A stretch of DNA of 64,000 nt from Siphonodentalium dalli (taxonomy: Eukaryota > Mollusca > Scaphopoda > Gadilida > Siphonodentaliidae): NCBI GenBank assembly GCA_032622095.1, contig CP136063.1, positions 36,678,106 to 36,742,105 of the forward strand. The letters run 5' to 3'. Positions 1 to 64,000 of the stretch are shown here, piece after piece (the stretch's first letter is position 1; every line of letters starts with the position of its first letter). A program made the position numbers and the translations under genes. The notes beneath the pieces were generated by a model. The model was not told the DNA's origin. It ran no database searches and saw nothing but the letters and a program-made list of their open reading frames with translations.

Positions 1-207
1 GATATTTTTTCCCTTTCGATGGAGGTGAGTTTACAGTCATTCATGAATATCATCTTCTCCCTGATAATGTCAGATAATTTTTCCCTTTCTATGGAGGTAA
101 GCTTACAGTCATTCATGAATATCATCTTCTCCCTGATAATGTCAGATATTTTTTCCCTTTCGATGGAGGTGAGTTTACAGTCATTCATGAATATCATCTT
201 CTCCCTG
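1..207. repeat. 72-bp tandem repeat, about 2.9 copies
   Basis: Head-to-tail copies start at 1, 73 and 145; the last stops near 207. Because 72 is divisible by three, one frame stays open and gives a repetitive 66-aa ORF, which I treat as a by-product. The array runs off the left edge of the window. Confidence 0.9.
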
Positions 208-297
208 GTATACCCCTGAGTGTTTGTGCATGTGAGGCATTTCACGGATCAACATTGGAGTGCTTTACGTAAAGTAACTTTAAGGAAAAATACAGTA

Positions 298-548
298 ATG
301 CCCTAAATAATCGACTTCTTAACCACATCATAATTATGGGTAATTTTTCAGGATTTAGTTGGAAATATGGCTTGTTGCAATTCATCGGAAGTGAGAGCTT
401 TCCCATGAATAGCAACAAGCCATATTTCCGACTAAATCCTTAAAAAACTGAGAGCTTTCCGATGAATGGCAACAAGCCATATTTGTGACTAAATCCTGAA
501 AAATGACCCATAATTCTGCAGTGGTTAAGGAGTCGATTATTTAGGGCT
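298..548. mobile_element. Palindromic MITE (CCCTAAATAATCGAC family)
   Basis: The left arm begins with CCCTAAATAATCGAC and runs through a block containing GGATTTAG and ATATGGCTTGTTG. The same block returns reverse-complemented and ends at GTCGATTATTTAGGG. The centre holds an extra partial copy of the arm. It has no coding capacity. Related copies lie at 26609-26780 and, as a half element, at 23370-23425. No clear target duplication was seen. Confidence 0.75.
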
Positions 549-763
549 CTACCATAGCAGATCCGGACATGGATGAAATTTTTCAGGATTTTTGAAAGTT
601 TAAGGATTCTTTATAACTTTTACAGACTACATTTTTCTCATTTCAAAAGCGATCTATGGGAGAAGATAATGGATTTTCGGATAATTATGTGTAACACAGC
701 TGTGTAATGTAGCAAAAAAACAACAAATTTTAGATACTATGGCACAGTAAGATTTAAAATACC

Positions 764-1304
764 CTGGAGTCACCCATATGTATACACTACTTTCCCTGGA
801 GCCACCTATATGTATACACTAATTTGCCTGGAGTCACCTATATGTACACACTAATTTCCTTGGAGTCACCTATACATGTATGTGTACACTAATTTCCCTG
901 GAGTAACCTATGCACTGGAGTCACCTGAACGCTGGAGTCACCTTTTCACTGGAGTCGTCTATTCACTGGCTGGAGTCACCTATACACTGCCTGGAGTCAC
1001 CTACCGGTATACACTGGCTGGAGTCACCTATACACTGGAGTCACCTATACACTGGCTGGAGTCACCTATACACTGGCTGGATCGAGTCACCTATACACTG
1101 GCTGGATCGAGTCACCTATACACTGGCTGGAGTCACCTATACACTGGCTGGAGTCACCTATACACTGGCTGGAGTCACCTATACACTGGAGTCACCTATA
1201 CACTGGCTGGAGTCACCTATACACTGGCTGGAGTCACCTACACACTGGAGTCACCTATACACTGGAGTCACCTATACACTGGCTGGAGTCACCTATACAC
1301 TGGC
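764..1304. repeat. Minisatellite, about 21-bp unit GGAGTCACCTATACACTGGCT
   Basis: The left third is diverged, with a longer unit holding TATGTATACACTA. From about 900 rightward the unit is regular, with variants lacking GGCT. Two overlapping plus-strand ORFs of 153 and 160 aa come only from the repeat. Confidence 0.9.
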
Positions 1305-2755
1305 CGAAAAAGTGGTCAACAAGCTTTTGAAAATTGAGCACTTAATGCAGAGAATGGACCCTATGACAAGCAGATTTTTGTTGTTAATATAAGCCATGTA
1401 AACATTCCGCAGCGAATTTGAGGTTAGATGTCAAGTGAGATAATATCCTCTGAACTTGTGCGTCGTCAATGTAAATAATCGGCTGTCAAAACGATTTAAC
1501 TGTCACTATTTTACGCAATATCGTGACTTTTTAGCCTTAGATACAAAAATAAATCGAAGATGTGACATGTGGTTGCATCTTGTCGGCTTCTAATCATTCA
1601 GTGAAAGCGAAAATTGTGTTTTTATTGGGTAAATCTCCGCAAAAATAGAATGATTTCTACGATGCCACCCCGGGCTGATGGCGATGGTTGACGTAGTCAA
1701 AATTCAATCGCATTCTCTATCTTTTTGCACATGAGCATGGAACTTGATATATAACTGCACAAAGTAATTAACCATTATTTGGCTGGGCAAACTGATTACT
1801 AATTTGGGCAGTTTTGTCTTCTTTTTTTTATCAAGCTCCTGTGTGTTTGTTTGTTTTTTTTGCCCAATTTTTATCATTCATACTCTTACTGAGTCGTAGT
1901 CTACTAGTCGTAGATATTACTATTAGATTCATCTTAGACAAAACATTTATAATTTTTGGTTCACAAGAAAACATTCCATTAGTAGACACATGTGTTTAAT
2001 CTTATCAGTTATGCCACTGTGGCTATGGCTAGCACTTGAGATAGCAATTAAGTTAATCCATTGGTCAATATTGACCCTCTGAGTTCTTTGTAGATCTCAG
2101 GCCTTCTGATGATATCATCAAAGCCATGTCTTGGACATAGCAACTAATTAAAATCACATTCATCATACCAATCAAAGGTTTAAATTTGAGTGTCTTCAAT
2201 AAAACTGCAACATGGGGCTTCACAGGTATACAGTTTCATGCCAAGGTGATATATATCCTGATATGGGATCACATGGTATATAGGAATAACTTGACTAGGA
2301 TTTTTGATCCATTCAGCTAATTTGTTATTACTGACACATAAGAAGAGTTAGAATAATTACATCTATTTTCTACACGAAGTTCACTGTGTACAGGCAAGTA
2401 TCTGTGTACATATATATTATAATTTATAGTGTTATTTAATATTGAAAGTTACTTGAGATTATTGTTTCTTCGATATCAACGTGTGTCGTATATGGAGTGA
2501 ATTGGATTATACAGTATATAGTGTATACTAATTTCATCGTAAATTTGTGACAAAGGATATAGGATAGTCATCATGGCTGATAAAGAATTTTTCAAAACAT
2601 GGAGAATTGATAACTTAAAAGATAAAAAATGCCTTGTTTACACAAAATTTCCTGGATGAGACCCAAACTTTCCACCTCCCCACCTCAAAATCTAAATTTG
2701 GGGTCACAAATAACATTTAAAGACACCCACCAGTTAAGATTAGCTTATCACAAGT
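1305..2755. other. AT-rich stretch with no recognisable gene
   Basis: I found no convincing ORF, RNA gene or element ends here. A 61-aa plus ORF at 1814-1999 is hydrophobic and lacks any family signature, so it is not called. Confidence 0.5.
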
Positions 2756-4300
2756 TCAGACAAGCGGTGGCAAAAGATTAACCAGGGCTGCACAGACAGT
2801 AACTAATGTCATCTGCTAGTGGTACAAGAGTGATGGGCATGACATGCTTTAAAATGGCAAACCACTTCATTCGGCCTATCGCCCTCTCCACATGTATCCG
2901 TAGGTTTGCCACATACTTAGTTTTTCGCACATCATCTGCCATCATCTGCAGATTACCTGCAGCTGGTGGTGGTATGTGGAGTCGAGCTCCACACATCATG
3001 AGGTCCGCATTGATCGTAAAACCTCTATCGGCGAGAATCTCATCCCCTGGATCGATTTTGTCCAAGAAATTTGACTCTCTTACAATTTTCACATCTGAGG
3101 CTCTCCCTCCATATATCTTTGAAATCAGGCTAATTGCACCATTTGGTGCGATGGAAACCAAAAATTTGATAGTGTTATGTTTTTTATAGTCTGACCAAGT
3201 ATCGGCTTGTATTTCCAAATCTCTATAAATACCTCAGTGCAATCAATGGTGCACCTTAGATTTGGAATCACTTGGTTGAATACTGGTGGTTGATTCTCAA
3301 TAACAACTTCTTTCGGAGGCCAGTATATTAGAGGTTTCAACTCACTGGATAAAAATTTAATCCATGCGTTGAATGTCTGGGAAACAAAGCATGTGGAAAC
3401 AATGAACATGTCACTTAATACTTCATTGGTGAATCCCAATCGCAATTGCATGAGAGCCATGGCAAATTCCTCTTTTTCCTTTAACTTTCTCATTGGCCCA
3501 AACTTCTTTGGAGTGTTAATAAATTTCCTGGGTGCCTTAGTAACTATTCTGCGAGCACCACGCCAATACTTCATTTTGTAGGTTTTCGGTTTCAGGAAGT
3601 CTACTAGAGAATTGAATATAGAGACAGATGATAGCCCTGTATAATGTTTCACCTTTTTATCACTCTTGAGCACTTTTATTAAGAAATACATTTTTTTGGC
3701 ATGAATCTGTTTTCTTTTGCACCAATGACTCAAGATATTCTATCTTTTCTTTTAGTTTTATTAGTTCCTTCTGCTTTTGATGACAGCCAATACAATCACA
3801 ATTTTCAATACAACCACATTTGAATAGATATGAATGATCCAGTGCAGTTAAGTTAAATGGTACAGATTCTTCACTTTCCTTAATATCTGACTTTGGTTTA
3901 TTTGATACCAATGGCTTTCTTTCAAGAGGTTTCAACCTTGGCGGTTTCCCAACAACATCATAGCCCAGATTCAATGACGGATCAGGGTTCTTTTCTGTTG
4001 GCTCACCATCTATGAAATATAGGGAACACACTCTACTGGAACTAACAGGTCTCCAAATATCACCTTTTTTACTGCTAGATTTTCTATTAATTGACTTTGT
4101 CCACCACAATCTGCCACTTGGATCTTTTCTTTCAGTTGGGAATGCAAGCAACAAAAAAGGTGGCATACATGTACATTTGTTGAAACCATTCTTGCATTTA
4201 TGAATTTCACAGATTTTCTCCAAATGGTATGTGCTATTGCCACACCCTTTAATTGCACATATTCAAGGCTTGGCATAGCGTGTACCACCCAATTCCACAC
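2756..4300 (-). pseudogene. Broken THAP plus DDE_Tnp_4 transposase (ISL2EU/Harbinger type)
   Basis: This is a decayed transposase gene on the minus strand. The 5' part (about 4223-3970) has a Cys-rich start, a KDPSGRLWW segment and VCSLYF, giving a THAP-like module in which Tyr replaces the usual His. A short charged coiled coil follows near 3730. Next comes a helix-turn-helix region (about 3560-3330) and a DDE core: Asp in IDCTEVF near 3240, Asp in ILADRGF near 3035 and Glu in HVERAIGR near 2895. The frame changes near 4220, 3700, 3220 and 2810. In the shifted frame the natural end is the TGA at 2758-2756. The domain order matches ISL2EU-type elements. With four frame breaks it cannot make an intact protein. 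Element ends were not found. Confidence 0.85.
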
Positions 4301-4651
4301 ATTTAAATAAACCCCTTGATGTTTCTTTTTTTAGGCAAATCTACTGGAGACAACTCTTAGATGAGTGGATGATGTCAATTTTATCACAAAACGGCCATAA
4401 AAACTGACAAATACCTTTAAAATAGGGATTTTTGCCACAATGAATTTATGGTTATTTTCCCGAGTTTGCGGAGAAAATGCCCTTTTTTGCAGAAAAGTGC
4501 CCTTTTTGTAGGCTCTGCCCCCCTGCCCTTGGATGCTTCCAGCGCCCCTGATTACATGTACATAAGCATCTTTTGATAGCTGGCTTTAAGCATCTCTGTG
4601 GATAGGAGTTGGGGAGAGCTATTGCATAACACACTCACCAAAGTTAAAAGG
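4301..4651. other. Non-coding stretch between transposase remnant and tandem repeats
   Basis: No ORF with family similarity and no inverted repeat recognised. It may contain the 5' end of the neighbouring transposon. Confidence 0.4.
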
Positions 4652-4881
4652 CATGCAAGGTGTCAGGTTAATTAAATTACACCTAAGGACATGCAAGGTG
4701 TCATATTACTTAAAGTACACCTAACCACATTACAAGGTGTCATGTTACTTAAATTGCACCTAACCACATGCAAGGTGTCAGGTTACTTAAATTTCACCTA
4801 AGGACATGCAAGGTGTCATATTACTTAAAGTACACCTAACCACATTACAAGGTGTCATGTTACTTAAATTGCACCTAACCA
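4652..4881. repeat. 38/39-bp tandem repeat with three-unit higher order
   Basis: Six units of the form CATGCAAGGTGTCA..TTACTTAAA..CACCTAA follow each other. Units 1-3 are repeated as units 4-6, giving a period of about 115 bp. Confidence 0.85.
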
Positions 4882-5190
4882 GATGCAACAGGATGTTAGC
4901 ATTGGTAGCACTGACACCTCACAGTATTAAATATCTCTGATGCCTCAAACTATATCACAAGTCATGGCTCAGTTAACACTCCACTGCTTTAAATATCTCT
5001 GCTGCCATCAGAGCTAAACCACATGCTACAGCACCTAACTCCATGAGGCAGGATGTTAACATTGGTAGCACTGACACCTCACAGTATTAAATATCTCTGA
5101 TGCCTCAAACTATATCACAAGTCATGGTTCAGTTAACACTCCACTGCTTTAAATATCTCTGCTGCCCTGGAAGCTGAACCACATGTTACA
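4882..5190. repeat. About 160-bp tandem duplication
   Basis: The block starting AGGATGTTAGCATTGGTAGC recurs about 160 bp later, starting AGGATGTTAACATTGG, followed in both copies by AAATATCTCTGATGCC and AAATATCTCTGCTGCC. It is non-coding. Confidence 0.8.
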
Positions 5191-5494
5191 GGGATACAGA
5201 GATGTGAGGATGTCAAAGTGCACTCTGTAGCTTTGGTTATGTTTGATTGTTTATTCTGTTAAAGTTTGATTCGGACAGCACTGTGAGTTTAATAAGTCCT
5301 AGAAGGACATGGACATTGAAGGTATATATCATATATTTTTATGTATTATTTAAATTACTAGCTAATTATACCCCACCTACAGATACAGCTATATAAGATG
5401 GGAAGCTGTAATTATGAGGGGACATTGTTTGGATCAGCCAAATCAATAATATTTCATAACAGCCTCTGTTTAACCTTCAAAAGGGCATGATAGG
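5191..5494. other. Non-coding stretch
   Basis: No gene or repeat recognised. Confidence 0.4.
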
Positions 5495-5683
5495 TTATGT
5501 CCTGGGCGCTGCTGTCTTCTGCTTCTGCAGGATTATGGGCTTACCCACTCGATTTGCTAGGTTCAGTAGGCGCTCAAATGTGCGGTCTTGTTGGTCAACC
5601 TCCTCAATACTGGTGAGGTTTGACCGATCCAAGCCAATCTGGCCGAATGCTGTGACGGTGCTCAATTTTATGAGTTGCTCCAT
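5495..5683 (-). CDS. Small unrecognised ORF, possible gene fragment
   Basis: A 62-aa minus-strand ORF starting MEQLIKLST, with a charged helical composition (IEEVDQQDRTFERLLN). It lies 126 bp downstream of the ORF at 5809-6057, on the same strand and outside the inverted repeats of the DDE element. I do not recognise a family. The two ORFs and the one at 11424-11651 could be pieces of one gene split by the insertion, but the sequence does not prove this. Confidence 0.25.
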   Translation of the reverse strand: MEQLIKLSTVTAFGQIGLDRSNLTSIEEVDQQDRTFERLLNLANRVGKPIILQKQKTAAPRT

Positions 5684-5808
5684 TTCGTTTCCTTACTGTT
5701 TGTAAACAATACTTAAATTAGATTTCTTGCATAAATTTTACATTTTAATTTCGAAGGTATGTTAGAATCTAACGAATTGCCGTGGGACGTAAAACCTGTT
5801 GGGGAATC

Positions 5809-6057
5809 TCAAATTCCCTGCATCTGAGGTTGAAAGGAGGAGTTGTTATCCTGAATACTCATACCTGGTGTTGGGTTCGGATTCAATACTGCCTCAATGG
5901 ACACCCCACCGCCTGTTGCCAAACCCACTTCCGGAGCATTCCGGCTATAAATTATCTCTTCGTTGGGTTGCACGAACCCCATCTGGGGATTAAACGTTTC
6001 ACCAGGGACCCGATTATTTGCCATCTGATTGCCTGAAATGGATCCAGCTTGCATCAT
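5809..6057 (-). CDS. Unrecognised ORF, Gly/Asn/Pro-rich, possibly continuing upstream
   Basis: An 82-aa minus-strand ORF starting MMQAGSISGNQ. The frame is open further upstream to about 6110, right at the inverted repeat, so the true start may be missing. Composition is low-complexity (Asn, Pro, Gly, Gln), as in gag-like or structural linkers. No domain was recognised. Confidence 0.25.
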   Translation of the reverse strand: MMQAGSISGNQMANNRVPGETFNPQMGFVQPNEEIIYSRNAPEVGLATGGGVSIEAVLNPNPTPGMSIQDNNSSFQPQMQGI

Positions 6058-6100
6058 AATGCCGTATCCCAGCTGCGAGTCATACGTGACCTCTTGACTA

Positions 6101-6137
6101 AGGCCACGGTTAATTAATCTTCAGTTTAGCGTTATTC
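6101..6137. repeat. Left terminal inverted repeat of DDE element
   Basis: Begins AGGCCACGG and continues TTAATTAATCTTCAGTTTAG. It pairs with 11389-11425 in inverted orientation. Confidence 0.65.
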
Positions 6138-6437
6138 TAAGATCTCAGAACAAAATGCGGAATGAGGTAAATATTAATTATTAATTATTTTCACATGGAG
6201 AATACGCTGCATTGTATTGAGTACTATCAGATGCATTGTATTCCATTAAACACCTATATATTGCCTAATAAGCCTTCCTTTCATGGTTATGTATAATGTG
6301 GAAGTAAAGAACAGAACTGTATTAAACTTGCAATGCTTTTAATTTGCAGCTAGTGCAGAACCAGTCATTGTCTACCAGTGGACCACAGATTTGTACCATG
6401 TGATGTCGTACGTCATGATGTATCAGTATACTATAAG

Positions 6438-6538
6438 TTATTCATTTCGCAGACGAGATACATGGGTTTATATTCCCCTCATGGAGTTAATATCCAATCA
6501 ATGGTGGAGCCCATGTATCCAGTCCCCCAAATGAATAA
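6438..6538. repeat. Imperfect hairpin, about 100 bp
   Basis: Left arm TTATTCATTT..GATACATGGG; right arm CCCATGTATCC..AAATGAATAA. The small ORFs across it follow from the palindrome. Confidence 0.6.
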
Positions 6539-7381
6539 CGTATTTGTGACAATTTTGTGTACCGAATGTTTTTTTTATTTATGTCATACCTTCGAGACAT
6601 ATTAAATTATATGGACACCCCAACTAGTTAATAATTGTGTTTGGTGGGTTTAGTGAACTGTCTACCTAGGCGAGGCAGTCGGTGGTCTGTGGATGGTACT
6701 GCTGGATGTTTACAACCACATGGTGGACAAGTAAATAATTATCTACCACCGAAACCGGATGTTTACAACTACACAGTAGACATGGAATAATTGTCCAATG
6801 TGTGTTTGTATTAAACATCCAGTTTTGGTGTCGGTCTGACATTTAATTTGATATAAAAATAATATGCATGATTGCATGTATAAATTGACCAATCACAATC
6901 CAAGATTAATATTACATGAGGTACACAACATATTTATATGTTGCCAACAGTGTGTTTGCACTTTTAACAATAACACAATTAACTGAACATCGTCACTACC
7001 TCGCCTTTCGTTAATACTAAAACATGCACATTAGAGTACTAGTGTGTGAGTTTAATAAAGTGCCAATATATTCTGTCATCCCTCATGGAGTGATGGGAAA
7101 GATACAATCTGGAGTATAAATTATTTTTAATTAATCAATACTCAACTTAATATTAAATACTGAACAGTTCATAAAATATAACTTATAATTTGCAACATGT
7201 ATTTATTGAAACGTTAAAACATTAAACTCCGAAAACACAAAGGAGACTATTATTAGGTCTTGCGTAGGTATTGTAACTGGTATTATAACTATGTATATTT
7301 TATGCTGATACTATAAAGATGCTATATATAGGCACATTCCACAATAAAGTTAATTCATTCATTCAATTATACCGGTAGTTA
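6539..7381. other. Non-coding 3' flank of the DDE gene
   Basis: No gene recognised. The region lies between the left inverted repeat and the end of the transposase gene, so it would be internal non-coding DNA of that element. A short internal similarity (GGATGTTTACAAC twice, near 6700 and 6760) was seen. Confidence 0.4.
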
Positions 7382-7484
7382 CTTTCATACAGAGACCAGC
7401 AACCCCTCAGAGAGAGTTTAGCTTGGTTATAGCCCATACTGACTCCAGTTGTTACCAGAGGGGCTGCCGGAAACTGTATGAAAG
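7382..7484. repeat. Hairpin downstream of the DDE gene
   Basis: CTTTCATACAG..AGC.ACCCCTC on the left pairs with GAGGGGCTGC..CTGTATGAAAG on the right. It may be a small insertion or a structural element in the 3' flank. Confidence 0.65.
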
Positions 7485-7743
7485 GAACCACAATACAAAT
7501 TATATATGATAGTATTTGATCATCGTATATCAGCATATTTTAAAAGTTTAATATAATACTGGTTACAATACCTATGTAGGATGACTAGGATCTTGCTTAC
7601 ATTTCAATATTTATGTGTATACATTTCAATATTACATTATTAATTCAAAGACAAAGACGTGAAAGTGCATTGAACTAATCAAGTGTACCCTGCATGATTG
7701 TTCATCTAGAGCGGGAACATATGTGCATAAAAACATCACAAGT

Positions 7744-10700
7744 TCACAACTGGAATTTATCGTGCTTGCGTTTTTGTTTATGTACAGGTTGTTTCCCTCG
7801 AGATGAACAACCACTGCAAATGGGATAATGGCCGTCTTGTGTTTTTAATTTCCGCTTAGTCCCACAATGGATACAGCATGCGGGATACAATCCACTAGTG
7901 TAATATAGAACCTCTACTGGGGTTAAACATGTAAGATTCTTTCTGACAAATAATTTCTCCATTGATTCGCTTCTTCCTTCAGCAGGGAACTCATTTAAAG
8001 TAGCCCCGCATGTAAACATGACATTTCCCATGACATACTTGAAATGTTTCACATCGTGCTTGTCAATTACAAATTTTGAATACACTACTCTCAATTTATC
8101 ACATTCAGAGCAACATACTGTCAACTTTGTGTTGGTAGCATGTTGCTTGAGTGGATTAAATGGAATGCAGTGCCCTTTTGTGGAAGTGACATTTGATGGC
8201 TTGTATTTCTCAGATGTATCTTTGCCATACGAGTCACCAAATGACATGTAATGACTTGCATCGATTTCTGATGGCACAGGATCAGGTAAATTATGCAACC
8301 TTTCAAATACATCATTGGGAAGCCTCACTGGTTTACATGTAGTGCATGATTTATCACCACATTTCTTACTTGAGAAATGATAGGTCCGTTCTTTACAGCA
8401 GTGTTTGAGGTAAGAATTGAGTTTGGGTCGATTCTTCAAATCCTGCATATTATCCATGGGTTCTAAATCATTGTCAAGACCAATTGACGCAAACAACTTA
8501 TCAATATCAGACTGGTCAGCAGGTGAATCGACAATAAATTGCTCGTCTTTCAATTTCAAAGACTTAAAGTTATTTGAAATTAGTTGAATACATGGATCGC
8601 ATGATTTCTGAAAATTTTCTTTGAATTGCTTGCTTTTATCAGCCAGACCCCTAATATCATCTGTGCCATTAGCACGTGAGATTTCCTTTTCAAATTCTGG
8701 ATCGGACTTACTTCGCATAACACCGATATTGTACAAACCCAAGTTCAAAATACAATTAACCCTCTCGGCCGGATTGCAATAGGAATGACCAGGAGCTGTT
8801 CTGGCCAACACAATTAAATCTAAATCTAAGTATTTCTGTAAAGCAATTGCAGCAATTTTGACACTCAAGAAGTTGGTCCTATGCTCTGGGCCACCATCTG
8901 TGTACAGAACCAAAATAGGAGGCACATTTTGCTTCCCATTGTGTTTCTTAATCAGAATTTTTGCAATTTCGGTAGCATTTCTCAAAGCCGTAGATGAACA
9001 CAGTGCAGTCGTCTTGAGGATGATATGTGGAGAACCCCTATACCATGACCCATCCACATCTACCGGTATTTTATTCAAAAGGATCACAGTTGGAGTCAGC
9101 GCGACTTTTGAAAAATCATGATCGCCAACTTCAAATGTTTGATTTAATGAAACCAATACCCTTTTCCCCCTCTCTTGAGCGGCAAGGGGGTACCCTGGTT
9201 CACCAATGGATATTTTATGCTTGTCATCAGTCGATATAAAAGTGGTATGATCCGAAAATGTGACAGCAAGACTTTTGGCATACTTAAAGATTGCGGCGCA
9301 GTAATGGTCATCTGGGTGTGACTTACGGAATTGTCTTTGTTGAATCATATATTTGACTTTCAATTTGCCTGTGTAATTTAATGCACTATGAGTAGTTGGA
9401 TCTTTGGGCCAGAACTGGAACTTAAACCATGAAAAGGATGGAATATCGTCTTGTAATAAGTCGTTACTCAGAGCTTTGGATTTACATTTTTCATACAAAT
9501 TTGGCGCTGAAATTGCCACACCCATATGAGTTACTACATTGCCATCATCCGAGACCTGACCATGACGGCGTTCATCTACAGCACTAAGTTCCTCGATTAT
9601 GGTTTCACATATTGACCAAAACTTGTCAAATTTTGGCGTACGCCCATTGTTTATTCTGAGGTCCTTCAGAATAGAACATTTGCCTTGCTTATATATAAGT
9701 TTGAACCTTTCATCTACATCTTTTGCTACCTTATCTGTAGACACAGTACAATCACCGGTGAGCTCTTTGTATATAAATCTAAATTCACCCGGCGTTATTC
9801 TATCAAACATAACCAATTCCATGAGATGTTTACATTTTGATTTGTATGATTTAGAAAAATATTTTGGCAAATTGTCTTTTATTTCAGATATAGTATTCGC
9901 TCGTAGCGTATCGGTTGCAGATTGGTCACTCCGATCTTCCTTCCATATGAAGTAGGTAGTTCCCTTGGAGCCACCATAGTTTTGTCCAAATAAAACTGAA
10001 TCGGTTTGCAGACCCTTCTGTCTCAGGCGCCTCAAGAATGAGAACCGCAAATGCCTCTTTCTTGGAACGAGTTCATCCAAACACAATGGCTCGTAGAACT
10101 CATTCACATGCAAGTTGTCCTCAATCTCATTGACAAGTTCCAAGTCATGTTTTTTGTACACCAGAGATAATTCGTCCACTTTCGGTAAAACACAGACAGT
10201 GTTCAGTGTAGTGTGGAGATCTTGTTCGTCATCGTCTGGACTCACAGCTGCATCATCTGCTTGTTCGGCAAGATATTCTGAGTATTTGGTACACGATTCA
10301 AACAGGTTTTCGATTGCATCTCTGGCTGGCTTGAATGTTTTTAGTTCGATGAATGAACGGCTGAAATCGTTCTGAACTTTCCCCAGAAGCTCCAGCAGAA
10401 GTTCGTTCTTTATGTTCTTCGTTGTGTGTTTATGACGTTCAGGGTTATTGAGTTTGGTCAGTTTTTGAAACATATCGGACAACGAACAACCCCTCGACTT
10501 CAGTTTAGAAGCATGTGGCGCGACGTACCATAGCAGGTCTCTGAGGCTGATCAGGAATGACGAAAAGGCGTTCAAGTCTTGGTTCCGGACACCAGGGATG
10601 ATGGTTTTCAATTCAATAATTATAGCATCGAACATGATGGTTTTCCCGGTGCCCAGATTGTTAATAGTATCAAGAATGTTGTCATTGTCATGAAGAAGGA

Positions 10701-11124
10701 AGTCTGCCAGCTTCTGGATATCGGTCTCTTTTAATTTGGTGAGTTTCGGCCAGTAATTTGGCCGAACGGAATTTTGCATCAGAACATCAGTAATTGTTCT
10801 TGGTTTATTTATAACTTCATTTTCTTCGGTCGTACTAGCAGAGTTAATATCACTCAGTCGGACTCTTATGTGGAGCAATTTGTTTTCCGCAACATCTGTC
10901 CGTAATTCTGACAACAGTATTTCGTCCAAGGACCCGGTGTCCAATATCTGCATTTCAGTCCAGTCGCCGCCACCGACTTCGACCTTGGACACCGCATCCA
11001 TTTTTTCCATCAACGAACCATCGTCTAAACGAATAGACGTGATGAAGCTCTGGATTGTAGTCTCCCCACTGCATGTTGTAATTTTCGACCGGTATCTGTC
11101 CGGTATATGTAACTTTATCAACAT
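7744..11124 (-). CDS. Large DDE (RNase H-fold) transposase-like protein, 1126 aa
   Basis: A single uninterrupted minus-strand ORF of 1126 codons from the first in-frame ATG at 11124; the frame is open to about 11190 without an ATG. A catalytic triad of RNase H-fold type is visible: Asp633/634 in FISTDDKHKIS, Asp743 in LYTDGGPEHR and Glu787 in NPAERVN. This gives 43 residues between the second Asp and the Glu. The N-terminal third is charged and helical, without a recognised domain. The C terminus carries several Cys clusters (CGDKSCTTCKP, CCSECDK, then CCIHCG..CSGCSS) resembling zinc ribbons, and ends in a basic tail. The gene sits between inverted repeats, which supports a transposase role. 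I cannot assign it to a named superfamily. The intact frame suggests recent activity or selection. Confidence 0.75.
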   Translation of the reverse strand: MLIKLHIPDRYRSKITTCSGETTIQSFITSIRLDDGSLMEKMDAVSKVEVGGGDWTEMQILDTGSLDEILLSELRTDVAENKLLHIRVRLSDINSASTTEENEVINKPRTITDVLMQNSVRPNYWPKLTKLKETDIQKLADFLLHDNDNILDTINNLGTGKTIMFDAIIIELKTIIPGVRNQDLNAFSSFLISLRDLLWYVAPHASKLKSRGCSLSDMFQKLTKLNNPERHKHTTKNIKNELLLELLGKVQNDFSRSFIELKTFKPARDAIENLFESCTKYSEYLAEQADDAAVSPDDDEQDLHTTLNTVCVLPKVDELSLVYKKHDLELVNEIEDNLHVNEFYEPLCLDELVPRKRHLRFSFLRRLRQKGLQTDSVLFGQNYGGSKGTTYFIWKEDRSDQSATDTLRANTISEIKDNLPKYFSKSYKSKCKHLMELVMFDRITPGEFRFIYKELTGDCTVSTDKVAKDVDERFKLIYKQGKCSILKDLRINNGRTPKFDKFWSICETIIEELSAVDERRHGQVSDDGNVVTHMGVAISAPNLYEKCKSKALSNDLLQDDIPSFSWFKFQFWPKDPTTHSALNYTGKLKVKYMIQQRQFRKSHPDDHYCAAIFKYAKSLAVTFSDHTTFISTDDKHKISIGEPGYPLAAQERGKRVLVSLNQTFEVGDHDFSKVALTPTVILLNKIPVDVDGSWYRGSPHIILKTTALCSSTALRNATEIAKILIKKHNGKQNVPPILVLYTDGGPEHRTNFLSVKIAAIALQKYLDLDLIVLARTAPGHSYCNPAERVNCILNLGLYNIGVMRSKSDPEFEKEISRANGTDDIRGLADKSKQFKENFQKSCDPCIQLISNNFKSLKLKDEQFIVDSPADQSDIDKLFASIGLDNDLEPMDNMQDLKNRPKLNSYLKHCCKERTYHFSSKKCGDKSCTTCKPVRLPNDVFERLHNLPDPVPSEIDASHYMSFGDSYGKDTSEKYKPSNVTSTKGHCIPFNPLKQHATNTKLTVCCSECDKLRVVYSKFVIDKHDVKHFKYVMGNVMFTCGATLNEFPAEGRSESMEKLFVRKNLTCLTPVEVLYYTSGLYPACCIHCGTKRKLKTQDGHYPICSGCSSRGKQPVHKQKRKHDKFQL

Positions 11125-11388
11125 TTTGCGCTTTTTAAATCTTTCATGACATACATCGAATTGTGGAAAGGGAAATGGCGACCATGCCAACGGAAACCAC
11201 CGAACACTTCCGGACTAACGCGATCGTAAAATATACGTTCCGGTCAGCCGGTTATATCCGGTATCGCGTATTTCGATGACATTCGATCGCCCGATGTGTG
11301 AAAACTAATCGTGCAATGGAAATGACGCTTGCCGAACCAATAATAATTTAAAATGCGGTATTATTTTGGACAAAAAACGAAATGCGGC

Positions 11389-11425
11389 GGATAACGCTAA
11401 AATGAAGATTAATTAATTACGGCCT
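11389..11425. repeat. Right terminal inverted repeat of DDE element
   Basis: Reverse complement starts AGGCCGTAA and continues TTAATTAATCTTCATTTTAG, matching 6101-6137. It lies about 265 bp upstream of the gene's ATG. Confidence 0.65.
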
Positions 11426-11651
11426 AACCACGTATGTGTTTCGTGGCATTTGGGCTGAAGCTGCGCACACTGATGAGGTTGTTGTCAACAGCCACGGTAA
11501 CCTGGAGTGGGTCCGTTCGTTGTATGTCACCGTCTTGATCAGGTGTAAAATTCTGGGATAACCCATCATTCAATTTGTTGTTGTTCGCTGCAGTCTTCTT
11601 AATTGATTTCCTTTTACCGCCCATTTCCTGAAATAGGTACCCGATGTGCAA
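11424..11651 (-). CDS. Unrecognised ORF, truncated at the DDE element border
   Basis: A 75-aa minus-strand ORF with a basic start (MGGKRKSIKK at its internal Met). It ends at a TAG that overlaps the right inverted repeat, as expected if the reading frame was cut by the transposon. No family recognised. The basic Lys/Arg start is compatible with a gag-like or DNA-binding N terminus, but that is a guess. Confidence 0.3.
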   Translation of the reverse strand: MHIGYLFQEMGGKRKSIKKTAANNNKLNDGLSQNFTPDQDGDIQRTDPLQVTVAVDNNLISVRSFSPNATKHIRG

Positions 11652-11843
11652 GGTGATTACCTCGATCCATGTGCATGCTCAATGTTATTTTGTGTTCACT
11701 CCGAACCTACCACCTGCACCAGCAATGTTGGCTAAATACATGCATCGTTGGGTGACTGTAAAACTCATGTTGTACAGGTAAGAATAAAATGGGTATGTTA
11801 CGTGCACTGGAGCACCCTGGACAGAACAAGTTAATAAATTAAA

Positions 11844-12425
11844 TTAATGAAAATCCGCCACATAGTTCAAAATAGCACCTCTAAAACTCCTGGCATACCT
11901 ACTAGTACATGTATACAGCCCTTCCAGGTTGAGATGAATGTCATCGTCCTGTAAAAGAGAACGAACTATGCCCTACGATAAGGCAAATAATGTAGCCCTG
12001 GGGTCATGTCCAAAACAGGAGGCAGATATTGATTGACAATATCCACATTAAAATTATATTGATCAATACTCATATTGTTCGGATTGTGCAAATAACTACC
12101 CGAAACTACGTTCCTGTTAAAAAGATTACAAACATATACATGGCGCACAGATTCCTGTTTTAAAATTTTCTGTGCCAAATTATCTAATTTGCTCCCTATT
12201 ACTTCGGGACTTAAATGATGCTATGTTTTCCAAAGCAAAATCCTCTATAGAGGTGACGTTTGCACCACCAAAACCCGCTAATCTTATAATAAATCCCGCA
12301 TCTTGTAAATGAAATGCGGGCGCAAAATCATGATCCTTCGGGAAAAAACGACGGAACTAATAGCTTCCCAAACGATCAACGAAAGAGTGACCCACTACTA
12401 ATATCCTTATCTGGGCCATAGTTCA
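11844..12425 (-). pseudogene. Decayed SGNH/GDSL-like hydrolase domain
   Basis: Minus-strand fragments reconstruct the order of an SGNH hydrolase domain, a type often carried by mollusc retroelement and recombinase gene families. Near 12395 a VVGHSFVDRL motif corresponds to block I. Near 12280 comes an AGFIIRLAGFGGANV stretch. Then follow ESVRHVYVCNLFNRN (about 12140) and a DDDIHLNLEGL block holding the expected Asp-x-x-His (about 11925). The frame breaks at a TAG near 12360, at a deletion near 12210 that removes the GxND block, and near 11960. The TAA at 11846-11844 is the likely original end. Not functional. Confidence 0.65.
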
Positions 12426-13130
12426 AGATATCTCGCTGGGTTTCCAAAATAAGGCACTATTCAGACACTATAATAATAATAATTACATAATGAAAATATA
12501 CTCACGTAATCTCCCAACTTCTTCGAAAATAAACCAAAGAATTAAAAATTTATTGAAAGGATTATGATTTCTTTGAAAATAAACCAAAATAATTAAAAAG
12601 TTCCTGAGAGATTATGATTTATAGTAAAAACCAAACAAAAAACCAAGAGACTAAAATTTATGTGTTGTAAAAGTTCTTAAGAAAGGATGCGATGCTATTA
12701 GCTTTTAAATTTCCCAAACTGTCCCCCCTCGTAAAAACTCATCAACCAATGAGAATGTTTAATTAGTCATTAGCCTAATGAAGTAACAGCCACTTGTCGA
12801 TGCTACATGTACATGTAGCTGTTCTTAGAATTGATATCGTTAGAGTACACAGTGTCTTTCGAATGTGTTCGCGAACCTGATTTAACGTTACACTGCGCAA
12901 CTTCCGGTTCTTATAATCGTAACCAAAAATAACAGTAATTTGTACTAGGAAGCAATGATCGTCTGTGACGTTAAGCATAAAAACACACGACTGCGTGCGA
13001 ATGTATATTTAATTTTGAGTAGCCTGGACCCACAGCACTTACACAAAACTGGACCCTCTGGGCTGGCTCAAATAAACAGATGTTGCTTGTGTACAACCAA
13101 TCCACATTCTTTTATATTAGCATGCTTGTG
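12426..13130. other. Non-coding stretch with a 64-bp duplication
   Basis: About 12528-12625 contains two similar copies of a block with GAAAATAAACCAAA..AATTAAAAA. No gene was recognised in the rest. Confidence 0.45.
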
Positions 13131-13204
13131 TGTGTCTTTATATGCTTCAGCATAGAGCTGTCGCGCAACCAGTTCTCGGACCTTTCCAAAAGCCACGAGC
13201 CACT

Positions 13205-13325
13205 TTTTCCAAATTCTTATCCAGAGGGGACATAACCGAATTCACAATACTGTTACCAGCAGTCGAATCCTTCCAGAGGGGACATAACCGAATTCACAAT
13301 ACTGTACCAGCACTCGAATTTCAAC
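13205..13325. repeat. Tandem duplication, about 62 bp
   Basis: The block AGAGGGGACATAACCGAATT is followed by CACAATACTG and occurs at about 13214 and 13276. Confidence 0.75.
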
Positions 13326-13641
13326 ACTTTTCCAAACAGGGATGCAGTGATTCTTCCCTCATGATATTTGTACCACAAAATTTATCGGATTGCTGTCTTG
13401 TGAGCGCCTCAATTATATCAATATCTTGATGTGTCAAGACTTGATTCAGAAACTGAAAGAAATACATAAATTTCTTGGTTCGTCCACCAAATATATGATT
13501 GTTACATAATACATTGAACAATGGAATACACAAGGAACTGACAGAAATTTCTTTCATTCTGGCTGGAGCTGTGTCATCTTCCTCATCACTTGGTGGGTCA
13601 AGTAATTCCAACGCTTGACAGTCCCCATTTAACTTGACCAA
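13321..13641 (-). CDS. Unrecognised 106-aa ORF, possible exon fragment
   Basis: This minus-strand ORF has globular-protein composition: an acidic stretch DPPSDEEDD, then an IPLFNVLCNN..FMYFFQFLNQVL segment and a hydrophilic end. I do not recognise a family. It sits in transposon-rich DNA and is more likely a remnant of a multicopy element gene than a host gene. Confidence 0.3.
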   Translation of the reverse strand: MVKLNGDCQALELLDPPSDEEDDTAPARMKEISVSSLCIPLFNVLCNNHIFGGRTKKFMYFFQFLNQVLTHQDIDIIEALTRQQSDKFCGTNIMREESLHPCLEKC

Positions 13642-13675
13642 CCTGTACAGCTCCAGTTCAATGTCCCTACTGTGG

Positions 13676-14076
13676 CCTTAAACCTTTACCCAACAAACCG
13701 GCCAAAACGGCCAAATAAAGATTCAACAGCCTAAAATATCTTCGGTCTGTCTCAATAGAACCATACACTTATGGATATCATTGGAACCGGCTCCTTGACC
13801 ACATTGTGATAGTTACAGTTATGCCCTGTGCCAATGCATTCTCTTATATATGCGAGTCGACCATAGGTCGCCTCGCATATATAAGAGAATGCATTGGCCT
13901 AAAAAAAATCTTTTTTTAACACTTTTTACCATTTTTTCTTACATTCTTTAACAATTTTATAATTTTTAATGTGTTAAGCCAATGCATTCTCTTATATATG
14001 CGAGGCGACCTATGGTCGACTCGCATATATAAGAGAATGCATTGGCACAGGGCCCTTCTGTTGGGTAAAGGGTTAA
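13676..14076. mobile_element. MITE with two 72-bp perfect hairpins in opposite orientation
   Basis: Outer ends are inverted (TTAAACCTTTACCCAACA and TGTTGGGTAAAGGGTTAA). Inside are two near-perfect palindromes, about 13827-13901 and 13978-14050. Each has the arm CCAATGCATTCTCTTATATA followed by TGCGAG, around a centre with CGACC and ATGG. An A/T-rich spacer separates them. The same hairpin occurs at 44203-44277, with degraded relatives at 15557 and 17640. Confidence 0.8.
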
Positions 14077-14236
14077 ATGGACAGACTTGCTGCCCATTAT
14101 CGATTTGTTTTACCGATGGGTTTTTGTGCCGGATCTTATGACCAGACGAGTGCAGAGAGAGAGAAGTCACTCATGTCACCAGCTACGGTATGTGGCGTGA
14201 ACTAAAGAAGTCATGTGATTGATCCCTCAATCGACA

Positions 14237-14281
14237 TGTATACCGGCATCATTTAAGAATGATACCGGCATACATGTAGAT
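14237..14281. repeat. Short palindrome
   Basis: Arms CATGTATACCGGCATCATT and AATGATACCGGCATACATG flank a TAAG loop. It is probably a small MITE or a hairpin end. Confidence 0.7.
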
Positions 14282-14610
14282 GGAGCGATTCTAATATATC
14301 AAAACATTAACAAATACTGACATGAATTGCATACCCTCCTTGTTTTTTTTTCTCAAAAGGTCCCACATAATATGGTGCTTCATTTAGGCCACAAATACCA
14401 CTCTGTTATAACCGGCGTTTGAGCAATGAAATTAACTTAAAGTAACATTTTTTGCTGACAATTCAAAATGAAATTTGGTATTTCATGAAGAGCGTTTTCA
14501 CTATTAGAACAATGTAAATGAACTTTCTGTTGTGAAAATCATTTCTAACTTCTCAAACTAGAGTGAAAATGTGTGGAACTAGTACATGTACATCGTACAT
14601 TTAATAACAT
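14282..14610. other. Non-coding stretch
   Basis: No feature recognised. It is the 3' flank of the transposase remnant. Confidence 0.4.
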
Positions 14611-15507
14611 TTATTTTACTCTTTTCACCAAAGGTGGTAGAAAACATGTTAGGTATGCAATAACTGTGAATATTTGGTTAATACTATGACTCAGACTCAG
14701 TGGTATCACTCCGTCAAGAATATGATAATTTTTTATGCGCCCAATGGCTCGTTCAACATGAATTCTGACGCTTGCAATTGACATTGTGTCAAGCACCTGG
14801 GCTGATGTCAATTGTTTGCCTGTCTTGAATGGTGGTATATTCAAGGATACCCCCTGTGGGAGGATATCCGCTATGTCAAATCCTCTGTCCGCCCTTACAT
14901 TGTCTCCTGGTTGAAGCATTTCCAAAATTCCAGATTTCTTGATGATTTCCTTGTCCGAAACTCTCCCACCACATAATCTGGAAATGAAGGAAACACTCCC
15001 TCTTAGGGTTTCTCCGACAAGAACCTTATATGTGTTATGGTGTTTATAGTTTGACCAAGTTTCAGACTGTGTTGTCATAGATGAAGGGATCTCCACAAAC
15101 AATTCAGTGCAGTCTGGGATAATCCGGGTTGTTGGATAATTTATAAAGGATTGTGGCATATCCCTGCGAATTAAATCCTGTGATGGAAATGGAAAGAGTC
15201 GAGGCAGTTCCAAATGCAGCAAGTTAATCCATGTAGTGAATATTTTGGAGAACTGCGAGACTGATATTACGAATCTCCCAGATATATCACGAACAAACGG
15301 TCCAACTTTAAGTCTTAACTATTACCATGAAAAATTCATCTCTAAGACACAATTTCCTCTTGCGTCCCGGCTTTCCACCAACACACTGATAGTACCTAGT
15401 CTCATGGGATTCTTTTTGTCCTCTCCAATATACCATATTCGATGCTTTTTGTTCCAGATAACACTGCATAACACTGCGAGTCTTCCATAAATGAGCCATG
15501 CATACAT
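14611..15507 (-). pseudogene. DDE_Tnp_4-type (Harbinger-like) transposase, frameshifted
   Basis: The catalytic core is one open frame of 203 codons (14611-15222) with a complete triad. The first Asp is in IIPDCTELFVEIPS, the second in VRADRGFDI and the Glu in IHVERAIGRIKNY, followed by the usual PLVKRVK-type end. Upstream, a helix-turn-helix region continues in a different frame: an NMVYWRGQ segment at about 15440 and DEFFMVIVK to about 15320. One indel near 15318 joins the two. The order resembles the element at 2756-4300, but the sequence is clearly diverged, so it is a separate family member. No THAP module was found upstream. Confidence 0.85.
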
Positions 15508-15556
15508 GAATATAACATAATGTGTGGGCCTAACAATATTTAACTTGACCTTGTAA

Positions 15557-15640
15557 GGCAGTGCATTCTCTCATATATATGAGGCTTCCTATGGGAGACT
15601 CGCATATACGATATACATATACATTAAGAGAATGGTGAGG
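15557..15640. repeat. Degraded copy of the GCATTCTCTTATATATG hairpin
   Basis: GTGCATTCTCTCATATATATGAGG is followed by a GGGAGACTCGCATATA arm ending AAGAGAATG. It is diverged from the intact hairpins at 13.8 and 44.2 kb. Confidence 0.6.
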
Positions 15641-15830
15641 TACATGATATTTAATACTGCATCAATGCATCTCCCGAGTTTTAGTCTATACCTCCAAATC
15701 ATACAAAACAAAAGCCCCTCCCGCCCCTGTTCCTGAAAAAAAACCTATGATAAAACAAGTAATCTTTGTTGAATGGCCTTAGTAATAGTTCTGTCGTCCT
15801 GCATTATGCGAAATGGGTCTAAAACAATAA

Positions 15831-16178
15831 TTAACAGTCATTGACAGCCCACTTTTGACTGTCAGCAACAGTGGCAGGCACCTGTCTTGGCGAGGGTTCT
15901 GCAGATGTTACTCTAGTCTTCAACTGCCTCTGGCCAAGACCGGATTGTTTTTTTCTATATTTTTTGTCAAGTTCTTTCATGTATTTTCTGCACTGATCTG
16001 TCCTCCAGGACAAGGAACGGACTTGTACTGTCTCGTTGTCCGAGCAGTCCTCTTCACTGCTCATGAAGTCCTCTTCACTGCTCATGAAGTCCATTGTAAG
16101 GACTGCCCGGACTTTCTGCACCCGCTCCTCGTCCCAAGATGTTTTTAGATTCAGTCCCGTGATTCTGTTCTGCATTTT
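15831..16178 (-). pseudogene. C-terminal exon of a multicopy 'FMSSEED' gene family
   Basis: A minus-strand exon opens after a good acceptor (TTTCTTTTCCAG at about 16190-16179) and runs to the TAG/TGA near 15831. It contains a duplicated DFMSSEED block, a W-rich SLSWRTDQ segment, a Lys/Gln-rich linker and a terminal QKWAVN. Two paralogous copies at 50425-51075 share EFMSSEED, LAWR and EWAVDP, so this is a recurrent family. The function is unknown to me. It may be the second ORF product of a DNA transposon. Confidence 0.5.
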
Positions 16179-16354
16179 CTGGAAAAGAAAACATGATAAT
16201 TTTTATTAAAATTCGCTTAATAAATTAAAACCTACTCCCGCCGCTATAACAGATGATAAAACGGTTTCGATAAAATATACATGTATGACCCATTTTTCAG
16301 TAACATTCTGATTAGCGGTCCTTCAGAAATGACTGTGCCTGTATAACAAATTTT

Positions 16355-16595
16355 AGGGCTGCATCGATTCATCGCATCGCGATACGCTGTCACACGATAT
16401 GCGTATCGTGCAAAGTGTATCGCGTTACAAAAAGTCACCGAATGGAAAAATAACCCATTTTTACTGTTTTTGTTAATGCAATTTAGGTAGAAAATCATGC
16501 AGAACATGTTTTTTGTGTATCGTGATATGTATTGTATTGTTGATCATGTATCGTGATATGTATCGTATCGTGAAAACGTGTATCGTTGCAGCCCT
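16355..16595. mobile_element. hAT-like MITE with AGGGCTGCA termini
   Basis: Left end TAGGGCTGCATCGAT and right end ATCGTTGCAGCCCTA are inverted repeats. The interior is dense in ATCG/GTATCG words (GCGATACG, GTATCGTG). ATAACAA lies close to both outer ends, but a clean target duplication is not visible. Confidence 0.75.
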
Positions 16596-17639
16596 AATAA
16601 CAATGTGAATCACCGACAATTAGAACCAAGAAAGCTGTAATAAAATGTAAGAAATTGGAATTTGGACCAAAGTTGCACACAAATTTCCAGTCCATGCATG
16701 CTGCACAATTTCAAGAATAACATTGTTGTGATTAACATATGAAAACACCATAGAATGGCAAATGAAATTTTTCAGCTAATTTAACTGTTGGCTCTATAAA
16801 CTATTTTTACATGAATCAGCGATACCTGTAGGCATTTTGAGTGATTCCATGCTATATGTGCATATCTTGATACAGAGTATATCAACCTTGACAAAATGTC
16901 ACTGGAATCATAAGTCCATGCAAATCATTTCAGCAAAAACACTGTATGTGATAGCAAAAGCAGAGCATTTAGAAATAAAATTTCCTTAGACACATGATTC
17001 AATCTTCAACATATATACATACATATACATCAGTAATAGTATATATCTTTGACGAAATGTCCGTAAACTAATGGCCCAAGACCTTTTAAAATGGCCCGCA
17101 AGATATTGTGAATGGCCCTTGTTTTGGCTCAATGATTTTCCGGGCCAGTGCCAATGCTGTATATCAGATAATCAATAAATAATGTGTGCAAACTGAACTT
17201 GGAAAGTTGAATTCAGCCAATGTTAACGTTGCAGGAATAACCAAATTAGTTGCTAAGACCTCAGTTTAAAAATACTAACCCTTCGCCGCCTATCTCACAG
17301 CTTCATTGACCTCCGATGTTTATTTTTGCTGCCCTTGTCTTCCAAATGATGCTCATATAACTTGGACTTGAATAAAGTCTTCATTCCAGCTACAAATATG
17401 ACTTTCAATTGTAATGATTCATAGTGAATTGGCTCACTAAATCATGTAATCTTGAGCTGGACAGTGGACATTCCTGTTATGTGAAATACATATACATGGT
17501 TAGCGAACACAGCAGGTGAAGGCCAGCCTCTGATCAAAATTGCATGATTTATGTGGTTTTCGATAGCCCATTTCATGAACAAATTTAATTACATGACTGA
17601 AATTTTGCGAGAACCCTTTCCAAAGTGTTCTCTTAATGT
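16596..17639. other. Non-coding stretch
   Basis: No gene recognised. Confidence 0.4.
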
Positions 17640-17770
17640 TATATGTCGCCCATAGGACCCTAACTTATATGAGAGAATGCATTAACCGAACAATATTCAC
17701 CATGACCTTGTAAGTCAGTGCATTCTCTTAAATATGCGAGGATCCCTGAGAGACCGCATATATGAGGCCC
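17640..17770. repeat. Degraded hairpin MITE halves
   Basis: Contains GAGAGAATGCATTAACC and GTGCATTCTCTTAAATATG in opposite orientations. It is related to the 13.8-kb hairpin family. Confidence 0.5.
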
Positions 17771-18010
17771 CACCCCCTTTTTCGTACGCCGTATTCCATT
17801 CCCTGTTATTAGGTACGCCGTATTCCAGCCCCTCTGTTAGGAGGTATTCCAAAAATACCGGTATTCATACGCCGGCCTTCCAAAAAATGAAGTTTTCATA
17901 TATTTTTATGTATTCCATATGGCTGTTAACTGGTATTCCGTATGCCACCCTCTGTGTTAAGTGGTATTCCGTATTCCATGGGAGGTGGGGCGGGGGGCCT
18001 CATGTATGAG
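17771..18010. repeat. Degenerate repeat rich in GGTATTCCGTA
   Basis: GTATTCC recurs at least seven times with variable spacing, often before a run ending TGTTA. The 91-aa plus ORF across it is not considered a gene. Confidence 0.5.
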
Positions 18011-18164
18011 AGCACTCACTGGCATAGGATATGTAATGCAGCACCAGCGCATCTCCTGTCATTAAACCCCCTGGATATTGTAATGATAACAGGTGAAATA
18101 AGCTCAATAAATCATGTAATCTTGAGGTAGACATTCATATGATGTGAAATTCATGGTTACCGAA

Positions 18165-18265
18165 CAGGTACAAGTCTGCTTGTACCTACACCAGCTAGGA
18201 TATTTGAATAACGAGTATGTCCGTATCCAAATATCCTAGCTGGTTTATGTACAGGCAGACTTGGA
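18165..18265. repeat. Hairpin around AGCTAGGATATTTG
   Basis: Left arm CAAGTCTGCTTGTACC..CCAGCTAGGATATTTG; right arm CAAATATCCTAGCTGG..GTACAGGCAGACTTG. Confidence 0.75.
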
Positions 18266-18589
18266 CAAGTACTGGCTAAGAAAATTGTAACATGTATTTT
18301 TTTTATCTTCAAACAGTTCCTAGGTTGTGAGCTAATGGTATTCCCTTTTGGTACAAAGTAAGCAGTGGTCATATGGCTTCCACCTCAAAATTCTTCTGAT
18401 TTTTAGCACAGAAAAATGGTTCTTATTTATCCATCTATACATGGAACTGTGAAACAAAATTAAGAGTGTTCCAAAAAGAATGACACTACATAATTGCTGA
18501 AATTTGGCGCCTTATGTTTCAATGTTAATTTGCACAGTGCATAATCATGCATGTTGCCACATCGGAGTTCTAAACTTAGGATAATTTTA

Positions 18590-19258
18590 AAACCATTATA
18601 AATTAGGTGAATGGCATTTAGACACAATTTATCCTAAATTTATGCCATGACTAAATTTAGAAAAATGAAGATAAATTTCAAAATTTATTAAGATAAATGT
18701 CGAAATTTATCCATATTTAAAAAAACATTTCATGATATAAATGTAGTTGAAATTTACTAACATTGATATCAGATATCAATAAATGTAGATAAATGGAAGT
18801 TTATCCACATAAATTTTGAAATTTATCCATATAAATTTTGAAATTTATTCAAATAAACTTTGAAATTTATCCCCATTTGCTTAATTTATGTCATAAAGAG
18901 CGTTTATATCTCGAATTCGCAGAATTCTGAAACATATGTAAGACGATCCCAAAGTTATGACACTATGAAAGTGTTGAAATGTTGTCCCTTGGATTTCAAC
19001 ATTCATGTTAAATGTATGCAGTGCATAAATTATGTTAAACTCCAGAATCATGCCAGATCTATTTTGTTCGAAATCTGGAATTCAAATTTAGGGAGAATTT
19101 ATTTGCATTTATTCACTTTGTGAGGAAAAATAAATGTGAAATTTATGCATATGCCTAAATTTCAAATTTAGGATAAATTTATGCCGTTGTAAATTAATTG
19201 TGTACATGGAATTTAGGCATAATTTATTTTTTTGTAAATTCCACTTTTCATGCAGTGT
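18590..19258. repeat. A/T-rich element of repeated AAATTTATCCAT blocks
   Basis: Words such as TTTGAAATTTATCC and AAATTTAGGATAAATTTATG repeat in both orientations over 650 bp. The right end CATGCAGTGTA and an earlier TGCACAGTGCATAATC look like related but diverged borders. An 87-aa plus ORF within it is not convincing. Confidence 0.5.
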
Positions 19259-19264
19259 ACGTAA

Positions 19265-19930
19265 TTATCCATTTAAACATATAAGCTTGCAGAACATACC
19301 TTTTTGATGTATCCACGCTATCCAGAAATTGCCCAACAGTGGTGATTTCTGACACAGCCATGGATGTCTGGTATACATGCTGGTTAATTTCCGCTGAGTG
19401 CCCCATGTGATTATAGAAAGCCTGCCGTGCATCGGCGTGACATCCAGGCTGGCGTAGACGGTGGACACCAAGTGTCTGACCTTTGTCGCTGTAATATTTT
19501 TCTTTAATCCTGCATCCTCGCAGATTTGCCTAATATCATTCGATCCGTATGCGTGCGAGTAGTCATTCCTCGTGCAAGCGAACATAAAAATGCTATCTGG
19601 GTCTACTCCAGCTGTATATCTGATCTCCGGCTCAGCGAGTTTTTTCAGAGGCCCAATGCAGTCTTCGGGAAAGATGATTGGGACCAGTCCGTCCCCATTC
19701 CCACTTTGGTACATGTAGGTCATCTCCAATCGTCTGATGAGCTTGTCGATGGCACTCGCCCTGTTATTGGCACCAACAGTCCACATGCCTGCAAGCGCTT
19801 CTTCCCACCCCATTAAAAGAAGCCGACATGGTTCCCTGCTTCGACGAGCATTGAACATTGTTAGGCGGCCGACGAGCAGTCGCTGCATCACCACATACTC
19901 CTCTCTGCCCCAAACAAGATATGGATCCAT
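19265..19930 (-). pseudogene. Tyrosine-recombinase-like C-terminal region, copy I
   Basis: A 221-codon minus-strand frame with features of the tyrosine recombinase fold: Arg in TATKVRHLVSTVYASL (about 19480) and His-x-x-His in the NHMGHS segment (about 19405, reached after a 1-nt frame change near 19437). The Tyr position is in the VYQ-equivalent segment, here read as MYTRH. The upstream half (GNGDGLVPIIFP, EIRYTAGVDPDSIF) is shared with copy II. It is most like the Crypton/DIRS-related recombinase families of invertebrates. The coding frame upstream runs into the 21-bp minisatellite, which adds a TAG per unit, so this copy is dead. Confidence 0.7.
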
Positions 19931-19944
19931 TAGGTTTTGTATCT

Positions 19945-20693
19945 CTCTAGAGATATACTACATCTTACTAGAGATATACTACATCTTACTAGAGATATAC
20001 TACATCTTACTAGAGATATACTACATCTTACTAGAGATATACTACATCTTACTAGAGATATACTACATCTTACTAGAGATATACTACATCTTACTAGAGA
20101 TTTACTACATCTTACTAGAGATTTACTACATCTTACTAGAGATTTACTACATCTTACTAGAGATATACTACATCTTACTAGAGATATACTACATCTTACT
20201 AGAGATATACTACATCTTACTAGAGATATACTACATCTTACTAGAGATATACTACATCTTACTAGAGATATACTACATCTTACTAGAGATATACTACATC
20301 TTACTAGAGATATACTACATCTTACTAGAGATATACTACATCTTACTAGAGATATACTACATCTTACTAGAGATATACTACATCTTACTAGAGATATACT
20401 ACATCTTACTAGAGATATACTACATCTTACTAGAGATATACTACATCTTACTAGAGATATACTACATCTTACTAGAGATATACTACATCTTACTAGAGAT
20501 ATACTACATCTTACTAGAGATATACTACATCTTACTAGAGATATACTACATCTTACTAGAGATATACTACATCTTACTAGAGATATACTACATCTTACTA
20601 GAGATATACTACATCTTACTAGAGATATACTACATCTTACTAGAGATATACTACATCTTACTAGAGATATACTACATCTTACTAGAGATATAC
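19945..20693. repeat. 21-bp minisatellite, about 36 copies, inside the recombinase pseudogene
   Basis: The unit ATATACTACATCTTACTAGAG is almost perfectly repeated; about four units carry TTTACTAC instead of ATACTAC near 20100-20155. Flanks are TTGTATCTCTCTAGAG on the left and TCTTTGACTTTCTCC on the right. The same flanks sit next to each other without expansion at 21585-21625. On the coding strand each unit contains a TAG in the recombinase frame. In two other minus or plus frames it gives long artefactual ORFs. Confidence 0.95.
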
Positions 20694-20796
20694 TCTTTGA
20701 CTTTCTCCACATCTTGCTGCATGGGGAGCTCTGCATGCCGCCACAAACGATCTTTCCTAGCCCTCGTGGTCTAGTATTGGGCACCGGAGAATAGGC

Positions 20797-21740
20797 TGAT
20801 TTCTGACACAGCCATGGGTGTCTGGTATACATGCTGGTTAATTTCCGCTGAGTGCCCCATGTGATTATAGAAAGCCTGCCGTGCATCGGGCGTGATGTCC
20901 AGGCTGGCGTAGACGGTGGACACCAAGTGTCTGACCTTTGTCGCTGTAATGTTGTTCTTTAATCCTGCATCCTCGCACATTTGCCTAATATTATTTTATC
21001 CGTATGCATGCGAATAGTCATTCCTCGTGCAAGCGAACAAATAAATGCTATCTGGGTCAACTCCAGCTGTATATCTGATCTCCAGCTCAGCGAGTTTTTC
21101 AGAGGCCCAATGCAGTCTTCGGGAAAGATGATTGGGACCAGTCCGTCCCCATTCCCACTTTGGTACATGTAGGTCATCTTCAATCGACTGAAGAGCTTGC
21201 CAATGGCACTCGCCCTGTCGTTGGCACCAACAGTCCACATGCCTGCATCTGCTTCTTCCCACTCCATTAAAAGAAGCCGACATGGCTCTCTGCCTCGATG
21301 AGCATTGAATACCAAGCCTTGAAATAGTGTGTCTGTCAGTTGCAGAATGAGGTCCCCATAGCGGGCTAGCATAACCAAATTCACCCTTTGGGGACCTCAT
21401 TCTGCTTACACCTCAGCAGAATGAGGTTCCCAGAGGGTGAATTTGGTGATGCTTAGCCCGCTGAGCGGGGTAGCATCACTAAATTCACACTCTGGGGACC
21501 TCATTCTGCAAATGACAGACACACTATTTCAAGGCTTGTTGAATACTCCTCTCTGCCCCAAACAAGATATGGTTCCATTAGCTTTTGTATCTCTCTAGAG
21601 ATATACTCTTTGACTTTCTCCACATCTTGCTGCATGGAGAACTCTGCAGGCCGCCGCAATGGATCTTTCCTAGCCCTGGTAGTCGAGTATTGGGCACCCG
21701 AGAATAGACTGGGCCAGAACGTCTACGAACTTATCGACAT
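20797..21740 (-). pseudogene. Tyrosine-recombinase-like region, copy II
   Basis: Paralogue of copy I in the same orientation. It keeps TATKVRHLVSTVYASL, then in frame the ARQAFYNHMGHSAEINQ segment and HVYQTPMAV, so Arg, His-x-x-His and Tyr are all visible (21000-20830). Upstream parts lie at 21310-21000, with frame changes near 21095 and 21001. A 226-bp MITE splits the gene at 21313-21538, and the 5' remainder (about 21547-21660) encodes an acidic helical stretch with DVEKVKEY. The 19.3-20.8 and 20.8-21.7 kb blocks are a tandem duplication. Confidence 0.7.
21313..21538. mobile_element. 226-bp MITE with 8-bp target duplication
   Basis: Termini are long inverted repeats (CAAGCCTTGAAATAGTGTGT and its complement). 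The element is flanked by TTGAATAC at 21305-21312 and 21539-21546. Inner repeats of GAGGTCCCC and GGTGAATTTGG form further hairpins. The 8-bp duplication suits a hAT-type or related transposase. Confidence 0.9.
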
Positions 21741-22631
21741 GGGAATGCAAGTCATCATTTCCTCTGACCAAGTATGTCCCTTCATGATTTTACATTCTTA
21801 TTTCAGAAGGTTGCAAAGAGACAGTTTTAAACTTGACTTTTCTTTCCCGGTTGGCCAAGTTGTCCAGGGCCTACTCCAAGTATGGGAAGTGTTCTCTGAA
21901 CATTTCCATATGAAGCTGCCAATGCTTTGAACCCAATTATCAACAATGCTAAGGCCAAAACAAAAAACTTCTCTGTTTCCGATAACAATGGGATAATTTT
22001 CCAGACAGGCAGGCAGAGAATTTTTTATAATTTTTTTGTTTTTTTTTAATTTTTCAGCCTTAAGTGATATAATAGTGTAGTTACAGCCCCATGGAATATG
22101 GTAGATCAATGTACATTGAAAATGAGCCAAGCATTGGGTAAAAACATGCTGTCCCTTGAATTCATTCACTCTGCAGTATGATCTCTACCAATAACCGGTA
22201 ACTTTTGACTAGCCTTCTGGAGAAAATTGAAAAAATTGAGGCAGTCAAGAAAATCTCAGCCAGGCAGGGTATCGGAAACAAAGAGGTTTTCTTTTTTGGC
22301 CTAACCACCTCATGCTGTTCATAACTCCTCGCCGAGCCTCCACTCTCTTCTCCGCACCTATTTGGGAATCTTTATACAGGCAACTTCCAATATCCACCAC
22401 AAACTCATCTGCATTCATTCCCAGCATCGTCGAGAATTTCAGATGGAAAATCATCTGTAATCCTGCCGTTGGTAATGTACAATGTATGTGACAGGTACCG
22501 ATACTGGCCTATGTATAATGACAGCCGCGTATTTGCAATTTTCTCAATCACGGTATAAAAACTCGTTGGTGTAAAATCCCTCACATTAGCTGCATAACAC
22601 TAGGTCATTTCCACAACCCTGCCATCATTCT
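21741..22631. other. Stretch without a recognised gene
   Basis: Contains short ORFs on both strands (a 123-aa minus ORF at 21798-22169 and a 69-aa minus ORF at 22245-22454) without family signatures. It probably holds further remnants of the recombinase gene's 5' part. Confidence 0.4.
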
Positions 22632-23030
22632 CTAGTAAGCTCTTATTGCTGCTTTCCCCGAATAATATGTACATGTACATGTAGTTATATATATGCCATA
22701 ACAAAACAGTATTTTCCCATCTGCACACAATACAATGTGCGATGTTTTGGCTTTCAGCTTGGTGTAATTACTACTGTAATATTTCGTGTTTCTATACTCA
22801 ATCCTTAGAATTTTTCTAAGGTCTGACAAATCATTCACTAACTGAATTTCACTTTTGTCTGATAACACAAATTTGTTGACAGCACCAGCCATACTACACT
22901 CCTCCAATTTAGTCAACTTTGAATTTTTTTTTGAAAACCGTTTGTTAGTCTTCTGGAAAAGTCTTCCACATTCTGTATTTGATTCCACATTTACTGAATT
23001 CATAATCATGTGAATTTCTTGCATACAAAG
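22632..23030 (-). pseudogene. Transposase-like C-terminal fragment, paralogue of 51750-51965
   Basis: A 130-aa minus ORF beginning MQEIHMIMNSVNVESNTECG. The same block (KEIHMIMNSEKVESNTECG) occurs at 51750-51953, where it follows FGFEDANANILAFAHGTGDV. That FEDAN/HGTG pattern resembles the C-terminal part of animal EnSpm/CACTA-like transposase proteins. The assignment is tentative. No intact gene surrounds it. Confidence 0.4.
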
Positions 23031-23635
23031 AATTTGTCTAGTTCCATGTCATTGCTGCTTTCCGCGAATATGTATATATAATGGTTTATTTCAGGCTTAA
23101 GTCGCCCATATACATGTACATGTAGTTATATATATGACATTATAACAAAATGGTTTATACATGAAGGTTATTATCCCAATGTTTAAACAAAGCCCTGATA
23201 GATTTTGATAATTCCATGGTAAATAGTAAACCCGGTATTACTTTATCATACTGGTGCTTATGTAGTTTCCATGACAAATTATGCCAATGATTGAAGGTGC
23301 CCAATTTTGTTATTTTTTATGTAAACTTTCAAATTGTAGGATTACCATGTGATATAATTGTGAATACATGTATAGTAATTCCCTAAGTAATCAACCTCTT
23401 AACCAAATCAGAATTATGGGTAACATGTATAGAATGTTCACTTACCCAGAAACACAAGCGCCAAAAGCTGAGTGCCTCTGTACAGTGTGTTTTGATAAAC
23501 TAATTCAGGTTTTGAAGGCTGGGAACTGATAATGGGTGGACTTTCACATTCTGTATTTGTCCGTCTTCATAATACACCTTTACTTGTAGTTCTTTCTTAG
23601 CTTTCAATGAGTCAAAATCGAAGGTTCTGTGTTTG
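23031..23635. other. Non-coding stretch with half MITE near 23375-23425
   Basis: TCCCTAAGTAATCAACCTC then TTAACCAAATCAGAATTATG matches one arm end of the 298-548 MITE. Nothing else was recognised. Confidence 0.5.
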
Positions 23636-23935
23636 CTCAATACAAGATACTATAGAGTGCACTCGTAAAAACCAGGCTGGGTTACCTCCCCTCACAGAGA
23701 TTCAGATGTATAGAGTGTCTGCTAGTAACAACCAGGCTGGGTTATCTCCCTTAATCTACCTGTGGACGACACATACATCTGGATCTTGGTTTCACCTCAA
23801 ACACTGAATAATTTTATTTACCGAGCTCCGATGTATTCTCCAGCCACCATTTGAATGTTCAACTTTCATGCAAACTGTTTGCAAATAAACCTCTCAAAAT
23901 ATTCCTGGGCGAGGGTAACATACTCAGCTACTGCA
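23636..23935. repeat. Dispersed repeat, copy 1 (pairs with 49787-50063)
   Basis: AACCAGGCTGGGTTA is followed by TCTCCCTTAATCT and by a block through CTGGGCGAGGGTAACATA. The same order occurs at 49.8-50.06 kb. The 5' side has a short tandem copy of the GTAACAACCAGGCTGGG part. No coding capacity. Confidence 0.8.
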
Positions 23936-24189
23936 CTGTAAATCCATGTGTTAACTATTTGAACACGAAAAATGTAACAGATAATTAACACATTAATGTG
24001 TTCAAATTTATAACACGTGTGTTAAAAAAGTTAACACTGGTGTTAAAAATTTTAACACGTAATTGCTAACACTAGCGTTCAAATTTTTAACACCAGTGTT
24101 AAAAAAATTAACACCAGTGTTAAAAATTTTAACACCTGCGTTCAAAATAGTTTAACACTGGTGTTAAAAAAAGTTTAACGCAATAATGT
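23936..24189. repeat. Repetitive element of GTGTTAA/TTAACAC words (continues at 25646-25790)
   Basis: Begins near CACTGTAAATCCATGTG and consists of alternating TTAACACCAGTGTTAA-like palindromes. It is interrupted by the 1.44-kb element and resumes at 25646 with TGTAACAGATAATTAACACA, a phrase also present near 23975. Confidence 0.7.
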
Positions 24190-24196
24190 GTTCTGA

Positions 24197-25638
24197 CAGG
24201 GTTTCCGTTAGTACGGCTCAGCGTCCGTAGGACGGCCTCATTCCCCTCGCATATTATCTGTTTGGTTCATACATATACCAAATGTCAGTCGCAATGTCGT
24301 AAACAAATCCGGTTACAACGGGAGTTCGGGTGTTAAATAGAATACTGGTGAAAAAGCGGGTCAAATAGCGACGTTAGATACAGCGTAATGCATGTCGCGG
24401 TAACATCAAAAAATGTCGGACTGCTGAATATGCATATTTTTGTGTACGGGATGAAACTACTCATGCTCGAAAATCCCGTGATATCGTAGGATTACATAAT
24501 TTGATCAAAGAACGCCGAATTTCTTAGTCGGGACATTTTTATGCACGGGATTTTCATGAATGAAACTGCTCCTCTCCGAGATCCCGTGCTATCGTACGGT
24601 GGTACATAATAAATGGGTCCCCCTGCAGAGTCCATGAGGTATAGAACGGAGTTTTAGCCAACGTGTTATAAAATATAATTTGGCGGGAGATGTGAACACG
24701 TGCGTCGTTGATTGTGCTTGGGGACAACGCAACTATTATTTACCGTCCTTTGACATTATCTCCATATTGGGGAGGGGGTACGTATGTGTTTGTCTTTATC
24801 ACCCATGTATGTAATATGGTTCAAATGAATGGTGTTGTTAACTTGTCACTATGAATTCCCACTATAAAGACTGATTTCGGGACAGGTTCCGTTTTACTGT
24901 GAAATAAATCACGTTGGGATTTTGTTGACTATGCGCATAATAAGCAATTGCGGTCGTCAGTTTATGGACTAATATATAGAGACTAGTGAACAAGCTACGC
25001 GTTCCGAGTGAAAGATGTCCCTACCCACAGGTATTAGGCACAATTTTTGTTTTTAAATTTAATAAAAATCTCTTTTTAGTAATTTTTTTTGGTGCCAAAT
25101 ACCTGTGTCGCTACCATTCGTATTTTGCCGCTATAAATAGCTCCTGCAGTATGACGTCACAGCGCACAAATAGTTTTACGATTGACAGCGTATATCATGT
25201 CAGTTTCATTTTCACAGAAGCTGCTTGCATTTCTAGGAAATACTTTATTCAATTCTCCTTGCTATCTATTATTGGTCAATGCATAGATGTTTTGTAGTGT
25301 TTAGATTCATCGGAATCTTATTGTATAAATTTGTAAACAATAACTGGTAGCTTGTTCATTTATATATAATCTTCAATCAGACGGCAGTCTTATGTGCGTA
25401 ATTAGTTGATTGATTATCTGGATACCATCAACAGAATTAATGCACCCACGGAAATGATTGACTTGCGTAATATATACGTAGCTTTGGTTGCTTTGTGAGA
25501 CTCTTATGTGCAAGGAAATTGCTACTTTTCAGTGTCAAATAACAAAATTTTCGCCCGACGGAACGAACCATGGTCGTCCCGTCGCGTTATGTGTTTCCCC
25601 AATACGGACTCATTAATTTTCCCCTCGCGGAAACCCTG
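24197..25638. mobile_element. 1.44-kb non-autonomous TIR element, copy 1
   Basis: Ends are CAGGGTTTCCG and CGGAAACCCTG. It is flanked by a perfect 7-bp direct repeat, GTTCTGA (24190-24196 and 25639-25645). The interior contains an approximate duplication (CGGGAT..CCCGTG..ATCGTA near 24450 and 24555). Copy 2 at 46522-47962 is nearly identical. The CAGGG start is hAT-like, but hAT duplications are 8 bp. The 103-aa ORF at 24986-25297 has no family similarity. Confidence 0.9.
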
Positions 25639-25790
25639 GTTCTGAACATATGTAACAGATAATTAACACATTTTGGTGTTAAGAACCCAAAATTTTAACG
25701 TTGGTGTTCGAATATGATCACACTGTCATATGTTACTTCTTGATAACACCAGTGTTAAATTTTTTATAACATCAGTGGTCGATTAAGATA

Positions 25791-26466
25791 CCATTATTCT
25801 TTCCCTAGAATGATTGACAAGATGAATTGTCCTGTGAAAATAATTTAAATCAAAAAATTTGATTTAAATATTAAATCCAAATACATGTGTGTATATATAT
25901 ATGATACATAACATTAAGAACATAACATTACAGATTCATTCAGGGTGCCAGACTAGTTACAACACGACAAATTATATAAAATTAATAAAAGTGTTGGTGT
26001 CCCTTTAAAACTCAAAATGAAATAAATGCATACAAAATTAATAACCAAACAAATAGTGTCTTTTCTGTAGTATTTCTTGCCCCATGCAGACAAGTTAATT
26101 TATGAGTGGAATTATGTTTTTGACTTGCCAGATTTCCGGGTTTACCACCGGTGACGTTAAATATGGCATACAAGAAATGGGACTTTGATAGCGACCATTG
26201 GGACAATAACCGAACAAATGTCGTTGGAATCCATATATTTTCATTGTGTTCTTCTTCTACAAAAATATATCGATTAAGTTATAACATTAATTTTTTACTT
26301 CTATTTTTTAACCTGAGTTATGGCCCTCAGACAAGACACTCTTTCAAAACAGAACTTTTTAATGAAATTTGTTTATTGGTATTGAGTGGATTGGAACAGT
26401 GTTGGTGGTGCATATTTATGTTATAATAATTACATTTGTTCAATCCACCCCATAAGCAGAATGAAA
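25791..26466. other. Non-coding stretch
   Basis: No gene recognised. Short TA-rich microsatellite near 25890. Confidence 0.4.
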
Positions 26467-26850
26467 GTTATAATATAGACAGATTATGTTCTTATACCAA
26501 TGATAAATATTGCATAAATAGCATGTTATCATCAAGATTGTAATCCATGGCAAGCAAACCCAATTTCTGCAACAGATATTGGCTTTGTTTACATACTTAC
26601 TTTAATGCCCAAATTAATTGACCACTTAACCACATCAGAATTATGGGTAATTTTTCAGGATTTAATCGGAAATATGGCTTGTTGCCATTCATCGGAAAGC
26701 TCGCCATATTTCCTACTAAATCCTGAAAAATTAGACATAATTCTGCTGTGGTTAAGTGGTCAGTTACTTTGGGCATTACTGTAGAACCCATTGATGCAAC
26801 ATTTATGATTGGTATAAGAAATAAATCTGTCTATATCTTGAATAAAAAAT
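26467..26850. mobile_element. Nested palindromic MITEs
   Basis: Outer arms (ATATAGACAGATT..TTCTTATACCAATGATAAAT near 26475-26515 and its complement near 26795-26845) enclose an inner palindrome at 26609-26780. The inner one belongs to the 298-548 family (TTAACCACATCAGAATTATG, GGATTTAATCGGAAATATGG). Confidence 0.75.
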
Positions 26851-27023
26851 ATATCACATTAATTATCTGCACCCTAATCCATATTAATTCTCAGCAAGGT
26901 AAATTAGAGTTATCCCCATAAAAACATATTAAAATATGGCCTAGATTTTGGTACCCGGGACCCATTGTTCAGCCACATTCCTGCGCAAGGATACTTTACA
27001 AACAAGACTAATGAATACATCTA

Positions 27024-27444
27024 TCTCATATATATTTTGAAGACCTCTGTCTGTATGTATGTTTGTTTGTTTGTCTGTCATTTATACAAATCTACGATTC
27101 TCGACCGATCGGGACGAAACTTGGTACGTGTGTGTAGTTTGACCAGGCGGTGGACGTTGTCGTATTGGCGAGCCCGTGCGGCGCCCGCTTCGCGCATGCG
27201 CAGACGAGATCTCGGAAACGGGTGGAGCTATCGACTTGAAATTTGCTATGTGAATGTATCTTGCCCCGGATACGAATTTTATCGGGTCGCCGAGCCCGTG
27301 CGACACCAGCTTCGCGCATGCGCAGACCAGATCTCGGAAACGGGTAGAGCTTTCGACTTGAAATTTGGATCTCGGAAACGGGTGGAGCTATCGACTTGAA
27401 ATTTGGTTTTTGAATAGCCGGACAACGTCGGGCTCATCGGCTAG
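27024..27444 (+). mobile_element. Non-autonomous Helitron, copy A
   Basis: Starts TCTCATATATATTTTGAAGA after an A and ends with a GC-rich hairpin (AGCC..CGGGCT) followed by CATCGG and CTAG. The interior repeats TCTCGGAAACGGGT..GAGCTATCGACTTGAAATTT. It joins directly to copy B. Confidence 0.85.
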
Positions 27445-27669
27445 TCTCATATATATTTTGAAGACGTCTGTTTGTCTGTTTGTTTGTCATTTATACAAAT
27501 CTACGATTCTCGACCGATCGGGACGAAACGGATACGAATTTTATTTGGTCGCCGAGCCCGTGCGACGCCAGCTTCGCGCATGCGCAGACGAGATCTCGGA
27601 AACGGGTAGAGCTATCGGCTTGAAATTTGGTTTTTGAATAGCCCGGACAACGTCGGGCTCATCGGCTAG
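27445..27669 (+). mobile_element. Non-autonomous Helitron, copy B, in tandem
   Basis: Starts with the same TCTCATATATATTTTGAAGA immediately after CTAG of copy A. It ends AGCCCGGACAACGTCGGGCT, CATCGG, CTAG and is followed by T. With A before copy A and T after copy B, the pair fits one A/T insertion of a tandem unit. Confidence 0.85.
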
Positions 27670-28222
27670 TACTATATATTTTGAGACTTCGTATATATGT
27701 GTGTGTGTGTGTACTTCATAGAATCCAAAACGCGTGTACAGATTGAGATAAAATTTCGTATGTAAGTGTAAAATCCCACCGACACCGCCGTAGTCGTGTT
27801 TTCGAGAAGCTCTGAGCACCCTTTATCCACTCCCAAATCACTGCAAAGGCACTTCAGGGGTTAAGGCAATAACGCTCTTTATCTATACCTTATACGGAGG
27901 TTTTAACAATTAACGCTCTTTATTGCAATGGACGTGGCTAAACGATACCCCATGCGTCTGATGCGGATTCCAATGGACGTGGCTAAACGACTGACTCCAT
28001 GCGTCCGAAATACGGATGCGGACCAAATGCAACTAAAAAGGCAGAATTGATCTAAGAGCTCGAAATATTATGCAGAGGGATTTCACAACGGGATTAATTG
28101 ACTGTCCGCTCTGAAGTTTAGGACGGGGAGGACGGGTACCATGAATTAACTCATTGAAAAACAAAGAATGCGTTATCTCGCAAACGGGTGGAGCTATCGA
28201 CTTGAAATTTGCTATGTGAATG
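27670..28222 (+). mobile_element. 5' part of a third Helitron-like element, interrupted by the LTR element
   Basis: Begins ACTATATATTTTGAGAC and ends with the Helitron core TCGACTTGAAATTTGC and TATGTGAATG. It contains a small duplication (GGACGTGGCTAAACGA at about 27929 and 27975) and two AACGCTCTTTAT words. The core continues after the LTR element at 38979. The 5' boundary is uncertain. Confidence 0.5.
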
Positions 28223-30177
28223 TGTGGCAGTGCGGAATTTCGGGTGTGGGTGATTCCCTACTTTTGTTGATTGAAATCCTCTGCCATTTCTACTTTTTCA
28301 TTTCTGTGGGAAATTAGCTGGGTAGGCTGTTGGTACCTAAAGTCATGAAAACAGAACAGTATAAATAGTTGTGATGAGAATTTATTCGTTCCAAAGTCAA
28401 AAAGTAAACAAACCAGAATTAGAATCAGAATGATAATAACAGAATAAGCTGTGGTAACAATTCAGCGACCATACATCAATAAACCAATCAATCAATCTTT
28501 ATTTAGATTTAAGCATATGTTGGGTCCTCTAGCATAGCCCAAGATAAAGTATAGAACAATAGGTGTATATTAATTATAAGAATGTGATTCTTTGATGTGA
28601 AAAGCTCGAAGCTGAACGCGGATTTCCATTTGCATTTAAGTAAACTTTTATCAATATGCCTATTTAAAAGGACACATGCAGCTTTAAATTGGGAAATATC
28701 TTCGAAGCTAGCCTACGCTAGGAAACTTGTAATGGCTAAGTTTGGATGGTTCAATTGATTGAACCGTGGTAGAATATTATGGTTGAAAGTAATTTCGTAT
28801 TTGATTGTTAAATGTTTTGCTCCATTAAGTGACCGAATCATGGTTGAATTTAACAGTTGCCAGTGCATGCAACTTCGATTGATTGGTTGGATGGATAAAT
28901 CAGACATATATTGATCTATGCTTATAATAACATTGAAGTAATACATAATATATGTGATGGGGAAACACATTTGCCAGCGCGTAGATGCGATTATATATAG
29001 TTTATAAACTGTCCCCGAACTATTTGGGCATTGTATGATTTCGGAAATGGAATATAGCCTTGCATTGAACACTCCAGGCCAAACCCGGGATAATTTGAAT
29101 TATATGTGGCCCCTAAACCCTATTTGCGAAACTGAAGAATGTGATACACAAATATATCAAATTAGTAGACAAACATAACACCTGAACATGGCTATACAAA
29201 ATTACCCGGAACCAGGATGAAAGATTGGCCTGTTGCATAATCGCCAATAATAATACAAATGTGTTACAGTTGAACAAACTCCGAATTTAACAGAAAAACT
29301 TTACTCACAAGATTCACATATTCACATTGAAAATATCTCGCTTATTACAAATATTCATGGTGTATTAATAAAAAGAAATCTGCAAACGAAAAGTATCGTA
29401 GTTTTTTAACTCACCTAAAGTCATGAAAACAGAACAGTATAAATAGTTGTGATGAGAATTTATTCGTTCCAAAGTGACGACGTTCCCATCACAATCCATA
29501 TTTATACCCCCTGTTCTGCAAGGTGGCCTGAGGTGGTCATTTTGTCAGTATTCACCAATGAAAATTCTTAGTATTGGCAAGAACATAATTTCAGCCAACC
29601 ATATCTTATGCCCCCGCGCGCTATTTTTCTTTGGTGGCATGATGGACATACTTATTCCACATATGTCTTGGTGATTCACGCTAGATAAAACGCATACACG
29701 CCAGATAGCACGTGTGTAATTAAATTTACATTCCGCCTGGCATTAAGCCTGGAATTAATATCCAGGCCTTTGGTCCAGCGCGTTGGTCCAGCGCATTTGT
29801 CGGCGATTCTAATCATGGTAATCCATTTTCCATACAAAATATGCATGATCAGTTGGGAGACTGGCAGCTTATAATTAAAACCCGATAAATTACAGATGGT
29901 CAATTATTTCCAACACGCCGAAGAAATGTTCTGCGTGTGGCATATATGTAATGCATTAACTAACATTAGTGGTTTTGAATATAACACTCTCTCTGTGTAA
30001 CTCCGAACCAATATTTTCCACGTTTTCTGATCTCCATACAATCTGCCATCCACTCTAGAAATTTTTGTATAATATTCAAAGTATATTTTCTGAAACCGAT
30101 AAAATAAAGTGACCCCAGTCTAGACATTTTTGAGCATAATATTTGAAATATAAGATATGAAATTTCACAATATGACA
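28223..30177. repeat. Left LTR
   Basis: 1955 bp, TG..CA. It contains a 63-bp direct repeat (28335-28397 and 29413-29475) with TATAAATAG, a plausible TATA box. This surrounds a segment ending in CAATCAATCAATC plus TTTATTTAGATT, which looks like the reversed tail of a nested non-LTR insertion. Confidence 0.85.
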
Positions 30178-33100
30178 CTACCCCCTTGTCGCAATGAGAT
30201 GTCTCCTGACGTCTCCATACCAAACTGATCCAGACAGTCAGAAATTTTCCTTATTATACTTGTGGATACAGTGGAGCTGATGCTCGTTCTGGAATGTCCG
30301 TTAAATGGCTGTTTTCTGTGACATCATGATCCGTCGGCTCTGACGTTGAGGAGAATTGAACTTGGAGTGCTTGGAGTTAAATATTATACTCGCAAACACC
30401 AAAGAATTAAGTAGAGAGAGTTAGGTATTACCGTTCGAGTCATCTATCAATAACTTGTCAACCATAATTTGGTCTGCTAGTGAATGATTTGAAAATAAGT
30501 TGTGCGCAAAATGACGTATCATATAGAGTAGAATCAAGGTGAGCCGAATATGGTCACTTGAAATAAAATTGAATTGCTTTTGTGCTAAATAACTGAGACA
30601 TGTTGCAATAGTTTTCAATGGAGTTGTTGAACGTAATAGTTACATCAGTAATTAATCCTTCGTCATCACATTGGTATGATTTGATCTAATATGACTAGAA
30701 TTCATTGCTGACGCTAAGAAGCTGTGCATTGTTACACATGAATAAAATTAATAACACGAAACAGAAATGTGGCCTGACTCATTTTGAACGTAACCTACAT
30801 ACCTCGTTTACTCTTGGAGTGATTTGCATCTGGTATTAAGGCAAAATACAGTGGCAGAACACATATAGAAATCGCTCCTTACAATGCCTAATAATATTTA
30901 AAGTCTAAGCCTTATGAATCGGTATAAGGAATCAAGAAGTAGTTGAAATAACATCAGTGTAAAGACTATTTAGTTTGTTAATAACAAGAGCGTTCAGTTT
31001 GCAAGCCTTGTATAATGCATACTGCTGAATACATAGTTAGTGCTAGAAGTCATGAATTTATTTGCAGGAACTGGAAAATTCCATATCTTGTAAATAGCTA
31101 TCGCATATTCCAATGTGGTAATGGGTAAATTAATGCTAATAGATATGTGTATTTAAGTGTGAAGTCGCAGAACACTGAAATTTGATATATAGAATGAGAA
31201 GATTTTGCTGAAGATATATACTAGATTGCAAAGAATATTTGTATAATAAGCTTAATACATCTCGAATGATGGTTATGGTAGTGGTGGTAGCGTAGTAGAG
31301 GTGGTGATGGTGGTGATGGAACAATTATGAGTGACAGACAACGTTTCATTAATGAACTTAGTCAAGTAGATTTGTTATTAAAGCTCAGCATTATATCCAT
31401 TGAATGAGATAAATGTTCGATGAACAATGCTTTTATTTCGTAATTTCAGAGCATCACTGTATGACTTACATAGATATGCATGAATATGCATGTATACTTT
31501 CATTATAGGATGCGGGTACCTTTTCAAACAAGTTTTGAAAAGGAAGGACCGTTAGTGATTTGTATATAAGTAGCATTTTTCAGAGTAACTAACTGGATAG
31601 CGCGTGTGAAACGAACCAGAACTTGTGTGGCTTGTTATATTTAAGTTATATTTAACTTCATATTAGTCATTTATATCTGAAGTAGTCATATAGGACGAAC
31701 ATGACCTGTTCATGAAAAGTATTTCCATGTTTTAATTTGTATAAGTATTTACGTCTTGCAAAGACAAGTTGATATCATAAATAGGTGTTATGTAATGTCA
31801 TATTTATAGGCGAATATGCGCTATGATGTAGCCAGCAATTTCAGCTGTTTTAATGTCATGTAGACAAGTGTATAAATTATATATTATACGTGGTGAGGCC
31901 CGGATTTCTGTGATAAAGTGACAATTATATAGAAATGTGCCCTTAGTCTGTAAGACTGTATGTAAAGATGTACTCTTGGCTCGTACTTGTTATACTGACG
32001 TCACGTCGTGACAGTATGTGTAAATTATGCTCTCAAACTCGTAAAGCAGTAATCAGGTCACATATTGACCTGTTTGTAGAATATGCTCTAAGAAAACCAG
32101 CATGTGAGGCTTTCCTTTGGTTGGGCTGCTGTTTCAATCAGAACAATGGAAATGCACAAACTCAGGAGGTATGGGTCTAAAGAATAAGATAAATAAATAA
32201 GTAAGTAGCCCCAATGACATATATTATATATAGAGTGATCAATTCTATACAAAATATCAGGAGCCTGTCAATAAATTGTGACCCACAACCTGCATACCAA
32301 TCTATCCAAACTTGAACCCGTCAGACAGCGGAACCCCTTCTAAAGCGAAGTCTTGCGTTGATGTCGGTATAGAAGTACAACACAAGAAAATCCGTGGGAC
32401 AAAAAGGTTGTTAAACCCCTTTCTTCACCATAGAAATTGAGCATATATATAATGTAGTTTTGCACCGAAAGGAAGTTTATATATGAGCTGTGATAGTCAT
32501 ATGCAACCTCTGATACAAGAACCACGGGAAAAATGGCATCTGAGCCATGTAGGATGGTAGAAACGAGCATGTTTAAAAATGGAGTCTGGCCCCGTCATGA
32601 CGTTTAGAAATAAGCGATAATATATCACGAATTTGCGACATGCGACACCAGAGACCCCCAGGTCATGGCCCTGACGCCATGCCTAATTGTAGAATGTAGC
32701 ATGATTGATTTCCAAGCTTCTCGCGACTGGGAAACCGGCTCACCCAAATATGAGTGTATCAACCAGCATACATGTATACATGAGCCTAGTTATGTACGAA
32801 CTTCACGCATGGGGAAGCCGTTTCAAGTGATTGTAGAATCTAGCATAAAAATGCGTCTTTAAGTATGACCTTCGCGCACTGGGAAGTAGCCATAAATAAT
32901 CGTAAAAATCAGCTTGCATAATGAGCATAAGTCAGTTTGGGCCTCTCGCACGGGAAGTAGCTATGATATTATAATTCGCATTGGAAATATTGACAGCAAA
33001 ATTGCTATAAAATAACGAAAGTTGTGAGTTTCGTACTCGGAAATGATTCGTTCCCGGAAGTGACAAGATTCGTTCCCGGAAGGGATAAAATTATTTACCG

Positions 33101-36100
33101 GAAGTGATAGATTCGTTACCGGAAAGGAGAGATTGGTTAGGAAATCGAACCACTCTGGAACAGGAATAGGACGTACACTGTACTGTATGACGTCTCTTAT
33201 TCTCTTCATTCCATGTTCATCACAATGAAGATTATTTTCATTACAACACAGCAAAACGATTGTGTTATTTACAAGGTCGCACTTCGGTGTGTATATAACT
33301 AAAAATTATACAATTTATAAATGCATTCTCGGATTTTAACCTTCATGTCTTTGTGACCCTATAACAAGTTATTTACAAGAATGCACGCTGATGTACATTC
33401 AGCATGCTGGCATTGTTTTACTTTGTGCATGTTCAACTTCTATCAGATACCATGGGATAAAGTCCTCATTAATGTTTGGCAACCATGGACTATCCTTTCC
33501 ATATTAATGAGGCGCAGTTAACAACAGACCAGGACATGCAATCCTGGTCATTTATTGGATTTAACTGCAAAACTATTCTATAGCCCGGCTTTGCAGTTGC
33601 TTATCATTCTGCATAATCTTGGCATTTAGATATCGTATCACGGAAAGCGTGTGAACTACCGTTCATAAATAAGTATAGGTCTTATAGTAGACTGAGAAAT
33701 GTCGTGTTTTGTGTGAAATTGTATATAATATGATCAGAAAAGGTCGCGCAATGTCGGCTTATATATGCGTTCAGTATATAAATGGATATACAGACGTCTA
33801 AAGTCCCTATTTGTTATTGAATATTGACAGTTTGTTGAAATATAGATGCACATATTAATGGATCCCAAAAACGCTCTTTATTGAGCCTGTATATATGGTA
33901 ATCGGCGCGGAAAACTTTTATATTGATATATAAAGCCAATACTTATCATGTCCTCTCAATTATAAACATACAGTGACATAGGCATGATATGTATACTAGA
34001 GAACGCCGCCCATACTCTATGTCTGATAGCGTGTACGGGACCCCGAACTCACTAGCTATCAAGCCCAGAACAATAGACCACATTCCACAATTATACTCAA
34101 GCCAATTTCCCTGTACGTTATCACTTGTTTTATCTCTAGTTTTAAGAAAACAAAGAAGGAAGCATAATCTCGACTGCTATGCCTTGTTGTATGAACTTAT
34201 TTAACTAAATTTATGTTGCAATTTGGAACAGATAATCTAAAATTACCCTTTTAATATACTAAATGGCTGACAAAATCATAGGATAAATCAGGTACATATA
34301 TGCACATTACTGCAGATGCGAAATGGGCGATGATTATCACGTCATCATCATGTGTACTGAGCTGCACGGAATAATAAGCAAATATCGCCAAATTGTTGTG
34401 AAACCAATTTAATTCCGACAATTAATTTTGTAAAATTATTATTTAATCCTTTGTTCGTTTTTCCCTCTGGGAGTGTATATATATGCTGAATCGTGCATTA
34501 CGCATGCACAATTCAAAATATGATTCGGTGACATACGTATAGGTATTATAGTGGTGTATCAAGAGATAAAACTTAACCATTGAATAATAATAATACCTGT
34601 ATTGAGTAATGACTGAATGAACATTTTATATTAAAAGACATACTATGCGCTTGTTCGGGTGCGTGAAACTGATAAGATGGTATTCGAGCGCTATGCCAAC
34701 GGAAAGAAGGTAAACTTCTACTAACATCGCTGAAAATATGAAGCAAATCGACCGAAACACTCCATAGAAAACTTCGTTTGAACAATGCTCAATTGTAAAT
34801 ATTTAGTAATCGATTCGGGACGCATGTATCTGTAATAAACGAAATACATGTCGGCCCCAAGAACTACATCAACTTAATATATGAGAAGGCTGTATGTGTC
34901 ATCTATTCGGATATAATATTTAAACACAAATTACATATTTTGAACTTTTGATTATTCCATAATTATAGTTGATCACCATATCTGGGTGGTTCATATTACT
35001 TTAATGAGCTGTATTTCAATATTGTATTTTGTTTAACCATCTAAATATAGGGTAATTATGGTGTCATGTTTCATTCCAATCGGCGCCTTTTGTGTAACAA
35101 ACTACATGAAAAGATAACTTCTAGTACTATATGGCCGTCGCATTAATTTTATTCAGGTCCATGAACACACGCCTTTATTCTCGGCATGAGGTCCACATCG
35201 TTATGATCAAAACAATTACCACTGATGATGTGTGATTAACTACACGGTAACTTGAACTATATACTTGGAATCTGCATCATTAGCTGTTCCATTATGTAAT
35301 GGCTATACACTTATACGGAACATATGGCGTTGACCTTTCAAATGAACATGTCCGAAAATTGAAAACGGAACATCTAAACTGATAACAACGCATAGGTTGT
35401 TTAAAGCAAGGTACTAATTTGAGCCATACATTTGCTACACGCGTTCTAATAAAGCGAGTTTTCTATTTACGAGACTGCGAATCAGCAATCATAGATTGGA
35501 AATTAACAAAGGGGAGACACAAACAGCCCACTACTCGTTAATGGAAGATTATTTAAGGTGTGTAAATGTAAACAAATTGAAACTGAATACCATTTTACAT
35601 TTTTCAGCAATGGCAATTTGGGAGAAATTTAGTTTTATTATGAAGAATGAACACAAAGCAACTATTATTCATATATTTGTTATGATCCGGTCTTTCTTCA
35701 CCGTTTGAAATTTCAATGAAAGCTGGCCAATCAATAAGCTATGACCAATTAATCCCACGTTATATGATGAAGAAGAGGAAAACGAAATTTGTTAGAAGAC
35801 CACATTTTTCATGTATATGCCAATGTTTGTCAAAGTATATGTATTTTATTCATGTTTTGCAACTGCGCATTTGGGTGTATTTTGAATTAATTCTTATCTT
35901 ATATTATCGGTTTAAATGAATGTATGTTGTATAGGCATATGCATTGTTCCGTGAATTGAAACATGCTCCAAGTAGTTTACAGTACGCTTGTATACCAATT
36001 CTAATTATGTTATACTTGGGTTTATATAAAAACGAAGATTTGGTTTGGTTTGGTTTCTTAGGGTTTATCGTCGTTCTAGCCGCTAGGCCAAATAAGACGT

Positions 36101-37025
36101 TGCCAATTTTACGGGTGGAGGAATGCCCACGCAGAGACTTGATTTCACCGAGAAATTGTCCCACGGCGTTCAGAAACACCGACCCACGAAAATCAACTGA
36201 CAAACTGGCCCAGATTAAAACAAAGAAGCTATGTGTTCTATGTGTTGAGATGTATAATAAAGAGCGTCTGTGCTCCCGCTGTGGTATACAATAAAGAGCG
36301 TCTATGATGAGTCGCGTTATATCTAATAAAGAGCGTCTATGATGCCGTTACTTATATATAATAAAGAGCGTCTATGCTATCTTCGTGTGATTGATAAAGA
36401 GCGTATGTGCTGTCGTTGTGGTATATAATAAAGAGCGTCTGTTTTGCAGTCGCTATATGGGGAAATGAATTTTTCACTGTCTAGGTTTTAGGTCAGTGAA
36501 AATGAATTTGCATTGTTAGAATATTAGACCAATGAATATGAACATAAATATTGAATATGTTTAAGAATTCTACCAGTTGTTGTCACCATAATGCGTTCCA
36601 CCATTAGACTAATTTCAGTTTACCGAAATCTCACGGATTAAAATGAATAAATTATGTGTTCTGCTTTATATCTTGCATTAATTATATAATGTAAATACCT
36701 ATACAGAATCACACAAAAGTTATACATCTTTTTCCGTGTAGAATTAGAATCTGGAATCTGGAAATGTCACAGCTCCGAAATTTCGAGGATGAGGTCCGTG
36801 TACATAAACATATCTCTCGTGCTCTCTCTCTGGAAACTGTAATTAGTTCCATCCGGTCAGTGTTCAGAGTTAAGTAACGACATAGTACTCCCGTCTACTT
36901 GATCGCCCTTTAGTGAAATTCTGCATGCAGTCGAATAGTCTTGAGCTGTCTTTCGATGTATTCCTCCATCGTATTAGTTTTCATTGTATGATGGATCTGT
37001 TTTGCCCGGTGGATTCTGACACCAG
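30178..37025. other. Interior of the LTR element, no genes recognised
   Basis: Mostly AT-rich unique sequence. It contains degenerate repeats around CGCGCACTGGGAAGTAGC (about 32640-32960), a cluster of CCGGAAG words (33040-33130) and six copies of ATAAAGAGCGT (36255-36442). A 99-aa minus ORF (35904-36203) and a 116-aa plus ORF (35944-36294) overlap over a more GC-rich patch but show no family signature. Confidence 0.6.
36255..36442. repeat. About 34-bp tandem repeat with ATAAAGAGCGTCTATG
   Basis: Six copies at roughly 36256, 36291, 36325, 36361, 36393 and 36427. The spacers vary but often contain TCG..GTGGTATATA. Confidence 0.8.
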
Positions 37026-38978
37026 TGTGGCAGTGCGGAATTTCGGGTGTGGGTGATTCCCTACTTTTGTTGATTGAAATCCTCTGCCATTTCTACTTTT
37101 TCATTTCTGTGGGGAATTAGCTGGGTAGGCTGTTGGTACCTAAAGTCATGAAAACAGAACAGTATAAATAGTTGTGATGAGAATTTATTCGTTCCAAAGT
37201 CAAAAAGTAAACAAACCAGAATTAGAATCAGAATGATAATAACAGAATAAGCTGTGGTAACAATTCAGCGACCATACATCAATAAACCAATCAATCAATC
37301 TTTATTTAGATTTAAGCATATGTTGGGTCCTCTAGCATAGCCCAAGATAAAGTATAGAACAATAGGTGTATATTAATTATAAGAATGTGATTCTTTGATG
37401 TGAAAAGCTCGAAGCTGAACGCGGATTTCCATTTGCATTTAAGTAAACTTTTATCAATATGCCTATTTAAAAGGACACATGCAGCTTTAAATTGGGAAAT
37501 ATCTTCGAAGCTAGCCTACGCTAGGAAACTTGTAATGGCTAAGTTTGGATGGTTCAATTGATTGAACCGTGGTAGAATATTATGGTTGAAAGTAATTTCG
37601 TATTTGATTGTTAAATGTTTTGCTCCATTAAGTGACCAAATCATGGTTGAATTTAACAGTTGCCAGTGCATGCAACTTCGATTGATTGGTTGGATGGATA
37701 AATCAGACATATATTGATCTATGCTTATAATAACATTGAAGTAATACATAATATATGTGATGGGGAAACACATTTGCCAGCGCGTAGATGCGATTATATA
37801 TAGTTAACTGTCCCCGAACTATTTGGGCATTGTATGATTTCGGAAATGGAATATAGCCTTGCATTGAACACTCCAGGCCAAACCCGGGATAATTTGAATT
37901 ATATGTGGCCCCTAAACCCTATTTGCGAAACTGAAGAATGTGATACACAAATATATCAAATTAGTAGACAAACATAACACCTGAACATGGCTATACAAAA
38001 TTACCCGGAACCAGGATGAAAGATTGGCCTGTTGCATAATCGCCAATAATAATACAAATGTGTTACAGTTGAACAAACTCCGAATTTAACAGAAAAACTT
38101 TACTCACAAGATTCACATATTCACATTGAAAATATCTCGCTTATTACAAATATTCATGGTGTATTAATAAAAAGAAATCTGCAAACGAAAAGTATCGTAG
38201 TTTTTTAACTCACCTAAAGTCATGAAAACAGAACAGTATAAATAGTTGTGATGCAAATTTATTCGTTCCAAAGTGACGACGTTCCCATCACAATCCATAT
38301 TTATACCCCCTGTTCTGCAAGGTGGCCTGAGGTGGTCATTTTGTCAGTATTCACCAATGAAAATTCTTAGTATTGGCAAGAACATAATTTCAGCCAACCA
38401 TATCTTATGCCCCGGCGCGCTATTTTTCTTTGGTGGCATGATGGACATACTTATTCCACATATGTCTTGGTGATTCACGCTAGATAAAACGCATACACGC
38501 CAGATAGCACGTGTGTAATTAAATTTACATTCCGCCTGGCATTAAGCCTGGAATTAATATCCAGGCCTTTGGTCCAGCGCGTTGGTCCAGCGCGTTTGTC
38601 GGCGATTCTAATCATGGTAATCTATTTTCCATACAAAATATGCATGATCAGTTGGGAGACTGGCAGCTTATAATTAAAACCCGATAAATTACACAGATGG
38701 TCAATTATTTCCAACACGCCGAAGAAATGTTCTGCGTGTGGCATATATGTAATGCATTAACTAACATTAGTGGTTTTGAATATAACACTCTCTCTGTGTA
38801 ACTCCGAACCAATATTTTCCACGTTTTCTGATCTCCATACAATCTGCCATCCACTCTAGAAATTTTTGTATAATATTCAAAGTATATTTTCTGAAACCGA
38901 TAAAATAAAGTGACCCCAGTCTAGACATTTTTGAGCATAATATTTGAAATATAAGATATGAAATTTCACAATATGACA
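37026..38978. repeat. Right LTR
   Basis: 1953 bp, nearly identical to the left LTR, including the nested segment and the 63-bp repeat. Differences include a 4-bp indel near 37804 and a 2-bp indel near 38693. Confidence 0.85.
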
Positions 38979-39291
38979 AATGTATCTTGCCCCGGATACA
39001 AATTGTATCGGGTCGCCGAGTCCGTGCGACGCAAGCTTCGCGCATGCGCAGACCAGATCTCGGAAACGGGTGGAGCTATCGACTTGAAATTTGGTATGTG
39101 AATGTATCTTGCCCCGGGTACGAATTTTATCGGGTCGCCGAGCCCGTGCGACGCAAGCTTCGCGCATGCGCAGACCAGATCTCGGAAACGGGTGGAGCTA
39201 TCGACTTGAAATTTTGTTAAATTAAAAAAATGTCATGTTTCTGAAACAAAGCCATGAGACGAATGCCGCCAGTGGCGGGCTAACCTGCTAG
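38979..39291 (+). mobile_element. 3' part of the interrupted Helitron
   Basis: Resumes with AATGTATCTTGCCCCGG, carries two copies of the roughly 110-bp core, and ends with the hairpin CCGCCAGTGGCGG, then CTAACCTG and CTAG before a T. Confidence 0.75.
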
Positions 39292-39304
39292 TCAACTATA
39301 AATT

Positions 39305-39780
39305 GAACCTTTCCAAATTCAAATTCAAATTCAAATTAGTTTATTCATCAGATAACTATACATAAATAAAAATATAACAATACATATAGAACAAACACAG
39401 ATATCTGATGGGGAGGGATATGACTATTCAGTCGTCTTCCTGTCCCACCCATAGGCCACTTCAGCTACACATACATCACTGCTGAGTCACTGTGCTATAA
39501 ACAAAAGATATATTAATTGGAATTATAGGTTGTTTTTGTTAGTTTTTTGTTGTTTTCAGTGAAAAGCGTAAGTTTAAGTATAAACTAAAAAATTCTTAAA
39601 ACTAATTCTTACAGTCAGGACAAAAGGTGTTACTGCATTGAACTGTGTGAGGATACTTCTCTACAATTGAGTCTGCAAGACGTTTTTTGAAAGAATTTCT
39701 TAATGAGATAGAGCGTATATTTGACTTTAATAAATTCCATTTATGTGGAATAGCATGAAATCTATCCATTCCTGAAAAGG
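39305..39780 (-). mobile_element. 5'-truncated non-LTR retrotransposon, 3' end
   Basis: On the minus strand a short frame (about 39773-39612) encodes WNLLKSNIRSISLRNSFKK and ends CPDCKN-stop. This resembles the C-terminal WNSLP..IR..SF pattern of CR1/L2-type reverse transcriptase ORFs. It is followed by a 3' UTR, GAATAAACTAATTTG and a (TTTGAA)n tail at 39310-39335, the usual LINE end structure. Confidence 0.6.
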
Positions 39781-40326
39781 AACACCACTTTATTCACTTA
39801 TAATCACACCCACCATTCGATGTGTGTCCTCTCTGGCTGACAGTATAGACAAATGGTAGGTATGATAATAAGTTATTTGTGAAATTGTGAATCATGTAAG
39901 CCTTAAAAGTTTAAAGGCACCAACTATGCTGGCAGTGGGCATATGTGCAATAAATATATAATTAGACATCTTTAAAACATCAGCAATAAGAACACTGAGA
40001 AATGGATAACATGTAGTTCTTATATTATTAATTATTGATAGTTCTCAAATCACACAATATGTCAAGTTGAAACCACTGTTGTCTGAACATAACTTATTTG
40101 CCATTAATATATATAAGAGCAATGTTTGTATATATATATCTCCATTTTCTTCTTAGTGGTGATTTTTTTTACAGATTAATATTTTTTGCACACTTACCTA
40201 CTGCGAGTAGTTTAGACATTTTCATTTCATTAAAGATGCACATTAGAGTATGTAGTCCATATTTCTTTCGAGGTGAACCACCTAGTCAAAATCGGTTGGG
40301 ATAATGTTTTACCAAACAAATCAAAA
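39781..40326. other. Non-coding stretch
   Basis: No gene recognised. The 68-aa plus ORF at 40098-40304 lacks support. Confidence 0.4.
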
Positions 40327-40441
40327 TGATGCCACCTTACTCATATTTAAATGATGCCACCTTACTCATATTTAAATGATGCCACCTTACTCATATTTAA
40401 ATGATGCCACCTTACTCATATTTAAATGATGCCACCTTACT
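40327..40441. repeat. 25-bp tandem repeat, about 4.6 copies
   Basis: Unit GATGCCACCTTACTCATATT followed by TAAAT, nearly perfect. Confidence 0.9.
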
Positions 40442-41017
40442 GCTCGAATTTTAATAGGAGTAAGGCATACATGCATAAATCAGAAAAAGTCATACTGATA
40501 GTCATGTATTATAAGACATTCATGTTAAATTGAGCATAAATATGACATGTGTAATTATGAGTATTAAACCTCAGTTTTTTTGCATTTAATTCAGTCGCTC
40601 CATAGGGTCAAATGAGTTTTATTTTTATAAAAATTGTGATAAAATCTGCTTTTTAAATTACATAACTGCTTTCGGTTGACAACTCTTGTGGATATCAGAA
40701 GGAATATATTTTAAATGAAATAAATTAGTTTACTGTCACGCTTCTGACATTTTGTGACATTTTATGAGTTATTTCAGATTTTCGGTGAGCGAGTCAACGT
40801 TGCTAAACCCCGAACTTGAGAGATTTATTAACGGGGCTCTGACATAAAACAGCATTATCTCAACCGATTCACCTAGCAGGTTTATGACACAGGAAACTTT
40901 AACTAGTAACAGTAGAGCTCTCTTTCTGATCATTTTTAGATATGATGGATTCACCATAGCTCACTCAGAGGATCTGACATAGCAACCTCTGTTCTATTGT
41001 CATCATGATTCAACTTG
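40442..41017. other. Non-coding stretch, 3' flank of the exon at 41018
   Basis: No feature recognised. A 62-aa minus ORF at 40769-40957 could belong to a decayed paralogue but has no visible family. Confidence 0.35.
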
Positions 41018-41353
41018 TCAAACACTGGTCTGAGTCTTGACGAAGAACAAAAACTTTTTGGTGACATCACCTTTCTTTGTCCTAGTGAATGGTTCACCCA
41101 TGACAAATTGCTGCAACAGACCTAGTGGCATTGTGAAACATCTTGGATAAGCCAAGTTGAACACATAATATGTGCACAAGAGTTGCACAATTCCCCAGTC
41201 CATAGTGTTCCCTTGTAGTTTTATGGCATTATCATCTGCCAATATGAACATCCCCTTGATGGTCTCTTCCTCCAAAAATATCACTACCGGTAGTCGCAGT
41301 GGGTCCAGTGGGCTGCATTTCAAGCATTTTTCGATATCTTCATCTGGGATACC
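41018..41353 (-). CDS. Terminal exon of an unnamed gene (YYVFNLAYP motif)
   Basis: This minus-strand exon opens after a good acceptor (TTATTCCACAG, about 41364-41354) with GIPDEDIEKCLKC. It continues through a hydrophobic core, LLCTYYVFNLAYP, and ends at a TGA (41020-41018). A phase-0 donor, CAG|GTGGGT at 43040-43036, lies upstream on the same strand, implying a 1.7-kb intron. The (A/T)YYVF.L.YP pattern occurs in several multicopy invertebrate genes of unknown role. I do not assign a function. The splice signals and intact frame make this one of the more gene-like items here. Confidence 0.45.
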   Translation of the reverse strand, partial: GIPDEDIEKCLKCSPLDPLRLPVVIFLEEETIKGMFILADDNAIKLQGNTMDWGIVQLLCTYYVFNLAYPRCFTMPLGLLQQFVMGEPFTRTKKGDVTKKFLFFVKTQTSV

Positions 41354-41424
41354 CTGTGGAATAATATTGGAAAGATGCACTGAATAAATTTCATATTTCT
41401 GAGTTGAATATAGATTTACTCAGT

Positions 41425-41600
41425 CAAAATATAATTAGGAGATAAACATACCCTGTTGAGTTGTACATTCTGGGATTCGAGCATGAAAACAGTTTGTGAA
41501 CGAGCCGGCTTGCCAGCGAGTTCACAAAAACTGTTTTCATGCTCGAATCCCAGAATGTACAACGAAGCAGGGTACGTTTATCTCCATTGTAATTCAATCT
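41425..41600. mobile_element. Palindromic MITE inside the intron
   Basis: Nearly perfect hairpin: ATTCTGGGATTCGAGCATG with GAAAACAGTTT on the left, and the complement on the right, around a GAGCCGGCTTGCC loop. The arms extend outward through GGAGATAAAC.TACCCTG. Confidence 0.85.
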
Positions 41601-43037
41601 AGCAAGGAATTTGCAAAAAAACTGTATAAAAAGTTTCATTTAGTCGTTTTCATGACACGAATCGAGACTTTCATTTTGCTGTTGTCACCGTGCACAAATC
41701 GTTGGGTTTGTTCATTGCGTTACTCGGAACACTGCTCCGTAACCATTTCCTGTGGGGCGGGTTGGCTCTTTTCGCTACTCCGTTCTGCGGCGATGAAATT
41801 GTACCGTGCCACATTCAGATTTGATGCACGCTGAAGCGGCCGATGAACGGTATCTATAAACAACAATGCGCGGATGTGCTCGTTTCGCTACTCGTTCTGT
41901 GCCAATGAAATTTGACCATGCTACATTCAGATTTGATGCACGCTGAAGCGGCCGATGTCGGTGAATCGAAAAACAAAAGTTATCCGCTCTCGGCCAATCA
42001 GAATGCTTGTTTTTAGTGACAAATACTCAATTGAATTACAATGAAGTTTAATTCGCATTTTACTGCTGGATAAAAACTGGAATCCGAAATATGTTTACAT
42101 AAATTTGATGAATAATGACAGACATCAAAATGTGTTTTCACCATGTCCCACGCCATAAAATGGAATAATGGATATGAGTCCATTATCTGCTTATATCAGT
42201 ATCAAATATGGACCCATTTGCACATTATAGCGAAGCTGCGAGAGAATATGCTGCAATTGAGGCCTTATCATGTGAATAAAACTGCTGCTATTACCAATTC
42301 TTATTAAATGATCAGAAAGCCGAAAGTTGACATTCATTGAGGGTCAAATTTGATATAGTGTTAGCGGCGATGTTTTGATTAATTTGATAGTTTTATCATG
42401 TTCGTTGCCTTAGCATCGGTGTGGCATTATTTGAAAGGCACGGGAGGCCTTAGTTGTCGAAAATATTCATATTTGTTCCAATCACTGTAAACAGAAAAAC
42501 ATTAAAACGCATATGACTATGACTTATTGAAATAATGAGTCAGTTCAATGATTTCATGGAAAGCTGTGTAAATAGTTCAGTTTTGTCAACAAATTAATAT
42601 AAATTTCAGTTTTACAAGCCCTGTTGGGGTTTGTCTTACATTTTATAGACTTGTATTTAACCATTTCTTTACTGAATGGACTCTACCACTCAGTTTATAT
42701 AGAAGTATACATTGGAATAGTCAATTACTCATTTTGAATGGTGACGACAAACAATAAAATTGCTGAATGAGTCTGTATTATTGATGGAAATGTTCAGATA
42801 ATGTAATATAAACCTGATTGTCTGTTGCGATTTATTAAAAAATAAGTGTTTTGATTTCAAAGTGATAATGTCCCTTTAAGATAGCTGTTATTAGGTCAAA
42901 TAATATGACTTCCCTATTTGATGACACATGATATTTATATTATTTGGTGGATATATATATATATGTTCTTAAACTTTTGTCATTATCAGTACTTTTTGTC
43001 AATTTATTGCCACAATATAGCAAACTATAATACCCAC
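41601..43037. other. Probable intron
   Basis: Lies between the donor at 43037 and the acceptor at 41354. It contains a duplicated block (CATTCAGATTTGATGCACGC, at about 41812 and 41930) and a TA microsatellite near 42955. No gene recognised. Confidence 0.4.
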
Positions 43038-43900
43038 CTGCTTTCGCTTTAATTTTTCAACTTCCTTTTTGAGAGCCTCGATTTCAGCTCACAAAGTGAA
43101 GCAACAACTATTGCATTCATGGTATTGACCAACTTGACCATATCCTTGTGCTGCTGCTGAATAATCGTATTTATTGTCTTGAATCTCTTGATACACATCG
43201 GCTTGATTATAGGGAGTCTCAGTTGGATTGTAGATCAGATTATGAGCATTGCTCACGATATCTGAGTAAGGTGACAACATGTTTCCACTATTGGTCATTT
43301 GGAGATACGACATGCCTTCTTCGTTTATCGGAATCGGAATGTCTAGTGGCGTCATTTGGGAACCTTGTTGTGGCAATAGAAACTGATGCTGTGATGTTGG
43401 TGTAGCTGAATCTGTCTGTAATGGTTGGAACAGAGACAATGTGGATGATGGAGCCTGTGGATGTATTGATGGAGGTGGTGGTAGATCTTTCGGGATGGTT
43501 GATGGAGGTGCATGTATACCTTTCGGCGTGGTTGATGGACCTTTTGGTGTAAGTTTTGGTGGTTGCAGTTTTGGCATTGTTGCTTGTGCTTGTTTTGATG
43601 TACGTTTCGGAGTAGTTGTTGATGATAGAAGCTGTTGAGCTGGTGACTGATGCTCAGCTGTGATGTTGGTGCAGCTGAATCTGTCTGTAATGGTGGGAAC
43701 GGAGACAATGTGGATGATGGAGCCTGTGGATGTATTGATGGAGGTATTGATGGAGGTGGTGGTAGATCTTTCGGGATGGTTGATGGAGGTGGTGGTGCAT
43801 GTATACCTTTCGGCATTTGCTGGTTAATTTCTGCTGAGTGCCCCATGTGATTATAGAAAGCCTGTCGTGCTTCTGGCATGATGTCCAGGCTGGCGTGGAC
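43038..43900 (-). pseudogene. Proline-rich exon fused to a recombinase C-terminal scrap
   Basis: Read on the minus strand, the block begins with a truncated copy of the recombinase motif (ARQAFYNHMGHSAEINQ, about 43870-43820), which stops before the Tyr. It passes directly into a Pro-rich region, PKGIHAPPPPSTIPKDLPPP. That region is repeated about 295 bp downstream in another frame (PKGIHAPPSTIPKDLPPP), followed by an acidic, Tyr/Gln-rich tail to 43089. A short coiled coil (EALKKEVEKLKRKQ) then leads to the donor at 43037. At least two frame changes (near 43630 and 43080) argue that it is now broken. Confidence 0.5.
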
Positions 43901-44103
43901 ATCTTTTTAGAAACGCTGAATGAGTTAGTCATCACTGCTGTAAATAATGGTGGTACATTTCTCACACAACCAATCACCATTTGAGAATTTGGATTATTTA
44001 CACATCTCCAGCGATACCATATGAAGCATTTGTCACAACCTACACTAAAGTCTGACTGCATGAATGATGCACTACTCTCATTCACACACTCTGTATATGA
44101 CAA
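43901..44103 (-). pseudogene. PHD-finger-like fragment
   Basis: The minus frame contains VGCDKCFIWYRWRCV, the second half of a PHD finger (Cys-x2-Cys, aromatic residues, Cys), with Tyr-Arg where Tyr-His is usual. The first Cys pair is less clear. It is 5' to the proline-rich exon on the same strand and may have been part of the same gene. Confidence 0.45.
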
Positions 44104-44116
44104 ACTCCCCAGAAAT

Positions 44117-44322
44117 ACTTTAACCCTTTGACCTAAACCTACAAAATAAGTCTCTTAAAGAATATAAGAATAAATTATTAAAATTGTAAAAAAAAAAAAT
44201 TAGGCCAATGCATTCTCTTATATATGCGAGGCGACCTATGGTTGACTCGCATATATAAGAGAATGCATTGGCACAGGGTATATGGGTTGATACAAAATCA
44301 GACCTGGCGCTCAAAGAGTTAA
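44117..44322. mobile_element. MITE with one 72-bp perfect hairpin
   Basis: Outer ends TTAACCCTTTGA and TCAAAGAGTTAA are inverted repeats. The interior holds the hairpin CCAATGCATTCTCTTATATA (44205 on) and its complement ending 44272, the same as in the 13.7-14.1 kb MITE. Confidence 0.75.
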
Positions 44323-45400
44323 GGCTGCATCAGTTCTGGACTTTGATCTTTTGTGCTGCTTTTTACTTTGAGATTTTCCTCTCTTTTCCTCTATTTTCAA
44401 ACACTGTCTTGGGCAACACTGCTTCTACATCACAGTCAAATTCACTTGGCTCAGTCTTGGACCCTATAGCAACTTCCATGTTAGAACAATTCACATTGAA
44501 TAAGCTCGGTGCTATAACATGTTGGAAAAAATGTATATAGCTCAAATTAAATTTTGCCCAATAGCTTCTGTCATATTCTTAACAATTTATAGCCATACTT
44601 TGTAAAAACAAAGAAATCACACCATTCACAATTACAGACAGCTAATTGGGTTTGAACCTGAGCATAATATTGGTGATTTTCTTTAAGAACACATAAATTA
44701 TCACCTGATGGAACAAGATAATTAAAGTTTGTTGCACAAGATAAGTCATTTGAGATGCTACTTGGGCATTTGGTCTCAAGAAGACCAGACCCACAGCAGT
44801 CACAAGAAACAAGACCATCTGGGCTGGCAGTTATGAAAATTTTGTCCTTTTTCACCATTAACATTAACATGACTCTATTTTGAAATTTGTATGTTCTTTA
44901 CACATAATATTTTTGTATGAGTCCCTTGCTTCTGGCTCCATTAAGCGCCCATACTTAATGCTGGCTACATTTAACTCCTCACATTTATCATTTAGTATCT
45001 TGCCTAGAAGATTTTCATTGTCAAACTTTTTATTTGTTTTTTTTCTGCATTGAGATAACTTTGGTGTGCACATTGTACCCGACAGAAGCAGTTATTCTGC
45101 CACTCCTTTGTTCAAACCATTTAGTGCCTACTCTTTGTGACATGGTACTTTGGCATATTGCATCAACCTCATATGGTGTATATACTGGTAAACGTTTTGA
45201 GGAATTCCTCCAGGCACTGAAATGTTTTTGCCAATTCAATCGATGTAGTTGGTACAGTTTTATCGATACATTCAACTGTTGATTCAATGGTAAATGTTTT
45301 TAACACATTTGGATCTGCATATGGTGGATGAGTAGGAGCTTTAGCATATTGAAATACACATGCAGAGCGTGCTGATACTGATAACCCATCCATAAGTTGT
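44323..45400 (-). pseudogene. YqaJ-like viral-recombinase nuclease domain, decayed
   Basis: Minus-strand pieces in changing frames follow the order of YqaJ/lambda-exonuclease-type proteins. First is QRVGTKWFEQRSGRITAS (about 45140), then IKYGRLMEPEARDSY (about 44960). The catalytic core SPDGLVSCDCCGSGLLETKC follows, with Asp and the Glu-x-Lys pair (about 44830-44760). Next is HQYYAQVQTQLAVCNCEWCD, and a C-terminal helix region after an in-frame stop near 44543. Frame changes near 45030, 44870 and 44550 make it non-functional. Such nucleases process DNA ends in phages; in animals they are usually selfish-element genes. Confidence 0.65.
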
Positions 45401-45660
45401 TCTAATGTATTTTCATTATTGGTTGTTTTTAAACAATTGTCTCACCACATGATTTGTGACTTTCTTCTTATCTAGGAAAAATTATAACAAATATTGGACT
45501 GAAAACATTGAATTTGTTCAAGCCAATTTCTCCCATATTACCATTGAAATTACTAAAGTAGGCACCATTAAGAGCTTAGATATTCAAAACTGAACATACA
45601 AATTAGGATTAATTTGATACATGATATTAATTCTGTTATATCTACATCTACTATTGTTAT

Positions 45661-46060
45661 TCAAAATATTCTCAAAACATGGAAACTTATTTTTTCATAT
45701 TGATATATACATAGATACATCACAGGCTCAGCTACAGTCGAGTCAGTCAACGCAAATGTCGTCCTCTCAGGACAGTTCTGGCATTCCATTTTTTTGGACC
45801 CACAAGTACACTTTGGGTTACAAAAATTTTGGCTACATAAGCACGGGCACATGCCTCTCCTCGTCGGATCACCCTTTCTGTTGCACGTATTTGTGCATTC
45901 ACACGATACTTCATCAGGTTCATTTAAAAAAAACAAGTGAATGCTTTGCTTTCTTTGTCTTCGACGCCATGTTTTTATTTCTTCTGGTGCTATCCGCTGG
46001 AATCTGGGAACACCAAAATGGAATCTATTTATAGATGCACACCTGTGTACTATTTTTAGC
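45661..46060 (-). pseudogene. Cysteine-rich exon
   Basis: A minus-strand frame of up to 133 codons, probably opening after a CACAG acceptor near 46045. It has an RRRQRKQ basic patch and a dense Cys pattern (SCECTNTC, then RRGMCPCLC, NPKCTCGS, ECQNC), like CXC-type zinc-binding repeats. It lies between the SWIM-like and YqaJ-like pieces, so it may be an exon of the same family or an unrelated remnant. Confidence 0.4.
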
Positions 46061-46068
46061 ACCTCTTG

Positions 46069-46320
46069 TTACTGGCAGCTGCCAGTAAGCAGAACCACAA
46101 AATCTGGACCAGTTACTTTAACATTTTTTGCATAATTTGGCTTTTTGAGTTTCATATCAGAAACTAATTTTCCAGCAGCTGAAACTTTTTTAGATGGCCA
46201 CAAGCATTCTCTAGATGCGCATGCTTTGTTATTTATTCCCCACTGCCAGACATGATCCAACTTGGAACAACAATGCAGCAACATGATTACATGTTTGACC
46301 AAGTCTGGATTCTGAAGCAT
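46069..46320 (-). pseudogene. SWIM/YqaJ-family linker fragment
   Basis: The 83-aa frame contains LLHCCSKLDHVWQWGINNKA then CASRECLWPSKKVS. This resembles the segment after the SWIM zinc finger in invertebrate SWIM-YqaJ proteins (His/Cys region, then CTS..C.W). The finger's first Cys pair is missing. Order and strand agree with the YqaJ pieces downstream. Confidence 0.45.
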
Positions 46321-46521
46321 CCTGAAGCCTTATAGTATGATTTTCAAGTTGCCTAATTTTGTCATTATTTTGAAATGATAATTAAAAATTTAGACCCTCA
46401 GACTCAGAGCAAATTTAGTGGATGTTGATGACACATAACACGGTTTTATTAATAGTTCTTTGGTACAACCTATATTGTATGTTTTGAATAAATTGAAGGG
46501 GATGCACCAGTACATGTAATT

Positions 46522-47962
46522 CAGGGTTTCCGTTAGTACGGCTCAGCGTCCGTAGGACGGCCTCATTCCCCTCGCATATTATCTGTTTGGTTCATACATA
46601 TACCAAATGTCAGTCGCAATGTCGTAAACAAATCCGGTTACAACGGGAGTTCGGGTGTTAAATAGAATACTGGTGAAAAAGCGGGTCAAATAGCGACGTT
46701 AGATACAGCGTAATGCATGTCGCGGTAACATCAAAAAATGTCGGACTGCTGAATATGCATATTTTTGTGTACGGGATGAAACTACTCATGCTCGAAAATC
46801 CCGTGATATCGTAGGATTACATAATTTGATCAAAGAACGCCGAATTTCTTAGTCGGGACATTTTTATGCACGGGATTTTCATGAATGAAACTGCTCCTCT
46901 CCGAGATCCCGTGCTATCGTACGGTGGTACATAATAAATGCGTCCCCCTGCAGAGTCCATGAGGTATAGAACGGAGTTTTAGCCAACGTGTTATAAAATA
47001 TAATTTGGCGGAGATGTGAACACGTGCGTCGTTGATTGTGCTTGGGGACAACGCAACTATTATTTACCGTCATTTGACATTATCTCCATATTGGGGAGGG
47101 GGTACGTATGTGTTTGTCTTTATCACCCATGTATGTAATATGGTTCAAATGAATGGTGTTGTTAACTTGTCACTATGAATTCCCACTATAAAGACTGATT
47201 TCGGGACAGGTTCCGTTTTACTGTGAAATAAATCACGTTGGGATTTTGTTGACTATGCGCATAATAAGCAATTGCGGTCGTCAGTTTATGGACTAATATA
47301 TAGAGACTAGTGAACAAGCTACGCGTTCCGAGTGAAAGATGTCCCTACCCACAGGTATTAGGCACAATTTTTGTTTTTAAATTTAATAAAAATCTCTTTT
47401 TATTAATTTTTTTTGGTGCCAAATACCTGTGTCGCTACCATTCGTATTTTGCCGCTATAAATAGCTCCTGCAGTATGACGTCACAGCGCACAAATAGTTT
47501 TACGATTGACAGCGTATATCATGTCAGTTTCATTTTCACAGAAGCTGCTTGCAATTCTAGGAAATACTTTATTCAATTCTCCTTGCTATCTATTATTGGT
47601 CAATGCATAGATGTTTTGTAGTGTTTAGATTCATCGGAATCTTATTGTATAAATTTGTAAACAATAACTAGTAGCTTGTTCATTTATATATAATCTTCAA
47701 TCAGACGGCAGTCTTATGTGCGTAATTAGTTGATTGATTATCTGGATACCATCAACAGAATTAATGCACCCACGGAAATGATTGACTTGCGTAATATATA
47801 CGTAGCTTTGGTTGCTTTGTGAGACTCTTATGTGCAAGGAAATTGCTACTTTTCAGTGTCAAATAACAAAATTTTCGCCCGACGGCACGAACCATGGTCG
47901 TCCCGTCGCGTTATGTGTTTCCCCAATACGGACTCATTAATTTTCCCCTCGCGGAAACCCTG
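46522..47962. mobile_element. 1.44-kb non-autonomous TIR element, copy 2
   Basis: Almost identical to 24197-25638, same orientation, same CAGGGTTTCCG and CGGAAACCCTG ends. Flanked by a perfect 7-bp direct repeat, TGTAATT (46515-46521 and 47963-47969). Confidence 0.9.
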
Positions 47963-47969
47963 TGTAATT

Positions 47970-48484
47970 GCCTACCTGTCAAATAGTTTTGGTCAATTTC
48001 AATCAGAAAAAACTACAAGCATGCCAACAAGGGTGATAATAGAATAGCTCCTTACTATGTCGAAACAGGGATGTTTGTTGAAAGACACAGACTGTTTCAT
48101 GATGCTGAAATTTAGTTTGATTACAATAATGATATTTCCATGATTCACCTACAGGCTGCATGTAATTTAAGACAAAAAAACATTTAAAACAACATACCAT
48201 TTATATTACTCTATATATCAGCTTCACATGTTGATTTCTTTCATCTAAAATGTCAATTTCAAATGCAATTTCAAGTTCCAATTATTTACATCCAAATTAT
48301 TTACATCCAACATCTACTCTCTAAACATCTAGTCACTCAGCAAGCTTAGCTGATTGGTTCTCATTTATTTTGTCTTTGATGTTTTCTGCAACCTTATGCA
48401 CACCAACTTTCTTATGAGAGGTATTTCTATAAGATGTGTAAAACTTCGCATTTTCCTGTATCGCTATGGTCATCCAGCTTCCTG
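47970..48484. other. Non-coding stretch
   Basis: No feature recognised. Confidence 0.4.
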
Positions 48485-49016
48485 TGTTTGCTCAATACAA
48501 GATAATTGTACAGTTTGTTCATTGTGAGTAGTGAGTAATTGTCACACTGTGTCTCCTAGTTAGTTGTGTTTGCTCAATACAAGATAATTGTACAATTTGT
48601 TCATTGTGAGTAGTGAGTAATTGTCAGACTGGGTCTCTTAGTTTATATATAGTACAGTTTGGTCATTGTGAGTAGTGAGTAATTGTCAGACTGGGTCTCT
48701 TAGTTTATATATAGTACAGTTTGGTCATTGTGAGTAGTGAGTAATTGTCAGACTGGGTCTCTTAGTTTATATATAGTACAGTTTGTTCATTCTGAGTAGT
48801 GAGTAATTGTCAGACTGGGTCTCCTAGTTTATATATAGTACAGTTTGTTCATTGTGAGTAATTGTCAGACTGGGTCTCTTAGTTTATATATAGTACAGTT
48901 TGTTCATTGTGAGTAGTGAGTAATTGTCAGACTGGGTCTCCTAGTTTATATATAGTACAGTTTGTTCATTGTGAGTAGTGAGTAATTGGCACACTGTGTC
49001 TCCTAGTTAGTAGACA
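48485..49016. repeat. About 60-66-bp tandem repeat, eight to nine copies
   Basis: The unit contains GTACAGTTTGTTCATTGTGA, GTAGTGAGTAATTGTCAGAC and TGGGTCTCTTAGTTTATATA. The first two units have TGTTTGCTCAATACAAGATA in place of the TATATA part. Confidence 0.9.
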
Positions 49017-49069
49017 GAGAATTAGGGTTCAGTAGTTTTTCACTGAGGTATTGTCAAACAATTTTGCAC

Positions 49070-49600
49070 CCGTTTTTGTCCCCCGACGTTTCCGTCGGAG
49101 GACTATAGAAATGACCCTCGTCCGTCCGTCCGTGCGTACGAGATTGGGTACCTTCATGGTGTAATCAACTCCTCCTACAGTTTTAAACGTAGAGATTTGA
49201 AACTCTGGGATATTGTTCCTAACATGTTGGTGATTTGCAACATCTATATAGCTAATCAAAAATATCATTTTTTCCATATTTTAAGGGGGGGGGGTTTTCG
49301 ACTTAGAAAATTTGGAACATTTTTGCCTCTTGGATGAGATTGGGTACCTTCATGGTGTAATCAACTCCTCCTACAGTTTTAAATGTAGAGATTTGAAACT
49401 CTGGGATATTGTTGCTAACAAATTGGTGGTTTGCAACATCTATATACTATATAACATTGTTGCAAATAGTATCCTTCTAACAAATCCAATCATGAAGTTT
49501 ACCACTCGAGTCAGGGGACATGTGGTCTGCGACCTTTTATTTGTCTTTGTTCGTTTGTTGAGTAACGCTGTGTTTTCATAAGCGATCGTGCCATCGCTTA
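49070..49600. repeat. Dispersed repeat with CCCCCGACG hairpin and CGTCCGTCCGTCC
   Basis: Starts with the hairpin CCGACGTTTCCGTCGG then ACTATAGAAATG and CGTCCGTCCGTCCGTGCG, a pattern common in marine-invertebrate genomes. A block of about 100 bp (GATTGGGTACCTTCATGGTG onward) is duplicated at 49142 and 49339. It ends near GCGATCGTGCCATCGCTTAC. Confidence 0.6.
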
Positions 49601-49786
49601 CTTATAGTCGGCATCAAGTTTTACGAAAAATCTGGAGGCAATTTCGACGTAAAAGAGACAAACTCTGGAAGATACATATCACTGCGCCGAAATAGTTCGG
49701 TGTATATATATATATATGTCAAAATCTCACAGCATATCACATAAAATGTACTTGTTGTCAATATTAAATGTTTACATAATATCATT

Positions 49787-50063
49787 GTATAGAGTGCCTG
49801 CTAGTAACAACCAGACTGGGTTATCTCCCTCATAAGAGATTCAGATGTATAGAGTGTCTGCTAGTAACAACCAGGCTGGGTTATCTCCCTTAATCTGCCT
49901 GTGGACGACACATACATCTGGATCTTGGTTTCACCTCAAACACTGAAGAATTTTATTTACCGAGCTCCGATGTATTCTCCAGCCACCATTTGAATGATCA
50001 AATTTCATGCAAACAGTTCGCAAATTAACCTCTCAAAATATTCCTGGGCGAGGGTAACATATA
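49787..50063. repeat. Dispersed repeat, copy 2 (pairs with 23636-23935)
   Basis: Same order of blocks as copy 1, including the doubled GTAACAACCAG(A/G)CTGGG segment and the CTGGGCGAGGGTAACATA end. Confidence 0.8.
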
Positions 50064-50424
50064 TTTTAATAGTATTTATATTTGATGAAAACATTTCATG
50101 TAGGTTTTACGTTTTCTATTTTCAAAACAGTATTGCTGTGTTTTGATATTCTATTTTATATGTATTCGCACATGGTCAGTTTCTAAATGGTTCTGACCCC
50201 AATTGAGCACTCCCGCTCTGATTTGGGTGTTTTTATTTGTATATATATCAATCAAATATTCACTGTTATATAATGATTGATGACAGTGTTCATACGAAAT
50301 TGAATAGTCCTTCAATTTTGGACCTTGGAATTAATAGTGACAAAATCATCTTCTAGTATAGGTTTAATTTTCATAAACCACTAGTGGAGTAAAGCAAAAC
50401 ATTAATATGAATACCATTCGCAAG

Positions 50425-50760
50425 CTACATAGCAGCTTGTGGGTCTACTGCCCACTCCTCGGAAGCCTTTATGTCTTTCGTCATTTGCCTAGAGGATGTC
50501 ACACCTCCAGACACAATCCTCCGTTGTCGCTGGCGTTTTGACTGCGGCGTCGACTTTCTTTCGGTGCGGGAGTCTAACGCTTTAAACGCCTCGCAGCACT
50601 CCGCCAAGCGCCACGCTAACGGCTTTACCCGCATCACTTCTGTGTCCGAACAATCCTCTTCCGAGGACATGAATTCCATCCTGAGGACGGCCAACACCTT
50701 TTTTTTCGACTCATCCCAGCTGGACTTGGCCGCTACAGATAACCGTCGGTCTTCGGGGTC
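50425..50760 (-). pseudogene. 'FMSSEED' family C-terminal exon, copy 1
   Basis: The minus frame includes AKSSWDESKKKV, then RMEFMSSEEDCSDTEV, RVKPLAWRLAE, a Ser/Lys/Arg/Gln linker (KRQRQRR) and EEWAVDPQAAM before the stop. It is homologous to the exon at 15831-16178, and this copy's last 270 nt are an open frame. Role unknown. Confidence 0.5.
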
Positions 50761-51075
50761 TACTGCCTACTCCTTCGAAGCCTTTATGTCTTTCGGCATT
50801 TGCCTAGAGGATGTCACACCTCCAGACACAATCCTCCGTCGCCGCTGGTGTTTTGACTGCGGCGTCGACTTTCTTTCGAAGCGGGAGTATTAATGCTTTA
50901 AAGGCCTCGCAGCACTCCGCATAACTTCTGAGTCCAAACAATTGTCTTCCGAGGACATGAATTCCATCCTGAGGTGGCCAACACCTTTTTTTTTCGACTC
51001 GTCCCAGCTGGACTTGGCTGCTACAGATAATTGTCGGTCCACACTCTTCTGTAACAAAACAGAACATGACATCAA
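50761..51075 (-). pseudogene. 'FMSSEED' family C-terminal exon, copy 2, broken
   Basis: Tandem paralogue of copy 1, about 300 bp away. It shares AKSSWDESKKK and RMEFMSSEDN, but has lost the LAWR segment by deletion and changes frame near 50900. Copies 1 and 2 reflect a local duplication. Confidence 0.5.
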
Positions 51076-51749
51076 TGTAAAATTTGGAACATTAATGATA
51101 TATTCCGAGTTAAAACACCCCCAGATTATAATTTAGATGCTTATAGTACACTAAAATATTGTGATGGAATCAAGGAACCCACATGGGATATGGATAGCCC
51201 CAAATAATTTGACAATTATACCAATTTATTATATAATATTTGTTCTATCCTACCGTTCCCACGAAGTTGCACAAAGTTGGGTGATTTGATGACATTTAAA
51301 AAAAGACACAAATAATAATAATTGTTTTAGATACATGTATATAGCGTAACTCCATGTTAAATATGGACTAAGCGTCTAATATCATGTTTGAACAGCTGTA
51401 TTACGTGAATCGTTATATATCAGGTGGACTAGACTTGTATGCTAACTATGCTGCAGATTTATACGCGTTTCCAGAATACCCTCCTAGGTCAGCGATTGCG
51501 GCTAAAGGTTCCTGAAGGTAGCTGAAGGGGTTCGAATACATGTTTGCACATGCACGCTAACGAGTGGGCCACAACACCACATTTAAAACTAGCGGATATA
51601 CATGTATAGCCATTAGTAGACATCATGTTCGCCACAGGGTCATATCCTGAGCATTTTTCATATCATTTACAGATTTGGGATCCCATATAATATCCAGCAT
51701 CCCAAAATAAACTTATACTTATTTGGTTTACATTATTTGACCATTTTTT
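51076..51749. other. Non-coding stretch
   Basis: No feature recognised. Confidence 0.4.
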
Positions 51750-51965
51750 TTAAAACCATTTGTTCAACTTCTGGAAAAATCTTCCACATTCTGTATTTGA
51801 TTCAACTTTTTCTGAATTCATAATCATGTGAATTTCTTTCATACAAAGAATTTGTCTACTGACATCACCAGTTCCATGTGCAAATGCTAATATGTTGGCA
51901 TTTGCATCCTCGAATCCGAAACAACTCGAAAATATGTCCCCATTGTTGCACATAATAAACTATAT
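51750..51965 (-). pseudogene. Transposase-like fragment (FGFEDAN..HGTG)
   Basis: The minus frame carries FGFEDANANILAFAHGTGDV followed by KEIHMIMNSEKVESNTECG, the latter shared with 22632-23030. The FEDAN..HGT pattern suggests an animal EnSpm/CACTA-like transposase C-terminal half. The fragment abuts the 51988 element, whose insertion may have cut it: some similar AT-rich flank resumes after 54860. Confidence 0.45.
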
Positions 51966-51987
51966 GTTCCCCAATATTGTGCACATT

Positions 51988-52105
51988 AGTAGTAATGGGG
52001 GGCAGGCACTATGGCCCAGTACCCCCCAGACATGGGCACTATGGCCCAGTACCCCCCAGACATGGGGCCATAGTGCCCATGTCTGGGGGGTACTGGGCCA
52101 TAGTT
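51988..52105. repeat. Left terminal arm of 31-bp repeats, itself palindromic
   Basis: After AGTAGTAATGGGG come two forward copies of CACTATGGCCCAGTACCCCC plus CAGACATGGG, then one inverted copy, giving a strong hairpin centred near 52066. Confidence 0.9.
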
Positions 52106-52252
52106 CCCCCCTGAGGATAGATGTTCCTGTTATTGATGTGACATTTCTGATCGAAAAAATGAAAATGGACTTAGAATTATTTTTTTCAAAAGGAAAATCT
52201 CACTTTGGAAAATATCAATTAGCTATCAAGAGTTTCTTTTCGATCAGTTGGT

Positions 52253-52268
52253 GGCCCTGAAAAGGGCC
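52253..52268 (-). terminator. Histone-type 3' stem-loop of the OTU-like gene
   Basis: On the minus strand GGCCCTTTTCAGGGCC has a 6-bp stem and a UUUC loop, matching the histone mRNA consensus. It lies 19 nt after the stop codon. ACCA follows, then a purine-rich GAAAAGAAA about 10 nt on, as expected for a U7-binding downstream element. Confidence 0.85.
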
Positions 52269-52287
52269 GTTTTATTTTTGTTATAGT

Positions 52288-52752
52288 TTAGAATCCGCCA
52301 CATTGAACTTCTTTGTTCGACAAAACTTCAATTGATTTGTCTCCTCTCCTCATCCATATTTCGCATTCACAATAATGCTCGTGGCAAGCGTGGGGGATCC
52401 ACACTAGAGGTATTGATGACTTGAATCTTGGTGTTGATTTGTAGCCGCCTTTGGTAGCATCAAACATGACGATAGGTCGCTGTATAACAGTCGCCGCTAA
52501 TTCAACCATCAATCTTGCTTCGGCCAAAAGTGGTGAGTGCCGTAAGTCTTGTGCCGACGCACCAAGTTCGTCCCTCTCTGTGTAGTACAGGTCAACTACC
52601 GCATCTCTCAGAACCATCCATCCATCGGTCGTCCCGTAAACCCCAATGCTGAGTGCCCTCCAAAATAGAGATATTTCTTCGCCGTACACTGCTTAATAGT
52701 ATACCCCACGTACCATCATCTCGTCAAGATCGGTTATGTTTACAGCAGTCAT
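52288..52752 (-). pseudogene. OTU-protease-like gene with Ser at the Cys position and an in-frame stop
   Basis: The minus frame starts at ATG 52752-52750 and meets a TAA at 52695-52693, then stays open for 133 codons to 52288. The open part begins YGEEISLFWRALSIGVYGT and continues LRDAVVDLYY, then an LAEARLMVELAATVIQRPIV segment and ends near IPHACHEHYCECEIW. This order resembles OTU deubiquitinases (DG.C.FRALS..LYG, LR, central helix with RPI, terminal HY). The nucleophile position is Ser instead of Cys and the preceding DG is absent, so catalysis is doubtful even without the stop. It is divergent from the plus gene at 53661. The OTU assignment rests on pattern reading only. Confidence 0.5.
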
Positions 52753-52835
52753 CTTTGAATGCAGAATAAATTGTACGCTGCCGTGCTTGAACATGTATCA
52801 TGATTGCGCGGGCGGTAGAGAAAGCACATAATGCT

Positions 52836-52875
52836 TTGACGTTAAAAATGACAAATGTTTCCTGACGTTGTGTTT
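52836..52875 (-). promoter_or_regulatory. Shared promoter-like block, minus copy
   Basis: The minus strand reads AAACACAACGTCAGGAAAC, then ATTTGTC and TTTTTAACGTCAA. It matches 53531-53576 in opposite orientation, and its gene-proximal edge is 84 bp from the ATG of the OTU-like gene. Confidence 0.6.
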
Positions 52876-53020
52876 CTTTTCAGTGCATTATCTGTTAGTT
52901 TCATCATTTCGATATGTTATAGATTAAATTCATGATAGTATATGCAATTAATTAAGATGTTTTAACATATGAATTCATCTTCGTTCATAAACGATGACCA
53001 AGTAAAGTTATCAAATGCAA

Positions 53021-53605
53021 TGATCAAGAAAAATGTTCAGTATGTTTCTTGTATTCAGTTTTTTATGTATAAAATATGTACAATTCCAAAACAAAAACTA
53101 GAAAAACATTCCATATTTTCCTAACGAGGTAACAAATATATCAAATCATGTGTACCAAATAATAGATCATGATCTAACGAAATTAAAAACATTTGTTTGA
53201 TCGCTATACAATAATGATCAAGAAAAATATGCATGTTGATCCGTCTCTGAAAAAACACAACTTGAGGAAATACTTGTCAATTTTTAAGTTCAATGCGTTG
53301 TGTTTTCATTGACGCCCGTGTAACAATCTTGTGTTCAGTTTTTTATGTATAAAATATGTACAATTCCAAAACAAAAACTAGAAAAACATTCCATATTTTT
53401 CCTAACGAGGTAACAAATATATCAATCATGTGTACCAAATAATAGATAATGATCTAACAAAATTAAAAACATTTGTTTGATCGCTATGCAATAATGATCA
53501 AGAAAAATATGCATGTTGATCCGTCTCTGAAAAAACACAACGTCAGGAAATATTTGTCAATTTTAACGCCAACGCGACATGTGATTTCATTGTCGCCCGT
53601 GTCAA
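53021..53605. repeat. About 280-bp tandem duplication in the divergent intergenic region
   Basis: The block from TTCAGTTTTTTATGTATAAA to CATTG.CGCCCGTGT occurs twice, with a 280-bp offset (TTCAGTT at about 53054 and 53334). Each copy contains the promoter-like block, at 53251-53297 and 53531-53576. Confidence 0.85.
53531..53576 (+). promoter_or_regulatory. Shared promoter-like block, plus copy next to the gene
   Basis: AAAAACACAACGTCAGGAAA, then TATTTGTCAATTTTAACGCC. Its end is 85 bp before the ATG at 53661, the same spacing as in the divergent gene. Both copies are followed by a CGCCCG.GT-like word. Confidence 0.6.
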
Positions 53606-53660
53606 ATGTATACAAATATTTTCGAATTTGATCAACCTTACATTGCATTGCTATCAAGAG

Positions 53661-54148
53661 ATGGATCCGTTAACAGAATTTCTTCAGAGTGAGATATACA
53701 GTGATCCTGTTGCACAGAATACATATGCTGCGCCACAGTCAACAGTCCAAGCTAATACGACAATGACTATAGGTGGTGATACACTCATTTTAAAAGCGAT
53801 TTTAGATGAACTGAGATGTCTTCGCAGGGATATTGACGTGAAAACGCAAGTAACGCATCATGAAGTGAAAGTGAGTCTTCGTTTCGTTGCAGAACAGATA
53901 GATATCCCAATCAGGGTTCATGATGTTCAGAGATCGAAAGAGCAGAAACAGATCAAAAAAGAAAATCATCGGCGACAAAAGAAAAACAACCTAAGAGTAT
54001 CATGAAGGCTTCTACTGAGACAAAAGTCAGATTTCATCTTCCTTGTAAAGAATCTAGAGATACAGAGAAATGTGATGAATTCGCAAAAGCTCTCGGTTCT
54101 CATGGGAAAGATATGTCAAGATATAAGAAAAACACAAAACGGCGTTAA
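53661..54148 (+). pseudogene. Small basic protein gene of the element, one frameshift
   Basis: Starts at ATG 53661 (MDPLTEFLQSEIYSD), which sits better behind the promoter block than the in-frame ATG 33 nt upstream. The first part is polar; then a helical region (LILKAILDELRCLRRDI) and a strongly basic stretch follow. The first frame stops at 54003-54005. A 1-nt indel in the A-rich tract near 53980-53995 would join it to the next frame, open through MKASTETKV (54002) to the TAA at 54146-54148 and rich in Lys/Arg. I do not recognise the family. Composition suits a nucleic-acid-binding or core-like protein. A histone-type stem-loop starts 22 nt after the stop. Confidence 0.6.
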
Positions 54149-54170
54149 AGTCAGATGATAAATTTAAAAC

Positions 54171-54186
54171 GGCCCTTTTCAGGGCC
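54171..54186 (+). terminator. Histone-type 3' stem-loop of the basic gene
   Basis: GGCCCTTTTCAGGGCC on the plus strand, 22 nt after the stop at 54148, preceded by AAAAC and followed by ACACACA. The purine-rich downstream element is less clear here than on the minus strand. Confidence 0.85.
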
Positions 54187-54385
54187 ACACACATTTCCCA
54201 AAAGGTTACTCTTTCATAGCTGAAAAAAACAAAACACGATTGTTCAATTCATAATTTATTCAACAACAAATATTTGCAAGTATATTTTGTTTTAAATTAT
54301 TCGTGGCGTGATTTTTTCAAAACGAAACATAGGGTACAAGGAACATTATTAGTTCTTAAGCAATGCTAAAAGTTTTTCTTTGGTT

Positions 54386-54401
54386 GGTCCTGAAAAGGAC
54401 C
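54386..54401 (-). terminator. Second histone-type stem-loop, variant
   Basis: The minus strand reads GGTCCTTTTCAGGACC, a compensated stem variant (both stem partners changed). AACCA then AAGAAAAAC follows, like a U7 site. Confidence 0.8.
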
Positions 54402-54412
54402 GTTTTTGTTTT

Positions 54413-54428
54413 GGCCCTGAAAAGGGCC
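54413..54428 (-). terminator. Histone-type 3' stem-loop of the third gene
   Basis: The minus strand reads GGCCCTTTTCAGGGCC, 19 nt after the stop of the gene ending at 54448. A second stem-loop follows 11 nt later. Confidence 0.85.
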
Positions 54429-54447
54429 GTTTTGTACGACATCAAAT

Positions 54448-54710
54448 TCACTTCCCAATTTTCTCAGAGTGAGAATTTTGCTTTTGTTGTCCCGCCTCAG
54501 ATAAAATAGGACAGCTAGGCTCGGCTGGTATGGTTGCTGTTCTTTTTTGCATGATCAGCTTTGAACGGGCGGTCACTTCTCTTGCGTACCTGTCCCACAT
54601 TATCTGCGGTGTCATCCCCATAGTTCCTCTCAGTATCGCCATCAAGGGTTCGGGGATTGCAGATATGTTGAGAACAATAGAATAAGTCTGAAGATCCGTC
54701 TTGAACTTGT
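54448..54710 (-). pseudogene. Third gene remnant of the element, 5'-truncated
   Basis: A minus-strand open frame begins right inside the right terminal arm and ends at the TGA at 54450-54448. It encodes about 85 residues, including YSIVLNISAIPEPLMAIL, MTPQIMWDRYAREVTAR and a Pro/Ser/Gln-rich tail. The ISAIPEPLMAILRG segment looks like folded-protein sequence. No family recognised. The 5' part seems lost at the junction with the 31-bp repeats. Confidence 0.5.
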
Positions 54711-54853
54711 ATCATGTCTGGGGGGTACTGGGCCATAGTGCCCATGTCTGGGGGGGTACTGGGCCATAGTGCCCATGTCTGGGGGGTACTGGGCCATAGT
54801 GCCCATGTCTGGGGGGGGGGGGGTACTGGGCCATAGTGCCCCCCATTACTACT
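54711..54853. repeat. Right terminal arm of 31-bp repeats
   Basis: Four copies of CATGTCTGGGGGGTACTGGG plus CCATAGTGCC, the last with an expanded G run (13 G), then CCCCATTACTACT. Inverted relative to the left arm. Confidence 0.9.
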
Positions 54854-54993
54854 CACATTCAGACCACAATTTTCTTCTCTATAAAGCTCAGCAAAATCCT
54901 TATAAAGACTCCAGCAGAATGCGTGCTCATTGAAGGTCTGCAAACGTTATAGAATCATTTAGAAGAATGTATATGACTTCAGAAAATGATGCC

Positions 54994-55063
54994 AAATGCT
55001 TCATGTAAATGTGAGGAATAAATCCACAAAGGCATGGCAAACAATAATACAGGAGGCATGACT
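54994..55063. repeat. Single unit of the 73-bp satellite with unexpanded flanks
   Basis: One unit from AAATGCTTCATGTAAATG to GGAGGCATGACT. Its left flank (AGAAGAATGTATATGACTTC) matches the left flank of the big array at 57256-57290. Confidence 0.85.
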
Positions 55064-55951
55064 GAAGTTCGATTGCAAATAATATTTTTCTAAATCTCTT
55101 GGAATCCTCTCGATGAAGTCTGGTGGTTTTATTGACCTCATTCTCTTTGAAATTTTCTTAATCTTATTTCCAACAAAATATGGCTTATTGGAATTTTTTG
55201 AAGAAAATGTTTTTTTCGCAAATATTTTGTTATTCCAAGCAAGACTCCATGCATGTAGTCTGGAACGGTCCTATTTATGATGTTATACAATGGCATAGCA
55301 AGCAGTAAGCCCAGATGGTCTGCATATACCCTTTATTCTATTATGTGCAGTTGCTGTCACATACATGTATGAATCATGATTCCTATAATTGGGTTTTTCG
55401 CTTTCATTTCTGTAGGGGTCGTATCTTGTCGTTACCTTTTAGGATTTATAATAGTGGGGCTATGAGTTCCAATTTCGTTAGTTAGCTTAGTGAAAACCAG
55501 AGAAGACGTCATGGCATAGTTCATGACGTCATTTATGTTTATTATTCATATTACTTGGGGTGTATGATTGTTACCAGTAATTTATAATTTGTGCTTAGCC
55601 ATACTAGGGTTATTGTTGAGTGAATTGCTGAGGGTTCGAAGAAAAACATTGGAAGCCTATGGGAGGTTTATGTCTTTTCACTCGAAATCTGCCAATTACA
55701 CTTTTCTATGTATGAATAAAATCCTACTGCATAACATTCAGACAGAGGTTACTGTAAATGTGATCATTTTTGTTATGTTTGGAGTCAATTGTAATAGCCA
55801 GTTTGCGGTATTCTGTACAAGTAGGATTTTATTTACCTCAAAATACTTGCACATGTTAATTAATATTCCACACCACTATTGAATAACTCATTATTTTCTG
55901 TTTTATAGTTTTATAGCTTTGTACATTAAACAATTACTAAGGTTCAAACCT
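55064..55951. other. Stretch without a recognised gene
   Basis: A 104-aa plus ORF (55568-55882) is hydrophobic and Lys-poor without a family match, so it is not called. Confidence 0.4.
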
Positions 55952-56231
55952 TCAAATCTATACAACTCTGACAAAAAACAGCATCCTCGTAAGGCTGAAG
56001 ACTTTCTTCAAATCTATACAACTCTGACAAAAAACAGCATCCTCGTAAGGCTGAAGACTTTCTTCAAATCTATACAACTCTGACAAAAAACAGCATCCTC
56101 GTAAGGCTGAAGACTTTCTTCAAATCTATACAACTCTGACAAAAAACAGCATCCTCGTAAGGCTGAAGACTTTCTTCAAATCTATACAACTCTGACAAAA
56201 AACAGCATCCTCGTAAGGCTGAAGACTTTCA
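55952..56231. repeat. 56-bp tandem repeat, five copies
   Basis: Unit TCAAATCTATACAACTCTGA, then CAAAAAACAGCATCCTCGTA and AGGCTGAAGACTTTCT. Copies are near-identical, suggesting recent expansion. Confidence 0.95.
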
Positions 56232-56298
56232 CGCAGTATTAGTGGCAAACATCGAAGGTGAAACCATCTCGAGCATCCATCACATGCTTGCTGAAATT

Positions 56299-56402
56299 GA
56301 TTAGAAGTATGTTAGCGTGCAACTTTATATGATTAGAAGTATGTTAGCGTGCAACTTTATATGAGTGATTAGAAGTATGTTAGCGTGCAACTTTATATGA
56401 GT
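56299..56402. repeat. About 36-bp tandem repeat, three copies
   Basis: GATTAGAAGTATGTTAGCGT followed by GCAACTTTATATGAGT. The first copy lacks GAGT. Confidence 0.9.
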
Positions 56403-56424
56403 TTTCCTAAACCTTAAAATATTT

Positions 56425-56607
56425 CTAACCTTCATCTTTCTCTGACTTTGTGGAGTAATGCCGCGTAGTCGATATGAATTTGCACCCTATCGTGTCTTCA
56501 AACGCATCCTTGAGCTGTCCAAACTGCTGTTCGGTTGACACATAACCATATAATTTGGGTTCTTCAAACGTTTCTTTAAAAAAAGCTGACCAACCGGTTG
56601 CAGACAT
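56425..56607 (-). CDS. Possible first exon of an unnamed gene
   Basis: A 60-aa minus ORF begins MSATGWSAFFKETFEEPKLY. A stop codon overlaps a plausible donor (GATGAAG|GTTAGAAA), so the exon may continue by splicing to the left. The protein looks like a folded domain (FGQLKDAFEDTIGCKFIS). I do not recognise a family and find no downstream exon in the repeats to the left. Confidence 0.35.
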   Translation of the reverse strand: MSATGWSAFFKETFEEPKLYGYVSTEQQFGQLKDAFEDTIGCKFISTTRHYSTKSEKDEG

Positions 56608-57255
56608 TTTTCCTGAAATGATGAATTTATGTTATACCATTTGCTTCCATATGTTATTCAATATGAATTAACAGAGCTACTTAATGTGTGGGGAAAATAA
56701 TTGGTGCCGACACATTATTATCAGAAATTATGGTTTTATCCGCTTGAGAGGAAGCAATAAACTACAGTAAAGGTTCACAAATTAAAAAAAATTAATGCGA
56801 CCTTTGTATCTCTATCATTTCTTCGCGGGTCAAATTCTTAAGAGTTCCCATACGATAATAAGCGAAGCTTCGGCACATGTATGCCAAAGCAAATTAACAT
56901 GTCCATGTATGTTGGACAAGGTAGATCTATGTTAGGTGACAAACTATAATAGTCCAGGAGATATTGGTCGACCTCTGCACCCCCCCCCCCCCCCCCCAGG
57001 ACTCAACTTCACTGCACTAATTTTCTAAATGTCTCTAATTTTTTTCGGTTAACAAGAAAAGTAAGTGGCCGCAGAGACTCCAGACAAGATGGCGTCCACC
57101 ATGGCGGCCATTTTTTTTTTTATATGCACAAGGTCTCTTTGATCGCCGTTATAGTAAAGATGATATAAAATGCGGTCTTGTTTTCCGCTCGATTCGTTAT
57201 GCTAATATACAACCCTTACAAATTAGCCAAAAATCTGACACCAGAATCCAATCAA
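56608..57255. other. Non-coding stretch with poly-C tract and ATGGCGGCCAT words
   Basis: A 20-nt C run lies at about 56979. AAGATGGCGTC and CCATGGCGGCCATTTT near 57090-57110 resemble YY1-type sites. No gene recognised. Confidence 0.4.
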
Positions 57256-60200
57256 TCAGAAGAATGCATATGCCTTCAGAAAACGATGCCAAATGCTTCA
57301 TGTAAATGTGAGGAATAAATCCACAGCGGCATGGCAAACAATAATACAGGAGGCATGACTGCCAAATGCTTCATGTAAATGTGAGGAATAAATCCACAGC
57401 GGCATGGCAAACAATAATACAGGAGGCATGACTGCCAAATGCTTCATGTAAATGTGAGGAATAAATCCACAGAGGCATGGCTAACAATAATACAGGAGGC
57501 ATGACTGTCAAATGCTTCATGTAAATGTGAGGAATAAATCCACAGAGGCATGGCAAACAATAATACAGGAGGCATGACTGCCAAATGCTTCATGTAAATG
57601 TCAGCAATAAATCCACAGCGCCATGGCTAACAATAATACAGGAGGCATGACTGCCAAATGCTTCATGTAAATGTGAGGAATAAATCCACAGAGGCATGGC
57701 AAACAATAATACAGGAGGCATGACTGCCAAATGCTTCATGTAAATGTGAGGAATAAATCCACAGAGGCATGGCAAACAATAATACAGGAGGCATGACTGT
57801 CAAATGCTTCATGTAAATGTGAGGAATAAATCCACAGAGACATGGCTAACAATAATACAGGAGGCATGACTGCCAAACGCTTCATGTAAATGTCAGCAAT
57901 AAATCCACAGAGGCATGGCAAACAATAATACAGGAGGCATGACTGCCAAACGCTTCATGTAAATGTGAGGAATAAATCCAGGCATGGCAAACAATAATAC
58001 AGGAGGCATGACTGTCAAATGCTTCATGTAAATGTGAGGAATAAATCCACAGAGGCATGGCAAACAATACAGGAGGCATGACTGTCAAACGCTTCATGTA
58101 AATGTGGGGAATAAATCCACAGAGGCATGGCAAACAATAATACAGGAGGCATGACTGTCAAATGCTTCATGTAAATGTGGGGAATAAATCCACAGAGGCA
58201 TGGCAAACAATAATACAGGAGGCATGACTGTCAAATGCTTCATGTAAATGTGGGGAATAAATCCACAGAGGCATGGCAAACAATAATACAGGAGGCATGA
58301 CTGTCAAATGCTTCATGTAAATGTGAGGAATAAATCCAGGCATGGCAAACAATAATACAGGAGGCATGACTGTCAAATGCTTCATGTAAATGTGAGGAAT
58401 AAATCCAGGCATGGCAAACAATAATACAGGAGGCATGACTGTCAAATGCTTCATGTAAATGTGAGGAATAAATCCACAGAGGCATGGCAAACAATAATAC
58501 AGGAGGCATGACTGTCAAATGCTTCATGTAAATGTGAGGAATAAATCCACAGAGGCATGGCAAACAATAATACAGGAGGCATGACTGCCAAATGCTTCAT
58601 GTAAATGTCAGCAATAAATCCACAGCGCCATGGCTAACAATAATACAGGAGGCATGACTGCCAAATGCTTCATGTAAATGTCAGGAATAAATCCACAGGC
58701 ATGGCAAACAATAATACAGGATGCATGACTGCCAAATGCTTCATGTAAATGTGAGGAATAAATCCACAGAGGCATGGCAAACAATAATACAGGAGGCATG
58801 ACTGTCAAATGCTTCATGTAAATGTGAGGAATAAATCCACAGAGACATGGCTAACAATAATACAGGAGGCATGACTGCCAAACGCTTCATGTAAATGTCA
58901 GCAATAAATCCACAGAGGCATGGCAAACAATAATACAGGAGGCATGACTGCCAAACGCTTCATGTAAATGTGAGGAATAAATCCAGGCATGGCAAACAAT
59001 AATACAGGAGGCATGACTGTCAAATGCTTCATGTAAATGTGAGGAATAAATCCACAGAGGCATGGCAAACAATACAGGAGGCATGACTGTCAAACGCTTC
59101 ATGTAAATGTGGGGAATAAATCCACAGAGGCATGGCAAACAATAATACAGGAGGCATGACTGTCAAATGCTTCATGTAAATGTGGGGAATAAATCCACAG
59201 AGGCATGGCAAACAATAATACAGGAGGCATGACTGTCAAATGCTTCATGTAAATGTGAGGAATAAATCCACAGAGGCATGGCAAACAATAATACAGGAGG
59301 CATGACTGTCAAATGCTTCATGTAAATGTGAGGAATAAATCCAGGCATGGCAAACAATAATACAGGAGGCATGACTGTCAAATGCTTCATGTAAATGTGA
59401 GGAATAAATCCACAGAGGCATGGCAAACAATAATACAGGAGGCATGACTGTCAAATGCTTCATGTAAATGTGAGGAATAAATCCACAGAGGCATGGCAAA
59501 CAATAATACAGGAGGCATGACTGTCAAATGCTTCATGTAAATGTGAGGAATAAATCCACAGAGGCATGGCAAACAATAATACAGGAGGCATGACTGTCAA
59601 ATGCTTCATGTAAATGTGGGGAATAAATCCACAGAGGCATGGCAAACAATAATACAGGAGGCATGACTGTCAAATGCTTCATGTAAATGTGAGGAATAAA
59701 TCCAGGCATGGCAAACAATAATACAGGAGGCATGACTGTCAAATGCTTCATGTAAATGTGAGGAATAAATCCACAGAGGCATGGCAAACAATACAGGAGG
59801 CATGACTGTCAAATGCTTCATGTAAATGTGGGGAATAAATCCACAGAGGCATGGCAAACAATAATACAGGAGGCATGACTGTCAAATGCTTCATGTAAAT
59901 GTGAGGAATAAATCCACAGAGGCATGGCAAACAATACAGGAGGCATGACTGGCAAATGCTTCATGTAAATGTGGGGAATAAATCCACAGAGGCATGGCAA
60001 ACAATAATACAGGAGGCATGACTGTCAATTGCTTCATGTAAATGTGGGGAATAAATCCACAGAGGCATGGCAAACAATAATACAGGAGGCATGACTGTCA
60101 AATGCTTCATGTAAATGTGAGGAATAAATCCAGGCATGGCAAACAATAATACAGGAGGCATGACTGTCAAATGCTTCATGTAAATGTGAGGAATAAATCC

Positions 60201-60654
60201 AGGCATGGCAAACAATAATACAGGAGGCATGACTGTCAAATGCTTTATGTAAATGTGAGGAATAAATCCAGGCATGGCAAACAATAATACAGGAGGCATG
60301 ACTGTCAAATGCTTCATGTAAATGTGAGGAATAAATCCACAGAGGCATGGCAAACAATACAGGAGGCATGACTGTCAAACGCTTCATGTAAATGTGGGGA
60401 ATAAATCCACAGAGGCATGGCAAACAATAATACAGGAGGCATGACTGTCAAATGCTTCATGTAAATGTGGGGAATAAATCCACAGAGGCATGGCAAACAA
60501 TAATACAGGAGGCATGACTGTCAAATGCTTCATGTAAATGTGAGGAATAAATCCAGGCATGGCAAACAATAATACAGGAGGCATGACTCAAATGCTTCAT
60601 GTAAATGTGAGGAATAAATCCAGGCATGGCAAACAATAATACAGGAGGCATGAC
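57256..60654. repeat. 73-bp satellite array, left block, about 46 units
   Basis: Unit AAATGCTTCATGTAAATGTG, then AGGAATAAATCCACAGAGGC, ATGGCAAACAATAATACAGG and AGGCATGACTGTC (73 bp). Common length variants are 69 bp (lacking ACAG) and 70 bp (lacking AAT). Variant patterns show a repeat of about 1005 bp (57.74-58.20 kb recurs at 58.74-59.21 kb). Because 73 is not a multiple of three, each frame closes after about 60 codons and gives many overlapping ORFs that are not genes. Confidence 0.95.
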
Positions 60655-61572
60655 CAGGGTTGGCTGATTTAAATCAAGCGATTTAAATCATTGATTTAAA
60701 TCAAGATTTAAATCAATGATTTTTTTCAAAAAAATCATTGATTTAAATCAAATTTGTTCAAATGATGATAAAAAGTAAAGAACTGCAATATCTAACAAGG
60801 TTTCTGTAAACTAAAACATGAGTATGATTAATCAATATTCAAATTGGATAATAGATATGAAATTGTACAGTAATTATCAACCCTATATAAAATAGTCATA
60901 CTGCATGGTACCATATTTACTGTTCCAGCAATGGCCTGTCCCACTTTATAGCATTGTTCGTATTGTTTGTAACTACACTCAGATTCAGTACGCCTCAATA
61001 TACATTGTTTAATTTTCTTTCCCCCTTTTCTCATTGCCATACATATAATTGCTAACTGAGAAGTTCTACCATATACTCTGCCATCTAGATGTAACTGCTC
61101 TAGTTGTCTAGTGCCTATACTTGATATATAGTGTGATTACGTATGTCCTCAAGTCACTGAGAGCGAACGTGATTGATAATATATTCAGTTTTCATCTAAA
61201 ATTGTCTAAATTTATTAGTAAAAGTTTTAAGCACAGGTCTACCTTTACAGATATCACAACATTGAAACCCATATGGACCTAAGTGTATGCATAAAGCACA
61301 TGGTTGCTATATCTGTATTGCCATATTTGTGTGTTCATTGGTAACCAAAAAAAATAATACAATCACAGAATTCTGATTAATCCAGCCTTGGATATAATAA
61401 GCAACACATTTCAGAACCTTCATTTATCAAAGACATTGCACAATTACATATTTTCATAACAGTTAGAAAAAAAAATCAAATAAATCGATTTAAATCAAAG
61501 AAATCTTGATTTAAATCAAATAAATCGATTTTTTTGATTTATTTAAAAAAATCAAAAAAAACACCAACCCTG
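60655..61572. mobile_element. 918-bp hAT-type non-autonomous element in the satellite
   Basis: Ends CAGGGTTGG and CCAACCCTG. Flanked by a perfect 8-bp duplication, GGCATGAC (60647-60654 and 61573-61580). Subterminal regions are palindromic runs of GATTTAAATCA. The interior (60780-61440) is AT-rich without a gene; a 70-aa minus ORF (60828-61040) is not convincing. Confidence 0.92.
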
Positions 61573-64000
61573 GGCATGACTGTCAAATGCTTCATGTAAA
61601 TGTGAGGAATAAATCCACAGAGGCATGGCAAACAATAATACAGGAGGCATGACTGTCAAATGCTTCATGTAAATGTGAGGAATAAATCCACAGAGGCATG
61701 GCAAACAATAATACAGGAGGCATGACTGTCAAATGCTTCATGTAAATGTGAGGAATAAATCCACAGAGGCATGGCAAACAATAATACAGGAGGCATGACT
61801 GTCAAATGCTTCATGTAAATGTGGGGAATAAATCCACAGAGGCATGGCAAACAATAATACAGGAGGCATGACTGTCAAATGCTTCATGTAAATGTGAGGA
61901 ATAAATCCAGGCATGGCAAACAATAATACAGGAGGCATGACTGTCAAATGCTTCATGTAAATGTGAGGAATAAATCCACAGAGGCATGGCAAACAATACA
62001 GGAGGCATGACTGTCAAATGCTTCATGTAAATGTGGGGAATAAATCCACAGAGGCATGGCAAACAATAATACAGGAGGCATGACTGTCAAATGCTTCATG
62101 TAAATGTGAGGAATAAATCCACAGAGGCATGGCAAACAATACAGGAGGCATGACTGGCAAATGCTTCATGTAAATGTGGGGAATAAATCCACAGAGGCAT
62201 GGCAAACAATAATACAGGAGGCATGACTGTCAATTGCTTCATGTAAATGTGGGGAATAAATCCACAGAGGCATGGCAAACAATAATACAGGAGGCATGAC
62301 TGTCAAATGCTTCATGTAAATGTGAGGAATAAATCCAGGCATGGCAAACAATAATACAGGAGGCATGACTGTCAAATGCTTCATGTAAATGTGAGGAATA
62401 AATCCAGGCATGGCAAACAATAATACAGGAGGCATGACTGTCAAATGCTTTATGTAAATGTGAGGAATAAATCCAGGCATGGCAAACAATAATACAGGAG
62501 GCATGACTGTCAAATGCTTCATGTAAATGTGAGGAATAAATCCACAGAGGCATGGCAAACAATACAGGAGGCATGACTGTCAAACGCTTCATGTAAATGT
62601 GGGGAATAAATCCACAGAGGCATGGCAAACAATAATACAGGAGGCATGACTGTCAAATGCTTCATGTAAATGTGGGGAATAAATCCACAGAGGCATGGCA
62701 AACAATAATACAGGAGGCATGACTGTCAAATGCTTCATGTAAATGTGAGGAATAAATCCAGGCATGGCAAACAATAATACAGGAGGCATGACTGTCAAAT
62801 GCTTCATGTAAATGTGAGGAATAAATCCAGGCATGGCAAACAATAATACAGGAGGCATGACTGTCAAATGCTTCATGTAAATGTGAGGAATAAATCCACA
62901 GAGGCATGGCTAACAATAATACAGGAGGCATGACTGTCAAATGCTTCGTGTAAATGTGAGGAATAAATCCACAGAGGCATGGCAATCAATAATACAGGAG
63001 GCATGACTGTCAAATGCTTCATGTAAATGTGAGGAATAAATCCACAGCGGCATGGCTAACAATAATACAGGAGGCATGACTGTCAAATGCTTCATGTAAA
63101 TGTCTGGAATAAATCCACAGAGGCATGGCAAACAATAATACAGGAGGCATGACTGTCAAATGCTTCATGTAAATGTGAGGAATAAATCCACAGAGGCATG
63201 GCAAACAATACAGGAGGCATGACTGTCAAATGCTTCATGTAAATGTGAGGAATAAATCCACAGAGGCATGGCTAACAATTATACAGGAGGCATGACTGTC
63301 AAATGCTTCATGTAAATGTCAGCAATAAATCCACAGCGCCATGGCTAACAATAATACAGGAGGCATGACTGCCAAATGCTTCATGTAAATGTCAGTAATA
63401 AATCCACAGAGGCATGGCAAACAATAATACAGGAGGCATGACTGTCAAATTCTTCATGTAAATGTGAGGAATAAATCCACAGAGGCATGGCTAACAATAA
63501 TACAGGAGGCATGACTGTCAAATGCTTCATGTAAATGTGAGGAATAAATCCACAGAGGCATGGCTAACAATAATACAGGAGGCATGACTGTCAAATGCTT
63601 CATGTAAATGTGAGGAATAAATCCACAGAGGCATGGCAATCAATAATACAGGAGGCATGACTGTCAAATGCTTCATGTAAATGTGAGGAATAAGTCCACA
63701 GCGGCATGGCAAACAATAATACAGGAGGCATGACTGTCAAATGCTTCATGTAAATGTCAGGAATAAATCCACAGAGGCATGGCAAACAATAATACAGGAG
63801 GCATGACTGTCAAATGCTTCATGTAAATGTGAGGAATAAATCCACAGAGGCATGGCAAACAATAATACAGGAGGCATGACTGTCAAATGCTTCATGTAAA
63901 TGTGAGGAATAAATCCACAGAGGCATGGCAAACAATAATATAGAAGCCATGACTGTCAAATGCTTCATGTAAATGTGAGGAATAAATCCACAGAGGCATG
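61573..64000. repeat. 73-bp satellite array, right block, about 33 units, open at the right edge
   Basis: Same unit as the left block. The first 1.28 kb repeats the variant order of about 59.37-60.65 kb (offset 2205 bp, or about 1279 bp after removing the hAT element and its duplication), so the array grew by large-block duplication. Units near 63.0-63.7 kb are more diverged. Confidence 0.95.

Follow-up and report, generated by a model that had tools for sequence, protein, structure and literature searches.

Histone-Type 3' Signals at the Ends of an Accessory Gene Block in a Polinton/Maverick Family of Siphonodentalium dalli

Introduction

Why should a virus-like mobile element carry, at the ends of its genes, the stem-loop of histone mRNAs? 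Histone-type 3' ends are thought to be almost exclusive to replication-dependent histone genes. The question is posed by a 64,000-nt stretch of the Siphonodentalium dalli genome (contig CP136063.1, positions 36,678,106–36,742,105, forward strand), the whole of which is referred to below as the window. The first-pass annotation had described here an element with a histone-type stem-loop behind every gene and proposed this stem-loop to be the uniform terminator of the element. The presence of a histone-type signal in a virus-like mobile element is borne out by the present analysis, and the signal recurs at the same gene ends in the 18 related loci examined; its distribution among the genes turned out to be different from that proposed.

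Identity of the Element and Its Family

The element belongs to a Polinton/Maverick (adintovirus-like) family of the host, represented in the window by an internally deleted and decayed copy. This copy spans positions 51988–54853, beginning with AGTAGT and ending with ACTACT; in it and in its relatives, the terminal inverted repeats have the ends AGTAGTAATGG...ACTACT, fitting the pattern (AGT)2//(ACT)2. According to PMC8097293, the ends of Polintons/Mavericks are of the type (AGT)2//(ACT)2 or (AG)3//(CT)3, and a 6-bp target-site duplication is a further trait of these elements. A duplication of this length flanks all four elements with both ends shown (CACATT in the window and AATATA, ATTGTC, and GACGCA in the others).

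The full-length relatives in the host genome are 17.0–18.2 kb long (three measured). The Pfam search in one of them revealed a viral-type, putatively protein-primed family B DNA polymerase, PolB (PF03175, E 6.2e-39), absent from the deleted window copy. A full-length relative also encodes an rve integrase (PF00665, 48.3 bits vs. the cut-off of 32.6) with a weak chromodomain match at its C terminus (PF00385, 21.7 bits, E 1.9e-4, below the cut-off of 25.1), an A32-type packaging ATPase (PF04665, 35.1 bits vs. the cut-off of 22.8), and a near-threshold adenovirus-type cysteine protease (PF00770, 20.2 bits, just below the cut-off of 21.3). The candidate for a double jelly-roll major capsid protein is a capsid-like 434-aa gene in a fitting position, which gave no matches in Pfam or PHROGs and none significant in PDB. 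At least 97 near-identical copies of this gene exist in the host genome: the family is numerous and recent and, hence, directly testable in the host.

The left end of the element carries a duplicated cassette with two pairs of divergent genes, 1/2 and 3/4. Genes 2 and 3 converge, as do gene 4 and the gene referred to as gX. In the window copy, the deletion junction is situated just upstream of the gene-3 frame, and the following features are recognizable:

51982..51987, no strand: left target-site duplication CACATT, same as 54854..54859
51988..52111, plus: left terminal inverted repeat, starting with AGTAGTAATGGGGGGCA; units of ~30 bp in both orientations
52230..52241, minus: gene 1 downstream element GAAAAGAAACTC, purine-rich, U7-like; 6 of 200 shuffles as good when compared with host histone genes
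52253..52268, minus: gene 1 histone-type stem-loop GGCCCTTTTCAGGGCC; Rfam RF00032, 40.0 bits
52288..52773, minus: gene 1, decayed, with an in-frame stop; no match in the libraries
52790..53660, no strand: intergenic region of the divergent genes 1 and 2, presumed to be a bidirectional promoter region
53047..53604: two 280-bp direct repeats inside the gene 1/gene 2 intergenic region
53661..54148, plus: gene 2, decayed, with a frameshift; C terminus basic; not matched to any family
54171..54186, plus: gene 2 histone-type stem-loop GGCCCTTTTCAGGGCC; Rfam RF00032, 40.1 bits
54200..54211, plus: gene 2 downstream element AAAAGGTTACTC; 10 of 200 shuffles as good
54371..54381, minus: downstream element AAAGAAAAACT behind the distal gene-3 stem-loop; none of 200 shuffles as good
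54386..54401, minus: distal gene-3 stem-loop GGTCCTTTTCAGGACC with a compensated pair; 27.6 bits, below the gathering score
54413..54428, minus: proximal gene-3 stem-loop GGCCCTTTTCAGGGCC, with neither an ACCA tail nor its own downstream element; 21.4 bits
54448..54711, minus: gene 3 open frame, the region upstream lost to the internal deletion
54713..54853, minus: right terminal inverted repeat
54854..54859, no strand: right target-site duplication CACATT

Histone-Type Stem-Loops in the Window

The four 16-mer stem-loops, three alike and one compensated, were confirmed at these positions and strands, all of them in the sense orientation. The stop-to-stem distances reported earlier were also reproduced, i.e., 19 nt for gene 1 (stop codon 52288–52290), 22 nt for gene 2 (54146–54148), and 19 nt for gene 3 (54448–54450), whose second, distal stem lies 46 nt from the stop. 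These four are the sole matches to the pattern in the window with up to two mismatches allowed; shuffled windows (n = 100) contained 0.20 matches on average and one at most, with four found in 0 of 100. Perfect 6-4-6 hairpins number 48 in the window, and the histone-like ones among them are these four only.

The gathering score of the Rfam Histone3 model (RF00032), 34, is reached by two of the four stem-loops, those of genes 1 and 2, but not by the tandem gene-3 pair. Purine-rich U7-like words, noticed earlier on the minus strand, do follow the gene-1 stem and the distal gene-3 stem; the proximal gene-3 stem lacks one of its own, and a purine-rich word (AAAAGGTTACTC) is also present after the plus-strand stem of gene 2.

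Distribution of the Signal among the Genes

In the window and 18 retrieved loci of the element, the gene ends were located with tblastn. The histone-type signal was found at 63 of the 64 placed ends of a four-gene accessory block (genes 1–4), namely at gene 1 in 18/18 cases (at 19–20 nt), gene 2 in 18/18 (at 22 nt), gene 3 in 11/11 (at 13/41 nt), and in 16 of the 17 gene 4 matches (at 18–19 nt). The single miss is a second, frame-shifted gene 4 match in locus L059, where the other match carries the stem-loop. In the same loci, none of the 64 core-gene ends and none of the 16 gX ends possesses it. The signal is restricted to one gene block, the core genes (PolB, ATPase, integrase, capsid-like, protease-like) being devoid of it. 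The claim that every gene ends in a stem-loop is, therefore, correct only for the deleted window copy with its damaged genes and does not extend to full-length copies, so the notion of a uniform terminator is not supported, full-length copies using the signal for the four accessory genes.

The covariance scan of the copies proposed in the first-pass annotation gave a similarly divided picture. The Histone3 model detected 20 stem-loops above the threshold in six relatives, situated at genes 1, 2, 4, and distal gene 3; in five core halves, it gave no match at E ≤ 1. In the six relatives, the gathering score was missed by the five proximal gene-3 stems detected and by two others, the gene-2 stem of L034 and the distal gene-3 stem of L043. 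Three stems have one broken pair, namely these two and the gene-1 stem of L038, which was scored as absent in one of the tallies. The proximal gene-3 stem is missing in L038.

The first 11 relatives were found via their stem-loops, which constitutes a selection bias. A further sample was therefore taken from the 97 capsid matches at intervals of 16 rows, which gave seven copies. All seven, chosen by the capsid only, displayed the signal, with 32 stem-loops, one stretch covering genes 1 and 2 only. The control in the stem-loop search for relatives yielded a match in one of 14 genomes, below the cut-off.

Similarity to the Host Histone Signal

Judging by its sequence, the signal of the element resembles the host's own histone signal. 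The signal is laid out as an AAAAC flank, a 6-bp stem, a TTTC loop, and then ACCCA/ACACA/ACCAA, with a purine-rich downstream element ~12–13 nt after the stem. The 16-mer stem-loop is identical in the element and in the host histone loci read, and the replication-dependent histone genes of the host share with the element AAAC 5' of the stem, ACCCA/ACCAA 3' of the stem, and, at a comparable distance, a purine-rich element further downstream (in the host, e.g., ACCCAAATTTTCCAAAAAGATAAACT). The arrangement of the element genes in divergent pairs is also comparable to the H2A/H2B pair of L046. Unlike histone genes, genes 1–4 have no histone match in Pfam, and the suggestion that they encode histone-like proteins was dropped for want of a profile match. 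The upstream regions differ as well: those of L034 could not be aligned with the regions upstream of the host histone genes at E ≤ 0.01 on the sense strand. The word ACCGCCC is shared by the upstream regions of the element and some host histone loci; it has one further occurrence in the window and, being so short, carries no weight.

When compared with the host set, 13 of the 32 distinct downstreams of the element scored higher than every one of their 200 shuffles, and 19 did not. The best matches to the host belong to distal gene 3 (16–26 vs. shuffle means of 8.3–8.8), and none of the five proximal gene-3 downstreams scored above all 200 shuffles. The element downstreams AAAAGAAAAACT/AAAAAGGTTACT, together with the host histone element, represent putative pairing sites for the 5' end of the host U7. 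The Rfam U7 model revealed no U7 genes in the host genome, and the control genomes were equally without a match.

Gene Products and Search for Relatives

The product of gene 1 may bear a likeness to OTU domains. It gave no Pfam match, OTU included, up to E 10, and two predictions of its structure were of low confidence (pLDDT 50 and 38). No similarity was found to solved structures (best E 0.063, ribosomal protein L3) or to the element's own PolB (best E 1.1). The search for homologous proteins was fruitless for genes 1 and 2; pattern searches for genes 1 and 3 returned two and three matches, respectively, with no confirmed relatives, and that for the ATPase returned none. The 18-nt stem-loop pattern was encountered in three viral contigs (L001, L002, and L003), and a stricter pattern gave no matches in viral contigs. 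The three matches were taken as chance, since the stretches examined had no Rfam hit over the threshold and the proteins of L001 and L003 looked phage-like by eye.

Possible Mechanism and Alternative Explanations

The sequence evidence makes it likely that the host SLBP/U7 pathway processes genes 1–4, and not the core genes, into untailed, S-phase-linked mRNAs. The host SLBP and U7 snRNP/CPSF73 would cut the pre-mRNAs of genes 1–4 just 3' of the stem, and the products would be non-polyadenylated mRNAs made and translated mainly in the S phase; the four cassette genes may have early or accessory roles.

An unlikely alternative is polyadenylation of these genes, at AATAAA near genes 1 and 3 and at cryptic sites for genes 2 and 4, with the stem-loop as a backup or a means of added regulation (of translation, stability, or export). 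Indeed, AATAAA starts 8 nt before the gene-1 stem in 11/11 copies and is present 190–196 nt past the end of gene 3 in 3/3 copies checked. However, genes 2 and 4 have neither AATAAA nor ATTAAA within 400 nt (four and three copies checked, respectively), and the downstream element is kept at a similar distance. In histone mRNA, this element is needed for cleavage, not for SLBP binding to the mature molecule.

The signal could also be a passive, now functionless relic, if a host histone 3' region was picked up by the ancestor and then spread through duplication of the cassette. The downstreams do resemble those of the host histone genes, and the upstream regions of the two cassettes in L034 are 98–99% identical, so part of the repetition is due to duplication. 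On the other hand, the divergence among copies is 0.011–0.013 for the stem-loop and 0.000 for the AAAAC flank vs. a dS of 0.08–0.13 in the adjoining genes (the copy sets differ), a contrast that is modest because other stretches evolve slowly too (0.013 from the gene 1 stop to the stem and 0.017 beyond the gene 4 downstream element). A compensated stem (GGTCC/GGACC), wobble variants, and at least three different downstream contexts argue against a relic as well, making it quite improbable.

Still less probable is a role at the DNA level, with the hairpins separating convergent genes or serving replication or packaging: it would suit the convergent pairs, but gX has no stem-loop on its own strand, and, on the sense strand, the loop, flanks, and downstream element conform to the consensus of histone RNA. 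Chance is virtually out of the question, for although perfect 6-4-6 hairpins are not rare in the window, it is refuted by the shuffles and by the copies examined, in which stem-loops recur at identical gene ends; seven of these copies were picked regardless of stem-loops.

Beyond processing by the host SLBP/U7 pathway, it seems probable that an animal DNA virus/transposon lineage took over the host machinery for histone mRNA 3' ends to serve an entire regulated block of genes, core genes excluded, resulting in a two-class 3'-end programme in one mobile element. If true, this Polinton gene block would offer a natural, independent test of the purpose of the histone signal, show how a nuclear DNA element can adjust the timing of its genes to DNA synthesis in the host, and account for why transcripts of genes 1–4 would escape poly(A)-selected RNA data.

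Comparison with Known Systems

In PMC11071296, adintoviruses are defined by Hexon, recognizable by BLASTp, and by a PolB whose N-terminal domain is OTU-like; a chromodomain integrase is also ascribed to them. No report of histone-type 3' ends in Polintons, Mavericks, or adintoviruses was found in the literature searched, as far as the available parts of it go. The element shares with these groups its (AGT)2//(ACT)2 ends, 6-bp target duplication, and length of 17–18 kb, as well as the viral-type PolB, the rve integrase with a weak chromodomain match, the A32-type ATPase, and the near-threshold adenovirus-type protease. It differs from them in that four accessory genes end in histone-type 3' signals.

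Histone-Type Stem-Loops and the Element Carrying Them

The four histone-type 3′ stem-loops claimed by the first-pass annotation are present in the window where it had placed them. The pattern, with ≤2 mismatches allowed, matches only four times in 64 kb, and four matches occur in 0 of 100 dinucleotide-preserving shuffles (mean 0.20); of the 48 perfect 6-4-6 hairpins in the window, these four only carry the histone letters. Two score above the threshold of the Rfam model Histone3 (40.0 and 40.1 bits), and the tandem pair scores 27.6 and 21.4 bits. The stem-loops are located in the following feature:

51988-54853, 2,866 bp: element with terminal inverted repeats (TIRs) and the target duplication CACATT

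The TIRs (51988-52111 and 54713-54853) begin AGTAGTAATGGGG, are composed of ~30-bp units in both orientations and give sub-threshold matches to microRNA models. The window copy lacks all core genes (PolB, ATPase, integrase, capsid-like, protease-like), has an in-frame stop in gene 1 and a frameshift in gene 2, and its alignment to relatives stops just upstream of the gene-3 frame, at the start of the right repeat. The copy has thus decayed and lost its interior, while other places in the host genome retain open versions of its genes. A short inverted-repeat sequence is common to window positions 13824-14052 and 44155-44280 and to the flank of another Polinton copy (L048:8817-9187).

Full-Length Relatives in the Host Genome

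The host genome comprises 2.23 Gb in 9 contigs; judging by histone sequence and repeats, the host may be a mollusc or another lophotrochozoan. The Histone3 scan scored 75 of 409,530 first-look candidates, so the tally is a lower bound. Stretches were fetched around 14 places; 11 of them (L034-L044) span the 12 dispersed matches, and all 11 contain the window's element family. The remaining 63 matches sit in arrays on contigs C5 and C8, and the array loci read contain histone genes (H4 and H2B in L009, histone peptide tags in L045-L047), the gene names being our presumptive assignments, made by eye or from peptide tags.

The other half was also fetched for five elements (L048-L052). For three elements both ends were identified, giving lengths of 17,228, 18,214 and 16,997 bp; their 6-bp duplications are perfect. 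Pfam matches in the full-length relatives include DNA_pol_B_2 (6e-39), rve (1.3e-12) and Pox_A32 (1.3e-8), along with sub-threshold Chromo (together with rve) and Peptidase_C5 (5e-4). A 434-aa gene without a match in the libraries searched is called capsid-like from its size and place. Used as a query, it yielded at least 97 scored matches in the host genome (of 2,112 first-look candidates), full-length and 99-100% identical, 94 of the 97 free of internal stops: a large, recent Polinton burst. Several copies lie close together at L036/L037 (C1, ~276.52-276.54 Mb), where L036 has two copies each of gene 4 and the zinc-knuckle gene gX, and L037 has both genes as well.

For three core genes (L048:67-717, L049:4515-5366 and L048:7023-7481), comparison of near-identical copies gives dN/dS >1 (2.0 from 6 copies; 1.3 from 3 copies; dN 0.025 vs dS 0.001 from 4 copies), possibly reflecting positive selection or small-number noise. 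The divergent neighbours gX (L034:5133-5708, minus strand) and PolB (L034:5928-9896, plus strand) have their first 41 residues in common (85% identity): gX opens with a duplicate of the PolB start in inverted orientation and continues with the zinc knuckle. Gene 4 (L034:4637-4987) has a weak Helitron_like_N match under the cut-off (E 0.0065).

Genes That End in the Signal

The ends of 16 reference proteins were placed by tblastn in the stretches with relatives (L034-L044, L048-L059) and in the window, and the sense strand was scanned ≤150 nt past each placed end with one broken stem pair tolerated; ends with <100 nt remaining or an unaligned C terminus were dropped. The proposal that every gene of the element ends in the stem-loop holds for the accessory genes 1-4 (63 of 64 ends), but not for the eleven core genes (0/64) or gX (0/16). 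The signal follows gene 1 and gene 2 at 18/18 ends each and gene 4 at 16/17; the one end without it comes from an additional match in L059 that is frame-shifted. For gene 3, whose frame is uncertain, it was found at 11/11 ends placed in frame g3_f2, L038 having the distal stem only and the others a tandem pair; this frame placed no end in the other loci reaching gene 3, including the window. A stricter tally on the earlier-fetched loci and the window gave 10/11 for gene 1, the L038 stem having a broken pair.

The covariance scan of element copies at E ≤ 1 divided in the same manner: in six left halves, Histone3 matched solely at the ends of genes 1-4, with 20 matches over threshold, whereas five core halves gave no match. 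Gene 2 of L034, the distal gene-3 stem of L043 and five proximal gene-3 stems fell below the threshold. The PolB end is outside the tblastn table; in the L034/L048 element, the Histone3 scans span it except for the junction. As a control for bias, 7 of the 97 copies were picked by the capsid match (every 16th row); signals were present in 7/7, with all five stems in six, and at both genes of the seventh, whose stretch spans genes 1 and 2 only.

Canonical poly(A) signals were also surveyed. Neither AATAAA nor ATTAAA occurs within 400 nt of genes 2 (4 copies) and 4 (3 copies); one or the other is located 13-33 nt past the stop of gX (10/10 copies) and at 254-294 nt after the last core gene (3/3 copies).

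The left block is a duplicated cassette: the sequences upstream of genes 1 and 3 in L034 show 97.8% identity (372 bp), and those upstream of genes 2 and 4 show 98.7% (384 bp). A single presumed bidirectional promoter region is hence common to both divergent pairs, whose four genes all carry the histone-type ending. The word ACCGCCC, too short to count, occurs both upstream of accessory genes (window 52810; L034:2469, 4080 and 4580) and in some of the host's histone loci (L046:1229).

Constraint and Likeness to Host Histone Genes

Among copies, the stem-loops of genes 1, 2 and 4 diverge by 0.011, 0.011 and 0.013 per site (11, 11 and 10 ends), their AAAAC flank by 0, the following 30 nt by 0.034-0.085, and synonymous sites in these genes by 0.099, 0.080 and 0.130 (open copies only, n = 8, 7 and 7). 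The dN/dS in these open copies (0.42, 0.46 and 0.34) shows protein selection. The stem-loops are thus better preserved than silent sites, with a modest contrast, since the copies are young and other stretches are slow as well (stop-to-stem of gene 1, 0.013; beyond the gene-4 downstream element, 0.017).

The 16-mer stem-loop of the host histone loci read is identical to that of the element. The host downstreams read ACCCAAATTTTCCAAAAAGATAAACTATTA...ATTGCT or ACCAAATTATTTTAAAGAGATACTTT...ATTGCT, and those of the element genes ACCCACATTTCCCAAAAAGGTTACTCTTTCATAGCT, ACCAAATATTCGAAAAGAAAAACTCTTGATTGCT and AACCAATTTTTTCAAAAAGAAAAACTTTTAGCATTGCT. When scored against seven distinct host downstreams, 13 of the 32 distinct element downstreams, which are related sequences and not independent, scored higher than any of the 200 shuffles made from each. 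Scores were best for the distal gene-3 downstreams (16-26 vs shuffle means of 8.3-8.8); for the five proximal ones, 5-126 of 200 shuffles were equally good, so the distal stem-loop is probably the working signal of the pair. For the remaining variants of genes 1, 2 and 4, 1-12 of 200 shuffles were equal (46 for one gene-1 variant). The Rfam model found no U7 gene in the host genome and was also silent in control genomes.

Possible Mechanism and Comparison with Known Systems

The general scheme of SLBP/U7 processing of histone pre-mRNA is well established. According to PMC5636114, recognition by SLBP and U7 snRNP targets the stem-loop and the downstream element. The simplest mechanism for the accessory block would be the same: SLBP and U7 snRNP would act on the transcripts of genes 1-4, yielding untailed mRNAs, and SLBP would restrict these to S phase, a timing that may suit an element copying its own DNA in the nucleus.

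We know of no virus or transposon with a histone-type 3′-end mode. Among the papers listed in literature searches that paired transposable elements, including Mavericks, Polintons and adintoviruses, with histone mRNA 3′-end processing, none treats both subjects, which is weak evidence of absence, with subscription literature mostly outside the search; among the matches listed for histone stem-loop, SLBP and virus, no title describes viral genes with such ends. The term "stem-loop" is absent from the consulted passages of PMC11071296 and PMC11071308. Pattern searches of viral contigs and protein searches with genes 1 and 2 found no relatives outside the host genome. The TIRs and the 6-bp duplication of the window element resemble those of Mavericks, for which PMC8097293 lists both features together with the terminal motif (AGT)2//(ACT)2. 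Overall, we rate the chassis as that of an ordinary Polinton and the 3′-end mode of its accessory genes as the part without a parallel known to us among viruses or transposons.
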